64,000 bases of DNA from Pontiella agarivorans (GTDB lineage Bacteria > Verrucomicrobiota > Kiritimatiellia > Kiritimatiellales > Pontiellaceae). Below, one piece after another: positions 1 to 64,000 of the stretch. The notes beneath the pieces are model-generated. The model saw only the letters and a list, made by a program, of their open reading frames with translations, had not been told where the DNA came from and did not search any database. The translations under genes and the position numbers were made by a program. The stretch spans positions 558,001 through 622,000 of the forward strand of contig NZ_JARVCO010000012.1 in the NCBI RefSeq assembly GCF_034531395.1, given 5' to 3'. Each line of letters opens with the position of its first letter. Positions within the stretch are counted from its first letter, which is position 1.

Positions 1-1133
1 GTAAAACGGTGTTTGTGATCGGGGACCGCAATTATGCGTCGGAACTCAAGGTGGTCGGACTGATGGATGTGTTCGGCTACAATCTCTATCGTGGCTGGTA
101 TGGCAGCACGGGGTATCAATCGCTGACGGATCGGCTGAATGAACTGCATGCGATGAATCCGGATACACCGTTGATTCTCTCTGAGTACGGTGCGGGGTCG
201 GACCTTGCGGTGCATACGGAAAAACCGCGCCAGCAGGACTTCAGCATTGAGTATCAGAATGATTTTCTCGAATCACATCTCGATCAGATTGAAAAGCTCG
301 ACTGGCTGGCCGGCGCAAACCAATGGGCGTTCTGCGATTTCGGTGCGGCACACCGCGGTGATTCCATTCCGCATGTGAATCAGAAAGGGCTGGTCACGTT
401 TGATCGCCAGAAGAAGGATGCCTTCTATCTGTTTAAATCGCGCTGGAGCACTGAGCCGGTGGTTTACATCGAATCGCCGTTCTGGACCGAGCGCAGCGGT
501 AAGCCGAAAAAGACATATCGTGTATTTTCCAATATGGATACGGTGGAGTTTTTTCATAACGGGCGTTCGCTCGGAAAGCAGACCGAAGGTTTCCGCTGGG
601 CTGTGACGCTGGTTGACGGAGAAAATACGCTGCTTGCCAAAGGGGTGTCTGGGGATGTTCAGCTCGAACACGGGTTCTCAGTTCGTTTCGGTGATAAGGA
701 GGCGAAGTATCTTGTCCGGGCGTCTGCCGAAGAAGCCGCCAATCCGGCCAGCCATCTGGTGGACGGCAACCTGAACACGCGGTGGGGAGCCGAAGGTGAG
801 CAGACTATTGATCTGGATCTGAAAAAAATAAGCCTCGTCAACGGTGTGAAAATTAAATTTTACAAGGGTGAATCGCGGACCTACAAGCTGGAGATTAAGG
901 GATCGTCGGGCGGTAAAAAATCAACCGTGCTGTTTGCCGGTGAAAGCCGGCCGGATGCCGAGCTGCAGACCTTTCTTTTCGACCGTCAGCAGGAGCTCCG
1001 TTATCTGCAGGTTTTTGCCAAAGGGAACAATGAAAATAATTGGAACAGCTATTATGAAATCATTCCGATCGTGACGTTAGAGAAGCAGAACAAGAATCTC
1101 TACGAAACAATCGGGGAAGAATTCGCGCAATAA
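1..1133 (+). CDS. GH2 beta-galactosidase-like enzyme, 3' part (5' end outside window)
   Basis: The reading frame is open to the left edge (codons AAA ACG before the GTG at 9), so the gene starts outside the window. What remains is the end of a GH2 TIM barrel: the stretch ILSEYGAGSDL carries the expected nucleophile glutamate (codon 183-185), followed by WAFCDFG and the GH2 C-terminal beta-sandwich (VFSNMDTVEFFHNG). From about nt 690 there is an F5/8 type C (discoidin, CBM32-like) module with SHLVDGNLNTRWGAEG and FYKGESRTYKLEIKGS. It matches the complete GH2 gene at 19942-22569 over its whole length. The family removes terminal beta-galactosyl or related residues; export is expected, but the signal peptide is not visible. 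A propeller gene follows after 52 bp, suggesting co-transcription. The exact substrate is unknown. Confidence 0.9.
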   Translation, partial: KTVFVIGDRNYASELKVVGLMDVFGYNLYRGWYGSTGYQSLTDRLNELHAMNPDTPLILSEYGAGSDLAVHTEKPRQQDFSIEYQNDFLESHLDQIEKLDWLAGANQWAFCDFGAAHRGDSIPHVNQKGLVTFDRQKKDAFYLFKSRWSTEPVVYIESPFWTERSGKPKKTYRVFSNMDTVEFFHNGRSLGKQTEGFRWAVTLVDGENTLLAKGVSGDVQLEHGFSVRFGDKEAKYLVRASAEEAANPASHLVDGNLNTRWGAEGEQTIDLDLKKISLVNGVKIKFYKGESRTYKLEIKGSSGGKKSTVLFAGESRPDAELQTFLFDRQQELRYLQVFAKGNNENNWNSYYEIIPIVTLEKQNKNLYETIGEEFAQ

Positions 1134-1185
1134 CAAATGATGTTGTGAGAGTGGGGAGTTGGTTGTGAAAATGAAGGATTATTAT

Positions 1186-3846
1186 ATGAGAAACGTAATT
1201 CGGTGGAAATGGGCATTGGTTGTTTGGGGAATGCTGACCCTCAGCTCTCATGCAAACCTGTTGATTGATTCGCATACGGATAATAACGAGAATCATTTTC
1301 TCTACAGCATGGTCGATTCCGGCTGGCAATCTAAAGCCCATTGGCAGGAAGCTCCCGGTGGCGGCCTTCAGGTGGTCGGCGCGGATAACTGGGGCGTTGC
1401 CCAGGTGGTTTCCGTTAGCACGAATATCGGCTCCGAACTGGTATTCGGCTTCGATTGGACGCCGGGACCGGCAGCCACGAATGCATCGCTTGCGCTGACC
1501 TATGAACTGGTCGGGATTAAGGTGACGAATACCGCCCCCGATGGGGCGGATATCATTTTTCCAGGAATGAACTGGTTCAATACGAAGGTGGAGACGGATA
1601 TTGCCAGCGGCGAGCGCACGGTGGTGGTCGATTTTCTGGCCGGAAATTTCCCCGTTGTGAGCGCATCGACCGGAGAGGCTTCTGTCAGTGCCCGGCAGGC
1701 GATCTCAAGTTCCGGGGAGACCGTATCGGTTTTGATCACCAACAGCGTGGCGGTCGGGAGTTATACCGACCTGAGTGATTACGATTATATCGGGATTCGT
1801 TTCGGCATTGACTCGAATGATGATCCAACGGTTGTGGGCGCCACGATAAAAAATATTCGATGGGGCGATCCCGAATCATGGGGGGGCGAGGTTCCTCCTG
1901 TAACAGCGCGTCAGAGCCTGATGGATTATTTTCTGCCGATGGAACCTCAGGGTCCGTTGGTGTCGAGCGGAATTTGGGGTTCCGCTGCGACGGCACTTCC
2001 GCGTGATATCAACAATGGCCTCGAAGATTCGGATATGAGCGACTGGTGCTACTGGGACGGCAGTATTGTGAAGAGTGATGACGGGCGCTATCACATGTTC
2101 GCCAGTCGCTGGAGTCAGACGAATTCACACAGTTCCGGTTGGAAGATTAACTCAAAAGGCATGCATGCGGTCAGTGACAATGTGAATGGTCCGTATGTGG
2201 ATCAGGGAATGACCTGGCCGAATTGGCAGGAGGGCATCGGGCATAATGTGATCGGTTTGCGGATGCATGACGGACGTTATGCCATGGTTTCCAGCGAAAT
2301 TACACCCGGGGATGTTTTTGTTTCGGACTCACCTGATGGGCCGTTTGAGCATCTGGGCCAGATAGAGTGGGATGCAAACGGGTTTAAGCCTGGTCTGGCC
2401 CGCTATAACAAGGCACCGAATCATATGTCGAATGTCATGATCATGCTGCGCCCGGATGGCCGCTATCAGATTGTGGCGCGGTCCTGTGCCATTCTGATCA
2501 GCGATGACGGAATTCTCGGGCCGTATAAAATAGTGGCAGGGCGGGCGTATGGAGACATTCCGGGGTTGCCGCAAGAGAATATGGAGGATCCGACGGTGTG
2601 GTACAGCGGGGGCTTATATCACATTGTGGTGAATCATTGGCCGACGGATACCTCCTATCACCTGACCTCCGAAGACGGGATTCATGACTGGGTTAATCGT
2701 GGCATTGCCTATCAGCACGGAAAAGGGATCTTCCGCTATCCGGATGGTACGGTGAATGAGTGGGAAACGGTGCAACGTCCTACAGCCTATGTGGAAGACG
2801 GCCACCTGTCGCATTTTAACTTTTCCGTCATTGATGTGCAGAAAGGCGCGGATGTCGGTAATGATAATCATGGAAGTAAAATCATTGTCGTTCCGGTCGA
2901 TGGCGAGGCCTTCGAACGGGATCTGGCACTGAAGATAAAGACCGAGGCGGCTTCTACGGTTAGTATTAATCCGGTGGCGGATTCCTATGTGCGTGGTGGA
3001 GAATATGCAACTGACAATTACGGGACCTCGAATCGGTTGGTTTGTGCAAATAATGACCGTTGGAGACCGGATCATCGGGATACCCGCATTACCTATTTAA
3101 AATTTGATTTATCCTCGTTGCCCGAACGCAGTTTTACAAATGCGCTGTTTCGAATGCGGGTTGCCGGCAGTAGCGGGTATTCCGATCTGCATACGGTCTA
3201 TTTTGTTGAAGATGACAATTGGGAAGAGGCAACGGTTACGTGGGACACGCGTTCCGCAACGAACGAAGTGCTGGGGAGTATGGTCTACCCGCCGCAGCGC
3301 TCGCGATTGCAGGTTGATGTAACGGATCGGCTGCTGCAGGAACTGCAGGGGGATAAGGTTCTTACACTGGCGGTTGCTTCAGATGCCGGAGATCGGGTTG
3401 AATATTATTCCCGCGAAGCGACGGATCCGAAGGATCGTCCCGAGTTGGCGTTGCGGATGGAATTGACGGGGTGGGAACATTATGTCGTCGACTATGGACT
3501 GAGCGGTTCTGTAACTGCAGATTTTGATGCCGATGGACAAACCGATGTTGAGGAATACGCTTTCGGAGGAGATCCCACCAATTCAACCGTTCAAGCTCCT
3601 GCTCCCCGCTTAACTTTCGGCACAAACGATAGCATCAGTTTTTACACCAGACAGGTAAACGCGGCCAATCCGGGTATTATGTATGTCGTTGAATGGGCCG
3701 ATAATCTGATTTCCAATGACTGGAACGATACCTGGAACTACTCCGCCAACATTCCGGTTACGACAGATTATAACGATATTGAACGACAGATTTACGGGAA
3801 AACGAACCGTCATTTATTCGTTCGTCTTAAAACAGTTCAACCTTAA
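1186..3846 (+). CDS. Exported GH43-like five-bladed propeller protein with DNRLRE module and Asp-rich tail
   Basis: I place the start at ATG 1186 because GAAGGA lies 7 nt upstream and a signal peptide follows at once (MRNVIRWKWALVVWGMLTLS); in-frame TTG 1159 and ATG 1171 are less likely. Length is 886 aa. Order: signal peptide; beta-rich N-terminal module (about 25-235); propeller domain (about 241-585) with CYWDGSIVKSDDGRYHMF, MEDPTVW and NDNHGSK; DNRLRE/CBM96-like module (about 592-760, ADSYVRGGEYATDNYGTSN); C-terminal tail with DFDADGQTDVEEYAFGGDP, which resembles a calcium-loop module. Blade-1 D291 aligns with the GH43 catalytic base. It is a paralogue of the genes at 3875 and 11006. The role is probably exo-glycosidase action on algal oligosaccharides (inference). 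It could be an uncatalogued family of the GH43/GH117 fold. Confidence 0.8.
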   Translation: MRNVIRWKWALVVWGMLTLSSHANLLIDSHTDNNENHFLYSMVDSGWQSKAHWQEAPGGGLQVVGADNWGVAQVVSVSTNIGSELVFGFDWTPGPAATNASLALTYELVGIKVTNTAPDGADIIFPGMNWFNTKVETDIASGERTVVVDFLAGNFPVVSASTGEASVSARQAISSSGETVSVLITNSVAVGSYTDLSDYDYIGIRFGIDSNDDPTVVGATIKNIRWGDPESWGGEVPPVTARQSLMDYFLPMEPQGPLVSSGIWGSAATALPRDINNGLEDSDMSDWCYWDGSIVKSDDGRYHMFASRWSQTNSHSSGWKINSKGMHAVSDNVNGPYVDQGMTWPNWQEGIGHNVIGLRMHDGRYAMVSSEITPGDVFVSDSPDGPFEHLGQIEWDANGFKPGLARYNKAPNHMSNVMIMLRPDGRYQIVARSCAILISDDGILGPYKIVAGRAYGDIPGLPQENMEDPTVWYSGGLYHIVVNHWPTDTSYHLTSEDGIHDWVNRGIAYQHGKGIFRYPDGTVNEWETVQRPTAYVEDGHLSHFNFSVIDVQKGADVGNDNHGSKIIVVPVDGEAFERDLALKIKTEAASTVSINPVADSYVRGGEYATDNYGTSNRLVCANNDRWRPDHRDTRITYLKFDLSSLPERSFTNALFRMRVAGSSGYSDLHTVYFVEDDNWEEATVTWDTRSATNEVLGSMVYPPQRSRLQVDVTDRLLQELQGDKVLTLAVASDAGDRVEYYSREATDPKDRPELALRMELTGWEHYVVDYGLSGSVTADFDADGQTDVEEYAFGGDPTNSTVQAPAPRLTFGTNDSISFYTRQVNAANPGIMYVVEWADNLISNDWNDTWNYSANIPVTTDYNDIERQIYGKTNRHLFVRLKTVQP

Positions 3847-3874
3847 ACCGTATTCATAAAGGACATTGCAGATC

Positions 3875-5878
3875 GTGAAATATAAAATAGTGCAGAGTTT
3901 ACTTGTTGTTTTGGCGGGGTCATTGGCTCCACTTGCTGAGTCCAAAAGTTTAGTCGATTATTTCCTTCCTATGGAACCGCAGGGGCCGTTGGTCTCAGAG
4001 GGGATATGGGGAGAGACGAACGCGTTACCGCGGGATATTCATAACGGACTGGAAGATCCGGATCTGAGCGACTGGTGTTATTGGGATGGAAAAATTGTCA
4101 AGGATGATGCCGGTAAATACCATATGTATGCCAGTCGTTGGAACCAGACCAATGCGCACAGCAAAGGTTGGAATACCGCATCCAAGGGCACACATGCCGT
4201 TAGCGATCATCTGCTCGGGCCTTATGAGGATTTGGGTGAAATATGGTCGGACTGGAAGGACGGGGCCGGGCATAATGTGATTGGGTTGCGGTTACCTGAC
4301 GGACGATATGCTGCGGTTGCCAGCGAAGGAACGCCGGGTGATGTATTTGTATCTGACTCTCCGGATGGACCCTTTGAACATCTCGGCGAATTTAAAATTG
4401 ATCCGAACGGATATTATGCCGGGCTGGGTAGGTATGATGAACTCGATAGTGGTGCTGTAAAGGCAGGCGTAGTCGGTAATTTATCAAATGCCATGCTGAT
4501 TGTACGGCCGGATGGACGGTACATGATTGTTGCACGTCACTGCGCCCCGATGATCAGCGATGACGGAATTCTCGGACCGTATAAAATTATGGCCGATAAA
4601 GCCTGGCGGGGCATCGAAGGGTTGCCGCAAATCAAGATGGAGGACCCGACCGTTTGGTACAGCGATGGGTTGTATCACATCGTCGTTAATTATCATGGAA
4701 ACGGAAATGTGTCCTATCATCTGACTTCCGAAGACGGCATTCATAACTGGAAAAACCGGGGAATTGCATTTGACGGCGAGCGGAAAGATTTTTTCCGCTA
4801 TACGGACGGGACTTCGAACTGGTGGTACATTGTTCAACGGCCGACGGTCTACACCGAAGACGGTCTGGTAAAAGCCTTCAACTTTTCCGTTATCGATGTG
4901 CATAAAGGACGGGACCGCGGGAACGATAATCATGGCAGTAAAATTGTTGTAGTTCCATTTGACGGCGAAGCATTCAGCAAACAGATGAAAAAAACGGTGC
5001 GTAAGGAGCTGGCCAAAGCCGACCGGACCCGTCCGCCTGCTCCGTGGAAATCCGTTAATACCGGTGCGGGTTCCCGTCGCGGAAATACCGGATATGAAAC
5101 GGAATTTAATACCATGCGGGTTAAAGCACCCGGCCGGAAGGACGCCTGCCGTTTTGTCTATCAGAAAATGACAGGTGATATTTCCGCAACCGTGCAGGTA
5201 TTATCGCAGGATATTTCAGACGATCCGGTAAAAGCGGGGCTCATGTTCCGCAAAAGTCTGGAGATGGATACGCCATCCGTCTTTGCCTCCATTTCCCGGC
5301 CGGGTGGATTCATCTTTGAGGGTCAGGATACCGTCATCGCTTCCCGCGCGCTGAAAGCGCCGTATTGGTTGCGGATGGAAAAGCGGGGCGGCAGAATTAC
5401 GGCCTATATTTCCAGCAGCAACCGTATGAACTGGAAAAAAGCGGGTGAAACGGAGGTCGAACTCGGCGATGAATTTTATGTCGGTATGGCCGTTGCATCT
5501 CAGGATACCGATAGAGAGAGTTTGGCCCGTTTTAAAGATCCGGAGCTGCACAATTGGGGACAGCCTCTGACCGATGGTATTGTTAATCATACCTTCCCGG
5601 ATCTCGTTCCCGCCGATGGGAAAATCACGTTTGAAGTGGAAGTTGAATCGAATGTTTCGGCGGAACTCTATGTTGAGTTGGAGCATGTGCATACCCACGA
5701 AAAATTTGTGGCGCTGCGCCATCGCTTAAAAAAGAAAACCGGGACGGTTGAATTGACCTACGATGTAGGAGAACTGCAGTCCGGTGAACCCTACTGGTTT
5801 GTGATTAAAATGATTCCGCTCCACGGCCACGAAAGCGAAGCACTTCAGAGCATGTTTAAAAAAGTTTGGGTTAAATAG
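3875..5878 (+). CDS. Exported GH43-like five-bladed propeller protein with DUF1349-like module
   Basis: Start chosen at GTG 3875, 11 nt after AAAGGA; the in-frame TTG at 3866 sits only 2 nt from that site. The 667 aa product has a signal peptide ending near LAPLAES. The propeller domain spans about 25-375 and shares SLVDYFLPMEPQGPLVSEG with its neighbours; D71 in CYWDGKIVKDD and E256-D257 in MEDPTVWYSDG are the candidate acidic residues by analogy with GH43. Residues about 388-560 resemble the DUF1349/concanavalin-like fold (GLMFRKSLEMDTPSVFASIS, PYWLRMEKRGGRITAYISSS). A last beta-sandwich of about 100 aa follows. It lies 28 bp after the previous propeller gene and 45 bp before a sulfatase, so it is likely operonic. 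Substrate unknown; a sulfated galactan fits the context. Confidence 0.8.
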   Translation: MKYKIVQSLLVVLAGSLAPLAESKSLVDYFLPMEPQGPLVSEGIWGETNALPRDIHNGLEDPDLSDWCYWDGKIVKDDAGKYHMYASRWNQTNAHSKGWNTASKGTHAVSDHLLGPYEDLGEIWSDWKDGAGHNVIGLRLPDGRYAAVASEGTPGDVFVSDSPDGPFEHLGEFKIDPNGYYAGLGRYDELDSGAVKAGVVGNLSNAMLIVRPDGRYMIVARHCAPMISDDGILGPYKIMADKAWRGIEGLPQIKMEDPTVWYSDGLYHIVVNYHGNGNVSYHLTSEDGIHNWKNRGIAFDGERKDFFRYTDGTSNWWYIVQRPTVYTEDGLVKAFNFSVIDVHKGRDRGNDNHGSKIVVVPFDGEAFSKQMKKTVRKELAKADRTRPPAPWKSVNTGAGSRRGNTGYETEFNTMRVKAPGRKDACRFVYQKMTGDISATVQVLSQDISDDPVKAGLMFRKSLEMDTPSVFASISRPGGFIFEGQDTVIASRALKAPYWLRMEKRGGRITAYISSSNRMNWKKAGETEVELGDEFYVGMAVASQDTDRESLARFKDPELHNWGQPLTDGIVNHTFPDLVPADGKITFEVEVESNVSAELYVELEHVHTHEKFVALRHRLKKKTGTVELTYDVGELQSGEPYWFVIKMIPLHGHESEALQSMFKKVWVK

Positions 5879-5923
5879 CGGTTTGCCCCGCATCGGTTTA
5901 CTTTTTTAAAAAGGAAGGTTTAG

Positions 5924-7423
5924 ATGAAAAAAATCATACTTACAGCGACGCTGCTCAGTAGTGTTTGTGCTGTATTTGCAGTTGGGAAAACCGGGACTTT
6001 GGCGGGATCAAAACCCAATATTATTCTGGTTATGACGGATGATCAGGGGCCGTTGCTTTCCTGTATGGGCCATCCCGTTCTGCAGACCCCTCACATTGAT
6101 GCGTTCGCAGAAAAAGCACTTCGGTTGACCGATTTTCATGTGAGCCCAACCTGCGCCCCGACCCGTGCAGCTCTGCTGACGGGTCGGCATGAATTTAAAA
6201 ATGGAGTCACGCATACCATCCATGAACGCGAACTGATGGATTTGTCTGCTGTTACCTTTCCACAAGTTCTACAGAGCGCGGGATATGAAACCGGGATTTT
6301 CGGCAAGTGGCATCTGGGCGATATCGAGGAATACTGGCCGGTCAATCGCGGCTTTAATGAAGCGTTAACCCATGGTGCCGGCGGCATAGGGCAGGTATAT
6401 CCGGGAAGCTGTGCTGATTTTCCGCCCAACAGCTCAAATGATCACAGCCCGCGTTATTTTGACAATGTGCTGCTGCACAACAAAACCGCAGTGCAGTCGA
6501 AAGGGTACTGCACGGATGTATTTTTTGAATCGGCGCTGGGGTGGATAAAAAAGCAACTCGATTCAAAGACGCCGTTTTTTGCGTATATCACGCCCAACGC
6601 ACCGCATTCGCCGCTGATTGCGCCGGAAGAAAATGTAGAGCGCATTAATAAGCGTCATCCGGGGTTGGCCAAAGAGCAGCTCGGACGTTGGGGCATGATT
6701 GAAAACATTGACGACAACTTCGGCATGATGATGCAGAAGCTAGAAACCTGGGGGGCACTGAACAACACCCTGGTCATTTTTATGACTGACAACGGCGCAC
6801 AGGTCCGAGACGGGAAAGTCGATGTTTTATGGAATAACGGATACAAAACCGGAAAAGGCTCGCCCGCAGAAGGGGGCACCCGTGTTCCCTGTTTCTGGTA
6901 TTGGAAAAGGAAGCTTCCGGAAGGCGAAGCGTTTTCCGGACTGACAGCTCATCTTGATCTCTACAAAACCTTCTGTGACCTGGCCGGAGCGGCCATTCCT
7001 GAAAATGTACAGGAACTGGATGGTCGCACACTGCTGCCTGTGCTGAATAATCCGAATACGGAATGGGCCGACCGCATGCTCTTTATTCATTCCGGTCGCT
7101 GGGGGGGCGGAGAGGAACCGAACCGCGACGGGCGGAGCGGGGTACGTACACAGCGCTGGCGGCAGGTTGCCGGAAAGTTTCTTTATGATATTTCCAACGA
7201 CCCGAAGGAAACCACAGATGTCTCCAAAAAATATCCGGAAGTGATGGAGCAGCTCACCATGGCCCGTCACGAGTGGTGGGAAAAGACCCTGCCGATGATG
7301 ATTAACGAAGATCGTGAATTTGAAGGAACGGAACCTCCGCTTTTTACACTTTATAACCAGCAGAAAGCGGAGCAGGGCATTCCTGCATGGAATCCTGAAA
7401 CCTATTATGAAGAAGGGAAATAA
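5924..7423 (+). CDS. Exported formylglycine-dependent sulfatase (S1 family)
   Basis: 499 aa with a clear signal peptide (MKKIILTATLLSSVCAVFAV). The alkaline-phosphatase-fold N-terminus is plain: KPNIILVMTDDQG supplies metal-binding aspartates, and CAPTRAALLTGR holds C77, the residue converted to formylglycine. GKWHLGD and the later MTDNGAQ metal motif are also present. It would hydrolyse sulfate esters on polysaccharide fragments outside the cytoplasm after maturation by FGE or anSME, neither of which is encoded here. AAGGAAGG lies upstream of ATG 5924. Its stop overlaps the next sulfatase start by one base (TAATG), which argues for translational coupling. It resembles the sulfatase at 9155 in layout. 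The precise position of the sulfate attacked cannot be read from sequence. Confidence 0.92.
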   Translation: MKKIILTATLLSSVCAVFAVGKTGTLAGSKPNIILVMTDDQGPLLSCMGHPVLQTPHIDAFAEKALRLTDFHVSPTCAPTRAALLTGRHEFKNGVTHTIHERELMDLSAVTFPQVLQSAGYETGIFGKWHLGDIEEYWPVNRGFNEALTHGAGGIGQVYPGSCADFPPNSSNDHSPRYFDNVLLHNKTAVQSKGYCTDVFFESALGWIKKQLDSKTPFFAYITPNAPHSPLIAPEENVERINKRHPGLAKEQLGRWGMIENIDDNFGMMMQKLETWGALNNTLVIFMTDNGAQVRDGKVDVLWNNGYKTGKGSPAEGGTRVPCFWYWKRKLPEGEAFSGLTAHLDLYKTFCDLAGAAIPENVQELDGRTLLPVLNNPNTEWADRMLFIHSGRWGGGEEPNRDGRSGVRTQRWRQVAGKFLYDISNDPKETTDVSKKYPEVMEQLTMARHEWWEKTLPMMINEDREFEGTEPPLFTLYNQQKAEQGIPAWNPETYYEEGK

Positions 7424-9117
7424 TGATAACCAAACTGTTAAAAACGTTACTTTGCGCAGCGGCTGCAGTCGGCAGCATCGCTGCGGCTGAAAAACCGAAT
7501 ATTTTGTTTATTATGTCCGACGATCATACGTCGCAGGCGATCGGTGTGTATAACAGTCGGCTCTCGCCGCTGAATCCGACGCCGACGATTGATTCGATCG
7601 CCCGTGAAGGTATGGTGATGGAGAATGCGTTCACCCAGAACTCAATTTGCACGCCGAGCCGAGCCTGCATCATGACCGGACAGAGCAGTGCGGTGAACGG
7701 GTGTCCGCGGCTGGGGAGCCCGCTTCCGCCGGAAAGACAATATCTGGCTATCGAAATGGGAAAGGCGGGGTACAGCACGGCTGTAATCGGTAAGTGGCAT
7801 CTGAAGGAGCGCCCCGAAGCCTTTGATTATTATAAAGTGCTGCCGGGGCAGGGTCTCTATTTTGATCCCATCTTTCGGGAAAAAGGCGTTGATAACGAAG
7901 TGACTTATGACTTTCACGGAAAAATGGTCACTGAAAAAGGAATCGTTCAGATGAGGGGGCATTCTTCCGACTGCATTGCCGGTTCATCATTGGAATGGCT
8001 TAAAAACGGCCGCGATAAATCCAGACCGTTTTTCCTGAAAATGCATTTTAAGGCGCCGCACGACCTTTTTCAGTACGCACCGCGTTACGCTGATTATCTG
8101 GCTGATGTGACCATTCCGGAACCGGAGAATATGTATGACCGCGGAAATCACGGATCGCTTGCGACGCGTGGTGAAAATGATGAGTTGGTGCATCATCTGG
8201 GGGCCTCGATCGGCCGTCGCAATCCTCACCGGAATTACATCATGGCCGGCGAGTGGAAAAAGACATTGAACGATTCGATGACCGATGAAGAAATTCAGAG
8301 CGCGGCGTATCAGGGCTATCTGAAAGCCTATCTGCGTTGCGTTAAAGGGGTGGATGACAATGTGAAACGGGTCATTGATTATCTCAAAGCGGAAGGGCTG
8401 TATGACAATACCGTCATTATCTACACCGGAGATCAGGGCTTTTATCTGGGAGAACACGATTACATCGACAAGCGTTGGCCGTACGAAGAGTCCATGCGTA
8501 TGCCGTTTATTGTCCGCTACCCGAAGTCGGTTAAAATCGGTCGTTCCGATGCGATTGTGGAAAACATCGACTATGCGCCGACCATGCTGGATTTTGCGGA
8601 TGTTGAAACGCCGGATTATATGCATGGAAAGAGTTTCCGCTCCATTCTTGAAACAGGCGTGGAACCGGATAACTGGAAACAGTCGGCGTATTATCACTAC
8701 TGGCAGCATATGCATGCGCACGATAATCCGGCCTGCATCGCAATCCGCACAAAACGTTATAAGCTGATTCTGTTTTATGGAACATGGATGTCGATGGATA
8801 CTCCGACTACGCCGCCCGCCTGGGAACTCTACGATCTGAAATTGGACCCGAAAGAGAACAATAACGTCATCGATAATCCGGAATATGCCGAGGTGATCGA
8901 ACGCTTGAAGAAAGAGCTGAAAGGCCTGCGTGCGCAGTATCAGGAAGACGGGGCCAACATTCCGTTCAATAAGGTGATCGATGAATACTGGGATTACGGA
9001 CCGGAAGAACGGGCAAAAGCAGTTAAAATTTCGAATGAATATCTCAAACTGCGAGAAAGCAATCCCACCGAAAAAGAGCTGGCTCAGGGCCGTGTTAAGA
9101 AGACAAAGAAAAAATAA
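7423..9117 (+). CDS. Exported sulfatase, CTPSR type (near-duplicate of 49806 gene)
   Basis: 564 aa; ATG 7423 overlaps the preceding stop codon. Signal peptide MITKLLKTLLCAAAAVGSIA, then KPNILFIMSDDHTSQAIG with the metal-binding Asp pair, and CTPSRACIMTG with C76 as the formylglycine site. GKWHLK, KAPHDLF and YTGDQGFYLGEHDYIDKRW complete the S1 sulfatase set. The C-terminus is lysine-rich (RVKKTKKK). It is strikingly similar across its length to the sulfatase at 49806, including DYLKAEGLYDNT and PFIVRYPKSVK. That points to a recent duplication or selection for dosage within the locus. Role: desulfation of an oligosaccharide in the same pathway as the adjacent propeller proteins (inference). 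Confidence 0.92.
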   Translation: MITKLLKTLLCAAAAVGSIAAAEKPNILFIMSDDHTSQAIGVYNSRLSPLNPTPTIDSIAREGMVMENAFTQNSICTPSRACIMTGQSSAVNGCPRLGSPLPPERQYLAIEMGKAGYSTAVIGKWHLKERPEAFDYYKVLPGQGLYFDPIFREKGVDNEVTYDFHGKMVTEKGIVQMRGHSSDCIAGSSLEWLKNGRDKSRPFFLKMHFKAPHDLFQYAPRYADYLADVTIPEPENMYDRGNHGSLATRGENDELVHHLGASIGRRNPHRNYIMAGEWKKTLNDSMTDEEIQSAAYQGYLKAYLRCVKGVDDNVKRVIDYLKAEGLYDNTVIIYTGDQGFYLGEHDYIDKRWPYEESMRMPFIVRYPKSVKIGRSDAIVENIDYAPTMLDFADVETPDYMHGKSFRSILETGVEPDNWKQSAYYHYWQHMHAHDNPACIAIRTKRYKLILFYGTWMSMDTPTTPPAWELYDLKLDPKENNNVIDNPEYAEVIERLKKELKGLRAQYQEDGANIPFNKVIDEYWDYGPEERAKAVKISNEYLKLRESNPTEKELAQGRVKKTKKK

Positions 9118-9122
9118 AATGC

Positions 9123-9141
9123 TCCCTGTTTTGAGCAGGGA
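9123..9141 (+). other. Intercistronic stem-loop before sulfatase gene
   Basis: TCCCTG and CAGGGA form a 6-bp stem with a 7-nt loop between the sulfatase stop at 9117 and the start at 9155. There is no U-run, so it is not a classical terminator. It may stabilise the mRNA or tune expression of the downstream gene; this is inference. Confidence 0.4.
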
Positions 9142-9154
9142 TGGAGTTGAGATA

Positions 9155-10939
9155 ATGAAGAAACTGTGGATATGGGCACTCAGCCTCTCTTTAAGTTGCA
9201 CGGGCATGGCGGCTCGTCGTCCGAATGTAATTCTGATCATGACGGATGATCAGGGCTATGGCGATATTGCCGCTCACGGCAATCCGCAGATTCAGACGCC
9301 GGAAATGGATCGATTGCACAGCGAGTCGGTCCGTCTGACTGACTTTCACGTCGATCCCACCTGCGCACCAACTCGCGGGGCGCTGATGACGGGCAAGTAT
9401 TCGCATCGCGCTCGTGTCTGGCATACGACCCATGGCGGAAACCATCTTCGAAAAACAGAAGTGACGATGGGCGATGTCTTTAAACACAACGGCTATGATA
9501 CGGCCATGTTCGGCAAGTGGCATCTGGGTGCCAATTATCCGTACCGTCCGATAGACCGTGGTTTTGACGAATGGATTGGACTTGGTGATGGGGGACCGGG
9601 AACCACGGATGACTGGTTTTGGAATGATCGGGTCAATGATACCTATTGGCACAACGGCGAACGGGAATTCCGCGAGGGGTACAATCCGGATGTCTTCTTT
9701 GATGCGGCGATTGATTATGTGAAGACGCGTTCGTCCGAGAAGCCGTTCTTTGTCTACCTTCCAACGTATGCCCCGCATACTCCGTGTACGGTTCCGGATC
9801 AAACCATGGCGGATAAATACAAACAGATCGGCGTGCCGGCTGATCGAGCTTTTTTCTATGCCATGATTGAGAGGGTCGATCAGAATATCGGCCGATTACG
9901 AGCCGTGCTTGCCGATGAAAATCTGAGTGAGAACACCTTGGTCATTTTTATGACAGATAACGGCGGCAAGTTTGGACGTAAATCGTTCAATGCAGGGATG
10001 TCCGGCGGAAAGGGATCTTCCGCTGACGGCGGGCATCGTGTGCCTTGTTTTTTCTGTTGGCCCGGTGGCTTGTTGGGTGAACCTCGCGATATTCCGACGC
10101 TTTCGGCGCACATCGACCTGCTGCCTACGCTCGTCGAGCTGTGCGGAATGGAATTGCCCCGGTCGATTGATTTTGACGGAACAAGTTTGGTTCCACTGCT
10201 TCGCGGAACAAGCAAAAAGTGGCCGGAGCGGACGCTGTTTGTGGAAGGCCAGCGTTCGGTTGAACCTCATAAAGGAAGCCGGAGTGCTGTCATGACACAG
10301 AAATGGCGGCTGGTGGGACAAAAGAAATTGTATGCCATTCAGGAGGATCCAGGACAGGCACATGATGTTTCCGGTCAATTTCCTGAAGTGGTAAAGCAAC
10401 TGAAAGACGAGTTTAATCAATATTGGGAGCATGTGACTCCGGATCATCGCAGTTATCCGGCACCAATCGTCGGTACTCCGTATGATGAAGAGATTTTACT
10501 CGGTTGCAGTGAGTATCGGGAGAAATGTGGATTCGCACATAGTGCAGCTGCGAAAGCCGATGAGGTGGAAGGGATATGGCATATCGAGGCGGCAACGGCA
10601 GGTCGCTATGAATTTGAAGTCTACCGTTGGCCGAGGGAAAGTGGCGACGGCACCATGCAGGGAATTCCAACGGTAACCAAAACAGTTGATGCATGGGAAT
10701 TACGTCCCAGGACCCACCTGATTTATGCCAGTGAATTCAAAAAACTGCCTGTGGCATCTGTTTCGCTGAAGGTCGGCGATTTCAACGCAATGCGTTCGGT
10801 TTCTGCTGCAGATAAATCGGTGGTGTTCGAAGTGAATTTGCCTAAAGGAAAAACCACGGTTGAATCCATCTTTTATGATGAGTCCGGAAAGCGGCTGACA
10901 CATGCCTACTATGTTTATGTCCGGAAAATCGCTGAATAA
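9155..10939 (+). CDS. Exported sulfatase with extra C-terminal domain
   Basis: The frame is open further upstream, but ATG 9155 is chosen because a signal peptide begins there (MKKLWIWALSLSLSCTGMAA) and the upstream part overlaps the previous gene. 594 aa. PNVILIMTDDQGYGD, CAPTRGALMTGK (C70, formylglycine site), FGKWHLGANY and FMTDNGGKFG mark an S1 sulfatase of arylsulfatase-A type. After the usual end of the fold (about residue 450) there is an additional beta-rich segment of about 140 aa. It contains GIWHIEAATAGRYEFEVYRW, which looks like a small carbohydrate-binding or accessory domain. A weak hairpin follows, then a propeller gene, so it is probably part of the same operon as the genes from 1186 on. 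Substrate not determinable. Confidence 0.9.
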   Translation: MKKLWIWALSLSLSCTGMAARRPNVILIMTDDQGYGDIAAHGNPQIQTPEMDRLHSESVRLTDFHVDPTCAPTRGALMTGKYSHRARVWHTTHGGNHLRKTEVTMGDVFKHNGYDTAMFGKWHLGANYPYRPIDRGFDEWIGLGDGGPGTTDDWFWNDRVNDTYWHNGEREFREGYNPDVFFDAAIDYVKTRSSEKPFFVYLPTYAPHTPCTVPDQTMADKYKQIGVPADRAFFYAMIERVDQNIGRLRAVLADENLSENTLVIFMTDNGGKFGRKSFNAGMSGGKGSSADGGHRVPCFFCWPGGLLGEPRDIPTLSAHIDLLPTLVELCGMELPRSIDFDGTSLVPLLRGTSKKWPERTLFVEGQRSVEPHKGSRSAVMTQKWRLVGQKKLYAIQEDPGQAHDVSGQFPEVVKQLKDEFNQYWEHVTPDHRSYPAPIVGTPYDEEILLGCSEYREKCGFAHSAAAKADEVEGIWHIEAATAGRYEFEVYRWPRESGDGTMQGIPTVTKTVDAWELRPRTHLIYASEFKKLPVASVSLKVGDFNAMRSVSAADKSVVFEVNLPKGKTTVESIFYDESGKRLTHAYYVYVRKIAE

Positions 10940-10956
10940 AAAAATCTTAGGAACAC

Positions 10957-10971
10957 GCGGGATGGGCCCGC
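10957..10971 (+). other. Short intercistronic hairpin
   Basis: GCGGG-ATGGG-CCCGC between the sulfatase stop (10939) and the propeller start (11006). It has no trailing U-run and could be an mRNA-processing or attenuating element rather than a terminator. Confidence 0.3.
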
Positions 10972-11005
10972 ATGAAAAAATAACTTGATGTCAAAGGAGA
11001 TCATT

Positions 11006-12811
11006 ATGAATCAAAGAAAATTAACTGTTACAGGAAGCCTGCTGGCCGTTGGGCTAGCGGTGGTTTCCCATGCCGATGTGGTTGATTTCGGCGCAGCAAA
11101 GCAATATCCGGTTGGTCGTGCCATAGCGCAAAACCGCAATTGGAAATCTTCGGCTGCCGACGAAGTTTTTACCGGAAGTGAAAAGGGAATGGTGATAGCG
11201 GCTGAAAAGTCATCAGCATTCAGTTTGATTCAATACGCCCATCCGATTTCGGTTCCGAAGGTTGGCGATGCGGTTACAGTGTCGATAGATTTTACCTACG
11301 ATCAGGTCAAAAAAAAATATGAGCAGGAAGTAATCCGGATCGGCGTTGGCAATGGGTCCAGCCGTCTGATGGCGACCTTTAACCGAAAAGGATGGGGTGA
11401 CTATGATTCCATTGGGATGGAGGGGTATGCCGAGGGGATTGTATTATTCAAACCCAATATCGGGTTCAAAGATAATGCTGCAGTAGGTACGAGCGATCCG
11501 CTTAAACTATCCATGACGTTGACACGTGCTGAAGGCAACGTGTGGAATATAGTTGTGATTCTTAAAAACCGTAAGCCGGGATCGAACTGGTCCAAGCGTT
11601 GGGAAAAACAGGGTTTAACGTTTGAATCCGGAAATACGGATGAGCTCTTTGGGCTGATTCAGGCCGGAGCTTCCGATGAAAATTCCGGTGTGGTGAATCG
11701 TGTGGTTTCCCGTTTTGAAATCAATACGGATCCGGCACCGGCGGCCCCGCAAAAAACGTGGAACGGGGTGGATTTCAGAACATATATTCTTCCAATGCAG
11801 CCGCAGGGACCGTTGGTGTCCGAGGGGATTTGGGGAGAAGATATTTTGCCTCGTGATCCGAAGAACGGGCTGGAAGATACGAGCATGAAAAATTGGTGCT
11901 ACTGGGATGGCAGTATTGTGAAAGATGATGCCGGTAAATACCATATGTATGCCAGTCGTTGGACACAGACGGTTCCGCATAGCCTCGGATGGAAGGAAAA
12001 CTCGAAGGGGATGCATGCGGTCAGTGATAACATAATGGGGCCGTATAAAGATATGGGGCTGACCTGGCCGCAGTGGAAAGAGGGTCTCGGTCATAATGTG
12101 GTTGGTCTTCGGATGTTCGACGGACGGTATGCAATGGTCACCAGTGATCGGACCCGAGGTGAAGTATTTGTCTCTGATGGTCCCGACGGGCCGTTTGAAC
12201 TGCTGGGAGAAATTAAGGTTGATCCCAATGGATTTAATCCCGGTCTGGCGCGTTATGACGGCGGAAAGGGAAACATGTCCAATGTTATGATTATTCCGCG
12301 AAATGACGGACGCTATATGATCGTTGCCCGTTCCACGGCCGTCATGATCAGCGAAGATGGAATTCTCGGTCCGTACAAGATCATGTCTGACCGGGTTTAC
12401 AAAGATATGCCGGAAATTCCCCAGACGCGCATGGAAGATCCAACCGCGTGGTTCAGCGGCGGAATGTATCATATGCTGGTGAATCATTGGCCGGGTAAAA
12501 CGACCTATCACTTTTCATCGAAAGACGGTATTCACGACTGGAAGTATCGGGGCATTGCCTACCGTAAAGATGAAGCCCTGTTCCGTTATCCGGATGGTAC
12601 GGTGGATGAATGGTATATTGTTCAGCGTCCGACGGCTTACACGGAAGACGGACACATTACACATTTTAACTTTTCGGTAATCGACGTCACCAAAGGCGGA
12701 GATCGTGGTAACGATCAACACGGCAGTAAAATTATTGTTGTTCCCTTTGACGGAGAAGCCTTCGATCGCGATATGCAGGCTGTAGTGGCTGCCGAAGAGG
12801 CGGGCGAGTAA
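11006..12811 (+). CDS. Exported GH43-like five-bladed propeller protein with N-terminal beta module
   Basis: ATG 11006 is preceded by AAAGGAG 5 nt upstream and opens a signal peptide (MNQRKLTVTGSLLAVGLAVV), so the upstream in-frame TTG 10985 and ATG 10988 are rejected. 601 aa. Residues about 26-250 form a beta-rich, concanavalin-like module (VDFGAAKQYPVGRAIAQNR). The propeller occupies about 254-590 and shares YILPMQPQGPLVSEGIWG, CYWDGSIVKDD (D301), MEDPTAWFSGG and GNDQHGSK with the genes at 1186 and 3875. The module is N-terminal here but C-terminal in the 3875 gene, so these enzymes mix accessory parts freely. It is the last gene of the first run and is followed by a perfect hairpin. Probable exo-glycosidase acting with the adjacent sulfatases (inference). 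Confidence 0.8.
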   Translation: MNQRKLTVTGSLLAVGLAVVSHADVVDFGAAKQYPVGRAIAQNRNWKSSAADEVFTGSEKGMVIAAEKSSAFSLIQYAHPISVPKVGDAVTVSIDFTYDQVKKKYEQEVIRIGVGNGSSRLMATFNRKGWGDYDSIGMEGYAEGIVLFKPNIGFKDNAAVGTSDPLKLSMTLTRAEGNVWNIVVILKNRKPGSNWSKRWEKQGLTFESGNTDELFGLIQAGASDENSGVVNRVVSRFEINTDPAPAAPQKTWNGVDFRTYILPMQPQGPLVSEGIWGEDILPRDPKNGLEDTSMKNWCYWDGSIVKDDAGKYHMYASRWTQTVPHSLGWKENSKGMHAVSDNIMGPYKDMGLTWPQWKEGLGHNVVGLRMFDGRYAMVTSDRTRGEVFVSDGPDGPFELLGEIKVDPNGFNPGLARYDGGKGNMSNVMIIPRNDGRYMIVARSTAVMISEDGILGPYKIMSDRVYKDMPEIPQTRMEDPTAWFSGGMYHMLVNHWPGKTTYHFSSKDGIHDWKYRGIAYRKDEALFRYPDGTVDEWYIVQRPTAYTEDGHITHFNFSVIDVTKGGDRGNDQHGSKIIVVPFDGEAFDRDMQAVVAAEEAGE

Positions 12812-12827
12812 TTGTACCGTTAAAATA

Positions 12828-12853
12828 GTGGCGCCTCTGGAATGAGGCGCCAC
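12828..12853 (+). terminator. Perfect 10-bp hairpin at end of first gene run
   Basis: GTGGCGCCTC-TGGAAT-GAGGCGCCAC lies 17 nt after the stop at 12811. The stem is perfect and GC-rich but lacks a U-tract. It may act as a terminator or 3' end-stabilising structure for the operon that runs in from the left edge. Confidence 0.55.
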
Positions 12854-13253
12854 ATAGTGTGTTGAAAGGTTAAGTTTCTTGCTTCGTTAAAGTATTCCGT
12901 GATCGATTTAACGGAAGGCGACCATACGTTTGCGCATAATGGAAAGCTGGAAGAATGGCCTGTTTGCCTGTTCCGGGAACGCCCAGCGAAATCACAAAGA
13001 AACCTTGAAAAGGGCATCATTTATTTTTTTAACCGGCGCACGATCTGTTTTGCGTGCCGGAGTGCGATCGGATAAATTTCAACAAGGCCTAAGGGAGGAC
13101 GGAGGGCGTTTCGCAACGGCATCAAGCAGGATCCGGCTGGTTTTGTCATGAATTAGCCGATCCATGACCTAAGATTTGGGGGCAGATGCAATGCTATTCA
13201 ATATTCTGAAGGCGTTGAAAAGAAGTATTGATGACTGAATAGGGGGAAAGGCT
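12854..13253 (+). other. Gene-free stretch with a short open frame
   Basis: No gene can be supported. A GTG-started frame at 12899-13075 would read VIDLTEGDHTFAHNGKLEEW and onward for about 58 codons, without a ribosome site. It may be the relic of a decayed gene, but I cannot name it. The last part must hold the promoter of the AraC-type regulator; GGGGGAAAGG precedes its ATG. Confidence 0.3.
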
Positions 13254-15122
13254 ATGAAACTGACGCTTGAATATTTTTTGAGAGAGATCGTTCCTCTGAT
13301 TTCCGCTCAGTTTTTTTTAGCTTTTTTGATCTACTTCACCCTAATCAAAAAACAAATTAAGCGAATTTATCCATTTTACGCTGCGTTCATTATTTCGTTT
13401 ATTCTGTTTCTCGGCGGACGTTTGCTGCATCAGTGGTTGTCGACCACCGGAATCGCTAATGCTTTGTATATCAGGATGTTTCTTCTTTTCGGGGTTGGGA
13501 TTCCCTCCTTATTGCTGGCAACCGCCATTCAGATGAAATACCGGGTTACGACTAAGTGGTATTTTATTGCATATGTTCCGGGAGTCGTATTTTCGCTGCT
13601 GTATATTTTAATCCGGGACTGCGTTTCGATTTGTGAAATAGGAAAGTTTTTTGGCTACACACCACGCCAGATTAAGTCATTACATTTAACTATTTGGTAT
13701 GTCCACGGGCTGCAGATTGCGGCTGCTTTTTTGATGATGGTTGTGCCCAGCGTGTTATTTATTTCGAAAAAAGACGGTAACATTAATGTTCGGTATAATT
13801 TGATCGGGGTACTTCTTTTCGGGATATCCATGATCATAGGAACAGCCTTGCAGGAATGGTGGATTCTTTATTCGAGCTCGATAATCTGCGTTATATTCTG
13901 GGGAGTTTCGATTTATCTGGATATTCGTCAGATGCGGGATAAAGCCGAAGTTTTCAGTCCACTTATTCATGAAGAACTATTTCATAGTATTGGAAAGCGA
14001 TCGGCAACAGAAGCGACGCTGAGCAAACTGTTCAATGCTGTCGGGGTTACTTCAGAGGTGAGCCGGTTCATTGTGATTAAGCCTGATCTATCCGTAGATG
14101 ATGTGAATGCGGCCGCATTTTCCGGGGAATTTATACATCAAGAATTAGGATCCGATATTTTTCATGGAATATTAGAGGCTGGAAATTATGTTTTTCTTCC
14201 GTCGGGGTCGCTCAATATCGGGTTATGTATTTGCGAAGGCAATACACTGGATGAAAACAGCATACTGGCCGTTGGAGAAGCATTACGTGAATCTGTTGAG
14301 AAGCATCTGTCCATTACGGTCAGTGTTGGGATAGGAACGTCATATTCCTCACTCTCCGAATTGCGCTTATCTTATCAGGAAGCGTATGAAGCCGTTCTGC
14401 ATGCATCATCGAATGGCGGTAACATGGTGGTTCGGTACACGGATCTGGCGCAATCAGCCGTCAACGCCACTTATCCATTCCGTTTACGACAGGAACTGTT
14501 GCTGAAGATTCGTTCAGGCCATGTCGAAGACATAAATGATAACATTCATGTTTTGCTGGAAAAATTGAATACTTTTTGCCATGGGAGATCTGGAGTCCTC
14601 AAACAGCGAGTACATGAAATTATTTTTATGATTTCCGATGCTGTTATTTCAGATGGAGGCGATCCGGTTATATTATTTGACCGAATGGAGATCTCCGGAG
14701 TTAAAATCGATCAAGCTGCATCGGTAAAAGAGGTTGAGGAAATCGTACACCGTGAAACGATATTCTATGCGAAACAGATTGCCGAAGTCGGCGAATCCAG
14801 AGTGGACAATGTGGTTGAGCGAGCTCTGGCATTTATAGCTGAACACTACGGTGAAGATATCGGGGTTGGTGAAATTGCGGAAAAACTGAACGTCAGTCGT
14901 TCTTATCTTATGGCCCTGTTTAAAAAATCAACAGGTCATACCGTTAATCAGCATTTGACCGATGTTCGTATTGAAATGGCAAAAGTCATTCTGATGAAAA
15001 AAAACGTAACAGAAACGGCTTTTGAAGTAGGCTTCAACTCTTCTAACTATTTTACGACCGTATTTAAAAAGCAGTTAGGGATGACGCCTAAAGATTATCA
15101 GTTTCAGAATCGGCAGGATTAA
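13254..15122 (+). CDS. Membrane-anchored AraC-family regulator (7TM - degenerate GGDEF-like - HTH_18)
   Basis: 622 aa. Residues about 1-225 contain some seven hydrophobic helices (for example FFLAFLIYFTLI and FYAAFIISFILFLGG). The middle region has SVGIGTSYSSLSELRLSYQEA, the signature of the degenerate GGDEF-like segment seen in YesN/AraC-type sensors. The C-terminus (about 520-620) is a full double-HTH AraC domain: GVGEIAEKLNVSRSYLMALF and then EVGFNSSNYFTTVFKKQLGMT. The likely role is a one-protein sensor-regulator that detects a signal at the membrane and activates polysaccharide-utilisation genes nearby; this is an inference from architecture and position between two gene runs. ATG 13254 has GGGGGAAAGG upstream. 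The ligand is unknown. It is the only DNA-binding regulator in the window apart from the ECF sigma factor. Confidence 0.85.
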   Translation: MKLTLEYFLREIVPLISAQFFLAFLIYFTLIKKQIKRIYPFYAAFIISFILFLGGRLLHQWLSTTGIANALYIRMFLLFGVGIPSLLLATAIQMKYRVTTKWYFIAYVPGVVFSLLYILIRDCVSICEIGKFFGYTPRQIKSLHLTIWYVHGLQIAAAFLMMVVPSVLFISKKDGNINVRYNLIGVLLFGISMIIGTALQEWWILYSSSIICVIFWGVSIYLDIRQMRDKAEVFSPLIHEELFHSIGKRSATEATLSKLFNAVGVTSEVSRFIVIKPDLSVDDVNAAAFSGEFIHQELGSDIFHGILEAGNYVFLPSGSLNIGLCICEGNTLDENSILAVGEALRESVEKHLSITVSVGIGTSYSSLSELRLSYQEAYEAVLHASSNGGNMVVRYTDLAQSAVNATYPFRLRQELLLKIRSGHVEDINDNIHVLLEKLNTFCHGRSGVLKQRVHEIIFMISDAVISDGGDPVILFDRMEISGVKIDQAASVKEVEEIVHRETIFYAKQIAEVGESRVDNVVERALAFIAEHYGEDIGVGEIAEKLNVSRSYLMALFKKSTGHTVNQHLTDVRIEMAKVILMKKNVTETAFEVGFNSSNYFTTVFKKQLGMTPKDYQFQNRQD

Positions 15123-15448
15123 TTCGCATTTATCATGTTTATCAATGAGGTGTCGGATTATTTATCAGGCGGTTTCAGGGTGTTTTTCGGGCACTTCTTT
15201 TTTTCAAGATTGACTCCTTTTTGAACCCCAAGAAGACATATACGTCCCTTTGATGTGGGCCATAAAACCCTTTATTTGCAAAGTAAATAGGAAATTGAGG
15301 GTCTGTTCAGACAATTTTGAGGGCGCTTCTGAGCTTTTTTATTTTTTCATGTCCTACATTGCTTGCACAGCCTTTTTAAAAGGGGTGCTTGATGTGATCA
15401 ATGAGAATCGACCGGAACGGTCGGTTTGACAAAGAAAAGGGAAATGAA
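15123..15448 (+). promoter_or_regulatory. Intergenic region upstream of PEP-CTERM gene
   Basis: About 325 bp, T-rich, with no supported gene. It contains a small inverted repeat GTCTG-TT-CAGAC at 15301-15312 and AAAAGG 8 nt before the ATG at 15449. A promoter for the PEP-CTERM gene is expected here, but no convincing -35/-10 pair was found. Confidence 0.3.
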
Positions 15449-16225
15449 ATGAAATATACAAAAGAACTCGTTACAGCAGTTGTGTTTGCAGTTGCTACGT
15501 CTGCTCTCGCAGATCCACTCAGTTTTACTGAAGACTTTGATACCGCCGGTCTAGATAACTTCACCTTGGTTGATCGCACCGCGGCAGGGTCCAATGCAGG
15601 GAAAAGCAGTTTGGTTGCCGGGGTTACAGGGCAGGCCGGCCATGTCGGAAATGGCGTAACCTACGGGGATAACAGTCAGGCCGGAGCTTGGTTGCAGGCT
15701 AATGGTATTGCTGTTGATGCTAATTCCGATTTTACCCTGTCCTATAGTTTTAAGTTTGAGCAGGAGGGTACGTTCGACGATGCAATTTTAGCTTTCGGAA
15801 ATCTGGATGCCGGTAATTATTACACATCCTATACTACAGAAGGTGCGGGGGGATCGTTGCTCTATATTGCTAAGAACGGAAAACGGGAAGGGAATTCCGC
15901 GAATGCCTCAGCAGATTTCGGCACTACTTTTGCCGATGACACCTGGCATAGTGCTACCTATTCATGGGTTGCTGCAACTGAAACGCTGACTGCAACGGTC
16001 GGATCTGCGTCTTACAGCGTGGTTCTGGATGGTTCAACAGCATATAATGTGTCTCTGAAAGATTACACTGATGGCATTCAGTTCGGGTTTGGAACACATA
16101 ATGACCGGGCCAGTTTCGATGATATTCAGCTGACAGGGACAGCTATTCCTGAACCGGCTACGCTCGGGCTGATCGGTGCATTTGGCGGAGCCATTATTTT
16201 TGTGCGTCGTCGACTCATAATCTAA
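15449..16225 (+). CDS. PEP-CTERM-anchored LamG-like protein
   Basis: 258 aa from ATG 15449 (AAAAGG upstream; an in-frame ATG at 15401 is followed by a hydrophilic stretch before the signal peptide, so it is rejected). Signal peptide KYTKELVTAVVFAVATSALA. The body is one concanavalin/LamG-like module starting FTEDFDTAGLDNFTLVD and ending IQFGFGTHNDRASFDDIQLT. The C-terminus is a textbook PEP-CTERM sorting signal: PEP motif, hydrophobic segment and RRR (IPEPATLGLIGAFGG, then VRRRLII). PEP-CTERM proteins are processed by exosortase and tied to the envelope or exopolysaccharide. The same module occurs twice in the next gene. A surface glycan-binding role is plausible but not proven. A terminator hairpin follows. 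Confidence 0.88.
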   Translation: MKYTKELVTAVVFAVATSALADPLSFTEDFDTAGLDNFTLVDRTAAGSNAGKSSLVAGVTGQAGHVGNGVTYGDNSQAGAWLQANGIAVDANSDFTLSYSFKFEQEGTFDDAILAFGNLDAGNYYTSYTTEGAGGSLLYIAKNGKREGNSANASADFGTTFADDTWHSATYSWVAATETLTATVGSASYSVVLDGSTAYNVSLKDYTDGIQFGFGTHNDRASFDDIQLTGTAIPEPATLGLIGAFGGAIIFVRRRLII

Positions 16226-16282
16226 CCGGTCGTTTACAAAGCATTCGCAGTCAGCCGTATTTCCGGTTTTTACCAATGAGAA

Positions 16283-16307
16283 CATCCGGCCTTGTGCCGG
16301 GTGATTT
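16283..16307 (+). terminator. Rho-independent terminator after PEP-CTERM gene
   Basis: CATCCGGC-CTTGT-GCCGGGTG (8-bp stem with one G-T pair) followed by ATTTT, 58 nt after the stop codon at 16225. Confidence 0.6.
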
Positions 16308-16762
16308 TCAGGAATCGGTCCGGGATTCTTAACTTAATCCAGATAGAGCCGGACCCAATCGGGAACCACTTGTTTTCGTTAATAGACGATAATTAATCAT
16401 CCCCGTTTCATTTAACTCTTAGCGATCTCGGTGGAGGAAGTTCCTGCGCCGTTTAACAGGATGGATTTGAACGCTCAACCGTTTCCGTTCTGCAAAAAAC
16501 TCAATCCCCTCAAAATATATCGACATAAGAATGCATTAAATAAAGGGGGTTGTGTGTGAAGCACTTCTTTTTAGGTGGTTTCGGCGCAATTTTGCAGGCG
16601 ACGAAAGTGAGATCAGCGTAGAAACGGTAAAAAATAAGATGGGAATTGAATGAATTGATCTGGCGTGTTGGATCTCTTCTCTTACAAAGAGAATGGGGGA
16701 CATATTCTGAAACATCGTCGTATGTCTGATACACGGCAATAACAATCAAGATAGGAGAAGAT
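16308..16762 (+). promoter_or_regulatory. Gene-free region upstream of DNRLRE/LamG gene
   Basis: About 455 bp without a supportable gene. CAATCCCC near 16501 and GGGGGTTG near 16545 could pair over a long A/T-rich loop, a weak observation. AGGAGAAG precedes ATG 16763. A promoter should lie here, but I cannot place it. Confidence 0.25.
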
Positions 16763-19345
16763 ATGAGTAAAATATTAACAATGCTATTAAGCATTCTGGG
16801 ATGCGTGGGCTTCGTGAATGCGGAGAATTTTATACTGGATGTTCAGCAGGATACATTCATTCAGGCATCAACCAAGGACACCAACTTTGGAAGCGATACG
16901 AACACGTTTGTCCGTTCTGCCAACCCATCTCAGAACTGGGGGCGTGTGGGCTATTATCAGTTTGATATCAGCTCGATAACAGAAGCGCAGCTGAATGCTG
17001 CGGTGAGTGCCGAGCTGACGTTGCATATACAGAGTTTGGCCTCTACGAGCGGTGCCGGTGAAATACGTGTTTACGGGCTCACCGACTCCTGGGATGAAAC
17101 AGCCCTAACATGGAATACCGCACCGATGAAATATATTAATACCTACGGGGACGTGACCGGCTCTCCTGCGCCTTTGTTTGATACAGCTGACGCCACCCAT
17201 GCGAATCTGGGTATTGTGGCGGGGGAAGCCTATGAAATGGCATCGGCCAATATGTTGACCTTCCTGAGGGATGCCAAGGCCGCAGGGAATGATGAAGTAA
17301 CCTTCGTTGTTGCCCCATACAATGATCCGGCGGCTAATTTTGGTTTTTACGCTTATTCCAAAGAAGAAGCCTCCGGAACAAAAGGGGCTTCGCTTCTGAT
17401 TGCTGACTCGGGCGGCTTGGCTCTGACTTCTGTTCAGGTTTTCGGTCCGTCGGAGATCTATGAAGAGACAACGGGTCAATATACCTGTCTGGCATTTTTT
17501 GACGATGGCAGCACGAATGATGTTACCAATACCGCCATATGGTCTGAGGACAATGATACGACTACTATTTCCGCCGGGGTTCTGACGGCCGGGGCAGTTG
17601 ATTTCTCTCAGACGGTTACGGTTGCGGCAAGTTATACCTACGGCACCGTGACAGAAGACGATGCTGTGACGGTTACAGTGAACGATCGTCCGGTGCCGCC
17701 TCCTCCAGTCGTGACGACCGTGTTGTTGAACGAAGATTTTGAAGGCACAATGACCAACTTTACGTGGATCGTGAATGTGGCTGATGCAGCAAATTCCAAT
17801 GCGTATTCATCTACTACAGGCGTTAATCATGCTACCGGAGCAGCCGAAGGGTCGGCAGCACATGTCGGCGATGGGTTGAGCGCCAGTGGCGACAACACGC
17901 TTGCCGCCGGCTGGATACAGGCGAACGACCTGCTGGTCGACCCGGCATCGAACTTTACGATGACGGTTGATTTCAAGTTTGAGCAGGAATCCAATTACGA
18001 TGACTGCCAGATCTTTATCGGCGATCTTAACGGAAAAAGTTATTACCGACTGGGACTCAGTGAAAGTACGGACGCCCAAAGTGCATATCTGATTGAAGGC
18101 GGCGTTCGCAACGGTACTGCGCTTGGAGTGTATGCTCCGGCTTTAGTTGACGATACCTGGTACACGGCAACGGTTGGCTGGGATGCTGCAGCGGAAACCC
18201 TGACTCTTCATGTAGAGGAAGTGGCAGGCTCATCTAATGTGCTGATATTTGCGAGCGTACTGGATGGTTCCGGCGATAAAGTGTCTCTTAAGGATCTGGC
18301 CGCCGGAGGGGTGCAGTTTGGCTTCGGAACGTTCAACGATCGGGCCAGCTGTGACAATGTTGTTATTGCGGGTACTGCTTTGCGTACGCTTACCGATCCG
18401 TCCTTTACCGAGGATTTTGAGAATGGCGGTATTGCCCACTTTACCTGGGTCATGAACTCAGTGACTTCCATCAATGAAAATGCAATCTCAACGATCAACG
18501 GGGTCAATCATGAAACAGGAGCCGAGGAAGGAACGGCCCTGCATGTCGGTGACGGGCTTGTAAGCATCGATAACCATCAGGCTTCAGGCTGGGCATTATG
18601 GGACGGTGTTTCCGTTGACCCGAAATATGATTTCGTGCTGGTGGCTGATGTGAAATATGAGAATGAAGGCGGCTATGATGATGCACTGCTCTTTGTGGGT
18701 GATATGGATGATAAAAGCTATTACCGTCTAAGTCTGGGTGAAAACGATGTTTCGAAACAGATGTGGGCAGTAACCAATGGGGTTAAATATGGTTTGGTGA
18801 CCAACACAAATGGGACACAGACAGCAACTTTGCCGCCTACCGTCTATTATACTGGAAGTTCGCTCGCGGACGATACCTGGTACACCACCATGGTCGAGTG
18901 GGATGCAGACACCGAAAGCATGTCCTTCAGCGTAAGCGGACTGAGCGGCTCGGGATCTAGTTCATTTTCGGACGTCCTGCTGGATGGCAGTTCCTCCAAT
19001 AATCCTGCTTTCATGAGCATGGCCGCCAGTGGCGTACAGTTTGGGTTCGGTACGTTTAATGACCGGGCAAGTTTTGACAACATGGCCGTTTATGTGTTCC
19101 TGCCTCCGTTTAATCCCGATGATCTGGCATACGACATCATTGATATTACTTCATCAAATATGACGATCTCGATTGATGCTGCTGAAGGTCTTACCTATGA
19201 GCTCCAGTGGGACGAAAATCTGATGATTGCACCTACCTGGGCACCGGTTGAAGTGGTTGCCACGACGGGTACAAACACGGTGCATACCTTTAACCTGCCG
19301 GATACGGGAGCTGCAACCAGCTTCTTCCGGTTGATTGCTAAATAG
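16763..19345 (+). CDS. Large exported DNRLRE - Ig-like - LamG x2 protein
   Basis: 860 aa, ATG 16763 with AGGAGAAG upstream, signal peptide MSKILTMLLSILGCVGFVNA. Modules in order: DNRLRE/CBM96-like (about 22-215, DTFIQASTKDTNFGSDTN); bacterial Ig-like (about 220-312, ALTSVQVFGPSEIYEETTGQ); two copies of the LamG-like module (about 318-535 and 546-775), each with EDFE at the start and VQFGFGTFNDRAS near the end; and a C-terminal module ending in AATSFFRLIAK. The LamG-like module is the same as in the PEP-CTERM protein at 15449, but this protein lacks a PEP-CTERM tail. No catalytic motif is visible. It is likely a secreted multi-module carbohydrate-binding protein. A strong terminator follows. 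Confidence 0.82.
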   Translation: MSKILTMLLSILGCVGFVNAENFILDVQQDTFIQASTKDTNFGSDTNTFVRSANPSQNWGRVGYYQFDISSITEAQLNAAVSAELTLHIQSLASTSGAGEIRVYGLTDSWDETALTWNTAPMKYINTYGDVTGSPAPLFDTADATHANLGIVAGEAYEMASANMLTFLRDAKAAGNDEVTFVVAPYNDPAANFGFYAYSKEEASGTKGASLLIADSGGLALTSVQVFGPSEIYEETTGQYTCLAFFDDGSTNDVTNTAIWSEDNDTTTISAGVLTAGAVDFSQTVTVAASYTYGTVTEDDAVTVTVNDRPVPPPPVVTTVLLNEDFEGTMTNFTWIVNVADAANSNAYSSTTGVNHATGAAEGSAAHVGDGLSASGDNTLAAGWIQANDLLVDPASNFTMTVDFKFEQESNYDDCQIFIGDLNGKSYYRLGLSESTDAQSAYLIEGGVRNGTALGVYAPALVDDTWYTATVGWDAAAETLTLHVEEVAGSSNVLIFASVLDGSGDKVSLKDLAAGGVQFGFGTFNDRASCDNVVIAGTALRTLTDPSFTEDFENGGIAHFTWVMNSVTSINENAISTINGVNHETGAEEGTALHVGDGLVSIDNHQASGWALWDGVSVDPKYDFVLVADVKYENEGGYDDALLFVGDMDDKSYYRLSLGENDVSKQMWAVTNGVKYGLVTNTNGTQTATLPPTVYYTGSSLADDTWYTTMVEWDADTESMSFSVSGLSGSGSSSFSDVLLDGSSSNNPAFMSMAASGVQFGFGTFNDRASFDNMAVYVFLPPFNPDDLAYDIIDITSSNMTISIDAAEGLTYELQWDENLMIAPTWAPVEVVATTGTNTVHTFNLPDTGAATSFFRLIAK

Positions 19346-19375
19346 ATGCAATACGGCATTTAGCATACGTAAGGG

Positions 19376-19413
19376 GAGCGCGGTATGACGGGTTCATGCC
19401 GTGCTCATCTTTT
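19376..19413 (+). terminator. Rho-independent terminator after DNRLRE/LamG gene
   Basis: GAGCGCGGTATGA-CGGGT-TCATGCCGTGCTC forms a 13-bp stem with two G-U pairs, followed by ATCTTTT. It lies 30 nt after the stop at 19345. Confidence 0.75.
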
Positions 19414-19539
19414 GTGTGTTCGATGTCGGGGACCTTTGATTCCCATGTGGAATGCGGATGAGATGATTGATTTAATCTATAGAGCTAAATATCGCAATTT
19501 GCTGGCGGTTGGCATTTTGTTTGTCGGTGTGAAGGCTTA

Positions 19540-19908
19540 TCTCCGCAGAATGACGTGTTTGAAGTTGTGGAGCGGGTCAATGATTACTGGATGGAAGAGC
19601 ACCCGGCTATGGGGATAACCGCTGGGTGAACGCGGTTTATTATGCCGCCGCTATTTGCATGCGGCTGTCGGCGGGGATCGTCAGCTGATCGATCAGGATC
19701 AAAACGGGTTTGAATCGGTAGGGTTGGATGCGTCGGGCAGTGCGCGCTTCCACTCCATTGAACAGGCCGGAAGTGTGACGGGAAAATGGGACGTGGTGCC
19801 GGGGCATCAGCAAATTTTGGCAATGGGGATACGAATCGGATTGAGGATGTTACATCGGGCGTTTCAACGGCCGGTTTTTACCGGGTCAAGGCATGGCTTG
19901 AACCCTGA
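19540..19908 (+). pseudogene. Wrecked GH88/GH105-like gene with Verrucomicrobia-type C-terminal module
   Basis: Fragments of coding sequence survive in different frames. PQNDVFEVVERVNDYWMEEH (from about 19543) shifts by one frame near 19612 to GDNRWVNAVYYAA. Together these resemble the start of unsaturated glucuronyl/rhamnogalacturonyl hydrolases of GH88/GH105, where a helix and a D-x-W-x-N(G)-x-x-Y(A) motif follow one another. Further on, GSVTGKWDVVPGHQQILAMG and, in another frame, TNRIEDVTSGVSTAGFYRV resemble the C-terminal module that ends in F(F/Y)R(L/V) in neighbouring enzymes. Most of the catalytic barrel is missing, so the gene is dead. It lies between the terminator at 19376 and the GH2 gene at 19942. 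The family call is by eye and moderate; the frameshifts are certain if the fragments are homologous. Confidence 0.5.
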
Positions 19909-19941
19909 TTGCTGCTGGATTAAATGTAGAAGGAAGCTTTG

Positions 19942-22569
19942 ATGAAAAATATGATCTTTAGTGCACTGTTTTTTCTGGTACAGCACTCATTAGGAATCTC
20001 GATGGAAATGAATTCGGAGGGGCCGTCTACCATGGTGTTGGCGGCGAGCGGCCTTGCTCCCGAAATAGACTATCAGCTTCAGGGGAGCGATAGCCTGACC
20101 GCTTCCAACTGGATGAGTCAGGGGGCGGTCGTTTCCAATGCGGCGATGCATGACTGGCTTGTTTCCTCAGAAGCGCCAACAGCTTTTTTCCGTCTTAGCG
20201 AAAGTACGATGCCGCCCCTGAAAAATCCGTGGGCGAATGTGCAGGTCATGAATGATGACTGGCTTTATCTGGAGCGCGATACCGAAACACTTCCGGCGGA
20301 TGATGACAGCGCTTATGAACAGATTACCCTGCCTCATTCGTGGAATGCTTTTGATTCGGTGCATAGCAATGATTACCGGCGGGCATCGTCCTGGTACCGG
20401 AAGAATCTGGTGGTTACGCCGGATCAACTTTCCGAACGTTTGTATCTTCGTTTTAAAGGAGCCGCGCAACGAGCACGGGTCTATCTGAACGGATCGGAAC
20501 TATCGTTTCATAACGGAGGGTACAGCGCTTTTGTCTGCGAGTTGACAGGACAGGTTTCGGCGGGTACCAACCGGGTTGATGTCTGGGTGAATAATGAAAC
20601 GGTGAGCGATGTTGCCCCGCAGGCCAAACCCGCCAATAAAACCCCGGACTTTAATTCGTATGGAGGGCTGTACCGCTCGGTTCAGCTGATTTCTGCCCCG
20701 GAGATTTCGATTGCCCGCAACTATTATGGCGGCCCCGGATTCAGGCTGTGGAGTGAGTCTGTCAGTGAGGCGGAAGCGGATCTGAAGGTGAAGGTCTGTG
20801 TGGATAACGGATCGGCATCGGCACAATCCGTGGATGTCGGGGTTAAGGTACTGGATCTGGATGGTTCGGTGGTTTCTTTCGGGAGCCACACGGTAGAAGT
20901 CAGCGCCGGGTCTTTTACGAATGTCCTGGTTGCCATGCCGAGTCTGGTGACGCCGCGGTTGTGGAGTCCTGAACGGCCGGAGCGCTATCAAGTGGCTATT
21001 GAGCTGAAACAATCGGGCGCGTTAATTGATTCCGCTACGACCCGCTATGGTTTCCGTTCGTTCGCGATAACGGCGAATAATGGATTTTTCCTGAACGGGG
21101 AGCCGTACAAACTGCGCGGGGTCAACCGTCATCAGGACTATTTTGAGAAAGCCAATGCGCTTTCGTTGGAGCAGCATTGGCGCGATTTGCTGTTGATTAA
21201 GGAAGCGGGGTGCAACTGGCTGCGCCTGGCCCACTATCAGCAGGATGAATATGTCGTGCAGCTTTGTGACGAAATGGGGCTGCTGGTCTGGGAGGAAGTT
21301 CCATACCTTGGAGGAAATATTTCGGCGATGGAACCCACGTTGCGCTCCATGATGAAAGAGATGATTGAGCAGCACTTCAACCATGCTGCCATTGTGATTT
21401 GGGGCATGGGCAACGAAGTGTGGGCGAACGAGAATTTAAGGCAGTATCTGCTTCGAATGAAAGAGCTGGTTCATCAGGAGGATCCGTTGCGCAAAGCGGG
21501 TTATGTGACTGGGGATACTGACAATACATCCGATGCAGGCATTGGCGGTGCCGTCGATGTGCTGGGGTATAACCTCTATCGCGGTTGGTATGGTAATTCG
21601 TACACAGACCTGACGGATCGACTGAATGAACTGCACGCGAAGGATCCGGATACACCGTTAATTCTGACCGAGTTCGGGGCGGGTTCCGATTTGACGATTC
21701 GAAAGGAGAACCCGCGCTCAAAGGATTTCAGTATTGAATATCAGAATGATTTTCTGGAGTCGCATCTGCAACAGATTCAGCAGATTGATTGGCTTTGCGG
21801 AGCCAATTGGTGGGCGTTCTGCGATTTCGGTTCCGTGTGGCGCGGCGATTCTATGCCGCATATCAACCAGAAGGGAATGGTTACCTTTAAACGCGATAAA
21901 AAGCCGGGCTTTTATCTGATGAAATCCTACTGGAACGATGAGCCGGTGGTGTACATAGAAGCGGCTGAATGGACCCCGCGGGATGGCGATTCCAATAAGG
22001 TCTATCGCGTTTTCTCCAACATGAATGAAGTGGAGTTTTTCCAGAACGGCGTTTCACTCGGTACGCAATCCAATCTGTTTTCATGGTCGGTGGCTTTGGC
22101 AAATGGAACAAATACCCTGTCAGCCGTCGGGCGTTCCGGCTCTGTGATGCGCACGCATACCTGTGACATTCTGTTTGGAGAAGTCATCCCTGTTTCCGGG
22201 ATCACCGTAACCGATTATGAAGCAGGTAACCCCGGTCCGCATTTGGTGGATGGTGATTTGTCCACTCGTTGGGCTGCTGAGGGAACACCTACCATTACCT
22301 ATGACATGGGCGAAATGAAGCAGGTTTCGGGGCTTGATATCAAATTTTATAAAGGTGATGAACGAACATACGGTCTGGATATCAGCGGATCGGTGGATGG
22401 GCAGAACTGGAGTGAATATTTTTCCGGCAGCAGTTCGTTAAATTCCGGTTTGGTACGTTTTGACTTTTCCGGGACGCAGTCCATTCGGTTTATTCGCATT
22501 CAGTCGCACGGAAACAGTGCAAATAATTGGAACAGTTATTATGAGCTTATCCCCGTCGAGGTTCCTTAG
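19942..22569 (+). CDS. Exported GH2 beta-galactosidase-like enzyme with F5/8C module
   Basis: 875 aa; ATG 19942 with AGAAGGAAG about 7 nt upstream. Order: signal peptide (MKNMIFSALFFLVQHSLG); small module about 20-90 ending in TAFFRLSES; GH2 sugar-binding domain (about 95-245, LPHSWNAFDSVHSNDYRRAS); Ig-like domain; TIM barrel from about 375 (FFLNGEPYKLRGVNRHQDYF). E492 in IWGMGNEVW is the expected acid/base and E577 in ILTEFGAGSD the nucleophile. A beta-sandwich and a C-terminal F5/8 type C module (about 746-875) follow. This is a complete set for a retaining GH2 enzyme. The 1-1133 gene is a close paralogue. Unusually, the FFRL-type module, C-terminal in other proteins here, sits at the N-terminus. 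Likely exo-beta-galactosidase on algal galactan fragments (inference). Confidence 0.92.
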   Translation: MKNMIFSALFFLVQHSLGISMEMNSEGPSTMVLAASGLAPEIDYQLQGSDSLTASNWMSQGAVVSNAAMHDWLVSSEAPTAFFRLSESTMPPLKNPWANVQVMNDDWLYLERDTETLPADDDSAYEQITLPHSWNAFDSVHSNDYRRASSWYRKNLVVTPDQLSERLYLRFKGAAQRARVYLNGSELSFHNGGYSAFVCELTGQVSAGTNRVDVWVNNETVSDVAPQAKPANKTPDFNSYGGLYRSVQLISAPEISIARNYYGGPGFRLWSESVSEAEADLKVKVCVDNGSASAQSVDVGVKVLDLDGSVVSFGSHTVEVSAGSFTNVLVAMPSLVTPRLWSPERPERYQVAIELKQSGALIDSATTRYGFRSFAITANNGFFLNGEPYKLRGVNRHQDYFEKANALSLEQHWRDLLLIKEAGCNWLRLAHYQQDEYVVQLCDEMGLLVWEEVPYLGGNISAMEPTLRSMMKEMIEQHFNHAAIVIWGMGNEVWANENLRQYLLRMKELVHQEDPLRKAGYVTGDTDNTSDAGIGGAVDVLGYNLYRGWYGNSYTDLTDRLNELHAKDPDTPLILTEFGAGSDLTIRKENPRSKDFSIEYQNDFLESHLQQIQQIDWLCGANWWAFCDFGSVWRGDSMPHINQKGMVTFKRDKKPGFYLMKSYWNDEPVVYIEAAEWTPRDGDSNKVYRVFSNMNEVEFFQNGVSLGTQSNLFSWSVALANGTNTLSAVGRSGSVMRTHTCDILFGEVIPVSGITVTDYEAGNPGPHLVDGDLSTRWAAEGTPTITYDMGEMKQVSGLDIKFYKGDERTYGLDISGSVDGQNWSEYFSGSSSLNSGLVRFDFSGTQSIRFIRIQSHGNSANNWNSYYELIPVEVP

Positions 22570-22637
22570 TGAAAAACATTTGAAGCCGCATTTTAACATC
22601 GCACAAAATGAATAATGAAAACTGGGATCAAAAACAG

Positions 22638-22889
22638 ATGAATAACAGATTTAGTAATCGAATCTGGTTAGTCGCAGTATTCGCTTTGGTCGCGAGCGGT
22701 TGTCAGGCAAAACGGCCGCCTTCAGTCTATGTCCCTCCTGAGGGAGGGTTCGGCTTCCCGGACGGTCGTTCGGCCCTGATGCGGGTCGCGGCCCGGCTCC
22801 GTCACATCGCCGAAACCCAGTGGGGTTCCAAAAGCTACCTCTGTATGGAACGGCTCTACGAACTTGAACGTATGAAGGAGGCCATATGA
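22638..22889 (+). pseudogene. Truncated propeller gene fused to mobile-element-like 3' end
   Basis: The frame starts with a lipoprotein-like or signal peptide (MNNRFSNRIWLVAVFALVAS, then GC) and CQAKRPPSVYVPPEG. This matches the start of the intact propeller gene at 26033, which has CRAKRPPSAYVPPEG. Right after that the homology stops and the frame continues GFPDGRSALMRVAARLRHIA, TQWGSKSYLCMERLYELER. The latter is a basic, helical sequence that recalls the C-terminal ends of ORFs in bacterial mobile elements; I cannot name the family with certainty. The result is an 83-codon chimera with no propeller left. A hairpin lies just downstream. Probably not functional. An in-frame ATG at 22608 is an alternative start. 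Confidence 0.6.
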
Positions 22890-22904
22890 GAAGCCACGCT
22901 CATC

Positions 22905-22927
22905 CCACCTCGGTAAAGCCGAGGTGG
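22905..22927 (+). other. Perfect 9-bp hairpin next to mobile-element-like fragment
   Basis: CCACCTCGG-TAAAG-CCGAGGTGG. It could be the terminal structure of a lost mobile element or a terminator; no U-run follows. The 137 bp from here to 23064 hold no gene; AGAAAGG precedes the PL8 start codon. Confidence 0.45.
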
Positions 22928-23064
22928 AATAACCGGACCGGAACGTACCGTTCCATTTTTAACTAACCGAGAACCTCATAACAAAAGCACGAGAGATTCT
23001 GTATACAACCTGCGGAGACGCTATTACGGGCGGGGAGAATCACGTAAAGAGAAAGGTTTTTATA

Positions 23065-25860
23065 ATGAATAGAATAATCATAAGTTGGATACTGTCATTC
23101 TGGGTAGTATGGACCACTCAAGCTAAAACGAATGTGATCTATGTTGATTTCGGCCCTGCTGGCGACGCCTATTCCGACGTAACCGATCAATATAACAATA
23201 TCAGCTCTCCGAGTTCGATCAGCCTGAAAGACCGGTTAGGAAAAACAAGCGGCATCACTCTTCAATATGCACACTATGCCGGCACGTATAATTATGCCTC
23301 TGGAACTCCGCGTGATGCCGTATCCGGGATCAGCACCAACCTGACAAATGATCGCCTCTATGCCGGAACGGGAGGCTCAGCTAACCTGGGCGAATTCGGG
23401 CTCACCTTAACCCTTTCTGGCTTGGATTTGGAGGGGCACTGTACTATTGACGTCATTCCCAGCCCAACCGGTATTTCGAGCACCTGGAAAATCGTAACCG
23501 GAACAGGCGACACGACAGAATATATTCAAGACGGTACCACGAAGAGCACTTATTTTTCATGGAAAAACATTTACCCCGACACCAATGGCACCGTTGTCAT
23601 TACCGGCAGGGCCATCACCAACTCAAAATGGAAGAATGTAGGCATTTCCGGTCTAAAGGTTTCGGTGCATGCTGCGCCCACTCGTTTCCATGTAGCCTCG
23701 CTGAATGATCAGCAGGTAGAGATCGAGGCCACCGGAATGGATCTGGATTACCAATATAATCTGGAATATTGCACCAACCTATTTTCGAATGAGTGGCAAT
23801 CAATTGATGGCACCGTTTTTGCCGTTAAAGAGCATCGCTGGAACCAAACCAACGACGCCCCTGTCGCCTTTTTTCGCCTCAACGGCCAGGACAAGATGAT
23901 TGATATTCAAAAAGTGCACTCTCAGTTTATTGATTATTTCGCAGAGAACGCCCCCAACGACGCCACTACGCAAGCCAATCTGGACAGCATGCAGGCTGAC
24001 GGCACCTGGCCAGATGTCGATTATGAGAGTCAGCAGCGCTCCGGCTGGCCCACCACGATTCATTTGACCCGACTGACCTCGATGGCTCAATCCTATGTCG
24101 ATAGCCGCTCCAGTTTTTATAAAGATCCCGTCCTGCTCGATGCCATCCTGCTAGGGCTCCAGCATTGGTTGGATGAAGACTATAAAAATCCAAACTGGTT
24201 TACCTGGAAAATCAGTGTACCCCTTTACTTTTTACGCACATTCACCCTGCTTGGGGATGACCTTCCTGTATCCATGTATACCGAAGGGCGTTCGAAAATC
24301 TTTAAGAACACCGCGATGGATATGACCGGTGCCAATCAGGTTAGTTTGGCCACAAAAGTGTTCATGCGCGGTTTATTAGACAAAGATATTTCGCTTATGC
24401 ATCAGGCCAGCACCGTACTATGGAACGAACTATACATCACCACCGAAGAAGGCATTCAGCCGGACTGGAGTTACCACCAGCATGGACCGCAACAGCAGTT
24501 TGGTAATTATGGTTTAGGCATGACCGCCTTGATGATTGAACAAGGCCTATACATGCGCGATACCCTTTATGCCCCCGTAGCCTCGCGTCTTGAAATTTTG
24601 CGCAACTTTATGCTCGAAGGGGAAGCCTGGGTGATCTGGAAGGGACGGATGGATCTCAGCGGAGTCGGGCGCAACTTTTATCCGAACACGCAGACCTTGC
24701 GAGGCACCAAAGTGGCCAATCAACTTCGGGATATGATCAAGATCGATCCCGCCGCAAGGGTTGCCTATGAACAGGTGATTGATTCAACAAACCCTCGTCC
24801 CGGTCATCGTTCCTTCTGGCGCTCCGAGCTGGCTGTTCACCGTCGCCCGGAATGGTATAGTTCCGTAAAAATGACCTCCACGCGAGTCGTCGGCACCGAA
24901 ACGGCGAATGAACAAAATCTATTGGGCGCTCATCTTGCCGACGGTGTGCTTTATCTCTACCAAACCGGCGCAGAATATGAGGATGTAACCGGCCTATGGG
25001 ACTGGCACCGACTCCCCGGAACGACGTGCGATCAGGGGAACGACAACCTGCTCCCCAATGGCTGGAATAATGAGTATGGAAAATCGCCCTATGCCGGTGT
25101 CTTAAACGACGGCGAAAATGGTATGGCCGCGATGATTTATAAGCGTAAGAATCTGTCCGCCCGCAAAGCCTGGTTCTTCGGTGCCGACACAGTTACGTGC
25201 CTGGGCGCAGGCATCGGCGGAAGCACCTCCGGCTCCGTTTATACCTCCGTAGAGCAATCTTGGCTCAATGGTCCTGTAACTACCGCTTCAGGCCCTTTAA
25301 CAACCGGTACCAATACACTGGCAGCTGGCACCTGGGTTCAACACAACAATATCGGCTACCATCTTCTCCAACCCGCCACCGTTAATTTCGGAGAAGTAAC
25401 CGGAGACTGGCAGGATATCAATGGGTTCTATGAAAATGGTGCCATCACCGGTGATGTATTCAGCATTTGGATTGACCATGGGGCCTCACCCGTCAACGCC
25501 AGCTATGCATATACGCTCTACCCACAAACCGATGGAACCCAAATGGCTGATGCCATTCTGAATAATGAAACCAAGATTCTCAGCCAAACTGAAGACCTGT
25601 TAGCCATTGAAAACTCCGTTGGTGTTCAGGCCGTATTTTATAGCGCCGGAAGCCTCGCCAGCCAAAGCGGCATCCTTGTTGAAGTCAATCAACCCTGCCT
25701 GCTCATGTTGAAAAACGACCGCGTCATCGTCAGTGATCCGCTTCATTCCGCGGAAACCATCACTGTCACCATCGGTGGTGTTGCCCGGCAGATTGTGCTC
25801 CCCACTGACGGGAATGCAGGGCAACAGGTTTCCTTAGACCGAAGCCTCTTCGCCGAGTAA
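23065..25860 (+). CDS. Exported polysaccharide lyase family 8 enzyme with novel N-terminal module
   Basis: 931 aa, signal peptide MNRIIISWILSFWVVWTTQA. Residues about 22-210 form a beta-rich module I do not recognise (VIYVDFGPAGDAYSDVTDQY). About 215-275 is the FFRL-type module. From about 280 comes the PL8 alpha/alpha toroid with NPNWFTWKISVPLYF, then the beta-sandwich domains. The PL8 catalytic residues are all present: N424 (TGANQV), H473 and Y482 (YHQHGPQQQFGNYGLG) and R536 (GVGRNFYPN). H-to-Y spacing (9) and Y-to-R spacing (54) equal those of chondroitin AC lyase. PL8 enzymes cleave uronic-acid polymers (hyaluronan, chondroitin, xanthan) by beta-elimination. Codon usage favours C-ending codons more than the neighbours, suggesting later acquisition. 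It acts outside the cytoplasm; the exact substrate is unknown. Confidence 0.9.
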   Translation: MNRIIISWILSFWVVWTTQAKTNVIYVDFGPAGDAYSDVTDQYNNISSPSSISLKDRLGKTSGITLQYAHYAGTYNYASGTPRDAVSGISTNLTNDRLYAGTGGSANLGEFGLTLTLSGLDLEGHCTIDVIPSPTGISSTWKIVTGTGDTTEYIQDGTTKSTYFSWKNIYPDTNGTVVITGRAITNSKWKNVGISGLKVSVHAAPTRFHVASLNDQQVEIEATGMDLDYQYNLEYCTNLFSNEWQSIDGTVFAVKEHRWNQTNDAPVAFFRLNGQDKMIDIQKVHSQFIDYFAENAPNDATTQANLDSMQADGTWPDVDYESQQRSGWPTTIHLTRLTSMAQSYVDSRSSFYKDPVLLDAILLGLQHWLDEDYKNPNWFTWKISVPLYFLRTFTLLGDDLPVSMYTEGRSKIFKNTAMDMTGANQVSLATKVFMRGLLDKDISLMHQASTVLWNELYITTEEGIQPDWSYHQHGPQQQFGNYGLGMTALMIEQGLYMRDTLYAPVASRLEILRNFMLEGEAWVIWKGRMDLSGVGRNFYPNTQTLRGTKVANQLRDMIKIDPAARVAYEQVIDSTNPRPGHRSFWRSELAVHRRPEWYSSVKMTSTRVVGTETANEQNLLGAHLADGVLYLYQTGAEYEDVTGLWDWHRLPGTTCDQGNDNLLPNGWNNEYGKSPYAGVLNDGENGMAAMIYKRKNLSARKAWFFGADTVTCLGAGIGGSTSGSVYTSVEQSWLNGPVTTASGPLTTGTNTLAAGTWVQHNNIGYHLLQPATVNFGEVTGDWQDINGFYENGAITGDVFSIWIDHGASPVNASYAYTLYPQTDGTQMADAILNNETKILSQTEDLLAIENSVGVQAVFYSAGSLASQSGILVEVNQPCLLMLKNDRVIVSDPLHSAETITVTIGGVARQIVLPTDGNAGQQVSLDRSLFAE

Positions 25861-26032
25861 TTTTAGGTTTCAGAAGATCAGAAATATAATTTGGTGGAGC
25901 AACAGGTAAGAAGTGCAGATAAAATGTTTTTCCGCATTAGGCTGTCACAACCGGCTGGCGGTAATTAAATCAATCTGAGGTACAGTTCAGATGCTGTATT
26001 TTAAGACAAAACATATGAGGTATGAAGAGAAT

Positions 26033-27427
26033 ATGATCCATAAAGTAATTAAAAAAAGATGTGAACGAAGTGCGTGTGTTCTCGCGGTTTTGGTTCTTAC
26101 AATGGGGGTGTGCCGGGCAAAGCGGCCGCCGTCTGCTTATGTCCCGCCGGAAGGGTTGGTTTATGGAGCGGCATTTATTGATCGGTTTCTACCTGTTCCG
26201 GTTCACGGTGAATTGCGCTCTGATGTTTGGGGCGCGACCAATGTGATTCCGCGCGCGGTTGAAAACGGAATCGAGGATGCCGAATATTCCTATTGGGGCG
26301 GAAATATTATTGTGGGGGATGACGGCAAAAACCATCTGTTCGTATGCCGCTGGCCGGAAGATAATGTAAAGGGCGGGGGCAAAGCCTCCGGGCATCATAC
26401 GTGGTGGTCTTCAGTTGTCGTGCATGCCGTCAGCGATAACCCGCTGGGTCCGTATAAGGTGATCGATGAAGTCGGTCCGGGGCACAATCCGGAGATCTAT
26501 CGCCTGGCGGACGGAAGCTATAAAATCGGAGTGATGCGTAAATCCTATCATGGCCCGACGCTGAATGGTCCCTGGACGCTTCTGGACACGACTCTGCACA
26601 TCAAAAAGCCGGGAAGTTACATCAATGAATCCAATAAAACATTTGTGCCCCGTGAAGATGGGAGTGTGCTGATGATGAACAAGAACGGCGTTGTTTTTAT
26701 CAGTGAAAAAGGGGATGAAAATTTTGTTCAGGTCACCGGCGGTGTATATCCCAAACTGCCCGGCGAATATCTTCTGGAAGATCCCGTCATCTGGAAAGAC
26801 GAGGTGCAATATAATCTGATTGTGAACGACTGCTGGGGACGCGCGGCTTTTTATATGCGTTCGAAAGATGGACTTAAATGGAAATGGGCACCGGGACTGG
26901 CCTATACCCCGGATATTATGAAACATGAGGGCGGAACGTCGGAGAAATGGTGGAAGTTTGAGCGGCCGAAAGTCCGGCAGGATCAATACGGACGGGCAAC
27001 GCATATGAATTTTGCTGTGATCGATGTTTATAAAGATGATGATCTGGCCAACGACAACCACAGCTCAAAAAATATAGTTATTCCGTTGGAGGTCCCGCGT
27101 CGTCTTCAGATTTTGAATACGGCGCCCATCACGGCGGCTACTGCGGAAATTAAAGTTAAAATTTTGGCAGAAGAAGGTTTTGATCCCCGTCGGGATGTGG
27201 ACCGGACATCGTTGTCTTTCGGCGCGCCGGAAGCGGTTAATTTCGGAAAAGGCTGTGCGCCCATTTCAACAGAGGTTTCGGGAGCGGATTTGCTGGTTAC
27301 CTTTGCTGGCCGGGGAAATGGAATCTCTCCGGATCATTATGCCGCAAAGTTAATCGGCCGTAAAACGGATGGCAGTCTGCTGTTTGGATTTGCAACGTTG
27401 CCGACGGCTGTTGTTGCGGACGAGTAG
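26033..27427 (+). CDS. Exported GH43-like propeller protein, subgroup B
   Basis: 464 aa from ATG 26033 (GAAGAG a few nt upstream); in-frame ATGs at 25991 and 26015 would only add a polar leader. Signal peptide SACVLAVLVLTMGVCRA. The propeller covers about 30-350: ENGIEDAEYSYWGGNIIV, GPGHNPEIYRLADGSYKIG, LLEDPVIWKDEVQYNLIVND and NDNHSSKNIVIP. At the blade-1 position where relatives at 1186, 3875 and 11006 have YWDG, this protein has YWGG (G89), so the GH43-type base is missing. A beta-sandwich tail of about 110 aa (AEEGFDPRRDVDRTSLSFGA) is shared with the 41109 and 48108 proteins. Either a different catalytic residue is used or the protein only binds sugar. It sits between PL8 and a DUF5703 enzyme. 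Confidence 0.78.
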   Translation: MIHKVIKKRCERSACVLAVLVLTMGVCRAKRPPSAYVPPEGLVYGAAFIDRFLPVPVHGELRSDVWGATNVIPRAVENGIEDAEYSYWGGNIIVGDDGKNHLFVCRWPEDNVKGGGKASGHHTWWSSVVVHAVSDNPLGPYKVIDEVGPGHNPEIYRLADGSYKIGVMRKSYHGPTLNGPWTLLDTTLHIKKPGSYINESNKTFVPREDGSVLMMNKNGVVFISEKGDENFVQVTGGVYPKLPGEYLLEDPVIWKDEVQYNLIVNDCWGRAAFYMRSKDGLKWKWAPGLAYTPDIMKHEGGTSEKWWKFERPKVRQDQYGRATHMNFAVIDVYKDDDLANDNHSSKNIVIPLEVPRRLQILNTAPITAATAEIKVKILAEEGFDPRRDVDRTSLSFGAPEAVNFGKGCAPISTEVSGADLLVTFAGRGNGISPDHYAAKLIGRKTDGSLLFGFATLPTAVVADE

Positions 27428-27490
27428 GGGATTCGGATGTGCGGGCCGCATGCATGAATAGAACATTCGGATGCATAGGAGCATTATAAT

Positions 27491-29923
27491 ATGGCAGGAC
27501 GATGCGCAGTATGGGGATGGATGATTTGTGTGTGCGGAGCAGTGTTCGGAAGCGAATACTGGACCGACCGGTATGATGTTGAATGGAAAACACCAAGCCG
27601 GGATGTGCAGGGAAATATGCCGGTTGGTGCCGGGGATATGGCCTGCAATGTCTGGGTGGAGGAGAAGACCGGCGATCTCATGTTCTATATGCAGCGAAGC
27701 GGTTCGTTTTCTGAAATCGGAGAGCATATTAAATTGGGACGTATCCGCATTGCTCTTGATCCAAATCCGCTGAAGGGTTGTGCGGACTTCTCCCAGCGTT
27801 TGGTTCTGAAGGACGGTTATATTTCGATTAAGGCCACGGGCAAAGGCAGGGGCGATTTTGAAACGCGCATTAAACTCTGGGTTGATCAGTTTACGCATTC
27901 AGTGAATGTGACCATCGATGCGGACCAACCGGTCCGCTGGTCGGCGGCTTATGAAAGCTGGCGTACCGAGGATAAAAGTTTAACGGAGCCGGAGGATAAG
28001 ATTGAAAAAGGACATATTGGAACGTCTCGTTTCGGTTCGTTTGCTTATGTGCTGGCTCCTTTTGAAGTGATTAAACGGAAGGATGAAGGTTTTTCGTTCG
28101 ATCAAAACTCGGTCCTGTTTTATCACCGGAATCCCGAAGAGACCCTGTCGCCGAATTTCGGGATTCAACAGCAGGGGCTGGAGTCATACAAAGATCAGCT
28201 CACCAATGTGATTGCCAATCGGACGATGGGCGGCCGGCTGTTCGCGGAGAATGCGATTCCGGCGGGCGAGGGCGAAGGTAAATATTATAAGACCGATTTT
28301 AAATCCCTGATCCTTGAAAGTAAGACGGCGGCAAAAAAACATCATCTTTTTGTGGCAACGCATATTGCGCAACGGGAGGATGTAAAAGAATGGGTTGCTG
28401 AGCTGAATGCTTCCTGTAAGGACGTTCTTAAAACGCAGGGTAATTTTGCAAGGAATCAAGCGTGGTGGAATCAGTTCTGGGAGCGCAGTTATATTGTGGT
28501 GAACCCGGATCATAAGGATGAAACGTCGCCGGTTTGGCAGATAGGCCGAAACTATAATTTGATGCGATACGTGCTTGGAGGAAATGCATATGGCGAATTT
28601 CCGTCCAAGTTTAACGGTGGAAATCTGACGTTTGATGACAGACCGGGCTATGATCCGGATTGGCGCAGATGGGGCGGCGATTTTTTTACGGCTCAAAATC
28701 AGCGATTGCTTTACTGGCCAATGTTGAAATCGGGTGATTTTGACATGATGATACCGCAGTTTGATCTCTATATGATGGCATTGCCCGGCGCAATGATTCG
28801 GGTGCGTGATGCATTCGGGCATGGCGGCGCAGCGTTCTGTGAGAATACAGATCCCTCGGGAATCAATATCCCATTTTGTTATGGCTGGACCAATGCGCCG
28901 GGGCACTGGGCGGAACGTGGCGAGGAAATTCCGTTCTGCGATCCCCGGGTGCGCGGCCGTATCGGCGCAGCGGCGCCGGTTGAGAAAGGGGTGATGATTA
29001 ATCCGTCGCTTTCCTATTATCATGCCTTGCAGCTTGAATTTTCGTATATGCTGTTGGAGCGTTATCTCTACACGGGCGAGAGTTTCGAACGGTACATGCC
29101 GTTTATTCGCGAGTCGCTGAAGTTTTATGATGAGCATTACCAGATTCGTGAAAAAGCCCGGAGCGGCCGGACGCTGGATGAAAACGGGAAACTGGTGATC
29201 TATCCGTCGCAGGCATGCGAGGCTTACAAAGGAGTGAAAAATCCGGTTGATGCTGTTTCGGGGTTACGCGCCTGTTTGGAGACCTTGCTCTCCATCGACG
29301 TTCCGTATATTTCGCAGGGAGATAAGGAGTACTATCAGGACTTTCTTAAGCGCGTTCCGGATTTTCCGTTCGGGGAGTTGGAAGGACACCGGGTGATGAG
29401 TGCAGCAGAGGGGGCCCCGCCGGCTGAAAGCAGCGAGTCGCCCCAATGGTATCCGCTCTTTCCGTATAACCGGTTTACGCTGCTGGATGATGAAATGGAA
29501 ACGTTTCACAATACCTGGAAATATGACAACAGTATGCGTCGCACACATATCGGCTGGAATCAGAGCGGTATTTTTCTGGCACGGATGGGCCTGACAGATG
29601 AAGCACTGGAATATCATAAACTCAAACTGGGCGATGATACCAAGCGGCGATTCCCCATCTATTGGGGACCGAACTATGATGGTATTCCCGATTTGAATCA
29701 GGGCGGCGCCGGCATGATCGGTTTGCAGGAAATGCTGATGCAAACGTTCGGAGATAAGATCCTGATTCTGCCCGCCTGGCCGAAGGATGTGGATGTCGAT
29801 TTTAAGCTGCATGCACCGAAGAATACGACGGTTGAGGTTTGTTTCCGCAACGGGCGAGTAGAAAAACTGATTGTAACCCCTGCGCGTCGGCAGTCCGATG
29901 TGGTGAACTGCTGGGAAAAATAA
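27491..29923 (+). CDS. Exported DUF5703 / GH95-like (alpha/alpha)6 glycosidase
   Basis: 810 aa, AGGAG about 10 nt before ATG 27491; signal peptide WGWMICVCGAVFGS. The N-terminal beta domain has PSRDVQGNMPVGAGDMACNV and GDLMFYMQRSGSFSEIGEHI, typical of the DUF5703 family related to GH95 alpha-L-fucosidases/galactosidases. The remainder is a helical barrel (about 310-740) with YNLMRYVLGGNAYGEFPSKF and GGDFFTAQNQRLLYWPMLKSG. A short beta domain closes it (MLMQTFGDKILILPAWPKDV), as in GH95. An inverting exo-glycosidase function is likely from the fold; the sugar is not predictable. It follows the 26033 propeller gene by 63 bp and is the last gene before a 680-bp gap, so it may end a transcription unit. 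Confidence 0.8.
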   Translation: MAGRCAVWGWMICVCGAVFGSEYWTDRYDVEWKTPSRDVQGNMPVGAGDMACNVWVEEKTGDLMFYMQRSGSFSEIGEHIKLGRIRIALDPNPLKGCADFSQRLVLKDGYISIKATGKGRGDFETRIKLWVDQFTHSVNVTIDADQPVRWSAAYESWRTEDKSLTEPEDKIEKGHIGTSRFGSFAYVLAPFEVIKRKDEGFSFDQNSVLFYHRNPEETLSPNFGIQQQGLESYKDQLTNVIANRTMGGRLFAENAIPAGEGEGKYYKTDFKSLILESKTAAKKHHLFVATHIAQREDVKEWVAELNASCKDVLKTQGNFARNQAWWNQFWERSYIVVNPDHKDETSPVWQIGRNYNLMRYVLGGNAYGEFPSKFNGGNLTFDDRPGYDPDWRRWGGDFFTAQNQRLLYWPMLKSGDFDMMIPQFDLYMMALPGAMIRVRDAFGHGGAAFCENTDPSGINIPFCYGWTNAPGHWAERGEEIPFCDPRVRGRIGAAAPVEKGVMINPSLSYYHALQLEFSYMLLERYLYTGESFERYMPFIRESLKFYDEHYQIREKARSGRTLDENGKLVIYPSQACEAYKGVKNPVDAVSGLRACLETLLSIDVPYISQGDKEYYQDFLKRVPDFPFGELEGHRVMSAAEGAPPAESSESPQWYPLFPYNRFTLLDDEMETFHNTWKYDNSMRRTHIGWNQSGIFLARMGLTDEALEYHKLKLGDDTKRRFPIYWGPNYDGIPDLNQGGAGMIGLQEMLMQTFGDKILILPAWPKDVDVDFKLHAPKNTTVEVCFRNGRVEKLIVTPARRQSDVVNCWEK

Positions 29924-30604
29924 GTGATGGCGGGTCATGCGGATGGTTTAAAGTTTGATGCTGCGTTTTATGGCGGATCTCATCTTTTCTTAGATTCTGA
30001 GTGAATGTACCGAAGGCGTTGGGGGTCTTCGGTCGGGCATTCGTTTCTGGTTCGTGCTCTGATATTGCCATTCCTGCAGCGCGCATATGTTCAATAATTC
30101 GCTGGTGAGCTTGAGCGAATTCATATGGTCTAAAAGTCGGGAAGCCTCTCTCGGGAAGAAGATTGGGAATTCATCCTAAAGAAGTGCTTCAAAGAGAAAA
30201 TGAAGCGTATGATGAACAGGTTTTTCCGGCATTTGACCCGTGATGCTCTCATTTATAAGCAGGTCTGACCGATTCGCTCAGCGGCGAATATTCAGGTCGC
30301 CATACCAATGAGAACGGCTGCGGTGCGGTCATAAAACATTACGATTTTTACATCCGGTTTTCTGTGCATCTTCTGTCGCGGTTTATCGGTTATTTGGTCG
30401 CTGTATAGATCGTCAGATTGATGCTTTCTACTGGAATGAGCGGCTGTGCCGAGGAGGGTGCACAGGAAAAATAATAACGGGTGTCCCAATAAACAAGTCG
30501 GGTGGGAATAGGTAAATAAGCAGTAAGTGGGGATTTGTGGCGTTTTCCAGTGAACTTGTCTGAATGTGATTCATATTTTCGGTGTAAAATTAAAAGGGAA
30601 AATG
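29924..30604 (+). other. Long gene-free region before second PEP-CTERM gene
   Basis: About 680 bp. A stem-loop ACCGAAG...CTTCGGT (30009-30033, 11-nt loop) could end the preceding transcript, but its U-run is poor. Short open stretches (for example around 30088-30240) have no ribosome sites and no recognisable family; they may be relics. AAAAGGG precedes the ATG at 30605. Confidence 0.3.
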
Positions 30605-31306
30605 ATGAAAATAATACATAGTGTGTTGGCTTCTATGCTGACGACAGCAGTAGGGGTACACGCTGCTCTGATTATCCCTACGGGATCAACGGCCAGTTCG
30701 GAATCAGGCGGCCGGGGAGTTGGCAATCTGTACAACGGTGTTGAACTGGTTAATACCGGGGATGTGAATGACTGGACGCAGTACAGCATGAATCCGGCCG
30801 ATGATAATCTTTCGAAGGGCGAGGGCTGGATGGCTAACAATAATTCCGGGGCCTGGATCATTCTGGACCTGGGGGCAGTCTATGCGCTCGATACCATCAG
30901 CATCTGGAACTTTAATTCCAGCACTAATCAATATATCGGCCGTTCTGTATCGAGCATGAATGTTTATGTGCGATCTACTGCGGATACGTTGAATGTCGCC
31001 GGAAGCAAGGCTGCATTTGATTCAACAGGCTGGGCCTCTTTGCAGGCGGCTGCCGCTGTTTCCGTGAATCCGCAGGATACAACAATTACGGCTCCCAACG
31101 CGGTTTTTGACAGTTTGACCCAAACCGGTCGCTATCTGGCTTTTGAGGTGGATTCAACCTCAGGTAGCGATGGCGGTTCAACAAAGTACGCGGGGATGGG
31201 TGAAGTGCAGGTTTTCGGAGCCGTCGTCCCGGAACCGGCAGCATTAGGATTGATTATGGTTGCAGGAGGGAGTTTTCTTTTTATCCGCCGTCGATTCATG
31301 ATGTAA
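30605..31306 (+). CDS. PEP-CTERM-anchored discoidin-like protein
   Basis: 233 aa from ATG 30605 (AAAAGGG 6 nt upstream; ATG 30602 and GTG 30566 are less well spaced). Signal peptide MKIIHSVLASMLTTAVGVHA. The body looks like a galactose-binding-like (discoidin) fold: SSESGGRGVGNLYNGVELVN, then WIILDLGAVYALDTISIWNF and YIGRSVSSMNVYVRSTAD. The C-terminus is a PEP-CTERM signal: VVPEPAALGLIMVAGG followed by FIRRRFMM. Exosortase-dependent anchoring in the envelope and glycan binding are likely roles. The exosortase is not in the window. A clear terminator follows, so this is a single-gene unit, like the other PEP-CTERM gene. Confidence 0.88.
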   Translation: MKIIHSVLASMLTTAVGVHAALIIPTGSTASSESGGRGVGNLYNGVELVNTGDVNDWTQYSMNPADDNLSKGEGWMANNNSGAWIILDLGAVYALDTISIWNFNSSTNQYIGRSVSSMNVYVRSTADTLNVAGSKAAFDSTGWASLQAAAAVSVNPQDTTITAPNAVFDSLTQTGRYLAFEVDSTSGSDGGSTKYAGMGEVQVFGAVVPEPAALGLIMVAGGSFLFIRRRFMM

Positions 31307-31324
31307 GCATGGACGGTAATTTGA

Positions 31325-31362
31325 ATACCCCGCTGGATTCTGCGGGGTATGTTCAACTTTTT
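31325..31362 (+). terminator. Rho-independent terminator after PEP-CTERM gene
   Basis: ATACCCCGC-TGGATTCT-GCGGGGTAT, 9-bp perfect stem, followed within 7 nt by CTTTTT. It lies 18 nt after the stop at 31306. Confidence 0.8.
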
Positions 31363-31651
31363 CCCGTGTAGATTCCGGCCGGGGGGTTCCCTTTTTTTTT
31401 CCTCCTGTTCGGTTTCTTCGCGGTTTTTTAGAAACATAGGGATCAAATGGATGAAGCGTAAGGGAGTCGGTTTTTCGGGGTTTCATTATTTCGTATTTGT
31501 TGTTCCGGTTGCCTTCGAAAGAAAATCCGGGTTCTGTTGAATATGGAAAAATCGTGTGAGGTTTCGAATGGGCACTGTTCGGGTTGCACTTTAAACGCGG
31601 AAGTCGAGCTCTCGCCTTGAGCGTTTTAATAAAATACAGGATGAAAAATAA
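31363..31651 (+). promoter_or_regulatory. Gene-free leader region before sulfatase pair
   Basis: About 290 bp, T-rich at its start. Only tiny frames exist here, such as a 25-codon Cys-containing frame at 31543-31620 without a ribosome site. The promoter for the 31652-36364 gene group should lie here; no clear consensus was found. Confidence 0.25.
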
Positions 31652-33193
31652 ATGAGTACCGGATTTTTTAGATACTGTTTAATCGCCCCGCTGTTGTTGG
31701 GCGCGGTCATGGCATTTGCTGTGGGACAGCCGAATGTGATTCTTATTTTTGCCGACGATCTCGGGCCGGGTATGCTGGGTTGCTATGGTCAGTCGATCGT
31801 GAAGACGCCGCACATCGACCGGCTGGCTGAAGAGGGGATGAAATTTAATAATTATTATGGCGGCGTCTATTGCGCACCGTCTCGTTGGACCCTGCTTACG
31901 GGGATGCACGATGGTCGGATTGGGGGTTGGGCGAATAACCGTGGCGGTTTGCCGATTCTTCGCGATTCAGGAGAAATTTCCGAGGAGGAATTCCAAAAAC
32001 GATTTACTGAACATAAGGCCAAAAGCCATCCGATTGCTCCAGACGAGGTTTTCCTCGCTCAAGTTGCTCAGCGCGCCGGATATAAAACAGCACAGTTCGG
32101 CAAGCTTGATCGAGGTTTCCTGACCTGGCACGAGCGGGTCAAGCGATTCGGGTGGGACTTTTATGAGGGCTATTATGACCATACCCGTTGTCACGGTTTC
32201 TACCCCCCTTACATCTGGCGGAATGGCCATAAAATCGAGTTGGAAGGGAATTTTCTTCCTGATTGCGGAAAAACCAGTGAAGCAGGGAATGAGCCCGTCG
32301 GATATGGCGGCAAAACCTATTCGCAGAATGTGTTTATTGAAGACATCCTGAAATATATTCGCAAGCATAAGGATGAACCCTTTTTCCTCTATCACCCAAC
32401 ACAGCTTCCGCATGGACCTGTAGCTATTCCGGAACTGCATCCCGACTTTGCAGACGATCCGCACTTATCGCTGGCGGAGAAGAAGTATGCATCAATGGTC
32501 AAAATGCTGGATGATCATGTGGGCTTGATTATGGAGGAACTGAAGAATCAGGGATTGGACCGGAATACCATCGTCTTTTTTGCTTCGGACAATGGGCATG
32601 AGCTTTATTACGGACCGAAAAGTGAATATGCCAAACAGATCCTGCCCAGCGGGGAGAAAGCAAATCTTACGGATAAAAAATGGCGGACATCGGAATGCGG
32701 CGACGTCTTTAACGGGGCGGGGGGACGCGCGGGGTTGAAACGAAGCGGTTATCAAGGCGGGATGCAGTGTCCGCTGATTGTTCGTTGGCCGGGGCAGATT
32801 AAGCCGGGGACTGAAACGGACCTGTTATCTGCGCATTACGATTTTATGGCTACTTTGGCCGAACTGGTGGGCGGTGAGATTCCACAGGGTAAGGATAGCA
32901 TTTCCTATCTCCCGACGTTGCTGGGTGAGCCGCAGGAAAAAACACATGACTACGTCATTGTTAACAACAGAAAAACCACTATGGGAAGCAGTGCGCTGAT
33001 TTCACGTGAGGGGTTTAAACTGGTGGAAGCGGATAAAAAACGTGGTCTCTTCCAGCTCTATAATATTCTGACCGATAACGAAGAGCGCCACGACCTTGCG
33101 GATCAATATCCGGAAAAGGTATCGCAACTTAAAACGATTCTGGAACGTGAACTGGATTCCGGGCGACCAGATCTGGCCGGAGGTGAACAATGA
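31652..33193 (+). CDS. Exported sulfatase (S1 family)
   Basis: 513 aa with signal peptide FRYCLIAPLLLGAVMAFAVG. PNVILIFADDLGPGMLGCYG begins the fold; CAPSRWTLLTGMHDGRIG contains C74, the formylglycine site. Instead of the common GKWHLG, the protein reads FGKLDRGFLTWHERVKRFGW. SDNGHELYYGP supplies the second metal-binding pair. An inserted segment of about 40 aa around KQILPSGEKANLTDKKW lies between that motif and the region where sulfatases usually have GGKG; here it is AGLKRSGYQGG. It should desulfate an oligosaccharide in the periplasm or outside. A second, divergent sulfatase follows 71 bp later. No strong Shine-Dalgarno sequence is visible (CAGGATG), so translation may be weak or start slightly differently. 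Confidence 0.9.
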   Translation: MSTGFFRYCLIAPLLLGAVMAFAVGQPNVILIFADDLGPGMLGCYGQSIVKTPHIDRLAEEGMKFNNYYGGVYCAPSRWTLLTGMHDGRIGGWANNRGGLPILRDSGEISEEEFQKRFTEHKAKSHPIAPDEVFLAQVAQRAGYKTAQFGKLDRGFLTWHERVKRFGWDFYEGYYDHTRCHGFYPPYIWRNGHKIELEGNFLPDCGKTSEAGNEPVGYGGKTYSQNVFIEDILKYIRKHKDEPFFLYHPTQLPHGPVAIPELHPDFADDPHLSLAEKKYASMVKMLDDHVGLIMEELKNQGLDRNTIVFFASDNGHELYYGPKSEYAKQILPSGEKANLTDKKWRTSECGDVFNGAGGRAGLKRSGYQGGMQCPLIVRWPGQIKPGTETDLLSAHYDFMATLAELVGGEIPQGKDSISYLPTLLGEPQEKTHDYVIVNNRKTTMGSSALISREGFKLVEADKKRGLFQLYNILTDNEERHDLADQYPEKVSQLKTILERELDSGRPDLAGGEQ

Positions 33194-33264
33194 TTCTGGT
33201 GCGATCGATTGGTGGGCCGTGAAGCCGTTTGCAGAGGGGTGTTGAATTGAAAGACAGGGATAAA

Positions 33265-34836
33265 ATGAAGAAAACTGAAACGCAAAAACAGAGACGACGT
33301 GCTGTGCATGCTTATGCTTTATTGTTTTTCGTGCTTGCGCTGGGAAGCGCATCTGCAGAGAAAAAAATGAATATCCTGTTCCTGCTTACGGATGATCAAG
33401 CCTATCGCACGTTAGGCATCACCGGGAATGACCAGGTTAAGACGCCCAACATCGACCGGCTTGGTCAGCATGGTTTGGTGTTCGACCGTCATTACGATAC
33501 AACGGCCATCTGTATGGGAAGTCGGGCGAACCTGATGAGCGGGATGTATGAATACAAAAACGGGTGCAATTTTGATCATGGGGCTATGGGCACAAAGCAA
33601 TGGTCCACCTCGTATCCCGCATTGCTGAAAGAAGCCGGCTATCGGGTTGGTAACGCAGGAAAATTCGGATTTGCTGTAAAAGATAACAGAAATGTGGATC
33701 AACGCGGAATCGAAGGAACCGGCGTGAAAGAAACCTTCGATGTATATCTGACGAAAGGTGGTCAGTGCAATTATACGACGGCTAAAAACAAAGATTTAGG
33801 GACGTATGAAAAAGAAAATCCGCATCTGACTCAGGCATTGGCCGCTGCTTCAATTGACTTTATGCGTGATGCTGTTGAAGAGGGCAGACCTTTCTGTTTA
33901 ACGGTTGGTTTCAAAGCTCCGCATAAACCTCTCGAGCCGGACCCTCAATTTGATCATATTTATAAAAACACGATATGGAAAAAGCCGGGAAACTACGGTC
34001 GTGAAGCCGGTTTGCATTTAGCGGAACAATCGCGTCAGGACCGTCAGTACAAACGATATTGGGACGAGGCGTACAGCACGGATGAAAAATATCAGTCAAC
34101 ATTGCGGAAGTATCATCAGCTGATCTACGGGGTGGATGTCGCGGTCGGAAAAATTATGCGGGGAGTCGAGGAGCTGGGGATTGCGGAAAACACCGTTGTT
34201 ATTTATTCCTCAGACAATGGATATTTGCTGGGATCGCACGGTTTGGGAGGAAAGGCGCTGCCTTACGAAGAAGGTGCCCGAGCGCCACTGATTATTTACG
34301 ATCCGCGCAGCCCGAAACGCGGGACCATGCGGCGTACAACTTCGTTGACCGGGAATGTGGATATTGCCGCCACCATTCTGGATGTTGCGGGGGTTGGCAT
34401 TCCGGACGTTTATGACGGGAAAAGTCTCTTGCCCATCGTGGCTGACGAACATAGTAAAGTGCGTGAAACTTTGCCGATTATTCAGGTCTTCGGACAGGAG
34501 GGCACTCGCTGCCTTTCTGTGATCAACGGTGAATACAAATATATCTATTGGTTTTATGAAGGTGAGGGAATGAAAGCGACTGAAGAGTTGTTTCATTTAA
34601 CCAAAGATCCGCTCGAAATGACGAATCTCGCCAGCAATCCGGAAGCACAGCCGGTGCTGAATAAAATGCGTAAAGAATATGATGATCAAGTCAGGCGTTG
34701 GGCGGAGCAGACCATTGATTACAACGGTTATCAGGAATACGGCGTTCTGCTGGATCGTCAGGTGGACTGGGAAATAAAAGCGCGTCTGATTCCAGAAAAG
34801 GATGCCAAATATATTCCCGGAACAAAAACGTTTTGA
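33265..34836 (+). CDS. Exported sulfatase with atypical CMGSR maturation motif
   Basis: 523 aa; ATG 33265 follows AGGGAT, and the extra 12 codons upstream (TTG 33229) look untranslated. Signal peptide AVHAYALLFFVLALGSASAE. MNILFLLTDDQAYRTLG and SSDNGYLLGSHGLGGK are the metal-binding motifs of S1 sulfatases. The active-site segment is ICMGSRANLMSGMYEYKNG: C83 is present, but the third position, normally Pro (or Ala), is Gly, and the usual LTG is LMSG. KAPHKPLEPDPQFD and a long C-terminal domain are normal. The enzyme may still be matured, since some maturases tolerate changes here, or be inactive; the rest of the fold argues for a working protein. It probably acts with the 31652 sulfatase and the GH117-like gene downstream. 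Confidence 0.88.
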   Translation: MKKTETQKQRRRAVHAYALLFFVLALGSASAEKKMNILFLLTDDQAYRTLGITGNDQVKTPNIDRLGQHGLVFDRHYDTTAICMGSRANLMSGMYEYKNGCNFDHGAMGTKQWSTSYPALLKEAGYRVGNAGKFGFAVKDNRNVDQRGIEGTGVKETFDVYLTKGGQCNYTTAKNKDLGTYEKENPHLTQALAAASIDFMRDAVEEGRPFCLTVGFKAPHKPLEPDPQFDHIYKNTIWKKPGNYGREAGLHLAEQSRQDRQYKRYWDEAYSTDEKYQSTLRKYHQLIYGVDVAVGKIMRGVEELGIAENTVVIYSSDNGYLLGSHGLGGKALPYEEGARAPLIIYDPRSPKRGTMRRTTSLTGNVDIAATILDVAGVGIPDVYDGKSLLPIVADEHSKVRETLPIIQVFGQEGTRCLSVINGEYKYIYWFYEGEGMKATEELFHLTKDPLEMTNLASNPEAQPVLNKMRKEYDDQVRRWAEQTIDYNGYQEYGVLLDRQVDWEIKARLIPEKDAKYIPGTKTF

Positions 34837-34957
34837 ACCGATGCTGTTTTCTGCGCCGTTGTCAGTCGGGAAAATCTAACGTTCTGGTCAATCCCCAATC
34901 GCGCGCATTTTTGAAATCAGAAACACAGTGTTGCAATGTGAAACCTAGGAAAATGAA

Positions 34958-36364
34958 ATGAATAAAAATGTTGTACTGAAGTCCCTGCCGATGGTCGGGG
35001 TGATTCCCTTGCTTATGACCGGGTGTGCCACGTCTGAGACCTGGACCATCAGCTCCCGGAATGAATGGCTGGATGCCGCCTCATCCACTTCCCGGCTTGA
35101 AATTGTGGATGCCCAGGCAAAATCGATTGCGACGGAGAGTCAATTCACCAGTGCCATGAAGCGTTTCGATAAAAAACGCGCGCTCGAATCGATCACCTTC
35201 AAACAAACCACGGCATGGGATAACTGGAAAGAAGTGCCCAATGTCGGTCCGGAAGGGACGCTCGATGCTGTTGTTCTGATTCCGGTCAAGGACGGGGACT
35301 ATTGGTTGCTGGCCCGCAAATACGATACGCATCCCAAGCGTGTTCAGGAAACGCTGAAGCATCATACCTATGACGAAATGGGATATCATGCCTGGCACAG
35401 TACTGATATGGAAACATGGACACATTACGGCCCGGTTAGCGGATATCGAGAGCGGTGGGTGACCACGGCGGAATATGCCGATGGGAAATTCTATATTTAT
35501 TACGATAATCCCAATGATCAGGACCCTCATCTCATCATCGATTCCGATCTGCGTGATGGAAAAATGGGCGAAGATAAGGGCATGGTTTTTGCCGATCCTT
35601 CACATGGTTCGGATTGTGCGATTTTCCGGGATGAAGACGAGCGTTTTCACCTGATTTATGAGAATTGGGATCCTATTAATGCGAAGGAACATTCTTGGGA
35701 TTCGCCGCTCGCCGGCCATGCGGTGAGTCCCGATGGTATTAACGATTTTAAGATTCTGCCTCCGGCAGTAGACCACCGCACGAACCCGACCGGTAAATGG
35801 GGTGAATATGTGCATTCATCCAGTGAGACTCCGCTTCAATATGAAATTCATGAGCCGGAGCAAAATGCGTATGGCGATTGGACGGCCATTAAGGTCGGTG
35901 GCCAGTATTATCTATTCTGTGACTATGATCCCGTCGGGGAAAAAATTCGAATCGGGCGTTTTACAAGCGACAGTCTGGATAAAGAATTCAGTTTTTGCGG
36001 TGAGCTTGGCGGAGGGCATCCGGACCCGTCCATAGGGTTTGCAGAAGGTCGGTTTTATCTGCTTCAGCAACAGGGCAAAGTGGACTTTATCAGTCCCGGC
36101 CCCTGGGTGCCGGGCGTTGAGGCCCGTGCCGGAGTGGATACGACCGGTGACGGAAAAGTTGATCAATGGTCGGATTGGCAGGAGGTCAAAGAAACTTATT
36201 CCCAGAAACCCGGTTTTGCACGAATTGTCGAGACGACGCCGGCCAGATTGGATCTGAGCTCGCTGCCGGAAGGATACGGCTTTTGTTTTGAATACCGTAC
36301 CGTTTCGGCACCGGATCAGAATGTGAATGTGGTTATGGATCAAATTTCGGTCACTTTTAAATGA
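34958..36364 (+). CDS. GH117-like lipoprotein (anhydro-galactosidase family)
   Basis: 468 aa. The N-terminus has a lipobox (VIPLLMTGC), so it is likely membrane-anchored. The rest is a five-bladed propeller that carries the hallmarks of GH117: WVTTAEYADGKFYIYYD, NDQDPHLIID, SHGSDCAIFRDEDERFHLIY, ENWDPINAKEHSWDSPLAGH, YEIHEPEQNAYGDWTAI and GHPDPSIGFAEGRFYL. D103, D248 and E299, with H298 as candidate acid, fall close to the positions reported for GH117 structures (D90, D245, E303, H302 in the Bacteroides plebeius enzyme). GH117 enzymes release 3,6-anhydro-L-galactose from neoagaro-oligosaccharides. It is the best single clue that the locus targets a red-algal galactan. Some GH117 clades are inactive on agar, so specificity is open. 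It closes the 31652-36364 group. Confidence 0.8.
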   Translation: MNKNVVLKSLPMVGVIPLLMTGCATSETWTISSRNEWLDAASSTSRLEIVDAQAKSIATESQFTSAMKRFDKKRALESITFKQTTAWDNWKEVPNVGPEGTLDAVVLIPVKDGDYWLLARKYDTHPKRVQETLKHHTYDEMGYHAWHSTDMETWTHYGPVSGYRERWVTTAEYADGKFYIYYDNPNDQDPHLIIDSDLRDGKMGEDKGMVFADPSHGSDCAIFRDEDERFHLIYENWDPINAKEHSWDSPLAGHAVSPDGINDFKILPPAVDHRTNPTGKWGEYVHSSSETPLQYEIHEPEQNAYGDWTAIKVGGQYYLFCDYDPVGEKIRIGRFTSDSLDKEFSFCGELGGGHPDPSIGFAEGRFYLLQQQGKVDFISPGPWVPGVEARAGVDTTGDGKVDQWSDWQEVKETYSQKPGFARIVETTPARLDLSSLPEGYGFCFEYRTVSAPDQNVNVVMDQISVTFK

Positions 36365-36581
36365 TCGCTTACGCTGCCGGATGGCTGTGGCATGATGATT
36401 TAAAAAGTAAATTTTATTCATAGGCCTGCTTCTGGCTGGTTTTCTGATGGGCTGGTGGCGGATTATGGCGCTAGCGGCTCTGACACCAGAGATTCTTTAT
36501 TTGTTCGACTCAGGATTTATCGGCTCTGATTGATGATAGGCTGTATCTGAAGCGGTCTGAGAAAAAATGAGCTGGAGTGTT

Positions 36582-36610
36582 TTGGGGACTGATCGTCGGT
36601 GTGGTATATT
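36582..36610 (+). promoter_or_regulatory. Candidate sigma-70-type promoter for ECF sigma/kinase pair
   Basis: TTGGGG (36582-36587) and TATATT (36605-36610) are separated by exactly 17 nt, about 46 nt upstream of the ECF sigma start at 36657. The -10 is good, the -35 only half matches. The rest of 36365-36581 holds nothing recognisable. Confidence 0.4.
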
Positions 36611-36656
36611 CTGAAAAGTAATTTCAGCGTTGTTGCCGGAGAAGTCCACTAATCCT

Positions 36657-37253
36657 ATGGAAGAACAATATAAAACCAGCTATACGCTTTTGCAACGGGC
36701 GGTCGATCTGAACGATGACGAGGCTTGGAAACAGCTGGTGGCTCATTACAGACGGTTTATACATTATGTGCTTCATGGATTGAATGTGCCGCCTTCCGAT
36801 TTGGATGATCTCGCTCAAGAGGTACTCGTGGTGCTGTTGGATAATTTATCACGATATGATCGTTCGGTGGGACGTTTCCGTACGTGGTTCAGCACCATTA
36901 TCCGCAATACAGCGGTTAAAGATTACCGCCGAAGGGTGAATGAAAAACGACGGATTGAAAAGTGGAGAACGCTGGAGGATATTGCATTGCTCGGTCGTGC
37001 AAATGAAGTCGACACCTATATCGAAGAGGAGTGGGCAACGTATATTGCGAGTCAAGCGATGGAGCGGGTGAAAAAGCTGTTTCAAGGACAGGCTATAGAG
37101 GTTTTTGAACTGGCACTTGACGGTCTGTCGGCTCCGGAAATTGCTGATCGGACCGGGTTGACCGTTTCATCGGTCTATACCTTGAAAAAACGGGTGAAAA
37201 AAAGACTCTATCTGGAAGTGCTTGATCTTACCCAGGATTTGGAAACCTGTTAA
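36657..37253 (+). CDS. ECF-type RNA polymerase sigma factor
   Basis: 198 aa from ATG 36657 (a TTG at 36630 is possible). Region 2 is evident in DLDDLAQEVLVVLLDNLSRY and RFRTWFSTIIRNTAVKDYRR; region 4 in DGLSAPEIADRTGLTVSSVY and the basic helix TLKKRVKKRLYLEV. Length and the lack of regions 1 and 3 fit the ECF group. The gene is followed after 2 nt by a membrane Ser/Thr kinase, a pairing well known in Planctomycetes and Verrucomicrobia, where the kinase is thought to control the sigma factor without a classical anti-sigma. No anti-sigma gene is nearby. It may direct transcription of parts of this locus in response to an extracellular signal (inference from position). Confidence 0.9.
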   Translation: MEEQYKTSYTLLQRAVDLNDDEAWKQLVAHYRRFIHYVLHGLNVPPSDLDDLAQEVLVVLLDNLSRYDRSVGRFRTWFSTIIRNTAVKDYRRRVNEKRRIEKWRTLEDIALLGRANEVDTYIEEEWATYIASQAMERVKKLFQGQAIEVFELALDGLSAPEIADRTGLTVSSVYTLKKRVKKRLYLEVLDLTQDLETC

Positions 37254-37255
37254 GA

Positions 37256-39274
37256 ATGGATGATCAATATAAGCCGGACCGCCGTTTGGCAGGCATCTAC
37301 GACGCGGCCGAAGAGCACGCTGAAGATGTGCTGGAGATGGTCTGTCCTGAATTCGCCCATATGAATTCAGATGAGCCGCGGTATTGCGATGAAGAACTGT
37401 TGGGGCAGGGCGGTCTGAAGGAGGTATATCGGGCTTATGACCGTAAGCTGATGCGTTGGATTGCCCTTGCCCGATTGCGGGCGGACCGAGGACTTCAGTA
37501 CTACGATTTATTTATTCAGGAAGCGCGGCTGGTTGGATCCTTAACCCATCCGAATATCATTAAGGTCTATGATATTGGGATGGATGAAGATGACCGTCCT
37601 TATTTTACCATGGCCCTGAAAGGGGATATGCATCTGGGAAATCTGATCCGCTCAGATCGGCCGCCGTCCCGATCTGTCCTGCTGGAGATTTACCTGAAAG
37701 TCTGTGATGCGATGGCCTATGCCCACTCTGAAGGTGTGGTGCATTTGGATCTGAAACCGGAAAATATTCAGTGCAACCGATTTGGTGAAGTTGTGATCTG
37801 CGATTGGGGGCTCGGCCGCAGAGGGGATCGTGTTGATGAAATTCCAGAAGAAGAGGCCTTTGCAGCAAATACATTGGAACTTGTTACGCAGATGGGATTG
37901 ATTAAAGGAAGTCCCGGCTACATGGCTCCTGAACAGGCGGTGCCAGACCGGGAAACGGATGAACGTACGGATGTCTATGCACTGGGCTGCATACTTCATG
38001 CGATACTCTGCGGTGAACCGCCGTTCAGCGGTTCAAAAGAAAAGATATTAAAGCAGACGGTTCTTTCGAAGGTTCCTTCGATGCGAAAGCGGTATCCATT
38101 ACGAAGAATACCCGCAAGCCTCGAGGCTGTAGTGTTGAAAGCCACGGAGAAAGATCCCGCTCAACGGTATTCTTCGGTGGTCGAGTTGAGCCGGGAAATA
38201 CACAGTTATCTGAGTGGATTTTCAACACGGGCGGAACATCCGCCCATATTAAAAAAAATAGCATTATATATCGGTCGTAACCGCATTCCGGTTGCGATCG
38301 CGACGACGGCACTGTTTATTCTGACAATACTTTCCGGTTCGTACATTCATCGCTTAAACCGACTGCAGCAAGCGACCGATGAGCAGCGCGAACGTGCGCA
38401 TGATCTGCTGTCCGAAGTCGCTGCATTGTCGAGCCATTACGATGACATGATTAAAGTCACTCAACAGTCGAAAGAGGTACTGGCCGAGCAGTTAGTGGAG
38501 GCGGCCGTTCGGGTAAAGAGAAGCGGGATCGATAAAAGAACGGTGGTAACGGTCGCGCAGATGGAAAAATTGATTGATATGGCCTTGGAGCTGGATCCTG
38601 ACTCTATTGCTGCGCATCGAGAGCGATTTCAAAATAACCTGAGAAAAATGGACTACAAAGCCGCTTTGCGGGACGAGCAATATCAAACAAGAAGTGATTT
38701 TCTCGCACTCGCAAGAGCATTTCCTGACTATAACTTTGGTGAGGAAAATCGACCTACACCCGAACAGCTCATTGCGATGCTGGTTAAAGCAGAAACGATT
38801 GGGAGTAAGCTGGGTAAACTGATTCATACTTCGTTCACCTACAATGCGACTATTGTGAAAAATCATTCTGAATTGTATCGGGAAGTGGAAGCGTTGGTTG
38901 CGTTTTACAACGGGGGTTTAAAGCACTTTTCCTTTGAATATGAGGGAGCAACTGACTCGATGGAGATTCACTCCGATCGAGGACAACTTAGCTTTTGTTA
39001 TAAAGATTGGCGCCACGGCCCCTGCCTGCTTCGATACATTCCAATTCGGCACTTAACAATTGCTGCAAATTGTGATGTTAAACTTTATGAGTTGTCGGGC
39101 CTTTCGATTGAAACGCTTGATGTAAGGGCGTGCCGTAATCTGATCATGGAGTATAAAGCAGAACTCCCTTATCTTCAGACACTTTACATTTCGCGAGGCC
39201 TGGTTGATCTGGAAAAATTACGGAAAAACATCAAGGCGGCAGCGGGGTTTGAAATCATCGAGATCGATCCCTGA
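37256..39274 (+). CDS. Membrane Ser/Thr protein kinase with leucine-repeat-like C-terminus
   Basis: 672 aa, starting 2 nt after the ECF sigma stop. Kinase domain about 43-320: glycine loop LLGQGGLKEVYRAYD, helix-C glutamate in FIQEARLVGSLTHPNII, catalytic HLDLKPENIQ (HRD changed to HLD), DWG in place of DFG (CDWGLGRRGD) and GSPGYMAPEQA. The beta-3 segment is WIALARLR, so the usual VAIK lysine is A72, with R73 next to it. One transmembrane helix follows (about 344-363, VAIATTALFILTILSGSYI), then a coiled region and an outer domain of about 290 aa that ends with leucine-repeat-like strands (LTIAANCDVKLYELSGLSI). The architecture suggests an external sensor that signals to the cognate sigma factor. 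Loss of the lysine may reduce or change activity. Confidence 0.87.
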   Translation: MDDQYKPDRRLAGIYDAAEEHAEDVLEMVCPEFAHMNSDEPRYCDEELLGQGGLKEVYRAYDRKLMRWIALARLRADRGLQYYDLFIQEARLVGSLTHPNIIKVYDIGMDEDDRPYFTMALKGDMHLGNLIRSDRPPSRSVLLEIYLKVCDAMAYAHSEGVVHLDLKPENIQCNRFGEVVICDWGLGRRGDRVDEIPEEEAFAANTLELVTQMGLIKGSPGYMAPEQAVPDRETDERTDVYALGCILHAILCGEPPFSGSKEKILKQTVLSKVPSMRKRYPLRRIPASLEAVVLKATEKDPAQRYSSVVELSREIHSYLSGFSTRAEHPPILKKIALYIGRNRIPVAIATTALFILTILSGSYIHRLNRLQQATDEQRERAHDLLSEVAALSSHYDDMIKVTQQSKEVLAEQLVEAAVRVKRSGIDKRTVVTVAQMEKLIDMALELDPDSIAAHRERFQNNLRKMDYKAALRDEQYQTRSDFLALARAFPDYNFGEENRPTPEQLIAMLVKAETIGSKLGKLIHTSFTYNATIVKNHSELYREVEALVAFYNGGLKHFSFEYEGATDSMEIHSDRGQLSFCYKDWRHGPCLLRYIPIRHLTIAANCDVKLYELSGLSIETLDVRACRNLIMEYKAELPYLQTLYISRGLVDLEKLRKNIKAAAGFEIIEIDP

Positions 39275-39741
39275 TGGATTGCCTTACGTTTTACAGCAAT
39301 CGGTTGTCCCGGTTTTCTTCTCAGCTTCTAAGTATAGTAAAAGGGTGGGGCTTAATCAGCTCTGGAAGGATCTGTGGAATGTTCGTTTTACTGAACAAAG
39401 AATGAACATTTTTGAGCAATTAGAACCCCATGCTAAGCACATCCAAAATGAGAAATGCGTTTAAAAATAAAGAATGGGCAGGGTTATTGGTCCGCCGTTT
39501 TTTTAGGTCGGTCGTTTCCTTTAATCGTGCGCCGCATTTCGATATTGAAACCCGCATCATCTGTGGCGGAGTTGAGCGGATGGACCGCCGGGACGAATCG
39601 TAGAAAAGGAGCCTCGGTGGTTGGTGCGGCCGGATTGCGAAGGGGGTTAAGCAGGATCAGCTGCTGACCGTTTTATGAATAATTCTGAACCTGGATTCAC
39701 TGCGAGACTACATGAATTTTAAATAGAGATTGGAGAGTACC
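39275..39741 (+). other. Gene-free region before oxidoreductase gene
   Basis: About 465 bp. The frame reading HFDIETRIICGGVERMDRR (about 39534-39600) looks protein-like but has no start signal and ends at a stop; it could be a relic. No terminator hairpin with a U-run was seen after the kinase gene. GGAGAG precedes the ATG at 39742. Confidence 0.25.
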
Positions 39742-41094
<1,353 letters not shown>

Positions 41095-41108
41095 AGGAAA
41101 ATGATTTG

Positions 41109-43133
41109 ATGATGAGTAAAATATCGTTAGGCATTGTTGTGGCTTCAGTCTGTATTTCAACGTCGGCGACGAACGGATATGCGGATGAGCTGTTCGTTCG
41201 TGGAGGACAATTCAAGGACTTGATTCTTCCGGCTCCGATTATCGATGGTTTGGAATCGGAGGGACTTTGGGGATGCGATAACGTTTTGCCTCGGGACAAG
41301 GACAACGGGATTGAAGATAATCAGTGGTGCTATTGGGGAGGGAATCCTATCAAAGGCAATGATGGGAAATACCATCTTGCCGTCTGCCGCTGGCTGGAGA
41401 GTGCCGGGCATTGGGGGTGGCCGAAGTCGGAGGTCGCTCATTGCGTTTCCGATAACCCGATCGGGCCTTATGTGGTCACGAAAACCATCATCAAGAAAGC
41501 ACATAATCCGGAAGTGATGAGAATGCCGGACGGCTCTTTTGCACTGCATACTGCGTCAGCCGAGGTCTATACTTCGGATCGGATGCCCGGACCATGGACG
41601 CGGATTGGAAAGATAAAGATCAATGGACGGGGGTTTCGGCCCAAGATGTATAAAGGTTCGAATCTGACCACCGAATTCCGGCCGGACGGCAGCATTCTCC
41701 TGATGAGAAAGCGGGGCGATATCGCCATCAGTAACAATGGAATTCTCGGACCGTACAATATGGTTTCGACGGATAACTATCACCGTCTCAGCGGCTATGG
41801 AGAAGATCCGGTAGTCTGGCGAAGCCGGCATCAGTATCACTGCATCTACAATTGTGCGATGGATCGCCAGAGCGGGTATATGCGTTCTCTGGACGGAATC
41901 CACTGGAAAAATGAAGAAGGCCTGCCCTACGACACCTCTTCCACGTACTACACCGATGGTACAAAAAACGAGTGGCACAAGTTTGAACGGGCCAAGGTGA
42001 TTCAGGATGCTTTGGGTCGGGCCACCCATCTTTCGCTGGCATTGATTGATATTGATAAGTTTGAGGACGTGGGCGGAGATATCCACAGTTCCAAGAATAT
42101 GATTCAGCCGCTTGTGGTGGAGAAGCTGATCTCCATTGTGGGCGAAGCTCCGATTACGGAAGATGCAGAAAGAATTGCGGTGAAAATCGAAGCGGAAGAG
42201 GGATTTGATCCTCAACAGGATCTGGAATTGGCATCGCTGCGTTTCGGGTCAGACTCGCTGGTCAATTATGGCGGGGGCTGCAAAGCGGTCGGTTCTAAAC
42301 CCGCAGGGAAGGATCTGGTTGTTTATTTTGAGGGAACGCACGGGCTTAATCGTTTCGACTTTGATTTTAAACTGCTGGGGCAGACAAAAGGCGGCGATCT
42401 GGTCATTGGTTATGCATTGCTGCCGGAAAAATCTCCGATGGCCGCATCATTGGTTGCTCTGCCGGTAAAGGTAAATGCGGAATTCCAATCCCTGGAAGGT
42501 CAGATTGAAAACAGCGGACTGTCCGACTCTGCGCCGGCACAGGCGATACTGATGGAGCACAGCGAAGCGGGCTGGAAAGAGCTTAAGCGATTTGAGGTTC
42601 CTGCTCTGAAACCCTACGAAAATTATCGACTGTCTATGGATATTGATCATCCGAATGCGAACAACTGCGAATATTCCATAAAGATTGTTGGGCAGAAAAC
42701 CTGTGAAGGATTCTGGCGGATGGTGGACGATACCGACAGTTCGGTTGAATTTTCCGGAAACTGGTCTGTATCCAAACCGAATTCGAGATATTACATGAAC
42801 CATGAACGTACGAGCTCCCATACCGGAGACTCGGTCAAATTCACATTCACCGGTTCCAAGGCGCGGGCGTACGGAACACTGGACAGTGGAAAAGGGGGCA
42901 CATTTGATGTGTATCTCGACGGCCGGTTTATTGAAACCATCATTTTAAGATGGGGCGGTCCGATGAGTAAGTTGTATCAGACCAGATTATTGCCCGAAGG
43001 GACACATACGCTCGAATTCAAAGTCGGCAAAAAGTTCCGGGGGAAAACAAACGCCTATATTGACGCTTTTTCATTTGAGTCGCCGGATAATATGCTGACG
43101 AATGTCCGCGATGTAACGCGAAATGAGCGGTAG
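41109..43133 (+). CDS. Exported GH43-like propeller protein, subgroup B, with C-terminal galactose-binding-like domain
   Basis: The open frame overlaps the previous gene, but AAGGA 10 nt before ATG 41109 and a signal peptide (SKISLGIVVASVCISTSA) fix the start. 674 aa. The propeller (about 30-345) has DNGIEDNQWCYWGGNPIK, AHNPEVMRMPDGS, YGEDPVVWRSRHQYHC and FERAKVIQDALGRATHLSLA. As in the 26033 and 48108 proteins, blade 1 has YWGG (G77) instead of YWDG. The shared beta-sandwich follows (AEEGFDPQQDLELASLRFGS). An extra C-terminal jelly-roll of about 150 aa (VKFTFTGSKARAYGTLDSGK and GTHTLEFKVGKKF) resembles galactose-binding-like modules. Located between an oxidoreductase and a ThuA-like protein. 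Function: glycosidase-like or glycan-binding, not established. Confidence 0.78.
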   Translation: MMSKISLGIVVASVCISTSATNGYADELFVRGGQFKDLILPAPIIDGLESEGLWGCDNVLPRDKDNGIEDNQWCYWGGNPIKGNDGKYHLAVCRWLESAGHWGWPKSEVAHCVSDNPIGPYVVTKTIIKKAHNPEVMRMPDGSFALHTASAEVYTSDRMPGPWTRIGKIKINGRGFRPKMYKGSNLTTEFRPDGSILLMRKRGDIAISNNGILGPYNMVSTDNYHRLSGYGEDPVVWRSRHQYHCIYNCAMDRQSGYMRSLDGIHWKNEEGLPYDTSSTYYTDGTKNEWHKFERAKVIQDALGRATHLSLALIDIDKFEDVGGDIHSSKNMIQPLVVEKLISIVGEAPITEDAERIAVKIEAEEGFDPQQDLELASLRFGSDSLVNYGGGCKAVGSKPAGKDLVVYFEGTHGLNRFDFDFKLLGQTKGGDLVIGYALLPEKSPMAASLVALPVKVNAEFQSLEGQIENSGLSDSAPAQAILMEHSEAGWKELKRFEVPALKPYENYRLSMDIDHPNANNCEYSIKIVGQKTCEGFWRMVDDTDSSVEFSGNWSVSKPNSRYYMNHERTSSHTGDSVKFTFTGSKARAYGTLDSGKGGTFDVYLDGRFIETIILRWGGPMSKLYQTRLLPEGTHTLEFKVGKKFRGKTNAYIDAFSFESPDNMLTNVRDVTRNER

Positions 43134-43151
43134 AAAAATGCAGGGGATCCA

Positions 43152-44111
43152 ATGAAGCAGAACCGAATAATGGTGCTGATGGCCGTTCTTTGTTTTCCAA
43201 TGTTTGGAGGGGCCGTTCCGTTAAAGGCGCTGATCATCGATGGTCAGAATAATCACAAGGTCTGGCCGAAATCGACCATCATGATGAGGCAGTATTTGGA
43301 AGAAACCGGCCTGTTTGAGGTGGACATTGCCCGCACAAAATTTCTGCTGAACAGTACGGTGGAAGCCGAATGGCTACCGCTGGCTGGGGTTGCAGAAGGC
43401 GCGGAAACCAAAGGCGCTAAAACCGATCCGGATTTTAAGCCTGATTTTAAAAAATATGATGTGGTGATTTCCAACTTCGGGTATCGGGCGGCTCCGTGGC
43501 CGAAGGAGACGCAGACCGCCTTTGAAGCCTATATGCGTGAAGGAGGGGGCTTCGTTTCGGTGCATGCTGCAGATAACTGTTTTCCGGAGTGGAAGGCCTA
43601 TAACCAAATGATCGGTGTTGGCGGATGGGCCGGGCGCGATGAAACTGCTGGGCCGTATATTTATGTGAATAAATTAGGTGAAGTGGTACGCGATCATTCA
43701 CCGGGCATTTGCGGTAAACACGGGAAGCGTTCCGATTTTATCGTGAACACCTACAATCAAGAGCATCCCATTACTAAAGGCCTTCCTGAAAAATGGATGC
43801 ATGCCTATGACGAATGCTATGCCTATATGCGGGGTCCCGCTGAAAATCTGACGATTTTAGGAACTGCCGAAAGTACCTTGACCCACCGTGAGGAACCGAT
43901 GTTGATGGTGATTGAATATCACGAAGGCCGGATTTTTCATACCACGCTGGGTCACGACACCAAAGGGTTTGAATGCGTCGGCTTCATTACCACCTTCAAA
44001 CGGGGGGTGGAATGGGCGGCGACCGGGACTGTGACTCAAACAGAAATTCCTCCAGATTTTCCAGGGATTGGAAAAATCTCCCAGCGTGCATTTAAACTGA
44101 CGACGGATTAG
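43152..44111 (+). CDS. Exported ThuA-like domain protein
   Basis: 319 aa with signal peptide IMVLMAVLCFPMFGGAVP; AGGGGAT precedes ATG 43152. The sequence fits the ThuA-like (trehalose-utilisation) fold, a glutamine-amidotransferase-like alpha/beta protein: ALIIDGQNNHKVWPKSTIMM, YDVVISNFG, YMREGGGFVSVHAADNCFPE, HPITKGLP and GRIFHTTLGHDTKGFECVGF. No catalytic role is firmly known for this family; PVC bacteria often encode exported copies next to Gfo/Idh/MocA oxidoreductases, as here. That neighbourhood suggests joint action on an oxidised sugar intermediate (inference). It begins 18 nt after the propeller gene and closes the three-gene group. Confidence 0.85.
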   Translation: MKQNRIMVLMAVLCFPMFGGAVPLKALIIDGQNNHKVWPKSTIMMRQYLEETGLFEVDIARTKFLLNSTVEAEWLPLAGVAEGAETKGAKTDPDFKPDFKKYDVVISNFGYRAAPWPKETQTAFEAYMREGGGFVSVHAADNCFPEWKAYNQMIGVGGWAGRDETAGPYIYVNKLGEVVRDHSPGICGKHGKRSDFIVNTYNQEHPITKGLPEKWMHAYDECYAYMRGPAENLTILGTAESTLTHREEPMLMVIEYHEGRIFHTTLGHDTKGFECVGFITTFKRGVEWAATGTVTQTEIPPDFPGIGKISQRAFKLTTD

Positions 44112-44597
44112 TCCAATCGGCTATTTCAGAGTTGCATTCAGACTTCAGCTTTTTCATTGCCGAACGTGAGTTTGCTGAGTATGCGCGGGCGGGAATCCCG
44201 TGTGTGCCGAACAGACTTTGCTTAAATTTCTGAGTTTGTGTCATATTTTTTTTCTGAAAAAGGTTTCCGCTGATGACCATGGGTTGTTCGGAAACCCGCC
44301 GGAAGTATCAATATTTCACTTCTTTATTTTTCGTTCAGTGCTGTCCCAAATTTTGATTCGGCTGGGAATCTGTATATGTCGGCTTTGAATTCGCGGTAAG
44401 GATCGCGACGGGGATAAGCTGCATAACGAATGAGGATATGGAATATGTACGGAAGGGGAAAAATTATACCTGTTTGGGTAGCCATGGGACATGGTTGCGG
44501 TTGCAGGAGTACAAACCACAAACATGAATACGAGTTTCGCCGGTACCGGTGACCTTGCCTCCGATGAACTGGAGTGGAACCGTCGCTAATGTAAACT
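44112..44597 (+). other. Gene-free region with traces of decayed enzyme tail
   Basis: About 485 bp. At 44401-44433 the frame reads DRDGDKLHNE then stop, like the Asp-rich loop at the C-terminus of the 1186 protein and in the fragment at 44598. Other short open stretches are not recognisable. No promoter or terminator can be assigned. Confidence 0.35.
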
Positions 44598-45008
44598 ATG
44601 GAACTGGTCGTGACAGTGCCGCGGACCGGATGGGCTGAATATATGGACAGTAAAGGCCTTCGCGGAATTGAAACCACTGATTTCGATGGAGACGGTCAGT
44701 CTGATCTGTATGAATATGCTTTATTCGGGGATGCAGCAAATTCACAAATCCTGGCGGAAAACCCAAAATTAAGATTTGGAACAGACGGGGTGGTGCACTT
44801 CGCCCACAGGAAACTGACGCATACCAACTCAGGGATTCTCTATACTGCTGAGTGGACAGATAATCTTGTGACCGGTACATGGATCCGCTCGTGGTCCGGC
44901 ATGACGAATCTTCCGTCCGGAGACCCCGCTTTCGAATACATTGAATATCAATTGCAGAATTTAGAGGAAGAGGAGTTGTTCTTTAAGTTCTATGTCACGA
45001 CACCCTGA
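44598..45008 (+). pseudogene. Orphan C-terminal tail of a lost DNRLRE-type enzyme
   Basis: 136 codons that match the last part of the 1186-3846 protein: DFDGDGQSDLYEYALFGDA corresponds to DFDADGQTDVEEYAFGGDP, and NSGILYTAEWTDNLVTGTWI to NPGIMYVVEWADNLISNDWN. The opening ELVVTVPRTGWAEYM resembles the junction after a DNRLRE module. There is no signal peptide, no ribosome site and no catalytic domain. It is best read as the remaining 3' end of a propeller or other enzyme whose body was deleted. It lies 21 bp before a sulfatase gene and may still be transcribed with it. Confidence 0.65.
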
Positions 45009-45029
45009 CCGTTAAGAATAGGTTCACTC

Positions 45030-46445
45030 ATGTATAAATTTTTTATGAGGTCATATTTGGGATTACTTGCCGTTGGAATGTGTATGGGAACTCAGGCAAC
45101 CGAGTGGCCGAAACAACCGAACGTGCTCTTAATTCTTTCTGACGATTTGAATACCGCATTGAGCGGATTCGGGCATCCGGATTGTAAAACACCGAATCTG
45201 GATCGACTGGCTGAACGCGGGGTTCGATTCGGGCAGATGCACTGTCAATTTCCATTTTGCGGTCCTTCTCGTGCATCGTTCATGACTGGCTTATATCCGG
45301 TAAAATCGATGGTGATGGATAACAAAGTGAATTTACGGAAAGCGAATCCCGATGTTTTGACTATGCCGCAACTGTTTATGCAACAGGGCTATCATGCGGT
45401 TCGGGTCAGCAAGGTTTATCATATGGAAATTCCGAAAGAAATCATGAGCGGAAAAACGCGGCATGACGACCCGGCCTCCTGGAACCAAGCGTTCGATATC
45501 AAATCGCTGGAACTGGGTTCGCCGGGAAAAAATACGAACTTTTCGCCGAAGAAAAAAGGCAGCCAGCAATTACGCGCCATTGAGGCGGAGGGCTCGGACC
45601 TTTCGCAGGTTGATGGCATGGCGGCCGAAAAAGCAATTGAAGTGATGAGAGCGCGCAAAGATGAGCCCTTCTTTCTGGCGGTCGGCATGGTTCGTCCGCA
45701 CGTACCGTTTGTTGCTCCGAAAAAATATTTTGATCTCTACGATCCCGACGCGATGCATCTGCCGGAGGTTCCCGCGGATGATCTCGACGATCTGCCCATG
45801 AAGATCCGCAGAAATGACAGCACCGCAGTTTATGGCGTTACCACGGAAGGCCATAAAGAGATTCTGCGCGCCTATTATGCCGCCGTCTCTTATATGGATG
45901 CTCAGGTCGGACGCCTCATGGATGAGTTGGATGCCCTGAATCTGACGGATAACACGATTGTTGTCTTTACCAGCGATCACGGGTTCCATTTAGGCGAGCA
46001 TCATAAGTGGCAGAAAAAACATTTGTTCGAGGAAACCACGCGTGTTCCTTCCATCATCAGTGTGCCGTGGCTTCGCGATGCACACGGAGCCCAGACGGAA
46101 CAGTTTACCGAATTGGTCGATCTCTACCCGACCTTGGCTGAACTTGCCGGGTTCGACATTCCCTCGGTTCTGCAGGGAACCAGTCTGGTTCCGCTGTTGA
46201 TGAACCCGGATGATCCGCAATGGGCTAAAGATGCGGTGCTGACTTTTTCGGTCTATGACGGCGCATCGCTGCGAACAAAAGACTGGCGCTTCACGCAATG
46301 GGGGGAAGGCGCTGAAAACATGGAACTGTATGATCTGAATAAAGATCCGGGCGAGTTCTCCAATCAGGCCATGAATCCTGAATACAAAACAACGGTTGAA
46401 AAAATGAAGAAGCGGATCGCAGATCGAATTCAGGAGGTCAGATAA
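45030..46445 (+). CDS. Exported sulfatase, iduronate-2-sulfatase-like (S1_7-type)
   Basis: 471 aa, signal peptide FFMRSYLGLLAVGMCMGTQA; ATG 45045 is an alternative start. QPNVLLILSDDLNTALSGFG, CGPSRASFMTGLYP (C77, formylglycine site), DNKVNLRKANPDVLTMPQLF, VSKVYHM, VGMVRPHVPFVAPKKYFDLY and SDHGFHLGEHHKWQKKHLFE match the iduronate-2-sulfatase-like branch (S1_7). These motifs are distinct from the GKWHLG-type sulfatases elsewhere in the locus. Such enzymes attack a secondary 2-O-type sulfate in known cases; whether that holds here is unknown. The gene follows the orphan tail fragment and precedes an esterase by 59 bp. Confidence 0.9.
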   Translation: MYKFFMRSYLGLLAVGMCMGTQATEWPKQPNVLLILSDDLNTALSGFGHPDCKTPNLDRLAERGVRFGQMHCQFPFCGPSRASFMTGLYPVKSMVMDNKVNLRKANPDVLTMPQLFMQQGYHAVRVSKVYHMEIPKEIMSGKTRHDDPASWNQAFDIKSLELGSPGKNTNFSPKKKGSQQLRAIEAEGSDLSQVDGMAAEKAIEVMRARKDEPFFLAVGMVRPHVPFVAPKKYFDLYDPDAMHLPEVPADDLDDLPMKIRRNDSTAVYGVTTEGHKEILRAYYAAVSYMDAQVGRLMDELDALNLTDNTIVVFTSDHGFHLGEHHKWQKKHLFEETTRVPSIISVPWLRDAHGAQTEQFTELVDLYPTLAELAGFDIPSVLQGTSLVPLLMNPDDPQWAKDAVLTFSVYDGASLRTKDWRFTQWGEGAENMELYDLNKDPGEFSNQAMNPEYKTTVEKMKKRIADRIQEVR

Positions 46446-46504
46446 GATGATCCCCAACGAACTTTCGAGGGAATTTTGATCCGGAAAAGGACGAAATATA
46501 AAAA

Positions 46505-48052
46505 ATGAATCGATGGATAAAGAGTATAACGGGCGGGCTGCTGATGGCTAACATCGTAATTGCAGCACCGGATGGCGGTAGCGCTTGGATTTCACAACTG
46601 TCAGAAAAGCAACTGACGGCTGAAGGATTGAATGTGAAAATGCTGCCGGGAAAAGGAGCATTGTTGCATCTTGAAATGGAGCAGAAAAAGAATTTATTTC
46701 CCACCGTCATGATTCATGCACCGGAGGGGAGCTGGGATTTGTCAAACTTTGATCAGGTTAGTGCTTCCTTCAAAAATACCGGAGAAGCCGCGTTCGAGGT
46801 AGAGTTCTGGGCCGTCGGAGCAGTTGGATGGGACGCACCGGTTTCCTCTCTGTTTCTTGAGCCGGGCGAACAGGGCGAGTGCGTTATCAACCTTCAGCAA
46901 CGCTGGAAAGGCGGACTGGTGAACAAGGTGGATACCCGCTCCATCGAATATCTCCGGGTATCGCTGAAAAAGCCCCCGAAAGGCTGCCGTTTGGAAATGG
47001 GGCCTGTTTTTCGTCGGGAAGGGGATTCAACACTCAAAAAGCCGGTGGGATATCATCGTCTCCAGCTTCCCGCTATGGTGGATGGTGTGCCGGCGGCAGG
47101 CCTCCGGGTAAAGGACCAGCTTCCTCAGTACAAAGGGACCGCGCTTTACCACACCCTCTATCTGCCAACGGACTGGGAGCCGGGTAAACGCTACCCGATT
47201 ATTATCGAATATTCGGGCAATCGCTGGTTGTCCGGTCCGTGCCATTCAACCGGACGTCCGGAAGGATCGCGAATGGGGTTCGGCATGTCGGAAGGTAAAG
47301 GATATATCTGGGTGAATGCTCCGTTTGTTAATCCGAAGAATAATACGCTGGCGCTTAATGGTTGGGGCAATGTGGATGCGACCATTGAGTATGCGATTGA
47401 GCTGGTCAACCATCTCTGTGAAAACTATGGCGGCGATCATTCGGCTGTAATTTTGACCGGGTTTTCGCGCGGCGCGGTGGCGGTTGGATTTATTGGAAGA
47501 AACCACGATCGCATTGCCGATGTATGGCTGGCATTTCATCCCTGCCAACACTATGACGGCGATGGGTATGGCGGTGCCGCATACGAAAGCGCTTTGAACG
47601 AGCGCGGACCGCGCATTAAAGGGCGAGCCACATTTCATACCGATAATGGGCATCATGAAAAATTGCGCGCTATGTTCAAACAACTCGATGTTCCGGTTAT
47701 TTTTGGTGAATCGGGTATCGGTGCGCACACCGACACCATGTTTCTGGAAAACCGTCCTTCTGTATTGCGGTTGCGCAAATGGCTGGCCGAAGTTGTTTCC
47801 GGAAAGCCCGGCACCTTTTCTGTTTCCGGGCGCGTAACGGATGCGAACGGGAGTGGTCTTTCCAATGTTCGGATCCAGAGCGGGGAAACGCATTTTACAT
47901 ACACCGATGCTGATGGTCATTACCGGTTATCGGGGCTGATTCCCGGTTGCCGTTCAGTCTATGCCGCAAAGGACGGGATATCTGAAACCCGAAAACTGGA
48001 CCTTAAAAAAAAGAACATCAGTCAGTTGAACTTTGTTCTCAATAACCAATGA
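46505..48052 (+). CDS. Exported alpha/beta-hydrolase esterase with beta-sandwich N-terminus and CarboxypepD_reg tail
   Basis: 515 aa, AAAGGA upstream of ATG 46505, signal peptide ITGGLLMANIVIAAP. Residues about 25-170 form a beta module (SWDLSNFDQVSASFKNTGEA) that recalls N-terminal modules of agarases. The hydrolase domain (about 205-425) starts LYHTLYLPTDWEPGKRYPII and holds the nucleophile elbow LTGFSRGAV (S321); a later histidine in GIGAHTDTM is a candidate for the triad. Residues about 435-515 form a carboxypeptidase-regulatory-like domain (VSGRVTDANGSGLSNVRI). It may remove ester groups (acetyl or similar) from the polysaccharide, or act as a feruloyl-type esterase; the substrate is not known. 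It lies between a sulfatase and a propeller gene. Confidence 0.8.
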   Translation: MNRWIKSITGGLLMANIVIAAPDGGSAWISQLSEKQLTAEGLNVKMLPGKGALLHLEMEQKKNLFPTVMIHAPEGSWDLSNFDQVSASFKNTGEAAFEVEFWAVGAVGWDAPVSSLFLEPGEQGECVINLQQRWKGGLVNKVDTRSIEYLRVSLKKPPKGCRLEMGPVFRREGDSTLKKPVGYHRLQLPAMVDGVPAAGLRVKDQLPQYKGTALYHTLYLPTDWEPGKRYPIIIEYSGNRWLSGPCHSTGRPEGSRMGFGMSEGKGYIWVNAPFVNPKNNTLALNGWGNVDATIEYAIELVNHLCENYGGDHSAVILTGFSRGAVAVGFIGRNHDRIADVWLAFHPCQHYDGDGYGGAAYESALNERGPRIKGRATFHTDNGHHEKLRAMFKQLDVPVIFGESGIGAHTDTMFLENRPSVLRLRKWLAEVVSGKPGTFSVSGRVTDANGSGLSNVRIQSGETHFTYTDADGHYRLSGLIPGCRSVYAAKDGISETRKLDLKKKNISQLNFVLNNQ

Positions 48053-48107
48053 ATCATGAGACGGAAGAATAACTCAGCTGCATGCTGAAAAAAAAGGATA
48101 TCAATTT

Positions 48108-49805
48108 ATGAATAAACGAATTTCCCAGGCAGCCCTGATCGGTTTGATTGCCTGCATTTCTCAGGAAGGTTGGGCGGCAAAGAAAATAAAAGGTCAGGCT
48201 GTGGAACGGGAGCGTCCTGCAGAATGGAAAAACCTGGTGTATGGCGGTCGCTTTATGGATCGGTTTGAGCCGATGCCGGATTTGGGCGGCATGACTTCGG
48301 ATACCTGGGGGGAGGTGGTCCCGCGTGATATAAACAATGGACTTGAACATGCGGACTGGTCCTATTGGGGTGGAAATACGTTGAAGCGTGGTGGGCAGTA
48401 TCAGCTGATGGTCTGCCGCTGGCCGGAGAATGATCCGAAAGGGCATTTTGCCTATCACGAGTCCATCATCGTTCGCGCCGTTTCCGACTCTCCGTTCGGA
48501 CCGTTTACGGCGCAGGAGGAAATCGGTCCGGGTCATAATCCGACCTGGTATCAGACCCGCTCCGGAAAATATGTGCTTTATCATACCGAAGGAGCCTACT
48601 TTGCAGACCAACCGGAAGGACCATGGGTCTCATCGGAACTGACATATGACACGCGCGGTCGCCTTAAAAAAATAAGTCCGAATTTCCTGCATAACAATAC
48701 CTTTGCTCAGCGTGAAGATGGAAGTTTTGCGATGGTGAATCGTCACGGCTATGTCTGGTTCAGTCAGGATGGAATTTCTCCCTATTCTCTCGTTACGCCG
48801 GCACCGGTATATCCTCCTGTGGAGGGACGTTATGAGGATCCGGTCATATGGAAAACCGATGTGCAGTATCACCTGATTGTAAACGACTGGTACGGCCGCA
48901 TTGCCTGGTATTTGCGTTCGCCGGACGGCATACGCTGGAAGGTGGAGCCCGGCGAAGCATATCAGCCGGGGGTTGCCGTCCACGAAACGGGGGGAAAGGA
49001 AGAGTGGTTTAAATACGAACGCATTCGCGTGGTGCAGGATGAATACGGTCGGGCCCATGCTGCAAATTTTGCGGTGATTGACTACGATAAGCATGGAGAT
49101 ATGGGGAACGATAATCACAGTTCAAAACTGATCGTGATTCCGCTCACCCGCGGTCGGCGGATTGAAGTGCTTAATGCAGAAAAAATTTCGGCTTCAACCC
49201 CAATCATCCGTCTTAAAATAAAAGCGGAAGACGGCTTCAACCCGCACAACGATATGGATATGGAATCCCTTCGCTTCGGCGCTTCGGATGAGGTCAACTT
49301 CGGGCGCGGCAGCAAGCTGATTAAAACGGAGAAAGACGGCGAGGATCTGATTTTGGTTTTTGAAGGGAGGGGCAACGGATTTACCGATGAAAATTTCGCG
49401 GGGAAACTGCTGGGCAAAACCAAAGAGGGCAAACTGTTGTTCGGCTGGAGCCGCTTGCCGGGTATTGCATACATCCAGCCGATTCTCTCCGCCCGGATGC
49501 CGGAATTTACCAAGACGCAGGAAGGGTATAACCTCTCCGTCGAAGTTCAGAACTTCGGGCAGGTGGTCTCCGAGAATGGACGGGTGGAAATTCTGGTGGA
49601 AGGCGTGAGGGTAGGGGCCGCCGTCGTGCCGCCGTTGAAACCGTTTGAAAAAACGATCGTCCGCATGAACACGGGGGCCACTCAAATTCAGCGGGGACAA
49701 CAGGAAGTAATGGTCCGCACGGATAGTGGAAACCAGCAGATCGAAACTCTGAAGCGAACAATTTCAATCCCATCACAGGCCGTCAGCAAGAAGGAGAGGA
49801 AATAG
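48108..49805 (+). CDS. Exported GH43-like propeller protein, subgroup B
   Basis: 565 aa, signal peptide ISQAALIGLIACISQEGWAA. The propeller runs about 45-350: INNGLEHADWSYWGGNTLKR, IGPGHNPTWYQTRSGKYVLY, GRYEDPVIWKTDVQYHLIVN, FKYERIRVVQDEYGRAHAAN and NDNHSSKLIVIP. Blade 1 has YWGG (G88). The shared beta-sandwich (AEDGFNPHNDMDMESLRFGA) and a last beta domain (FTKTQEGYNLSVEVQNFGQV) follow. It is closest to the 26033 and 41109 proteins. AAGGAGAGG at its 3' end doubles as the ribosome site of the next gene, a sulfatase beginning right after the stop, so they are translated together. Role is presumably on the same oligosaccharide as that sulfatase. Confidence 0.78.
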   Translation: MNKRISQAALIGLIACISQEGWAAKKIKGQAVERERPAEWKNLVYGGRFMDRFEPMPDLGGMTSDTWGEVVPRDINNGLEHADWSYWGGNTLKRGGQYQLMVCRWPENDPKGHFAYHESIIVRAVSDSPFGPFTAQEEIGPGHNPTWYQTRSGKYVLYHTEGAYFADQPEGPWVSSELTYDTRGRLKKISPNFLHNNTFAQREDGSFAMVNRHGYVWFSQDGISPYSLVTPAPVYPPVEGRYEDPVIWKTDVQYHLIVNDWYGRIAWYLRSPDGIRWKVEPGEAYQPGVAVHETGGKEEWFKYERIRVVQDEYGRAHAANFAVIDYDKHGDMGNDNHSSKLIVIPLTRGRRIEVLNAEKISASTPIIRLKIKAEDGFNPHNDMDMESLRFGASDEVNFGRGSKLIKTEKDGEDLILVFEGRGNGFTDENFAGKLLGKTKEGKLLFGWSRLPGIAYIQPILSARMPEFTKTQEGYNLSVEVQNFGQVVSENGRVEILVEGVRVGAAVVPPLKPFEKTIVRMNTGATQIQRGQQEVMVRTDSGNQQIETLKRTISIPSQAVSKKERK

Positions 49806-51443
49806 GTGATCAGGAAAATAGTCGTATCAATTCTGTGCATTGTACTGTGTGCCGCATCGGCATGTTTGGCGGATACAAAACCCAATATACTGTTTGTCAT
49901 GTCCGACGACCATACGTCGCAGGCAATTGGGGCCTATGGCGGTCGGCTGGCCGCGCTCAACCCGACGCCGACGATTGATTCGATCGCCGCAGAAGGCATG
50001 GTCATGGAAAATGCGTTCTGCCAGAATGCAATCTGCACGCCGAGCCGGGCCTGCATTATGACCGGTCAGAGTTCCGCGGTGAACGGTTGCCCGACGCTGC
50101 AGGACGAGCTTCCGGCAGACCGTCAGTATCTCGCGCTTGAACTGAAAAAAGCGGGTTATCAGACCGCGGTGATCGGTAAATGGCATCTGCATGCCAAACC
50201 GGCGGCGTTTGATTACTACAAGGTGTTGCCGGGGCAGGGGCGTTATTTTGATCCGATCTTTTATGAGACCGGCGCGACCGGCGTGAATAAGTATCGGAAA
50301 AAGGTCTATGAAGATTCGGTCATGATGACGGGGCATTCGTCGGATTGTATTGCGGACTCGGCGCTGGACTGGTTCAAAGAAAAGCGAGATCCGAAGAAAC
50401 CCTTTTATCTCAGCCTGCATTTCAAGGCGCCGCACGACTATTTCGAGTACGCACCTCGGTATGAAAAATATCTGGCAGACGTTACCATTCCGGAGCCGGA
50501 AAATATGCGTGACCGCAAAAATAACGGCTCCATTGCAACCCGCGGTTACAAGGACGAGTTGGTATCGTATATCGGCACCTCGGTCGGTCGCCGCAATACG
50601 AGGAGGAATTATTCTCAGGCCGAGGGGCACGGGGCATGGGCCAAAACATTGGATCAGTCCCGCAGCGACGAGCAAATCATGGGCGACACGTATCAGATCT
50701 ATCTGAAGGCCTATCTGCGTTGTGTTAAAGGCGTGGATGATAACCTTAAACGGGTTATTGATTATCTCAAAGCCGAAGGCCTCTACGACAATACCATCAT
50801 CATCTATACCGGCGATCAGGGGTTCTACCTGGGCGAACATGACTATATTGATAAGCGTTGGGCCTATGAAGAATCGATGCGCATGCCGTTCATTGTGCGC
50901 TACCCGAAAAGCGTGAAGGTCGGCCGCTCGGATGCGATGGTTGAAAACATCGACTACGCCCCCACACTGCTTGATTTCGCCGGAGTCAATACGCCGGACT
51001 ACATGCAGGGCCGGAGCTTTAAGGGAGTTCTCGAAACCGGTAAGGAATCGGCAGATTCTAAACAGTCGGCCTATTATCATTACTGGATGCATATGGCCTC
51101 GCACGATAATCCGGGCCACATTGCCATCCGCACCAAACGGTATAAATTGATTCTGTTTTACGGAGCGCCCATGGATGCCGATCAGCCGCAGACCCCGCCG
51201 GGCTGGGAGCTGTACGATCTGAAAAGTGATCCGACCGAAGACAACAATGTCTACGACAATCCGGAATACGCCGGCGTCATTGAAACGTTGAAAGAACAGC
51301 TCCGGACACGCCGGGCTGAACTGGGTGAGGATGATCCGAAATTTCCCTTTAACAAAGTGATCAATGACTTCTGGGACTACGGGTCTGAGGAACGCGCCCG
51401 TGCCATTGAAATCTCTCATCGTTACCGAAAGGAGCGGGAGTAA
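49806..51443 (+). CDS. Exported sulfatase, CTPSR type (near-duplicate of 7423 gene)
   Basis: 545 aa from GTG 49806, directly after the previous stop and well placed behind AAGGAGAGG. Signal peptide IRKIVVSILCIVLCAASACL. KPNILFVMSDDHTSQAIGAY, CTPSRACIMTGQ (C77), GKWHLHAKPAAFDYYKVLPG and YTGDQGFYLGEHDYIDKRWA are shared almost word for word with the sulfatase at 7423. The products differ mainly in the signal peptide, a loop around residue 165 and the C-terminus, which here lacks the Lys-rich end. The stop overlaps the next sulfatase start (TAATG), the same coupling as between 5924 and 7423. It should hydrolyse the same or a closely related sulfate ester as its twin. Confidence 0.92.
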   Translation: MIRKIVVSILCIVLCAASACLADTKPNILFVMSDDHTSQAIGAYGGRLAALNPTPTIDSIAAEGMVMENAFCQNAICTPSRACIMTGQSSAVNGCPTLQDELPADRQYLALELKKAGYQTAVIGKWHLHAKPAAFDYYKVLPGQGRYFDPIFYETGATGVNKYRKKVYEDSVMMTGHSSDCIADSALDWFKEKRDPKKPFYLSLHFKAPHDYFEYAPRYEKYLADVTIPEPENMRDRKNNGSIATRGYKDELVSYIGTSVGRRNTRRNYSQAEGHGAWAKTLDQSRSDEQIMGDTYQIYLKAYLRCVKGVDDNLKRVIDYLKAEGLYDNTIIIYTGDQGFYLGEHDYIDKRWAYEESMRMPFIVRYPKSVKVGRSDAMVENIDYAPTLLDFAGVNTPDYMQGRSFKGVLETGKESADSKQSAYYHYWMHMASHDNPGHIAIRTKRYKLILFYGAPMDADQPQTPPGWELYDLKSDPTEDNNVYDNPEYAGVIETLKEQLRTRRAELGEDDPKFPFNKVINDFWDYGSEERARAIEISHRYRKERE

Positions 51444-52861
51444 TGCGGAACCGTTTATTTCATAGCATTGTTTTGTTGGCTCTGGCCGTTGGAATTCATG
51501 ATGCATCGGCAACGGATCAACCAAACGTTCTCTTTTTTCTGGTCGATGACCTCGGCTATTCAGATATCGGTTGTTATGGAAACACGCTGCACGAAACGCC
51601 GAACGTCGACCGGTTGGCCCGTGAAGGTATCCGTTTTACGGATGCCTATGCCGCGTGTGCAGTCTGTTCGCCAACACGGGCAAGTATTCAGACCGGACAG
51701 TATCCCGTTCGGTTCGGGATTACCGACTGGATTCCCGGGGCGCGTATGCCGAATACGCCGGTTAAAGAAGTATTCACTGAACGGATGCTGCCGGTTGAGG
51801 CGGTAACCGTTGCGGATGCTTTCAAAGGTCATGGTTACCGAACGGCCTTTGTGGGCAAGTGGCACTTGAATGACAAGGGACAAAAAACCGGCTTCCCGGA
51901 AGAGCAGGGATATGAGGTAAACATCGGCGGTTATCACAAAGGGTCTCCGCCGGGCGGATATTTTGCGCCGTTCAAAAATCCGAAAATAAGTGCCAAACCG
52001 AATGACCATTATTTGACGGATCGTTTGGGCGATGAGTGCATCGAACTGCTTGGGCAGTATTCCAAAGATCGGAACATTCCGTTCTTCCTGATGCTTTCGT
52101 TCTACACGGTACATACGCCGATTCAGCCGAAGAAGGAGCTGGTAAGGTATTATGAAAAGAAACTGGCGAAGCATCCTTCCGATCCTTGGAAAAATCCAAA
52201 ATATGCGGCGATGGTTCACAGTATGGATGAAAATGTCGGCCGAGTGCTGGAGGCGCTGAAATCACTGGGATTGGACGAGGACACGATCGTTGTCTTCTTT
52301 TCCGACAACGGAGGCGTCGAAGAGCTGACGTCATGTTACCCGCTGAGCGGGGGTAAAGGTTTATACCACGAGGGTGGTATTCGTGTGCCGCTCATCATTC
52401 GAAAACCGGGAATGGTCGAGGCCGGTGCAGAGTCGGCCGCCATTGTGAGTTCCAATGATCTGTTTCCAACGCTGCTGGATATGGCCGGACTTCCGCTGCA
52501 ACCGGCCGCTCATAAAGACGGACGGTCGCTCAAACCGATTTTTGAAAATAAACCGTTTGAGGGGCACGCAGCGCTTTACTGGCACTTTCCGCACTACCAC
52601 GGTTCTGGAGAAACCCCGTGCAGTGCCACGCGAGTCGGTGACTATAAATTCATCCGCCATTATGAGGATGGGAAGCGTGAACTTTATAATCTGAAAGACG
52701 ACATCGGGGAAACGAACAACCTCGTAAACACCATGCCGGAAAAGGCCGCAGAATTGGAAGCTGTGCTGGAACAATGGCTGGTTGAAATGCATGCCGTCAT
52801 TCCCGGCCCGGACCCGACCTACGATCCCTCTAAACCCTTCCGGAAAGTAAAAAGGAAATAA
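51443..52861 (+). CDS. Exported sulfatase (S1_16-like)
   Basis: 472 aa, ATG overlapping the previous stop by one base. Signal peptide LFHSIVLLALAVGIHDASA. QPNVLFFLVDDLGYSDIGCY, CSPTRASIQTGQYPVRFGIT (C75), VGKWHLNDKGQKTGFPEEQG and FSDNGGVEELTSCYPLSGGK mark an S1 sulfatase of the branch that includes many PVC enzymes (S1_16-like, by eye). The C-terminal subdomain with ALYWHFPHYHGSGETPCSAT is typical of that branch. Similar to the 54838 sulfatase in length and motifs. Next gene, a GH97, begins 1 nt later, so a single operon 48108-58301 is likely. Confidence 0.92.
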   Translation: MRNRLFHSIVLLALAVGIHDASATDQPNVLFFLVDDLGYSDIGCYGNTLHETPNVDRLAREGIRFTDAYAACAVCSPTRASIQTGQYPVRFGITDWIPGARMPNTPVKEVFTERMLPVEAVTVADAFKGHGYRTAFVGKWHLNDKGQKTGFPEEQGYEVNIGGYHKGSPPGGYFAPFKNPKISAKPNDHYLTDRLGDECIELLGQYSKDRNIPFFLMLSFYTVHTPIQPKKELVRYYEKKLAKHPSDPWKNPKYAAMVHSMDENVGRVLEALKSLGLDEDTIVVFFSDNGGVEELTSCYPLSGGKGLYHEGGIRVPLIIRKPGMVEAGAESAAIVSSNDLFPTLLDMAGLPLQPAAHKDGRSLKPIFENKPFEGHAALYWHFPHYHGSGETPCSATRVGDYKFIRHYEDGKRELYNLKDDIGETNNLVNTMPEKAAELEAVLEQWLVEMHAVIPGPDPTYDPSKPFRKVKRK

Positions 52862-52862
52862 G

Positions 52863-54830
52863 ATGTTTATGCGGCAACTCATAAAAAATATTCAGTATAC
52901 TCTGCTCGGGGTGTTGATGCTTTGCACGGCAGCGCAGGCCGCCGAGACGAAATACCGGGTTCAATCGCCTGACGGTCGGATACAACTCTCGCTGACTGAT
53001 CATGAATCGCAGCTTTCGTATTCCCTGTCCTGGAAAGGCCGAACCGTTCTCCGTGATTCAGAAATTTCTCTGTTTCCCGAATCCTCGTTGAGTATCGATG
53101 CTTCGGAAATCGAGGCGATGGACCAAATCTGGAAACCGATTTGGGGTCAGCACAGTTTGATGAAGGATCATTGCAGGCAGCTGCGCCTCAAAATGCACGC
53201 GGGAGATCTTCAGTATGAACTGCTTTGCCGCGCCTATAATGACGGGGTTGCCTTTCGTTTTGTGGTACCGGAACAGGCCGGAAAAAATGGTGCGGATATT
53301 GAATATATCACGGAATATAATCCGTTGCCGAAAGCGGAGTATTGGGCCCCAAGAACGGGCGCCCATGAAGCAGCCGGGCCCTTTATGCTGGATCAAGCCA
53401 AAGCCGGATCGCGGGCGGTTATGCCGACGGTCATTGAAACGGACGATGACCGGTTTATTGGAATCCTGGAATCAGACCTGTATAGCGCGGAACGTTTTGA
53501 GGCCAGCTCTCTTTTGGTGGATCCGTCCACCATGCGTGCCTCTTCAAGCGAGTTGTATACCGGCTCTAAAAAGATCGCCAAACATGAGATTAAGTATGCT
53601 GGAGAAGAAGTCATCACACCTTGGCGCGTTATTCTCGTGGGTGAGCAGGTTGGTGATCTGGTCGTTTCCCAAATGCCGCTCAATTTGGCCGCCCCATGCG
53701 AATTGGATGATACCTCGTGGATCAAGCCCGGTAAATGCCTCTGGGATTGGCGCGTTCTCGGTTATGAAGCTGATGGATTTACCTATGGGGTGAATACGGA
53801 AAGCTATAAACGCTTCATCGATTTTGCGGCGAAGTACGACATTGAATATTTTCTGGCCGACGCCAAATGGATTACCAAAGCAACGCCGGGAAAAATCATT
53901 CCGCCAGCCGATTTGGATATAGATGCCGTTATGGCTTATGCGGCCGAAAAAGGGGTCGATGTACAGCTTTACTATGATCGCCGAAAGGCAAAGATTCTGA
54001 ATGATGATCGGGTGTTCCCTTATTACCGCGGCTTAGGAGCGACCGGAATAAAATACGGTTTCATGAAAAACAAAGCCTATTTCACGCGCGATGCCACCCG
54101 CCGTGCGGCGGCAAATCAGTTGCTGGTGAATTATCATGATGATCCCTGCGCGATGACCGGGATTGAACGCACGTTGCCCAATGCCATTACGCGAGAATAT
54201 TGTCATGCCCAGCAGGATTGTAAACGTGCATTTTCTCCGAGCAGTTTTCTTAAAATGGCCTTCCTGAATGCGCTCTCCGGTCCGCTGGATCAGGCGAATG
54301 GTATTTTCGGTCTCAACGGCGTGAACCGAGGAAACCGGAAATACGCTCCCGAAGAATTAGAGAGTTTTAATTCAACGGTTGCTTCTGAAGCTGCGCGAGT
54401 TCTTGTGAGTTTCGGCGGTCTTACTTTTCTTCCGGATGCGCCGGAAGAGTATGAAAAGAAAGCCGACCTGTTTGAGTTTTTGCAGAAGATGCCGGCGACG
54501 TGGGATGATTCGCTCATTATTAACAGCAGTATGGCGGAATATATTACCACTGCCCGCCGTTCCGGCGATGAGTGGTTCGTCGGCAGTGTGATCGATGAAA
54601 ATGGCGGCACGCTGGAAATTCCGTTGGACTTTCTGGAAAAGGAGGTCACCTACACGGTCACGTATTATGAAGATGCGCCGGATACTCATTTCGTTACCAA
54701 CCGCGAAAGTTATCAGGTGCGTATGGGCGAAGTGACCCGTAGCGATACGGTTGCGGCCAAGATGGCACCAGGCGGTGGGCATTGCATGTGGATCCGCCCC
54801 GCGCCGGCTTGCAAACCAACAGGAGAGTAA
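52863..54830 (+). CDS. Exported GH97-family protein (inverting-type residue pattern)
   Basis: 655 aa, signal peptide IQYTLLGVLMLCTAAQAAE (ATG 52863, ATG 52869 also possible). N-terminal GH97 beta-sandwich: VQSPDGRIQLSLTDHESQLS and WGQHSLMKDHCRQLRLKMHA. Barrel from about 285: WIKPGKCLWDWRVLGYEA, EYFLADAKWITK and the C-terminal beta domain with GDEWFVGSVIDENGG and KMAPGGGHCMWIRPA. Where retaining GH97 enzymes have the nucleophile in KVDFM, this protein has KYGFM (G399), as inverting members do. The base glutamate found in HE of inverting enzymes is D426 (NYHDDPCAMTG). GH97 includes alpha-glucosidases and alpha-galactosidases. Whether this one is catalytic is uncertain. It is adjacent to sulfatases on both sides. 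Confidence 0.85.
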   Translation: MFMRQLIKNIQYTLLGVLMLCTAAQAAETKYRVQSPDGRIQLSLTDHESQLSYSLSWKGRTVLRDSEISLFPESSLSIDASEIEAMDQIWKPIWGQHSLMKDHCRQLRLKMHAGDLQYELLCRAYNDGVAFRFVVPEQAGKNGADIEYITEYNPLPKAEYWAPRTGAHEAAGPFMLDQAKAGSRAVMPTVIETDDDRFIGILESDLYSAERFEASSLLVDPSTMRASSSELYTGSKKIAKHEIKYAGEEVITPWRVILVGEQVGDLVVSQMPLNLAAPCELDDTSWIKPGKCLWDWRVLGYEADGFTYGVNTESYKRFIDFAAKYDIEYFLADAKWITKATPGKIIPPADLDIDAVMAYAAEKGVDVQLYYDRRKAKILNDDRVFPYYRGLGATGIKYGFMKNKAYFTRDATRRAAANQLLVNYHDDPCAMTGIERTLPNAITREYCHAQQDCKRAFSPSSFLKMAFLNALSGPLDQANGIFGLNGVNRGNRKYAPEELESFNSTVASEAARVLVSFGGLTFLPDAPEEYEKKADLFEFLQKMPATWDDSLIINSSMAEYITTARRSGDEWFVGSVIDENGGTLEIPLDFLEKEVTYTVTYYEDAPDTHFVTNRESYQVRMGEVTRSDTVAAKMAPGGGHCMWIRPAPACKPTGE

Positions 54831-54837
54831 TCGGGCA

Positions 54838-56268
54838 ATGAAAAAATACATCAAAGCAGTGCTCCTGATTGTTTTCGCGACCGTTCTTAGTTTTGCGCAA
54901 GCCGGAAAAGTTCAACCGAACATCATCTATATCAATGCTGATGATCTTGGGGTGATGGATGTGGGGTTTAACGCGCAACTCTACCATACGCCGAACATCG
55001 ATCAGTTGCGGAAAGAGGGAATGCTTTTTTCGGAAGCGTATGCCCCGGCGGCAAACTGTGCGCCGAGCCGGGCCTGGGTGTTGAGCGGACAATACGGCCC
55101 GCGTCATGGTGTCTATACCGTCAACAGCTCAGAGCGAGGCAAGGCACAGCACCGCAAGCTGGTGCCAATCAAAAATACGACGGTGCTCGCTCCCGGTAAT
55201 GCGACGTTGGCCGATGCATTGCAGGCGGCCGGATACCGGACCATTCATTTGGGTAAATGGCATGTCAGCAAGGACCCGTTGAAAAACGGGTTCGATGTCA
55301 ATATCGGCGGCGGAACGCAGGGGCATCCGACCGGCGGCTACTATTCATCGTTTAAAAGAGGTGAGATGAAAGCTTTTTCAAACCGATATCCTGCAGGAAC
55401 ACATCGGGTGGATATTTACGCGGATCAGGCCATCCGATTCATGCGCGAAACCGGCGATCAACCGTTCTTTATGCACATGGCCTTTTATTCCGTTCATACT
55501 CCACTGGAAGAAATTCCCGAGCTGGTTGAAAAATATAAAAGCAAACCCATTCATGCCGTTTATGCATCCATGGTTGAAAAGATGGATCAGGGAATTGGAA
55601 AAATTTTAGCGGAACTGGATGCGCTTGGGCTGCGCGAAAAAACGCTGGTTCTCTTTTGTTCGGATAACGGAGGTATTTCCCAATGCACCTCGCAGGCACC
55701 GTATCGTTCTTTTAAAGGCTCGTACTTTGAGGGCGGAGTCCGAGTGCCGTTGGTGATTCGTTGGCCCGGAAAGGTTCCTCCGAACTCCATCTGTAAAACA
55801 CCGGTCATTGGGGTCGACTTTTTTCCAACCTTTCTTGAGGCCGCTATGGCACCGGTTCCGGCAAATAAAGTGCTCGACGGCTGCAGTCTGATTCCATTGC
55901 TGACCGGTACGGGCACATTTCCGGAACGAACGCTTTTCTGGCACTTCCCGATTTATCTGCAGGGCGGCCCCGAAAATGAAGCACACGATGTGCTGTTCCG
56001 CACTCGGCCGGGTTCCACATTGCGCCAGGGAAAATGGAAGTTGCATGAATATTTCGAGGACGGACGTATTGAACTATATGATCTGGAAGCGGACACCGGC
56101 GAACGTCAAAATGTAGCGAGTCAATATCCGGAAAAAGCGGCAGAGCTGCGCAGTCTTTTATCGGCATGGCGTAAAGCCATGAAGGCACCGGTGCCCACCC
56201 AGCTGAACCGAGCATATAATGCTGAGCAGGAAGCCGAAGCGATTCGGAAGCTTGGAGGTGAAAAATGA
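54838..56268 (+). CDS. Exported sulfatase (S1_16-like)
   Basis: 476 aa; ATG 54838, 7 nt after the GH97 stop, is chosen over upstream in-frame starts because the signal peptide begins there (MKKYIKAVLLIVFATVLSFA). QPNIIYINADDLGVMDVGFN, CAPSRAWVLSGQYGPRHGVY (C74), LGKWHVSKDPLKNGFDVNIG and CSDNGGISQCTSQAPYRSFK are all in place. It is related to the 51443 sulfatase. The stop overlaps the start of the following GH97 gene by four bases (ATGA), showing tight coupling of sulfatase and glycosidase synthesis. GH97 - sulfatase - GH97 is a repeating unit here. The sulfate position attacked is unknown. Confidence 0.92.
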   Translation: MKKYIKAVLLIVFATVLSFAQAGKVQPNIIYINADDLGVMDVGFNAQLYHTPNIDQLRKEGMLFSEAYAPAANCAPSRAWVLSGQYGPRHGVYTVNSSERGKAQHRKLVPIKNTTVLAPGNATLADALQAAGYRTIHLGKWHVSKDPLKNGFDVNIGGGTQGHPTGGYYSSFKRGEMKAFSNRYPAGTHRVDIYADQAIRFMRETGDQPFFMHMAFYSVHTPLEEIPELVEKYKSKPIHAVYASMVEKMDQGIGKILAELDALGLREKTLVLFCSDNGGISQCTSQAPYRSFKGSYFEGGVRVPLVIRWPGKVPPNSICKTPVIGVDFFPTFLEAAMAPVPANKVLDGCSLIPLLTGTGTFPERTLFWHFPIYLQGGPENEAHDVLFRTRPGSTLRQGKWKLHEYFEDGRIELYDLEADTGERQNVASQYPEKAAELRSLLSAWRKAMKAPVPTQLNRAYNAEQEAEAIRKLGGEK

Positions 56269-58301
56269 AATTATTAGAACGAACAACATTCATTTTCATC
56301 ATGGCCTGCTGTTTCGTTTGTGCCGGAGAGGAGGTCACTTCGCCGGATAAAAATATTGTGCTGAAAACCACAAATAAATCAGGAAAAATCTGTTACTCGG
56401 TTGATTTTAAAAAAGGCAATATTATTGCGGAATCCCCTTTGGGGCTTTCGCTGATCGACGGATCGTTTTCCGGAAAGTTAACCGTCGTCAACTCAGTGAG
56501 GGGGAGTCATGACCCCCCGTGGGATACCGTCTGGGGTGAGAACAAAACATACCGTGATCACTATAATGAACTGATTCTGAATGTAGAAGACGATCAGGCT
56601 GTGCCTAAAAAAATGCAGATCATTTTCCGTGCATTCAATGACGGGATTGCTTTCCGCTATATTTTCCCGAAGCAGGTTGGCTTGGATACCGTCACGTTTG
56701 CCGAAGAAAAATCCACGGTTGCGTTTATTTCAGATGCTCCAATTGCCTGGCATCCGTTGTCGTCAGTTCTGGTGTCCGACCCCGTTGATGTCAACAACTT
56801 GGTGCTGCCGCCCCCGTCGAAGAAAAAAACGAAGAAAGGCGATAAAAATGTACGTGGTGCCGGCCGTACAAAAAATTCAATGACCCCGTTTACGGTTAAA
56901 TTGTCTGACGACCGCTATATCTCCCTGCACGAAGCGGCGCTTGAAAAAGCGGGCGATAGCTATGTGAGTCTGGACCATAAAGCGCATTCACTTAAATTTA
57001 TGGGAAGAAGTACGCAGTCGACTCCGGCCATGAGTGCATGGCGCACGGTTACCATAACTGATTCCGCCGCAGGGCTGATCGAATCCTCGATGTGTCTGAA
57101 TTTGAATGAACCTTGCGCTTTAAAGGATACCTCGTGGATCAAGCCGGGGAAAACGATGTGGGATTGGCGCAATCACGGAGCAATCGCTGATGATGGTTTT
57201 GAGTATGCGATGACTACGGAGAGCTATATCCGGTACATTGATTTCGCCAGTGAAAATCATGTTGAGTATGTCATGGTAGATGCCGGATGGTATGGTCCTG
57301 AACGGAATAAAAAATCGGACCCCAAAACCTATCTGCCGCAGGTTGATATTCCGAAAATATGCGCCTATGCAACAAGCAAGGACATTGGTTTGTGGTTGTA
57401 TGTAAACAGTCGTGCACTTGAATATTTTGATCTGGATCAAACGCTTTCGCTCTATAAAAAATGGGGGGTAGTGGGTATCAAACAGGGCTTTCTGAGCGGT
57501 GACACGCAACGTCATGTTGAGTTCGCGGACAAGGTCATGAAGAAGTGTGCAGAATACAAAATCATGTATGTTCTGCATGAACCGAATAAGCCGACGGGTA
57601 TGCGCAGAACCTATCCGCACTACCTCTCTCGCGAGTTCGTCAACAGTATGCTCGATTCGGGGGTCAGACCTTCCGCCACTCCCACGACACTCTGTACCTT
57701 TCCGTTTGTTCATAATCTGGCCGGACCGGTAGACCGGAGCTGCGGCATGTTTGATCTTGATGACTACATTTCCCGTAAAAAGTGCCACCGTCAGCTTCCG
57801 ACCACAGTTGCCTCGCAGCTTGCTCAGTGTTTGATCTACCCATCCGGTTTGCTGACCCTTCCGGATCATCCGGATGCCTACAGGCGTAAACTGGACCTCT
57901 TCGAATTCATAGCGGAGCTGCCGATGACATATGATGAGACCCGGGTTCTTCATGCTGAAATCGGGCACCTGATTACCATGGCCCGCCGCAATGGATCAGC
58001 CTGGTTCATCTCTTCTTTGGCGGACGAAAACGGTAGGTCATTTGATCTGACGCTTGATTTCTTGGAAGAGGGCGTAAGCTACGACGCAACCCTGTATGAG
58101 GATGGCGAAGGCGCGGACTACCATTATGCGGGTATGGAAAACAAGAAGGCTGCTCTGGCCGCGAAACGGGAGTTGGTTCCGGTGAAGACGACGCGTGAGC
58201 TGTACACGATCCGAAAAAAGATCGTCAGAAAAGACGATGTCATTCGTGTGAAAATCGCGCCCGGGGGAGGGCACAACCTCTGGATCAGACCGGTCAAATA
58301 A
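56265..58301 (+). CDS. Exported GH97-family glycosidase (inverting type)
   Basis: 678 aa with ATG inside the previous stop (ATGA). Signal peptide TTFIFIMACCFVCAGEE. GH97 N-domain: SPDKNIVLKTTNKSGKICYS and NDGIAFRYIFPKQVG; a Lys-rich loop PPPSKKKTKKGDKNVRG (about 185-201) is unusual. Barrel: WIKPGKTMWDWRNHG, EYVMVDAGWYGPE, GIKQGFLSGDT (G408 where retaining enzymes have Asp), LHEPNKPTGMRRTYPHYLSR with E439 at the place of the base glutamate of inverting GH97 enzymes such as SusB. Unlike the 52863 protein, the inverting set therefore looks complete. C-terminal beta domain ends KIAPGGGHNLWIRPVK. Exo-alpha-glycosidase on the oligosaccharide is likely; sugar unknown. A relic of a beta-helix gene follows immediately. 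Confidence 0.88.
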   Translation: MKLLERTTFIFIMACCFVCAGEEVTSPDKNIVLKTTNKSGKICYSVDFKKGNIIAESPLGLSLIDGSFSGKLTVVNSVRGSHDPPWDTVWGENKTYRDHYNELILNVEDDQAVPKKMQIIFRAFNDGIAFRYIFPKQVGLDTVTFAEEKSTVAFISDAPIAWHPLSSVLVSDPVDVNNLVLPPPSKKKTKKGDKNVRGAGRTKNSMTPFTVKLSDDRYISLHEAALEKAGDSYVSLDHKAHSLKFMGRSTQSTPAMSAWRTVTITDSAAGLIESSMCLNLNEPCALKDTSWIKPGKTMWDWRNHGAIADDGFEYAMTTESYIRYIDFASENHVEYVMVDAGWYGPERNKKSDPKTYLPQVDIPKICAYATSKDIGLWLYVNSRALEYFDLDQTLSLYKKWGVVGIKQGFLSGDTQRHVEFADKVMKKCAEYKIMYVLHEPNKPTGMRRTYPHYLSREFVNSMLDSGVRPSATPTTLCTFPFVHNLAGPVDRSCGMFDLDDYISRKKCHRQLPTTVASQLAQCLIYPSGLLTLPDHPDAYRRKLDLFEFIAELPMTYDETRVLHAEIGHLITMARRNGSAWFISSLADENGRSFDLTLDFLEEGVSYDATLYEDGEGADYHYAGMENKKAALAAKRELVPVKTTRELYTIRKKIVRKDDVIRVKIAPGGGHNLWIRPVK

Positions 58302-58307
58302 ACCCGG

Positions 58308-58432
58308 GGAGGCTGTTGTTCTGTCGGAAAAATAATAAGCGGAAGGGGGATGAATGGCCCGTTACTTTCAAAGACTGGAAGTCCAGATTCGGCATGAACG
58401 AAACGCGCCGGCCCGTGACAATAACCGAATGA
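58308..58432 (+). pseudogene. 3' scar of a tandem copy of the beta-helix gene
   Basis: The frame ending at TGA 58430-58432 reads RKGDEWPVTFKDWKSRFGMN and ETRRPVTITE. It matches the C-terminus of the intact gene at 58501-59808, which has EGKWAVTFKNWKSKYGTRE and TRRPVKGD. No start codon or ribosome site belongs to it. Only about 30-40 codons survive, directly after the GH97 stop. It shows that a second copy of the beta-helix gene once stood here, or that unequal recombination placed the GH97 block into it. The remaining bases to 58500 hold nothing else. Confidence 0.75.
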
Positions 58433-58500
58433 TGTTCATGATCGTTTCTTCGGGAACGGTCAGATTTTACACCTGCGAGAACTTAACTGATTGGAACTAA

Positions 58501-59808
58501 ATGATGAAAATAAAACTGCATGCTATAGCAATTCTCCTGTTTGTTTTTCCTTTGTTGGCTCAGGCCAACTATACAGAAACCATGGCCGCTGAAGGCCTGG
58601 AGAAAAATCTGGGGAAAGATTACAACCTCGTTGATGACCATGCTGAAAACGATCAAAGCGAAAAGGTCCAGCACGCGATTGATGATATGGCGGATGCCGG
58701 CGGCGGGCGGCTGATTATTCCGAAAGGGACGTACTCCTTTCGGAACATCCATCTGAAATCCAATGTCCATCTGCTGATTGAAAAAGGTGCGGTGATTAAG
58801 CCCGACTGGCCGGTAGGGGATAAGATCTGCGTTTTTACCCTTCACCCGGAATCAGGTGCAGCACCGGATGCGTTTATTGAAAACGTCAGTATTCGCGGAT
58901 TGGGCGGGCGTTGGACTGTCGACTATTCCGATCGATTCCCGCGTAAGGGAGAAGGGGCCCGGGCGGTAATTTGCAGAATGGTTCGGAACTTCCTGATTGC
59001 TGACCTCGATGTGAGAGATAATTACACGGTGTATTGCGGGCTGACTTTGAGTCCGACCTCTTCGCGGGATCCCGATGCTGAAAACTGGGACGTGTCGCGG
59101 GCCACGGATGGAACGATCCGTAATTGCCGGATTTTTAACGGGAGTCCGGGCTATGGTCTGGTTCAGTTGCATGGGGCTCAGAATGTGCATTTTGAAAACC
59201 TTTATGCCGATGGAGGCGTTGCGTTGCGGCTTGAAACGGGAGCTGGCTTTTTACATACGGGCGTTTTCAATATAACCGCGCGAAACATTGTTTGTGAGAA
59301 TGGCCGCTGTGCCGTGATGATGGGTCCGCACAGTGCCATGAATGGAAAAGTTACTATTGAAAATGTGAAGGCCATCGGCTGTACGTATGCCGTCCAGCTC
59401 GGACAGGGCGGGGTGAAAGCAAATGCTTTAAAATTGAACCCCAATGCAAAGCCCGGCATTTTTTCAAAGGGCAGTTCCATTAAAAATATTCATGCGGTGT
59501 TCGGTATGAATGCGCAGCTGAAGAATGCGTCGATGCAGCTCATCCCTGAAGCGTACTTCAAGGATCTGCGCCTCTGGTATGACAACAAGTTTATGAGCGG
59601 CCCATCCATCGCCCCGGTTTATGACGCGTCAGAGGATCAATATGACGTGACCCTTTCCCTCATAACTGCAGAAGGTTTTACCTACAACAAAGATAAGAAA
59701 ATTTTATTTCCGGAAGATGCCCGTGAGGGCAAGTGGGCCGTCACCTTCAAAAACTGGAAATCCAAATACGGTACCAGAGAAACGCGTCGTCCTGTGAAAG
59801 GTGATTAA
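58501..59808 (+). CDS. Exported right-handed beta-helix protein (GH28/pectate-lyase-3-like)
   Basis: 435 aa (ATG 58504 equally possible), signal peptide LHAIAILLFVFPLLAQANY. DDHAENDQSEKVQHAIDDMA and GGGRLIIPKGTYSFRNIHLK are the start of the pectate_lyase_3/GH28-like beta-helix: an Asn/Asp-rich turn, Q-x-A-I-D and a G-x-Y motif. Repeating strands follow (NVSIRGLGGRWTVDYS, TIRNCRIFNGSPGYGLVQLH, NITARNIVCENGRCAVMMG). Several carrageenases (GH82) and polygalacturonases (GH28) share the fold, and I cannot choose between them; no clear GH28 catalytic DD pair was found. A polysaccharide lyase or hydrolase role is likely. The tandem relic just upstream shows past duplication. It is followed by a sulfatase after 63 bp. 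Confidence 0.75.
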   Translation: MMKIKLHAIAILLFVFPLLAQANYTETMAAEGLEKNLGKDYNLVDDHAENDQSEKVQHAIDDMADAGGGRLIIPKGTYSFRNIHLKSNVHLLIEKGAVIKPDWPVGDKICVFTLHPESGAAPDAFIENVSIRGLGGRWTVDYSDRFPRKGEGARAVICRMVRNFLIADLDVRDNYTVYCGLTLSPTSSRDPDAENWDVSRATDGTIRNCRIFNGSPGYGLVQLHGAQNVHFENLYADGGVALRLETGAGFLHTGVFNITARNIVCENGRCAVMMGPHSAMNGKVTIENVKAIGCTYAVQLGQGGVKANALKLNPNAKPGIFSKGSSIKNIHAVFGMNAQLKNASMQLIPEAYFKDLRLWYDNKFMSGPSIAPVYDASEDQYDVTLSLITAEGFTYNKDKKILFPEDAREGKWAVTFKNWKSKYGTRETRRPVKGD

Positions 59809-59871
59809 TCGATTTTACAGCGAGGCGAACATGGTCCAGCTGCGTAGAACGAATCAAACCGGAATGAAACG

Positions 59872-61281
59872 ATGAAAAAGAAAATCCTTTACAGTGCAAT
59901 ACTCTCCCTGCTGGGCCTATCCGCCGTTCAGGCGGATAATCCCCCGAACATTATTTTTATTTTAACGGATGATATGGGCTGGAGTCACACTTCAGTACCG
60001 ATGATTGAAGGTCGGCCCGATACGGGCAGCCAAATCATTCAGACGCCGCAGTTGGAACGACTGGCTCAAATGGGGATGACATTCAGCGATGGGTATGCAC
60101 CGGGGCCGATCTGCTCGGTTTCTCGGTTCAGTCTGCTCTATGGGCGTACGCCCGCGCGGTTGATGCGCACTACGAATCGGGCACAGTTAAAGCGACGGCC
60201 GGACCTGACTCAATTTCAGAGTATTCCCCGGGTTCTGAAGGCGGTTAACCCATCTTATAGAACCGGACATTTCGGCAAGTGGCATATGAACAGTGGCGGT
60301 ATCGACCGAACGCATACTCCAGCACGTGCCGGATTTGATGTGGAGGATGGTCCAAACGGGAACGGTACCGGCAATAACAAGGGAAAGAGCACAACGGTGG
60401 AGGACCCGAAATTTGTGTTTGCTCTCACTCAAAAAGCGATCGATTTCATGCAGACCGAGTATGAGGCCGGCCACCCGTTTTATCTGCAGCTTTCACATTA
60501 TGCCAATCACAGTCGTAATGAGGCGCGACAAGAAACGCTGGATAAACACAAAGCACTTCCAGATGATCCGATTCACGGGAACGACCTCTACAACGCCATG
60601 GCGGAAGATCTGGATTGCAGCATCGGTATGCTGCTGGATGCGATTGAAGAAATGGGGGTAGCCGATAATACCTATATTTTCTATCTGTCCGACAACGGCG
60701 GCAGTCTTGGGATTAAGAACAATTTAAATGCACCGCTTCGGGGCGGAAAATCTCAGATTTGGGATGGCGGAGTCCGGGTACCTTTCTTCGTTGCCGGTCC
60801 CGGGGTTGCTGGCGGCACGTACAGCCGCACTCCGGTTTCCGGGGTCGATCTGTTGCCTACTTTCGCTGATCTGGCGGGTTCTACCGAAAATCTGGAGCCG
60901 GATCTGGATGGCGTCAGTCTGCGCCCGCTGCTGGAAAGCAACGGTCAACTGGTTTTGGAACGTTCTTCTCCTTTGGTTTTTCATTATCCGCATGCCGGAA
61001 ATTTCAGCACGCGTCCGTGGTCGGCGATCCGTCAAGGCCAGTGGAAGTTAGTCCACTATTGGGATGGGGATGAGGAATCGTTGCTGTTCAATATTGAAGA
61101 GGGGATTGAAGAAACCGAGGACCAGTCTAAAACCTATCCGGAAAAGACTGAGCTGCTGAAGCGTTCACTGATTCAATATCTCGAATCGGTGCACGCTGAA
61201 CAGCCGGAGGAGTCCTGGACCTGGGGCGTTGAGATGAAAAAGAAAGGGTGGCAGTCCGGAAAAGTTAAAAGCTCTTTTTGA
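59872..61281 (+). CDS. Exported sulfatase with atypical CSVSR maturation motif
   Basis: 469 aa, signal peptide MKKKILYSAILSLLGLSAVQ. PPNIIFILTDDMGWSHTSVP and LSDNGGSLGIKNNLNAPLRG are normal S1 metal motifs, and HFGKWHMNSGGIDRTHTPAR is the usual second motif. The active-site stretch is GPICSVSRFSLLYGRTPARL: C81 is there, but the third position is Val rather than Pro/Ala, and LTG reads LYG. The rest of the fold is complete, so it is either matured despite the change, or acts by a weaker non-formylglycine mechanism, or is inactive. It follows the beta-helix gene and precedes another sulfatase by 130 bp. Sulfatases with variant motifs occur twice in this locus. Confidence 0.88.
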   Translation: MKKKILYSAILSLLGLSAVQADNPPNIIFILTDDMGWSHTSVPMIEGRPDTGSQIIQTPQLERLAQMGMTFSDGYAPGPICSVSRFSLLYGRTPARLMRTTNRAQLKRRPDLTQFQSIPRVLKAVNPSYRTGHFGKWHMNSGGIDRTHTPARAGFDVEDGPNGNGTGNNKGKSTTVEDPKFVFALTQKAIDFMQTEYEAGHPFYLQLSHYANHSRNEARQETLDKHKALPDDPIHGNDLYNAMAEDLDCSIGMLLDAIEEMGVADNTYIFYLSDNGGSLGIKNNLNAPLRGGKSQIWDGGVRVPFFVAGPGVAGGTYSRTPVSGVDLLPTFADLAGSTENLEPDLDGVSLRPLLESNGQLVLERSSPLVFHYPHAGNFSTRPWSAIRQGQWKLVHYWDGDEESLLFNIEEGIEETEDQSKTYPEKTELLKRSLIQYLESVHAEQPEESWTWGVEMKKKGWQSGKVKSSF

Positions 61282-61411
61282 ATGTGAATTTGAGATAGAG
61301 AAAGGGCGTGTTGATCTGTGATAGGAATAATGCTCATGGTTTTATTTGTATTAGAAAGAAAATTTAACCGGTTTAGTATGTGTTGTTTGGGATGACGGGA
61401 GCTACTTTGTT

Positions 61412-62812
61412 ATGAAGTTAAAAATGAATGTTTTGAGGATGCTGGCGCTGGCCTTTCTTGGGGTATGCGCACAAGCGGATGAGGCAGAAAAACCAAATAT
61501 CATTATTTTGTTGGGAGATGATATCGGATACGAGGCTTTCGGCTGTACCGGAAATGCTTTTGCGCAAACTCCGAATATGGATCAGCTCGCCAAAGAAGGT
61601 CTGGTTTTTGATCGCTTGTATACCACGGTGGCAACTTGTCGTCCCTCACGAACGGAACTCTATACGGGTCTTTTTCCTCTCAGTACAGGAGTCGTGGCAA
61701 ACACCGTGCGCACAAAAAAACCGGGTGTCAAAAGTATGGTGGAGTTTCTGGAACCCTTGGGATACCGAGTCGGCCTGACCGGTAAGATTCATTTCAACCA
61801 AGGAAAGAAGTTTACAAAAATTCCCGGCTTTCCGGTCGGGGCCAACGACGACATCGCTGAATATGACTTGAGCGGAGTAAAATCTTTTATTGAAAAGGCG
61901 CAGGAGAATAATCAGCCCTTCTGCACGGTGGTCGCCTCTGTTCACGCGCATCATCCATGGACGGTCGGCACGCCTCAAAAAGACGGGGTTGAACGGGTTC
62001 CTGTTCCGGAAGATTATGTAGATACTCCCGCAACCCGCGAGGCGTTGGTTCGTCATGCGGCGGAAGTCACCGCCTTTGATCAGCAGCTGGCCGATATCCG
62101 TCTGATGATGGATGAGATGAACCTGACGGAAAACACGATTTTGATCTGCTTGAGCGAGCAGGGGATGGCGATGCCGCGCGGTAAATGGAGCATCTATGAA
62201 AAAGGAAACCGCAGTCTGGGCATCTTTGTCTGGCCGGGAACTATTCAGCCGGGCCGCACGCAGGTTCTGAGTAAATACGCCGATATTCTACCGACCTTAA
62301 TAGATTATGCAGGAGGTCCGGACCCCAAGCTGGACGGCTTCAGTCTGCGCCCCGTACTGGAAGGGAAAAGTCAACATCACCGCGATGTTGTACATGTGTT
62401 GAGTGTGAATCCGACTCGGCGCTGTGCATTGATCGAGGACGACTGGAAACTGGTGTGGAGTCCCGAGCGCAATGCCTCACAGTTGTACAAGGGGTTTGAT
62501 GAGAAAAAGCCGGAAAACGGCGAATATACCAAGAAGTTTGCCGAGGTGTGGACGGAGTGGAACATCGCAGCTCAGGTCGATCCGTCAGCCGCTCAGAAAG
62601 TGAAGCATGTTCTCCATCCGGATGAATTCGAAATATACCGCATTGACCGCGATTACGATGAGTGGAACAACCTCGCTCAAAATCCGGAGATTAGAGCCCG
62701 GATCAGGACGATGCATGAAAGGTTGAATGGTATAGTCGGCGATGCAATGAACATGGCCGATTCTGATATCAATCAAAAGAATTCCGCAAAAAAGAAGACA
62801 AAGAAAAAATAG
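61412..62812 (+). CDS. Exported sulfatase, sulfamidase-like (S1_8-like)
   Basis: 466 aa; ATG 61412, signal peptide KMNVLRMLALAFLGVCAQAD. PNIIILLGDDIGYEAFGCTG, CRPSRTELYTGLFPLSTGVV (C76), GLTGKIHFNQGKKFTKIPGF and LSEQGMAMPRGKWSIYEKGN resemble N-sulfoglucosamine sulfohydrolase-type enzymes, where GKIH replaces GKWH. The C-terminal region ends in a Lys-rich stretch (SAKKKTKKK), as does the 7423 sulfatase. Known relatives cleave N- or O-sulfate from glycosaminoglycans; here a galactan sulfate is equally possible. It is the last gene of the sulfatase locus. A 130-bp AT-rich gap upstream may hold its own promoter. Confidence 0.9.
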   Translation: MKLKMNVLRMLALAFLGVCAQADEAEKPNIIILLGDDIGYEAFGCTGNAFAQTPNMDQLAKEGLVFDRLYTTVATCRPSRTELYTGLFPLSTGVVANTVRTKKPGVKSMVEFLEPLGYRVGLTGKIHFNQGKKFTKIPGFPVGANDDIAEYDLSGVKSFIEKAQENNQPFCTVVASVHAHHPWTVGTPQKDGVERVPVPEDYVDTPATREALVRHAAEVTAFDQQLADIRLMMDEMNLTENTILICLSEQGMAMPRGKWSIYEKGNRSLGIFVWPGTIQPGRTQVLSKYADILPTLIDYAGGPDPKLDGFSLRPVLEGKSQHHRDVVHVLSVNPTRRCALIEDDWKLVWSPERNASQLYKGFDEKKPENGEYTKKFAEVWTEWNIAAQVDPSAAQKVKHVLHPDEFEIYRIDRDYDEWNNLAQNPEIRARIRTMHERLNGIVGDAMNMADSDINQKNSAKKKTKKK

Positions 62813-63271
62813 TGCCTTTTCAGAGGAATCACTGGTTTTGATGAATGTCTCGGTCGGTATGGGTTCTTTCCGGTTCAAATGTTTGTCTCCGCGATTTGTG
62901 TGTTTCCTTTTTCTTGCCCATGCCGTTGCTCCTTTCCTCCATTTTGGTCGCTGAGAAAATATTCATTCCGGTCAGGGGCTTTTCTGCTCCAATTTTGGAT
63001 TGTCTGATTTACGGGCTTAGGTCGGGAGTCTTGCGGCGGAAAAAAGATATTTTCTGTCCTATATCCGGTTCGTCCATCGTTGTTTTGTATTCATCTTTCA
63101 TGCAGAAAAATGTCCACTTTTTATTCTGTGTAACGTGTACAAAATCAATTTTTTATAAAAATTATTGTCCAAAAATATTTGGAGGAAATTTCTGTCCATA
63201 AACCATGCCGGGTCTCCGTTACGTTGGGCAAATAAGCAACGCAAAGGTTAGAAGATCAAGGAGACCGACAC
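62813..63271 (+). other. AT-rich gene-free boundary region
   Basis: About 460 bp without a supportable gene. The part 63101-63200 is markedly AT-rich and has TGTCC at 63111, 63168 and 63194, which may be the worn end of a mobile element, though I cannot define ends. AAGGAG precedes ATG 63272. It separates the sulfatase locus from ordinary chromosomal genes. Confidence 0.3.
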
Positions 63272-63607
63272 ATGAAGACAAACATCATGAATGAACGTGA
63301 CAGCGATAAAAGCATTGGCGATGCGCTCGCCAAAGGAGCACTTCTCTGGGCCCCGGTTTATGCCATTGCCGCCAGCTCTGTTGTCTGGGGTCTAACCGCG
63401 AAATCGCCTGAATCTGCCAGCTATGCTGAAATTCTGCTGAAGGCGATGCTGGTCTTTTCCCCGCTGTGTATCGCCGCGGAGGCCTGTCGCTGGATGCTGC
63501 TCGATAAATTGCCGCAGCTGAAGCGGATCGGCTTTGAAAAACGGCAGCCTCCAAAGCTGCAGCGTTTTGTTCCGCCGGGGGCAAAGATGCGCCGCAAACA
63601 CGCGTAA
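63272..63607 (+). CDS. Small two-helix membrane protein, unknown
   Basis: 111 aa with AAGGAG a few nt before the ATG (63272; ATG 63287 possible). Two hydrophobic helices are visible: ALLWAPVYAIAASSVVWGL (about 24-42) and ILLKAMLVFSPLCIAAEAC (about 54-72). A basic C-terminal stretch follows (KRQPPKLQRFVPPGAKMRRK), probably cytoplasmic. I do not recognise a family. The strong ribosome site and the downstream terminator argue that it is a real gene. Its position between the polysaccharide locus and galE gives no clear functional hint. Confidence 0.7.
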   Translation: MKTNIMNERDSDKSIGDALAKGALLWAPVYAIAASSVVWGLTAKSPESASYAEILLKAMLVFSPLCIAAEACRWMLLDKLPQLKRIGFEKRQPPKLQRFVPPGAKMRRKHA

Positions 63608-63695
63608 CCTTTTGGGCAGGCTTCCGCAGCACCCCTCGTATTTCTATCCCCTCAGAAATATTTCGCTGCGGAAGTTCTGTCTTCTTTTCATACAC

Positions 63696-63734
63696 AAAAA
63701 AAGCCCTCCGGGATGCCGGAGGGCTGTATTTTTT
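63696..63734. terminator. Bidirectional rho-independent terminator
   Basis: AGCCCTCCGG-GATG-CCGGAGGGCT (63702-63725), a perfect 10-bp stem with an A-run on the left and a T-run on the right. It sits between the + strand small membrane gene and the convergent galE-like gene, and serves both. Confidence 0.9.
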
Positions 63735-63749
63735 CCAACGATTGGAAAA

Positions 63750-64000
63750 TCAGTCTTCGTAGCCATTGGGATGTTCGCGGTGCCAGTCCCATGCACTCTG
63801 GACAATCTCTTTGAGATCGGCATGCTGGGGATTCCAGCCGAGCACGGTGCGCGCTTTGGTGGCATCGGCCACGAGGGCGGTGCAGTCGCCGGCGCGGCGC
63901 GGCTGAATTTCGGCGGGGATGGGATGTCCGGTGACTTCGCGGCAGACTTCGATGACTTCTTTCACCGTATAGCCGTCACCATTGCCGAGATTGAAGGCTC
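63750..64000 (-). CDS. galE: UDP-glucose 4-epimerase (galE), C-terminal part, continues beyond window
   Basis: The frame is open to the right edge and ends at the TGA complementary to 63750-63752. Reading from the edge: [19 protein letters not shown], then [40 protein letters not shown] and [17 protein letters not shown]. These are the last about 83 residues of GalE-type extended SDR epimerases: the NLG-x-G motif, the PRRxGD motif and the final GW helix region. GalE interconverts UDP-glucose and UDP-galactose in the cytoplasm, fitting a galactose-rich diet, but the gene is on the opposite strand behind a terminator and need not be part of the locus. Other epimerases of the family are possible. 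Confidence 0.85.

Follow-up and report, generated by a model that had tools for sequence, protein, structure and literature searches.

The 93-codon open reading frame at 22608–22889 of the window (the whole 64-kb stretch of DNA that was analysed, to which coordinates refer unless a contig or locus is named) consists of two unrelated pieces, the start of a propeller-type gene and the end of an IS256-family transposase, and is probably a non-functional pseudogene fusion, to judge from its sequence. The transposase piece lies in a segment that is almost certainly the right end of an IS256-family insertion sequence (Table 1), and what has been lost at the locus is the left 80% of that element, about 89% of its transposase and the body of the propeller gene. 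Our favoured account, to which we would give a probability of roughly 0.65, is that the element inserted upstream of the neighbouring polysaccharide lyase family 8 (PL8) gene and that a deletion followed.

Results

The frame runs from an ATG at 22608 (or 22638) to a TGA at 22887–22889, as read from the sequence, and its signal-peptide-like start contains the motif LVASGC, which we take to be lipobox-like. The original prediction had likened this start to the protein encoded at 26033, and the comparison was borne out: codons 22704–22745 specify QAKRPPSVYVPPEG in the head and RAKRPPSAYVPPEG in the 26033 gene, the two match at 44% across 50 residues (tblastn), and a search of the genome from which the window comes (12 contigs, 4,436,865 bases) with the 26033 protein retrieved the head at E 2.3e-4, one of 31 matching places when the gene itself and the head are counted. 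Nine of the 14 codons compared differ between head and 26033 gene, seven of them synonymously and two with an amino acid change, and the lost propeller gene was therefore once under selection itself. The propeller gene had been described as decapitated, which reverses the facts, as the head is what survives and the body is what was lost. Homology to the propeller gene is clear up to 22745 and the alignment to the element starts at 22751.

A model of the 26033 protein (mean pLDDT 79.9, from an alignment of 12 rows) resembled sialidases and propeller enzymes of the GH32/43/62/117/159 type in Foldseek, with E values down to 1.3e-9 and modest TM-scores (the best target-normalised value being 0.61 among the listed rows), so that ‘propeller’ is a fair name. 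The sequence of the same protein gave only a sub-threshold DUF6600 match in Pfam, no match in NCBIfam and none among PDB sequences at E up to 1. Approximately 3.7 kb to the left of the window (L091 5230–9297, G000 C12:550229–554296) stand three tandem propeller paralogs with 63–65% identity to the 26033 gene; next comes a GH2 gene that runs into the window (3–1070) and shares 55% identity with the 19939 gene there. The arrangement is a repeated GH2/propeller module.

Table 1. Features of the fused frame and its surroundings
Feature	Coordinates	Strand	Basis or remark
Propeller-type gene head, paralog of 25991/26033–27427	22608..22745	+	Homology to 26033 gene; signal-peptide-like stretch with LVASGC, then QAKRPPSVYVPPEG
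Junction of propeller head and transposase tail	22746..22751	+	In frame; exact base not assignable
Right-end remnant of IS256-family insertion sequence	22751..23010	+	Aligned to 1166–1442 of the 1,442-bp G032 element
Last 45 codons of transposase, with stop	22752..22889	+	Starts downstream of NPLER motif (residue 342, L006 protein)
Strong hairpin within element, past transposase stop and before right end	22905..22927	+	z −4.1
Second short hairpin, then T-rich run; terminator-like, weak	22940..22954	+	One site found versus 0.7 expected in shuffles
Right terminal inverted repeat, finishing on terminal base	22987..23010	-	18/24 bases as in G032 right end
Expected site of right copy of 8-bp target duplication	23011..23018	+	Length inferred from 6/8 complete G032 copies
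PL8 gene, GC-skew anomalous	23065..25860	+	Starts 54 bp past element end
Intact propeller paralog, reference for truncated head	25991..27427	+	Search, model, Foldseek

The switch, within the one frame, to FPDGRSALMRVAARLRHIA had been read as the end of a mobile-element gene, and this reading too was upheld: the tail represents the C-terminal end of an IS256-family transposase and has nine matches, with 71% identity across 42 residues (E 1.0e-15), in the genome G032, which belongs to the same order. Searched by itself against Pfam and NCBIfam (E up to 1), the 45-residue tail matched nothing, and its family assignment therefore rests on full-length relatives, the 405-residue G032 transposase matching PF00872 at 1.3e-116 and NF033543 at 2.7e-112. 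Eight of the nine G032 loci hold complete and identical copies of the element, by which its ends are defined, and the ninth (L013) lacks the left part. Target-site duplications in the IS256 family measure 8–9 bp, and perfect 8-bp duplications flank all of the complete G032 copies except L007 and L008. In that genome, the right flank of L007 is the left flank of L008, as after a rearrangement, and beyond the left-truncated copy at L013 lies another right end that differs slightly from the first.

Aligned with the G032 element, the segment 22751–23010 scored 387, as against 142 ± 19 (maximum 224) for 200 mononucleotide shuffles, and 22961–23010 matched the right end of the element gap-free through the last base. 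The element predicted earlier is thus present and extends 83 bp further than the 22927 at which it had been taken to end. The remnant begins at about transposase residue 360, past the NPLER motif at residue 342; the DDE catalytic segment is absent, and only the right one of the two terminal inverted repeats is kept. Tail and G032 transposase differ at 39 of 126 bases, 8, 7 and 24 of these being at codon positions 1, 2 and 3, so that the tail diverged while coding.

A terminal-repeat scan of the window with three queries, the letters of its own right end among them, yielded no left end at a threshold of 17/24; besides the right end there was a single match, 17/24, at 58965. As controls, five 10-kb shuffles scanned on a single strand gave top scores of 14–16, and against these a score of 17/24 from both strands of 64 kb does not stand out clearly from chance. 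We therefore rejected a composite transposon around the PL8 gene, for which this was the only other terminal-repeat match. A tandem element junction, with a right end followed by a left, was also rejected, as the flank 23011–23064 scored 50 against the left 120 bp of the element and shuffles scored 56 ± 8. No exact partner of 23011–23018 was found at 18001–23010, the left end and its flank having been lost.

Searches with the tail found relatives in mobile elements, in line with the original prediction. The tail was present in 3 of the 58 genomes of the relatives search and in 27 of the 387 genomes of the phylum sample at E ≤ 0.001 (the own genome counted in each), and a pattern scan of genome_contigs gave at least 594 matches, at least 558 of which encode a relative of the tail. 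Among the best 80 of these 558 are tails from several other phyla (for instance Planctomycetes and Clostridia) that are 55–76% identical over 34–45 residues, and 25 records of the plasmid collection matched, the best at 67.6%; the G032 element is for this reason the best-defined relative and not a uniquely close one. Conservation of the fused frame in relatives, the outcome that would have favoured a genuine gene, was looked for among 27 same-genus genomes (E ≤ 0.01; completeness 59 to 96%), none of which contained the tail, and the frame is therefore not a conserved gene. A search of Rfam over 22400–23200 gave no match at E up to 1, and literature searches listed no paper on the locus.

A search of the rest of the genome for full copies had been proposed originally; neither a full nor a second copy was found, and besides the right end itself the searches returned only a left end on contig C10 and distant transposase-like stretches at C12:149828–150586 (best E 2.1e-5, 29% identity). 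The C10 sequence (L067, approximately 7207–7754, minus strand) comes from the left end of a related IS256-family element, is decayed and retains a terminal repeat (17/24). We considered it as the missing half of the window element and rejected it, taking it as a separate old remnant because it has two stops, shares 51% identity with residues 1–85 of the G032 transposase and lies in a 16-kb stretch with no propeller or PL8 match at E 1e-4. The terminal-repeat scan gave another match of 17/24 at L067 14759, perhaps by chance.

Between the transposase stop and the PL8 gene, the hairpin noted previously is present, with nine Watson–Crick pairs and one G–U pair, and is now seen to be part of the element itself; the z value given for it in Table 1 is that of the fold of 22887–22970. 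The equivalent position in the G032 element is occupied by another, dissimilar hairpin, which is also strong (z −6.0). When the 110 bases from the stop were folded in 28 relatives, without shuffle controls, energies ranged from −48.3 to −14.3 kcal/mol, and several relatives had long hairpins and several had none (L005, L039, L042 and L048 among the latter). A terminator role for the element hairpin is plausible.

The closest solved structure to the PL8 protein is chondroitinase AC, and its match to the NCBIfam chondroitinase-AC model fell far under the model cut-off. The gene had been called compositionally distinct, which is true of its GC skew (−0.063 overall and −0.293 at third positions) and untrue of its GC content, which is ordinary. 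Third-position skew ranged from −0.037 to +0.269 in six other local frames, the fused frame included, and lay between +0.055 and +0.227 in four relatives of the PL8 gene; the IS remnant has a GC skew of −0.077. A two-change-point fit of skew placed the anomalous block best at 22709–25809, with near-best left edges, by an informal criterion, anywhere in 22399–23179, and the ten lowest-skew 2.8-kb intervals in the 64 kb all begin at 22501–23401. The original prediction set the event exactly at the left border of the PL8 gene; the element end does adjoin the PL8 start codon, and the left edge of the skew is placed only within the range just given. Among 58 genomes, the closest PL8 relatives (62–63% identical) were in two of the same genus, so that a distant source is not needed, and the PL8 neighbourhoods L088, L089 and L090 contained no transposase match at E 1e-4.

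Discussion

The remnant has its transposase family and right terminal repeat in common with IS256-family systems such as the G032 element and ISCth4, but unlike these it comprises the right 260 bp only, without the catalytic segment or the left end; on sequence grounds it is not mobile by itself and not a complete active element of the family. ISCth4 is reported to be 1,503 bp long, with target duplications that are mostly 8-bp (PMC7780238), and the G032 element resembles it in its 8-bp duplications and in carrying the halves of a hybrid promoter in its ends.

In the account that we prefer, an IS256-family element would have inserted ahead of the PL8 gene, both reading in one direction and 54 bp separating the right end of the element from the gene, and a later deletion or illegitimate recombination would have joined the propeller gene at about codon 36 (counted from the ATG at 22638) to the transposase at about codon 360. 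This second event would have removed the propeller body, the left end of the element and most of the transposase, bringing the two pieces into frame by chance and leaving of the element only a defunct right end that still carries the terminal repeat and the hairpins. A past insertion or recombination had been proposed originally, and our data support this; insertion alone leaves the structure unexplained, and deletion or recombination is therefore needed as well. The order of the events and the deletion mechanism are what we infer from these remains. As the differences of the head are mostly synonymous and those of the tail mostly at third positions, both pieces, small though the numbers are, would seem to have accumulated their differences as coding sequence, before the fusion brought them together, and this speaks against the head being a recent, incomplete duplicate of the 26033 gene. 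Had the element landed inside the propeller gene, the remainder of that gene would be expected to its right, and the absence of any remainder there, in comparisons of the flank 23011–23064 with propeller loci L014–L017, counts against such a landing. Three of the four comparisons scored under the shuffle mean; the fourth, L014, scored 101 versus 82.8 ± 7.0 (z approximately 2.6) and was rejected as a chance match, which falls in a DUF5703 gene.

The change in composition fits equally well a different history, in which the PL8 gene came in together with the truncated element, as a single block (approximately 22750–25900), by transfer or by intragenomic movement, with the left end of the block inside the propeller gene. 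The third-position skew of the PL8 gene, outside the range of local frames and PL8 relatives alike, the negative skew of the remnant, the change-point block and the clustering of the lowest-skew intervals all speak for joint arrival, but the GC content of the PL8 gene is ordinary, its nearest relatives within the genus make a distant source unnecessary, the left edge of the skew is loosely placed, and to the right of the PL8 gene there is no second element end at 17/24 or better save that at 58965; we consider this history possible but unlikely. It is doubtful that remnant and PL8 gene form one co-moving block that replaced the propeller body in a sulfatase/glycosidase cluster, and that mobile elements swap the genes of such clusters in this way. 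Compatible with either history is the suggestion, made by analogy, that the right end of the element may contribute promoter parts to the PL8 gene. ISCth4 is reported to have a hybrid-promoter layout with hexamers in its right and left ends (PMC7780238), the ends of the G032 element carry TGGACA (right, bp 11–6) and TATTAA (left, bp 8–13), and upstream of the PL8 start we find TGTATA (23000–23005) and, after 16 nt, TATTAC (23022–23027). Yet this candidate has only 7/12 consensus bases, an equally good second hexamer occurred in 12% of 2000 shuffled flanks, and a promoter scan at a threshold of 9/12 gave only a minus-strand site here, so that we think such a contribution very improbable.

That the fusion might have given rise to a new gene, the fused frame coding for a small lipoprotein with a function, is suggested by the frame remaining open through the junction, by the retained signal-peptide-like start and by the presumed lipobox, but the tail is a transposase fragment missing from all the same-genus genomes searched, and we give this reading hardly any credence. 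A chimeric assembly may be thought of because the Pontiella agarivorans NLcol2 assembly is described as a draft from short reads, but the same source gives a mean coverage of 593x (PMC10880615), and the segment over the junction is single-copy in its genome, which makes a misjoin across a repeat unlikely; an artefact of this kind seems to us extremely improbable.

With insertion followed by deletion as the preferred reading, the 93-codon frame, which annotators could mistake for a small lipoprotein gene, is explained as spurious, and the remnant marks a rearrangement beside the PL8 gene of a marine polysaccharide-degrading bacterium. Most likely, the fused frame is the ordinary scar of a common genome rearrangement and represents no new kind of system. 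On the same contig, a second propeller gene is cut to its head and followed by a transposase-bearing element (L092 2259–3706, in G000 C12:842500–847500). This head (C12:844758–844994) comprises 79 residues, is 64.6% identical to the window's 3866 gene, and is not continued by a propeller body within the 5-kb locus. The element beside it is presumably IS3-like. Both loci have a propeller head next to a mobile element and lack the body, but the L092 element, unlike the window remnant, still has long transposase frames. Were remnant and PL8 gene indeed a co-moving block, L092 would be a parallel case. Taken together, the two loci suggest that mobile elements add to gene turnover in large marine sulfatase/glycosidase clusters.

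Follow-up and report, generated by a model that had tools for sequence, protein, structure and literature searches.

A Pontiella PL8 lyase of new architecture adjoining a mobile-element scar

Introduction

The roles that the conserved residues of PL8 lyases play in catalysis are established for the family, and its known specificities include that of a mannuronan/alginate lyase (7r2x). For chondroitin AC lyase, Arg292 has been reported to bind substrate (PMC8733870). In chondroitinase ABC I, an N-terminal two-layer β-sandwich was shown to control activity and substrate handling (PMC10197112). Within the genus Pontiella, P. desulfatans and P. sulfatireligans both encode PL8 and grow on chondroitin sulfate (PMC7356697). 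Agar and carrageenan support growth of Pontiella agarivorans NLcol2 (Kiritimatiellota), whereas alginic acid and fucoidan do not; its average amino acid identity (AAI) with P. sulfatireligans is 68.5% (PMC10880615).

Here, we analyzed a 64,000-nt stretch (hereafter, the window) of contig C12 (1,265,434 bases) from the NLcol2 assembly, which comprises 12 contigs and 4,436,865 bases. Pfam scans of the main ORFs in the window detected GH2, two GH97 and GH43-like genes, CBM96 proteins and many sulfatases. These GH genes and sulfatases make it plausible, though they do not prove, that the locus is otherwise suited to galactans. Among them lies a PL8 gene (Table 1) whose product shares with Pedobacter heparinus chondroitinase AC (1cb8/1hm2) the three-domain architecture and the positions of the N, H, Y, R and E residues and of Asn374, but falls in a separate clade of the PL8 tree and carries an extra N-terminal module and a linker domain. 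It represents a new architectural variant of PL8 adjoining a mobile-element scar.

Results

Table 1. Features of the PL8 gene and its flanks, in window coordinates
Feature	Position	Strand	Evidence
GH2 with F5/8-type domain, 5′ of the PL8 gene	19939..22569	+	Pfam
Truncated GH43/117-like gene, start only (signal peptide region)	22608..22745	+	Match to the 25991-27427 gene, 46.5% identical over 43 aa (E 1e-9)
Mutator-type (IS256-like) transposase, C-terminal remnant	22746..22889	+	68% identity to an annotated Candidatus Tenderia transposase, E 4e-9
PL8 lyase gene, 931 aa	23065..25860	+	Pfam Lyase_8 E 2.9e-73, Lyase_8_N 1.4e-33, Lyase_8_C 5.1e-8
Probable signal peptide, residues 1-21, MNRIIISWILSFWVVWTTQAK	23065..23127	+	Judged from the sequence itself
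N-terminal module, residues 22-204, predicted CBM-like β-sandwich	23128..23676	+	Copies in other Pontiella PL8s, AlphaFold2 model, VIA
Small β domain/linker, residues 205-278	23677..23898	+	Resembles the N-terminal part of the neighboring GH2
Lyase_8_N α-helical domain, residues 299-559	23959..24741	+	Pfam
Lyase_8 super-sandwich domain, residues 581-822	24805..25530	+	Pfam
Lyase_8_C domain, residues 838-900	25576..25764	+	Pfam
N424 codon (Asn175 of chondroitinase AC)	24334..24336	+	Alignment
H473 codon (His225 of chondroitinase AC)	24481..24483	+	Alignment
Y482 codon (Tyr234 of chondroitinase AC)	24508..24510	+	Alignment
R536 codon (Arg288 of chondroitinase AC)	24670..24672	+	Alignment
E612 codon (Glu371 of chondroitinase AC)	24898..24900	+	Alignment
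GH43/117-like putative glycoside hydrolase, 3′ of the PL8 gene	25991..27427	+	Intact relative of the truncated one; member of a tandemly duplicated family

Judged by its sequence, the gene product is a true PL8 lyase. The three PL8 domains occur in order, each above the Pfam cut-off, and the catalytic Asn, His, Tyr, Arg and Glu are all kept at aligned positions; N615 aligns with Asn374 of chondroitinase AC. The best solved relative is chondroitinase AC 1cb8 (E 1.2e-96, 328 bits), followed by a mannuronate lyase at 123 bits. An initial sequence-only reading had claimed a complete N/H/Y/R set with the H-Y and Y-R spacing of chondroitin AC lyase, and both points hold: the two spacings are 9 and 54 residues in this protein as in the Pedobacter enzyme, and the N-H spacing is 49 compared to 50.

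Outside the catalytic set, the substrate-binding positions differ from those of chondroitinase AC. Trp127 is replaced by F379, Trp427 has no aligned partner, and Arg292 is absent, with Pro or Tyr in its place according to the alignment used. The Arg292 position is also changed in the other module-bearing PL8 relatives. On NCBIfam model NF043001, the chondroitinase-AC equivalog, the protein scores 353.9 bits, far below the curated cut-off of 1000 bits. The changes at Trp127 and Arg292, together with this low equivalog score, suggest that chondroitin may not be the substrate.

The N-terminal module returned no Pfam match at E ≤ 10 and none in NCBIfam, and a PDB sequence search produced nothing beyond a capsid hit attributable to chance (E 0.25). 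The genome lacks the YxiM-type Pfam family PF21254, and a scan of viral contigs found no copy of the module. Copies with 58-62% identity are present in the PL8 of SZUA-380, in the PL8 of P. sulfatireligans and, at both ends of the protein, in a paralogue on contig C10 of the same genome, so the module, common to three other Pontiella PL8 proteins, is not a singleton. Across 387 genomes of the phylum, profile searching retrieved only weak further relatives, namely small secreted proteins, some of them PEP-CTERM-tailed, and a DUF4886 protein. The latter (L091:436-3417, from genome G183, which belongs to a different family of the class) matches at E 1.9e-5 and, on visual inspection, appears to contain two related domains.

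AlphaFold2 models of the module, made with three sequences, are all-β, with low-to-moderate confidence (pLDDT 62 and 68). Compared using VIA, the two models match the YxiM N-domain with Z scores of 10.2 and 7.7 and CBM61 with 7.9 and 7.7; malectin-like domains reach 10.1 with the first model. The best Foldseek E value for these models (pLDDT 62-68) is 1.7e-3. The predicted jelly-roll fold spans the whole module (best Z 7.7-10.2), whereas identity to these domains is about 5-15%, with no sequence-family match. As Z scores near 8 are weak by the structure-comparison tool's own warning, a CBM-like jelly roll is likely but not proven, and we consider the module a likely β-sandwich of the CBM61/YxiM/malectin type. 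The claim that the N-terminus matches nothing thus stands for the sequence families of Pfam and NCBIfam, and fails with regard to the predicted fold, at low-to-moderate confidence, and to the copies in other Pontiella PL8s. A precedent for an N-terminal β-sandwich on a chondroitin lyase is chondroitinase ABC I. The linker that follows the module resembles a stretch inside the neighboring GH2 gene (C12:577984-578202; tblastn E 0.0021), and its model confidence is low.

In the PL8 tree, the window gene groups with the PL8s of P. sulfatireligans and SZUA-380 (support 98), the C10 paralogue joins them at 100, and all lie inside a mostly-Pontiella clade (99). This placement among genus enzymes argues against a foreign origin. 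The catalytic part is 67% identical to that of the P. sulfatireligans PL8, close to the 68.5% AAI and thus matching genome-wide relatedness within the genus. The P. sulfatireligans protein (L038:7158-9944) has the same architecture, module included. The C10 paralogue (C10:882.6 kb, L007:2619-6575, 1318 aa) also combines module and PL8, its catalytic part being 53% identical, and differs in bearing its second module copy at the C-terminus and in adjoining GH88/105 genes. PL8 is present in 11 of the 28 genus genomes. One genome, G404 (probably P. sulfatireligans), has an unusually large set of 18 PL8-domain matches.

Pfam scans of the main ORFs and the genome-wide GH88 matches reveal neither a further PL family nor GH88/105 genes in the window, in agreement with the sequence-only reading that this is the only uronan lyase of the locus. 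The genome has five GH88/105 matches, every one on C10, and four of these (886.7-910.7 kb) lie next to two PL8 paralogues, which form part of a uronan cluster there. The P. sulfatireligans orthologue overlaps the end of a λ-carrageenase-like gene, whose domain, like that in the C10 cluster, is presumably GH150; BNR, GH88/105 and GH95 genes follow. We note the unexpected pairing of these GH150-like genes (L038:2695-7161 in P. sulfatireligans and L006:4771-7653 in the C10 cluster) with PL8 and GH88/105.

Upstream of the PL8 gene, ORF 22608-22889 is a fusion, with a GH43/117-like gene start as its first 46 residues and a mutator-type transposase tail behind it, which indicates that a relative of the downstream GH43/117-like gene was cut by a mobile element just 5′ of the PL8 start. 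The transposase match covers the C-terminal 46 aa, and the other matches of the remnant are annotated "transposase, mutator type"; the mobile-element fragment reported beside the gene is therefore real. It occurs in a single copy in the genome and was found in none of 27 congeners. At the borders of the PL8 gene, a search for repeats gave short chance-like matches only, with no clear inverted repeats and no target-site duplication.

On the 3′ side, the protein encoded at 25991-27427 has neither a Pfam nor a PDB match. Other members of its tandem family lie at L008:12154-16305. Just 3′ of this gene is a DUF5703 protein with no assigned activity (27491-29923).

For codon tests, the background was 400 kb of sampled genome stretches plus the window, with genes taken as plain ORFs of at least 300 aa. 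A few of these are shadow ORFs (e.g., L006:7827-8987), which widen both the plus- and minus-strand distributions and make the skew test conservative. The PL8 gene does use more C-ending codons than its neighbors, as first noticed, with a C3 of 0.38 compared to 0.16-0.27 in the real plus-strand neighbors. However, its GC3 of 0.54 lies within the neighbor range of 0.41-0.56 (host mean 0.57, sd 0.05), so the difference is one of skew and not of GC, and the description of its base usage as foreign is not supported.

GC skew at fourfold-degenerate sites is −0.43 in this gene. Among 141 sampled plus-strand genes (mean 0.20, sd 0.16), not one has a skew this low, but the value lies inside the minus-strand range: of 52 minus-strand genes (mean −0.24, sd 0.17), 7 fall below it. 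Every block of the gene, module included, has a negative skew, and codon log-likelihood favors the minus-strand class by 40 nats. Orthologues (+0.04 and +0.29), that of P. sulfatireligans among them, and the genome's own paralogues (+0.13 and +0.14) are without the anomaly, so the make-up of the protein is not its source. The C-ending codon excess is a strand signature. Some codon oddity remains relative to minus-strand genes, with a deviance of 0.188 that exceeds 16 of the 17 long minus-strand genes.

Discussion

We consider it probable that the window gene encodes a secreted PL8 lyase from the genus's own stock, with a CBM-like module and a sulfated-uronan substrate, and that the gene recently moved or was inverted to its present place. 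The enzyme would act by β-elimination on a uronic-acid-containing, probably sulfated polysaccharide. By analogy with the family, Y482 would serve as general base and acid with the assistance of H473, N424 would neutralize the uronate, and R536 and E612 would complete the site, while the CBM-like β-sandwich may help hold the polymer. The unsaturated products would need GH88/105 hydrolases and, because these are encoded only on C10, mostly beside the two PL8 paralogues, the window enzyme would work in trans with the C10 cluster.

A chondroitin-sulfate-like or other sulfated uronan is the most likely substrate, based on the contents of the PL8 loci and on the growth of the PL8-encoding P. desulfatans and P. 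sulfatireligans on chondroitin sulfate. Against chondroitin, the GH150-like neighbors in two PL8 loci point to algal galactans, and an algal uronate-bearing galactan is the main rival substrate. Under that hypothesis, the lyase would cut a uronic-acid-bearing red-algal sulfated galactan, jointly with the galactan enzymes around it, and not a chondroitin-like polymer. The GH150 λ-carrageenase-like gene that immediately precedes the P. sulfatireligans orthologue and its counterpart in the C10 cluster are consistent with this, as are the surrounding GH2, GH97 and GH43-like genes and many sulfatases, the altered subsite residues, the growth of the strain on agar and carrageenan, and the fold matches of the module, which include CBM61 and a CBM that binds porphyran. 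A fold match, however, says nothing of binding specificity, the window contains no GH88/105 for processing the product, and the PL8 gene seems to have come to its present place only recently. We also know of no PL8 specific for a uronic-acid-bearing red-algal sulfated galactan. We therefore regard a galactan substrate as possible, though doubtful.

With respect to the origin of the gene, a C3 excess that takes the form of a strand-skew signature is explained better by relocation or inversion than by import. The foreign origin proposed from the sequence alone is not borne out: GC3, skew, placement within Pontiella and identity at the AAI level make import unlikely and fit a gene of the genus's own that was inverted or relocated. 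GC3 equal to that of the neighbors and a phylogeny in line with the genus are also the two observations that the sequence-only reading had named as refuting it. The inversion or relocation would have been recent and was perhaps brought about by the mobile element whose tail remains on the 5′ side. Two observations count against this reading, namely that the codon oddity persists relative to minus-strand genes and that the site lacks the target-site duplication or inverted repeats of a clean insertion. The alternative is a recent horizontal import of the gene from another organism, the donor perhaps being an unsampled Pontiella strain that carried the gene on its lagging strand. Such an import could account for the transposase scar, the residual codon oddity and the uneven distribution of PL8 across the genus, with module-bearing relatives in few congeners. 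But the GC3 is that of the neighbors, the nearest relatives are Pontiella enzymes with the identity expected from AAI, and the skew anomaly is the host's own minus-strand signature; we judge import improbable.

That the enzyme is a mannuronan/alginate lyase is very improbable, since the second-ranked solved relative, at 123 bits, scores far under the 328 bits of chondroitinase AC and alginic acid does not support growth of the strain (PMC10880615). A literature search on PL8 combined with mannuronan or GH150 found nothing on such a combination. There is a slim chance that the module is the first of a new carbohydrate-binding family, one encountered almost only in Pontiella to date, and that module and altered subsites together signal a PL8 specificity not described before, directed at a sulfated, uronic-acid-bearing algal polysaccharide that is broken down jointly with GH150-type enzymes.

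For the relocated genus-own lyase that we favor, the codon pattern illustrates that an oddity with a foreign look can turn out to be a replication-strand signature left by the relocation of a gene within its lineage. Pontiella PL8 lyases with an unassigned sugar-binding-like module and altered subsites are candidates for new specificities in the breakdown of marine sulfated polysaccharides.
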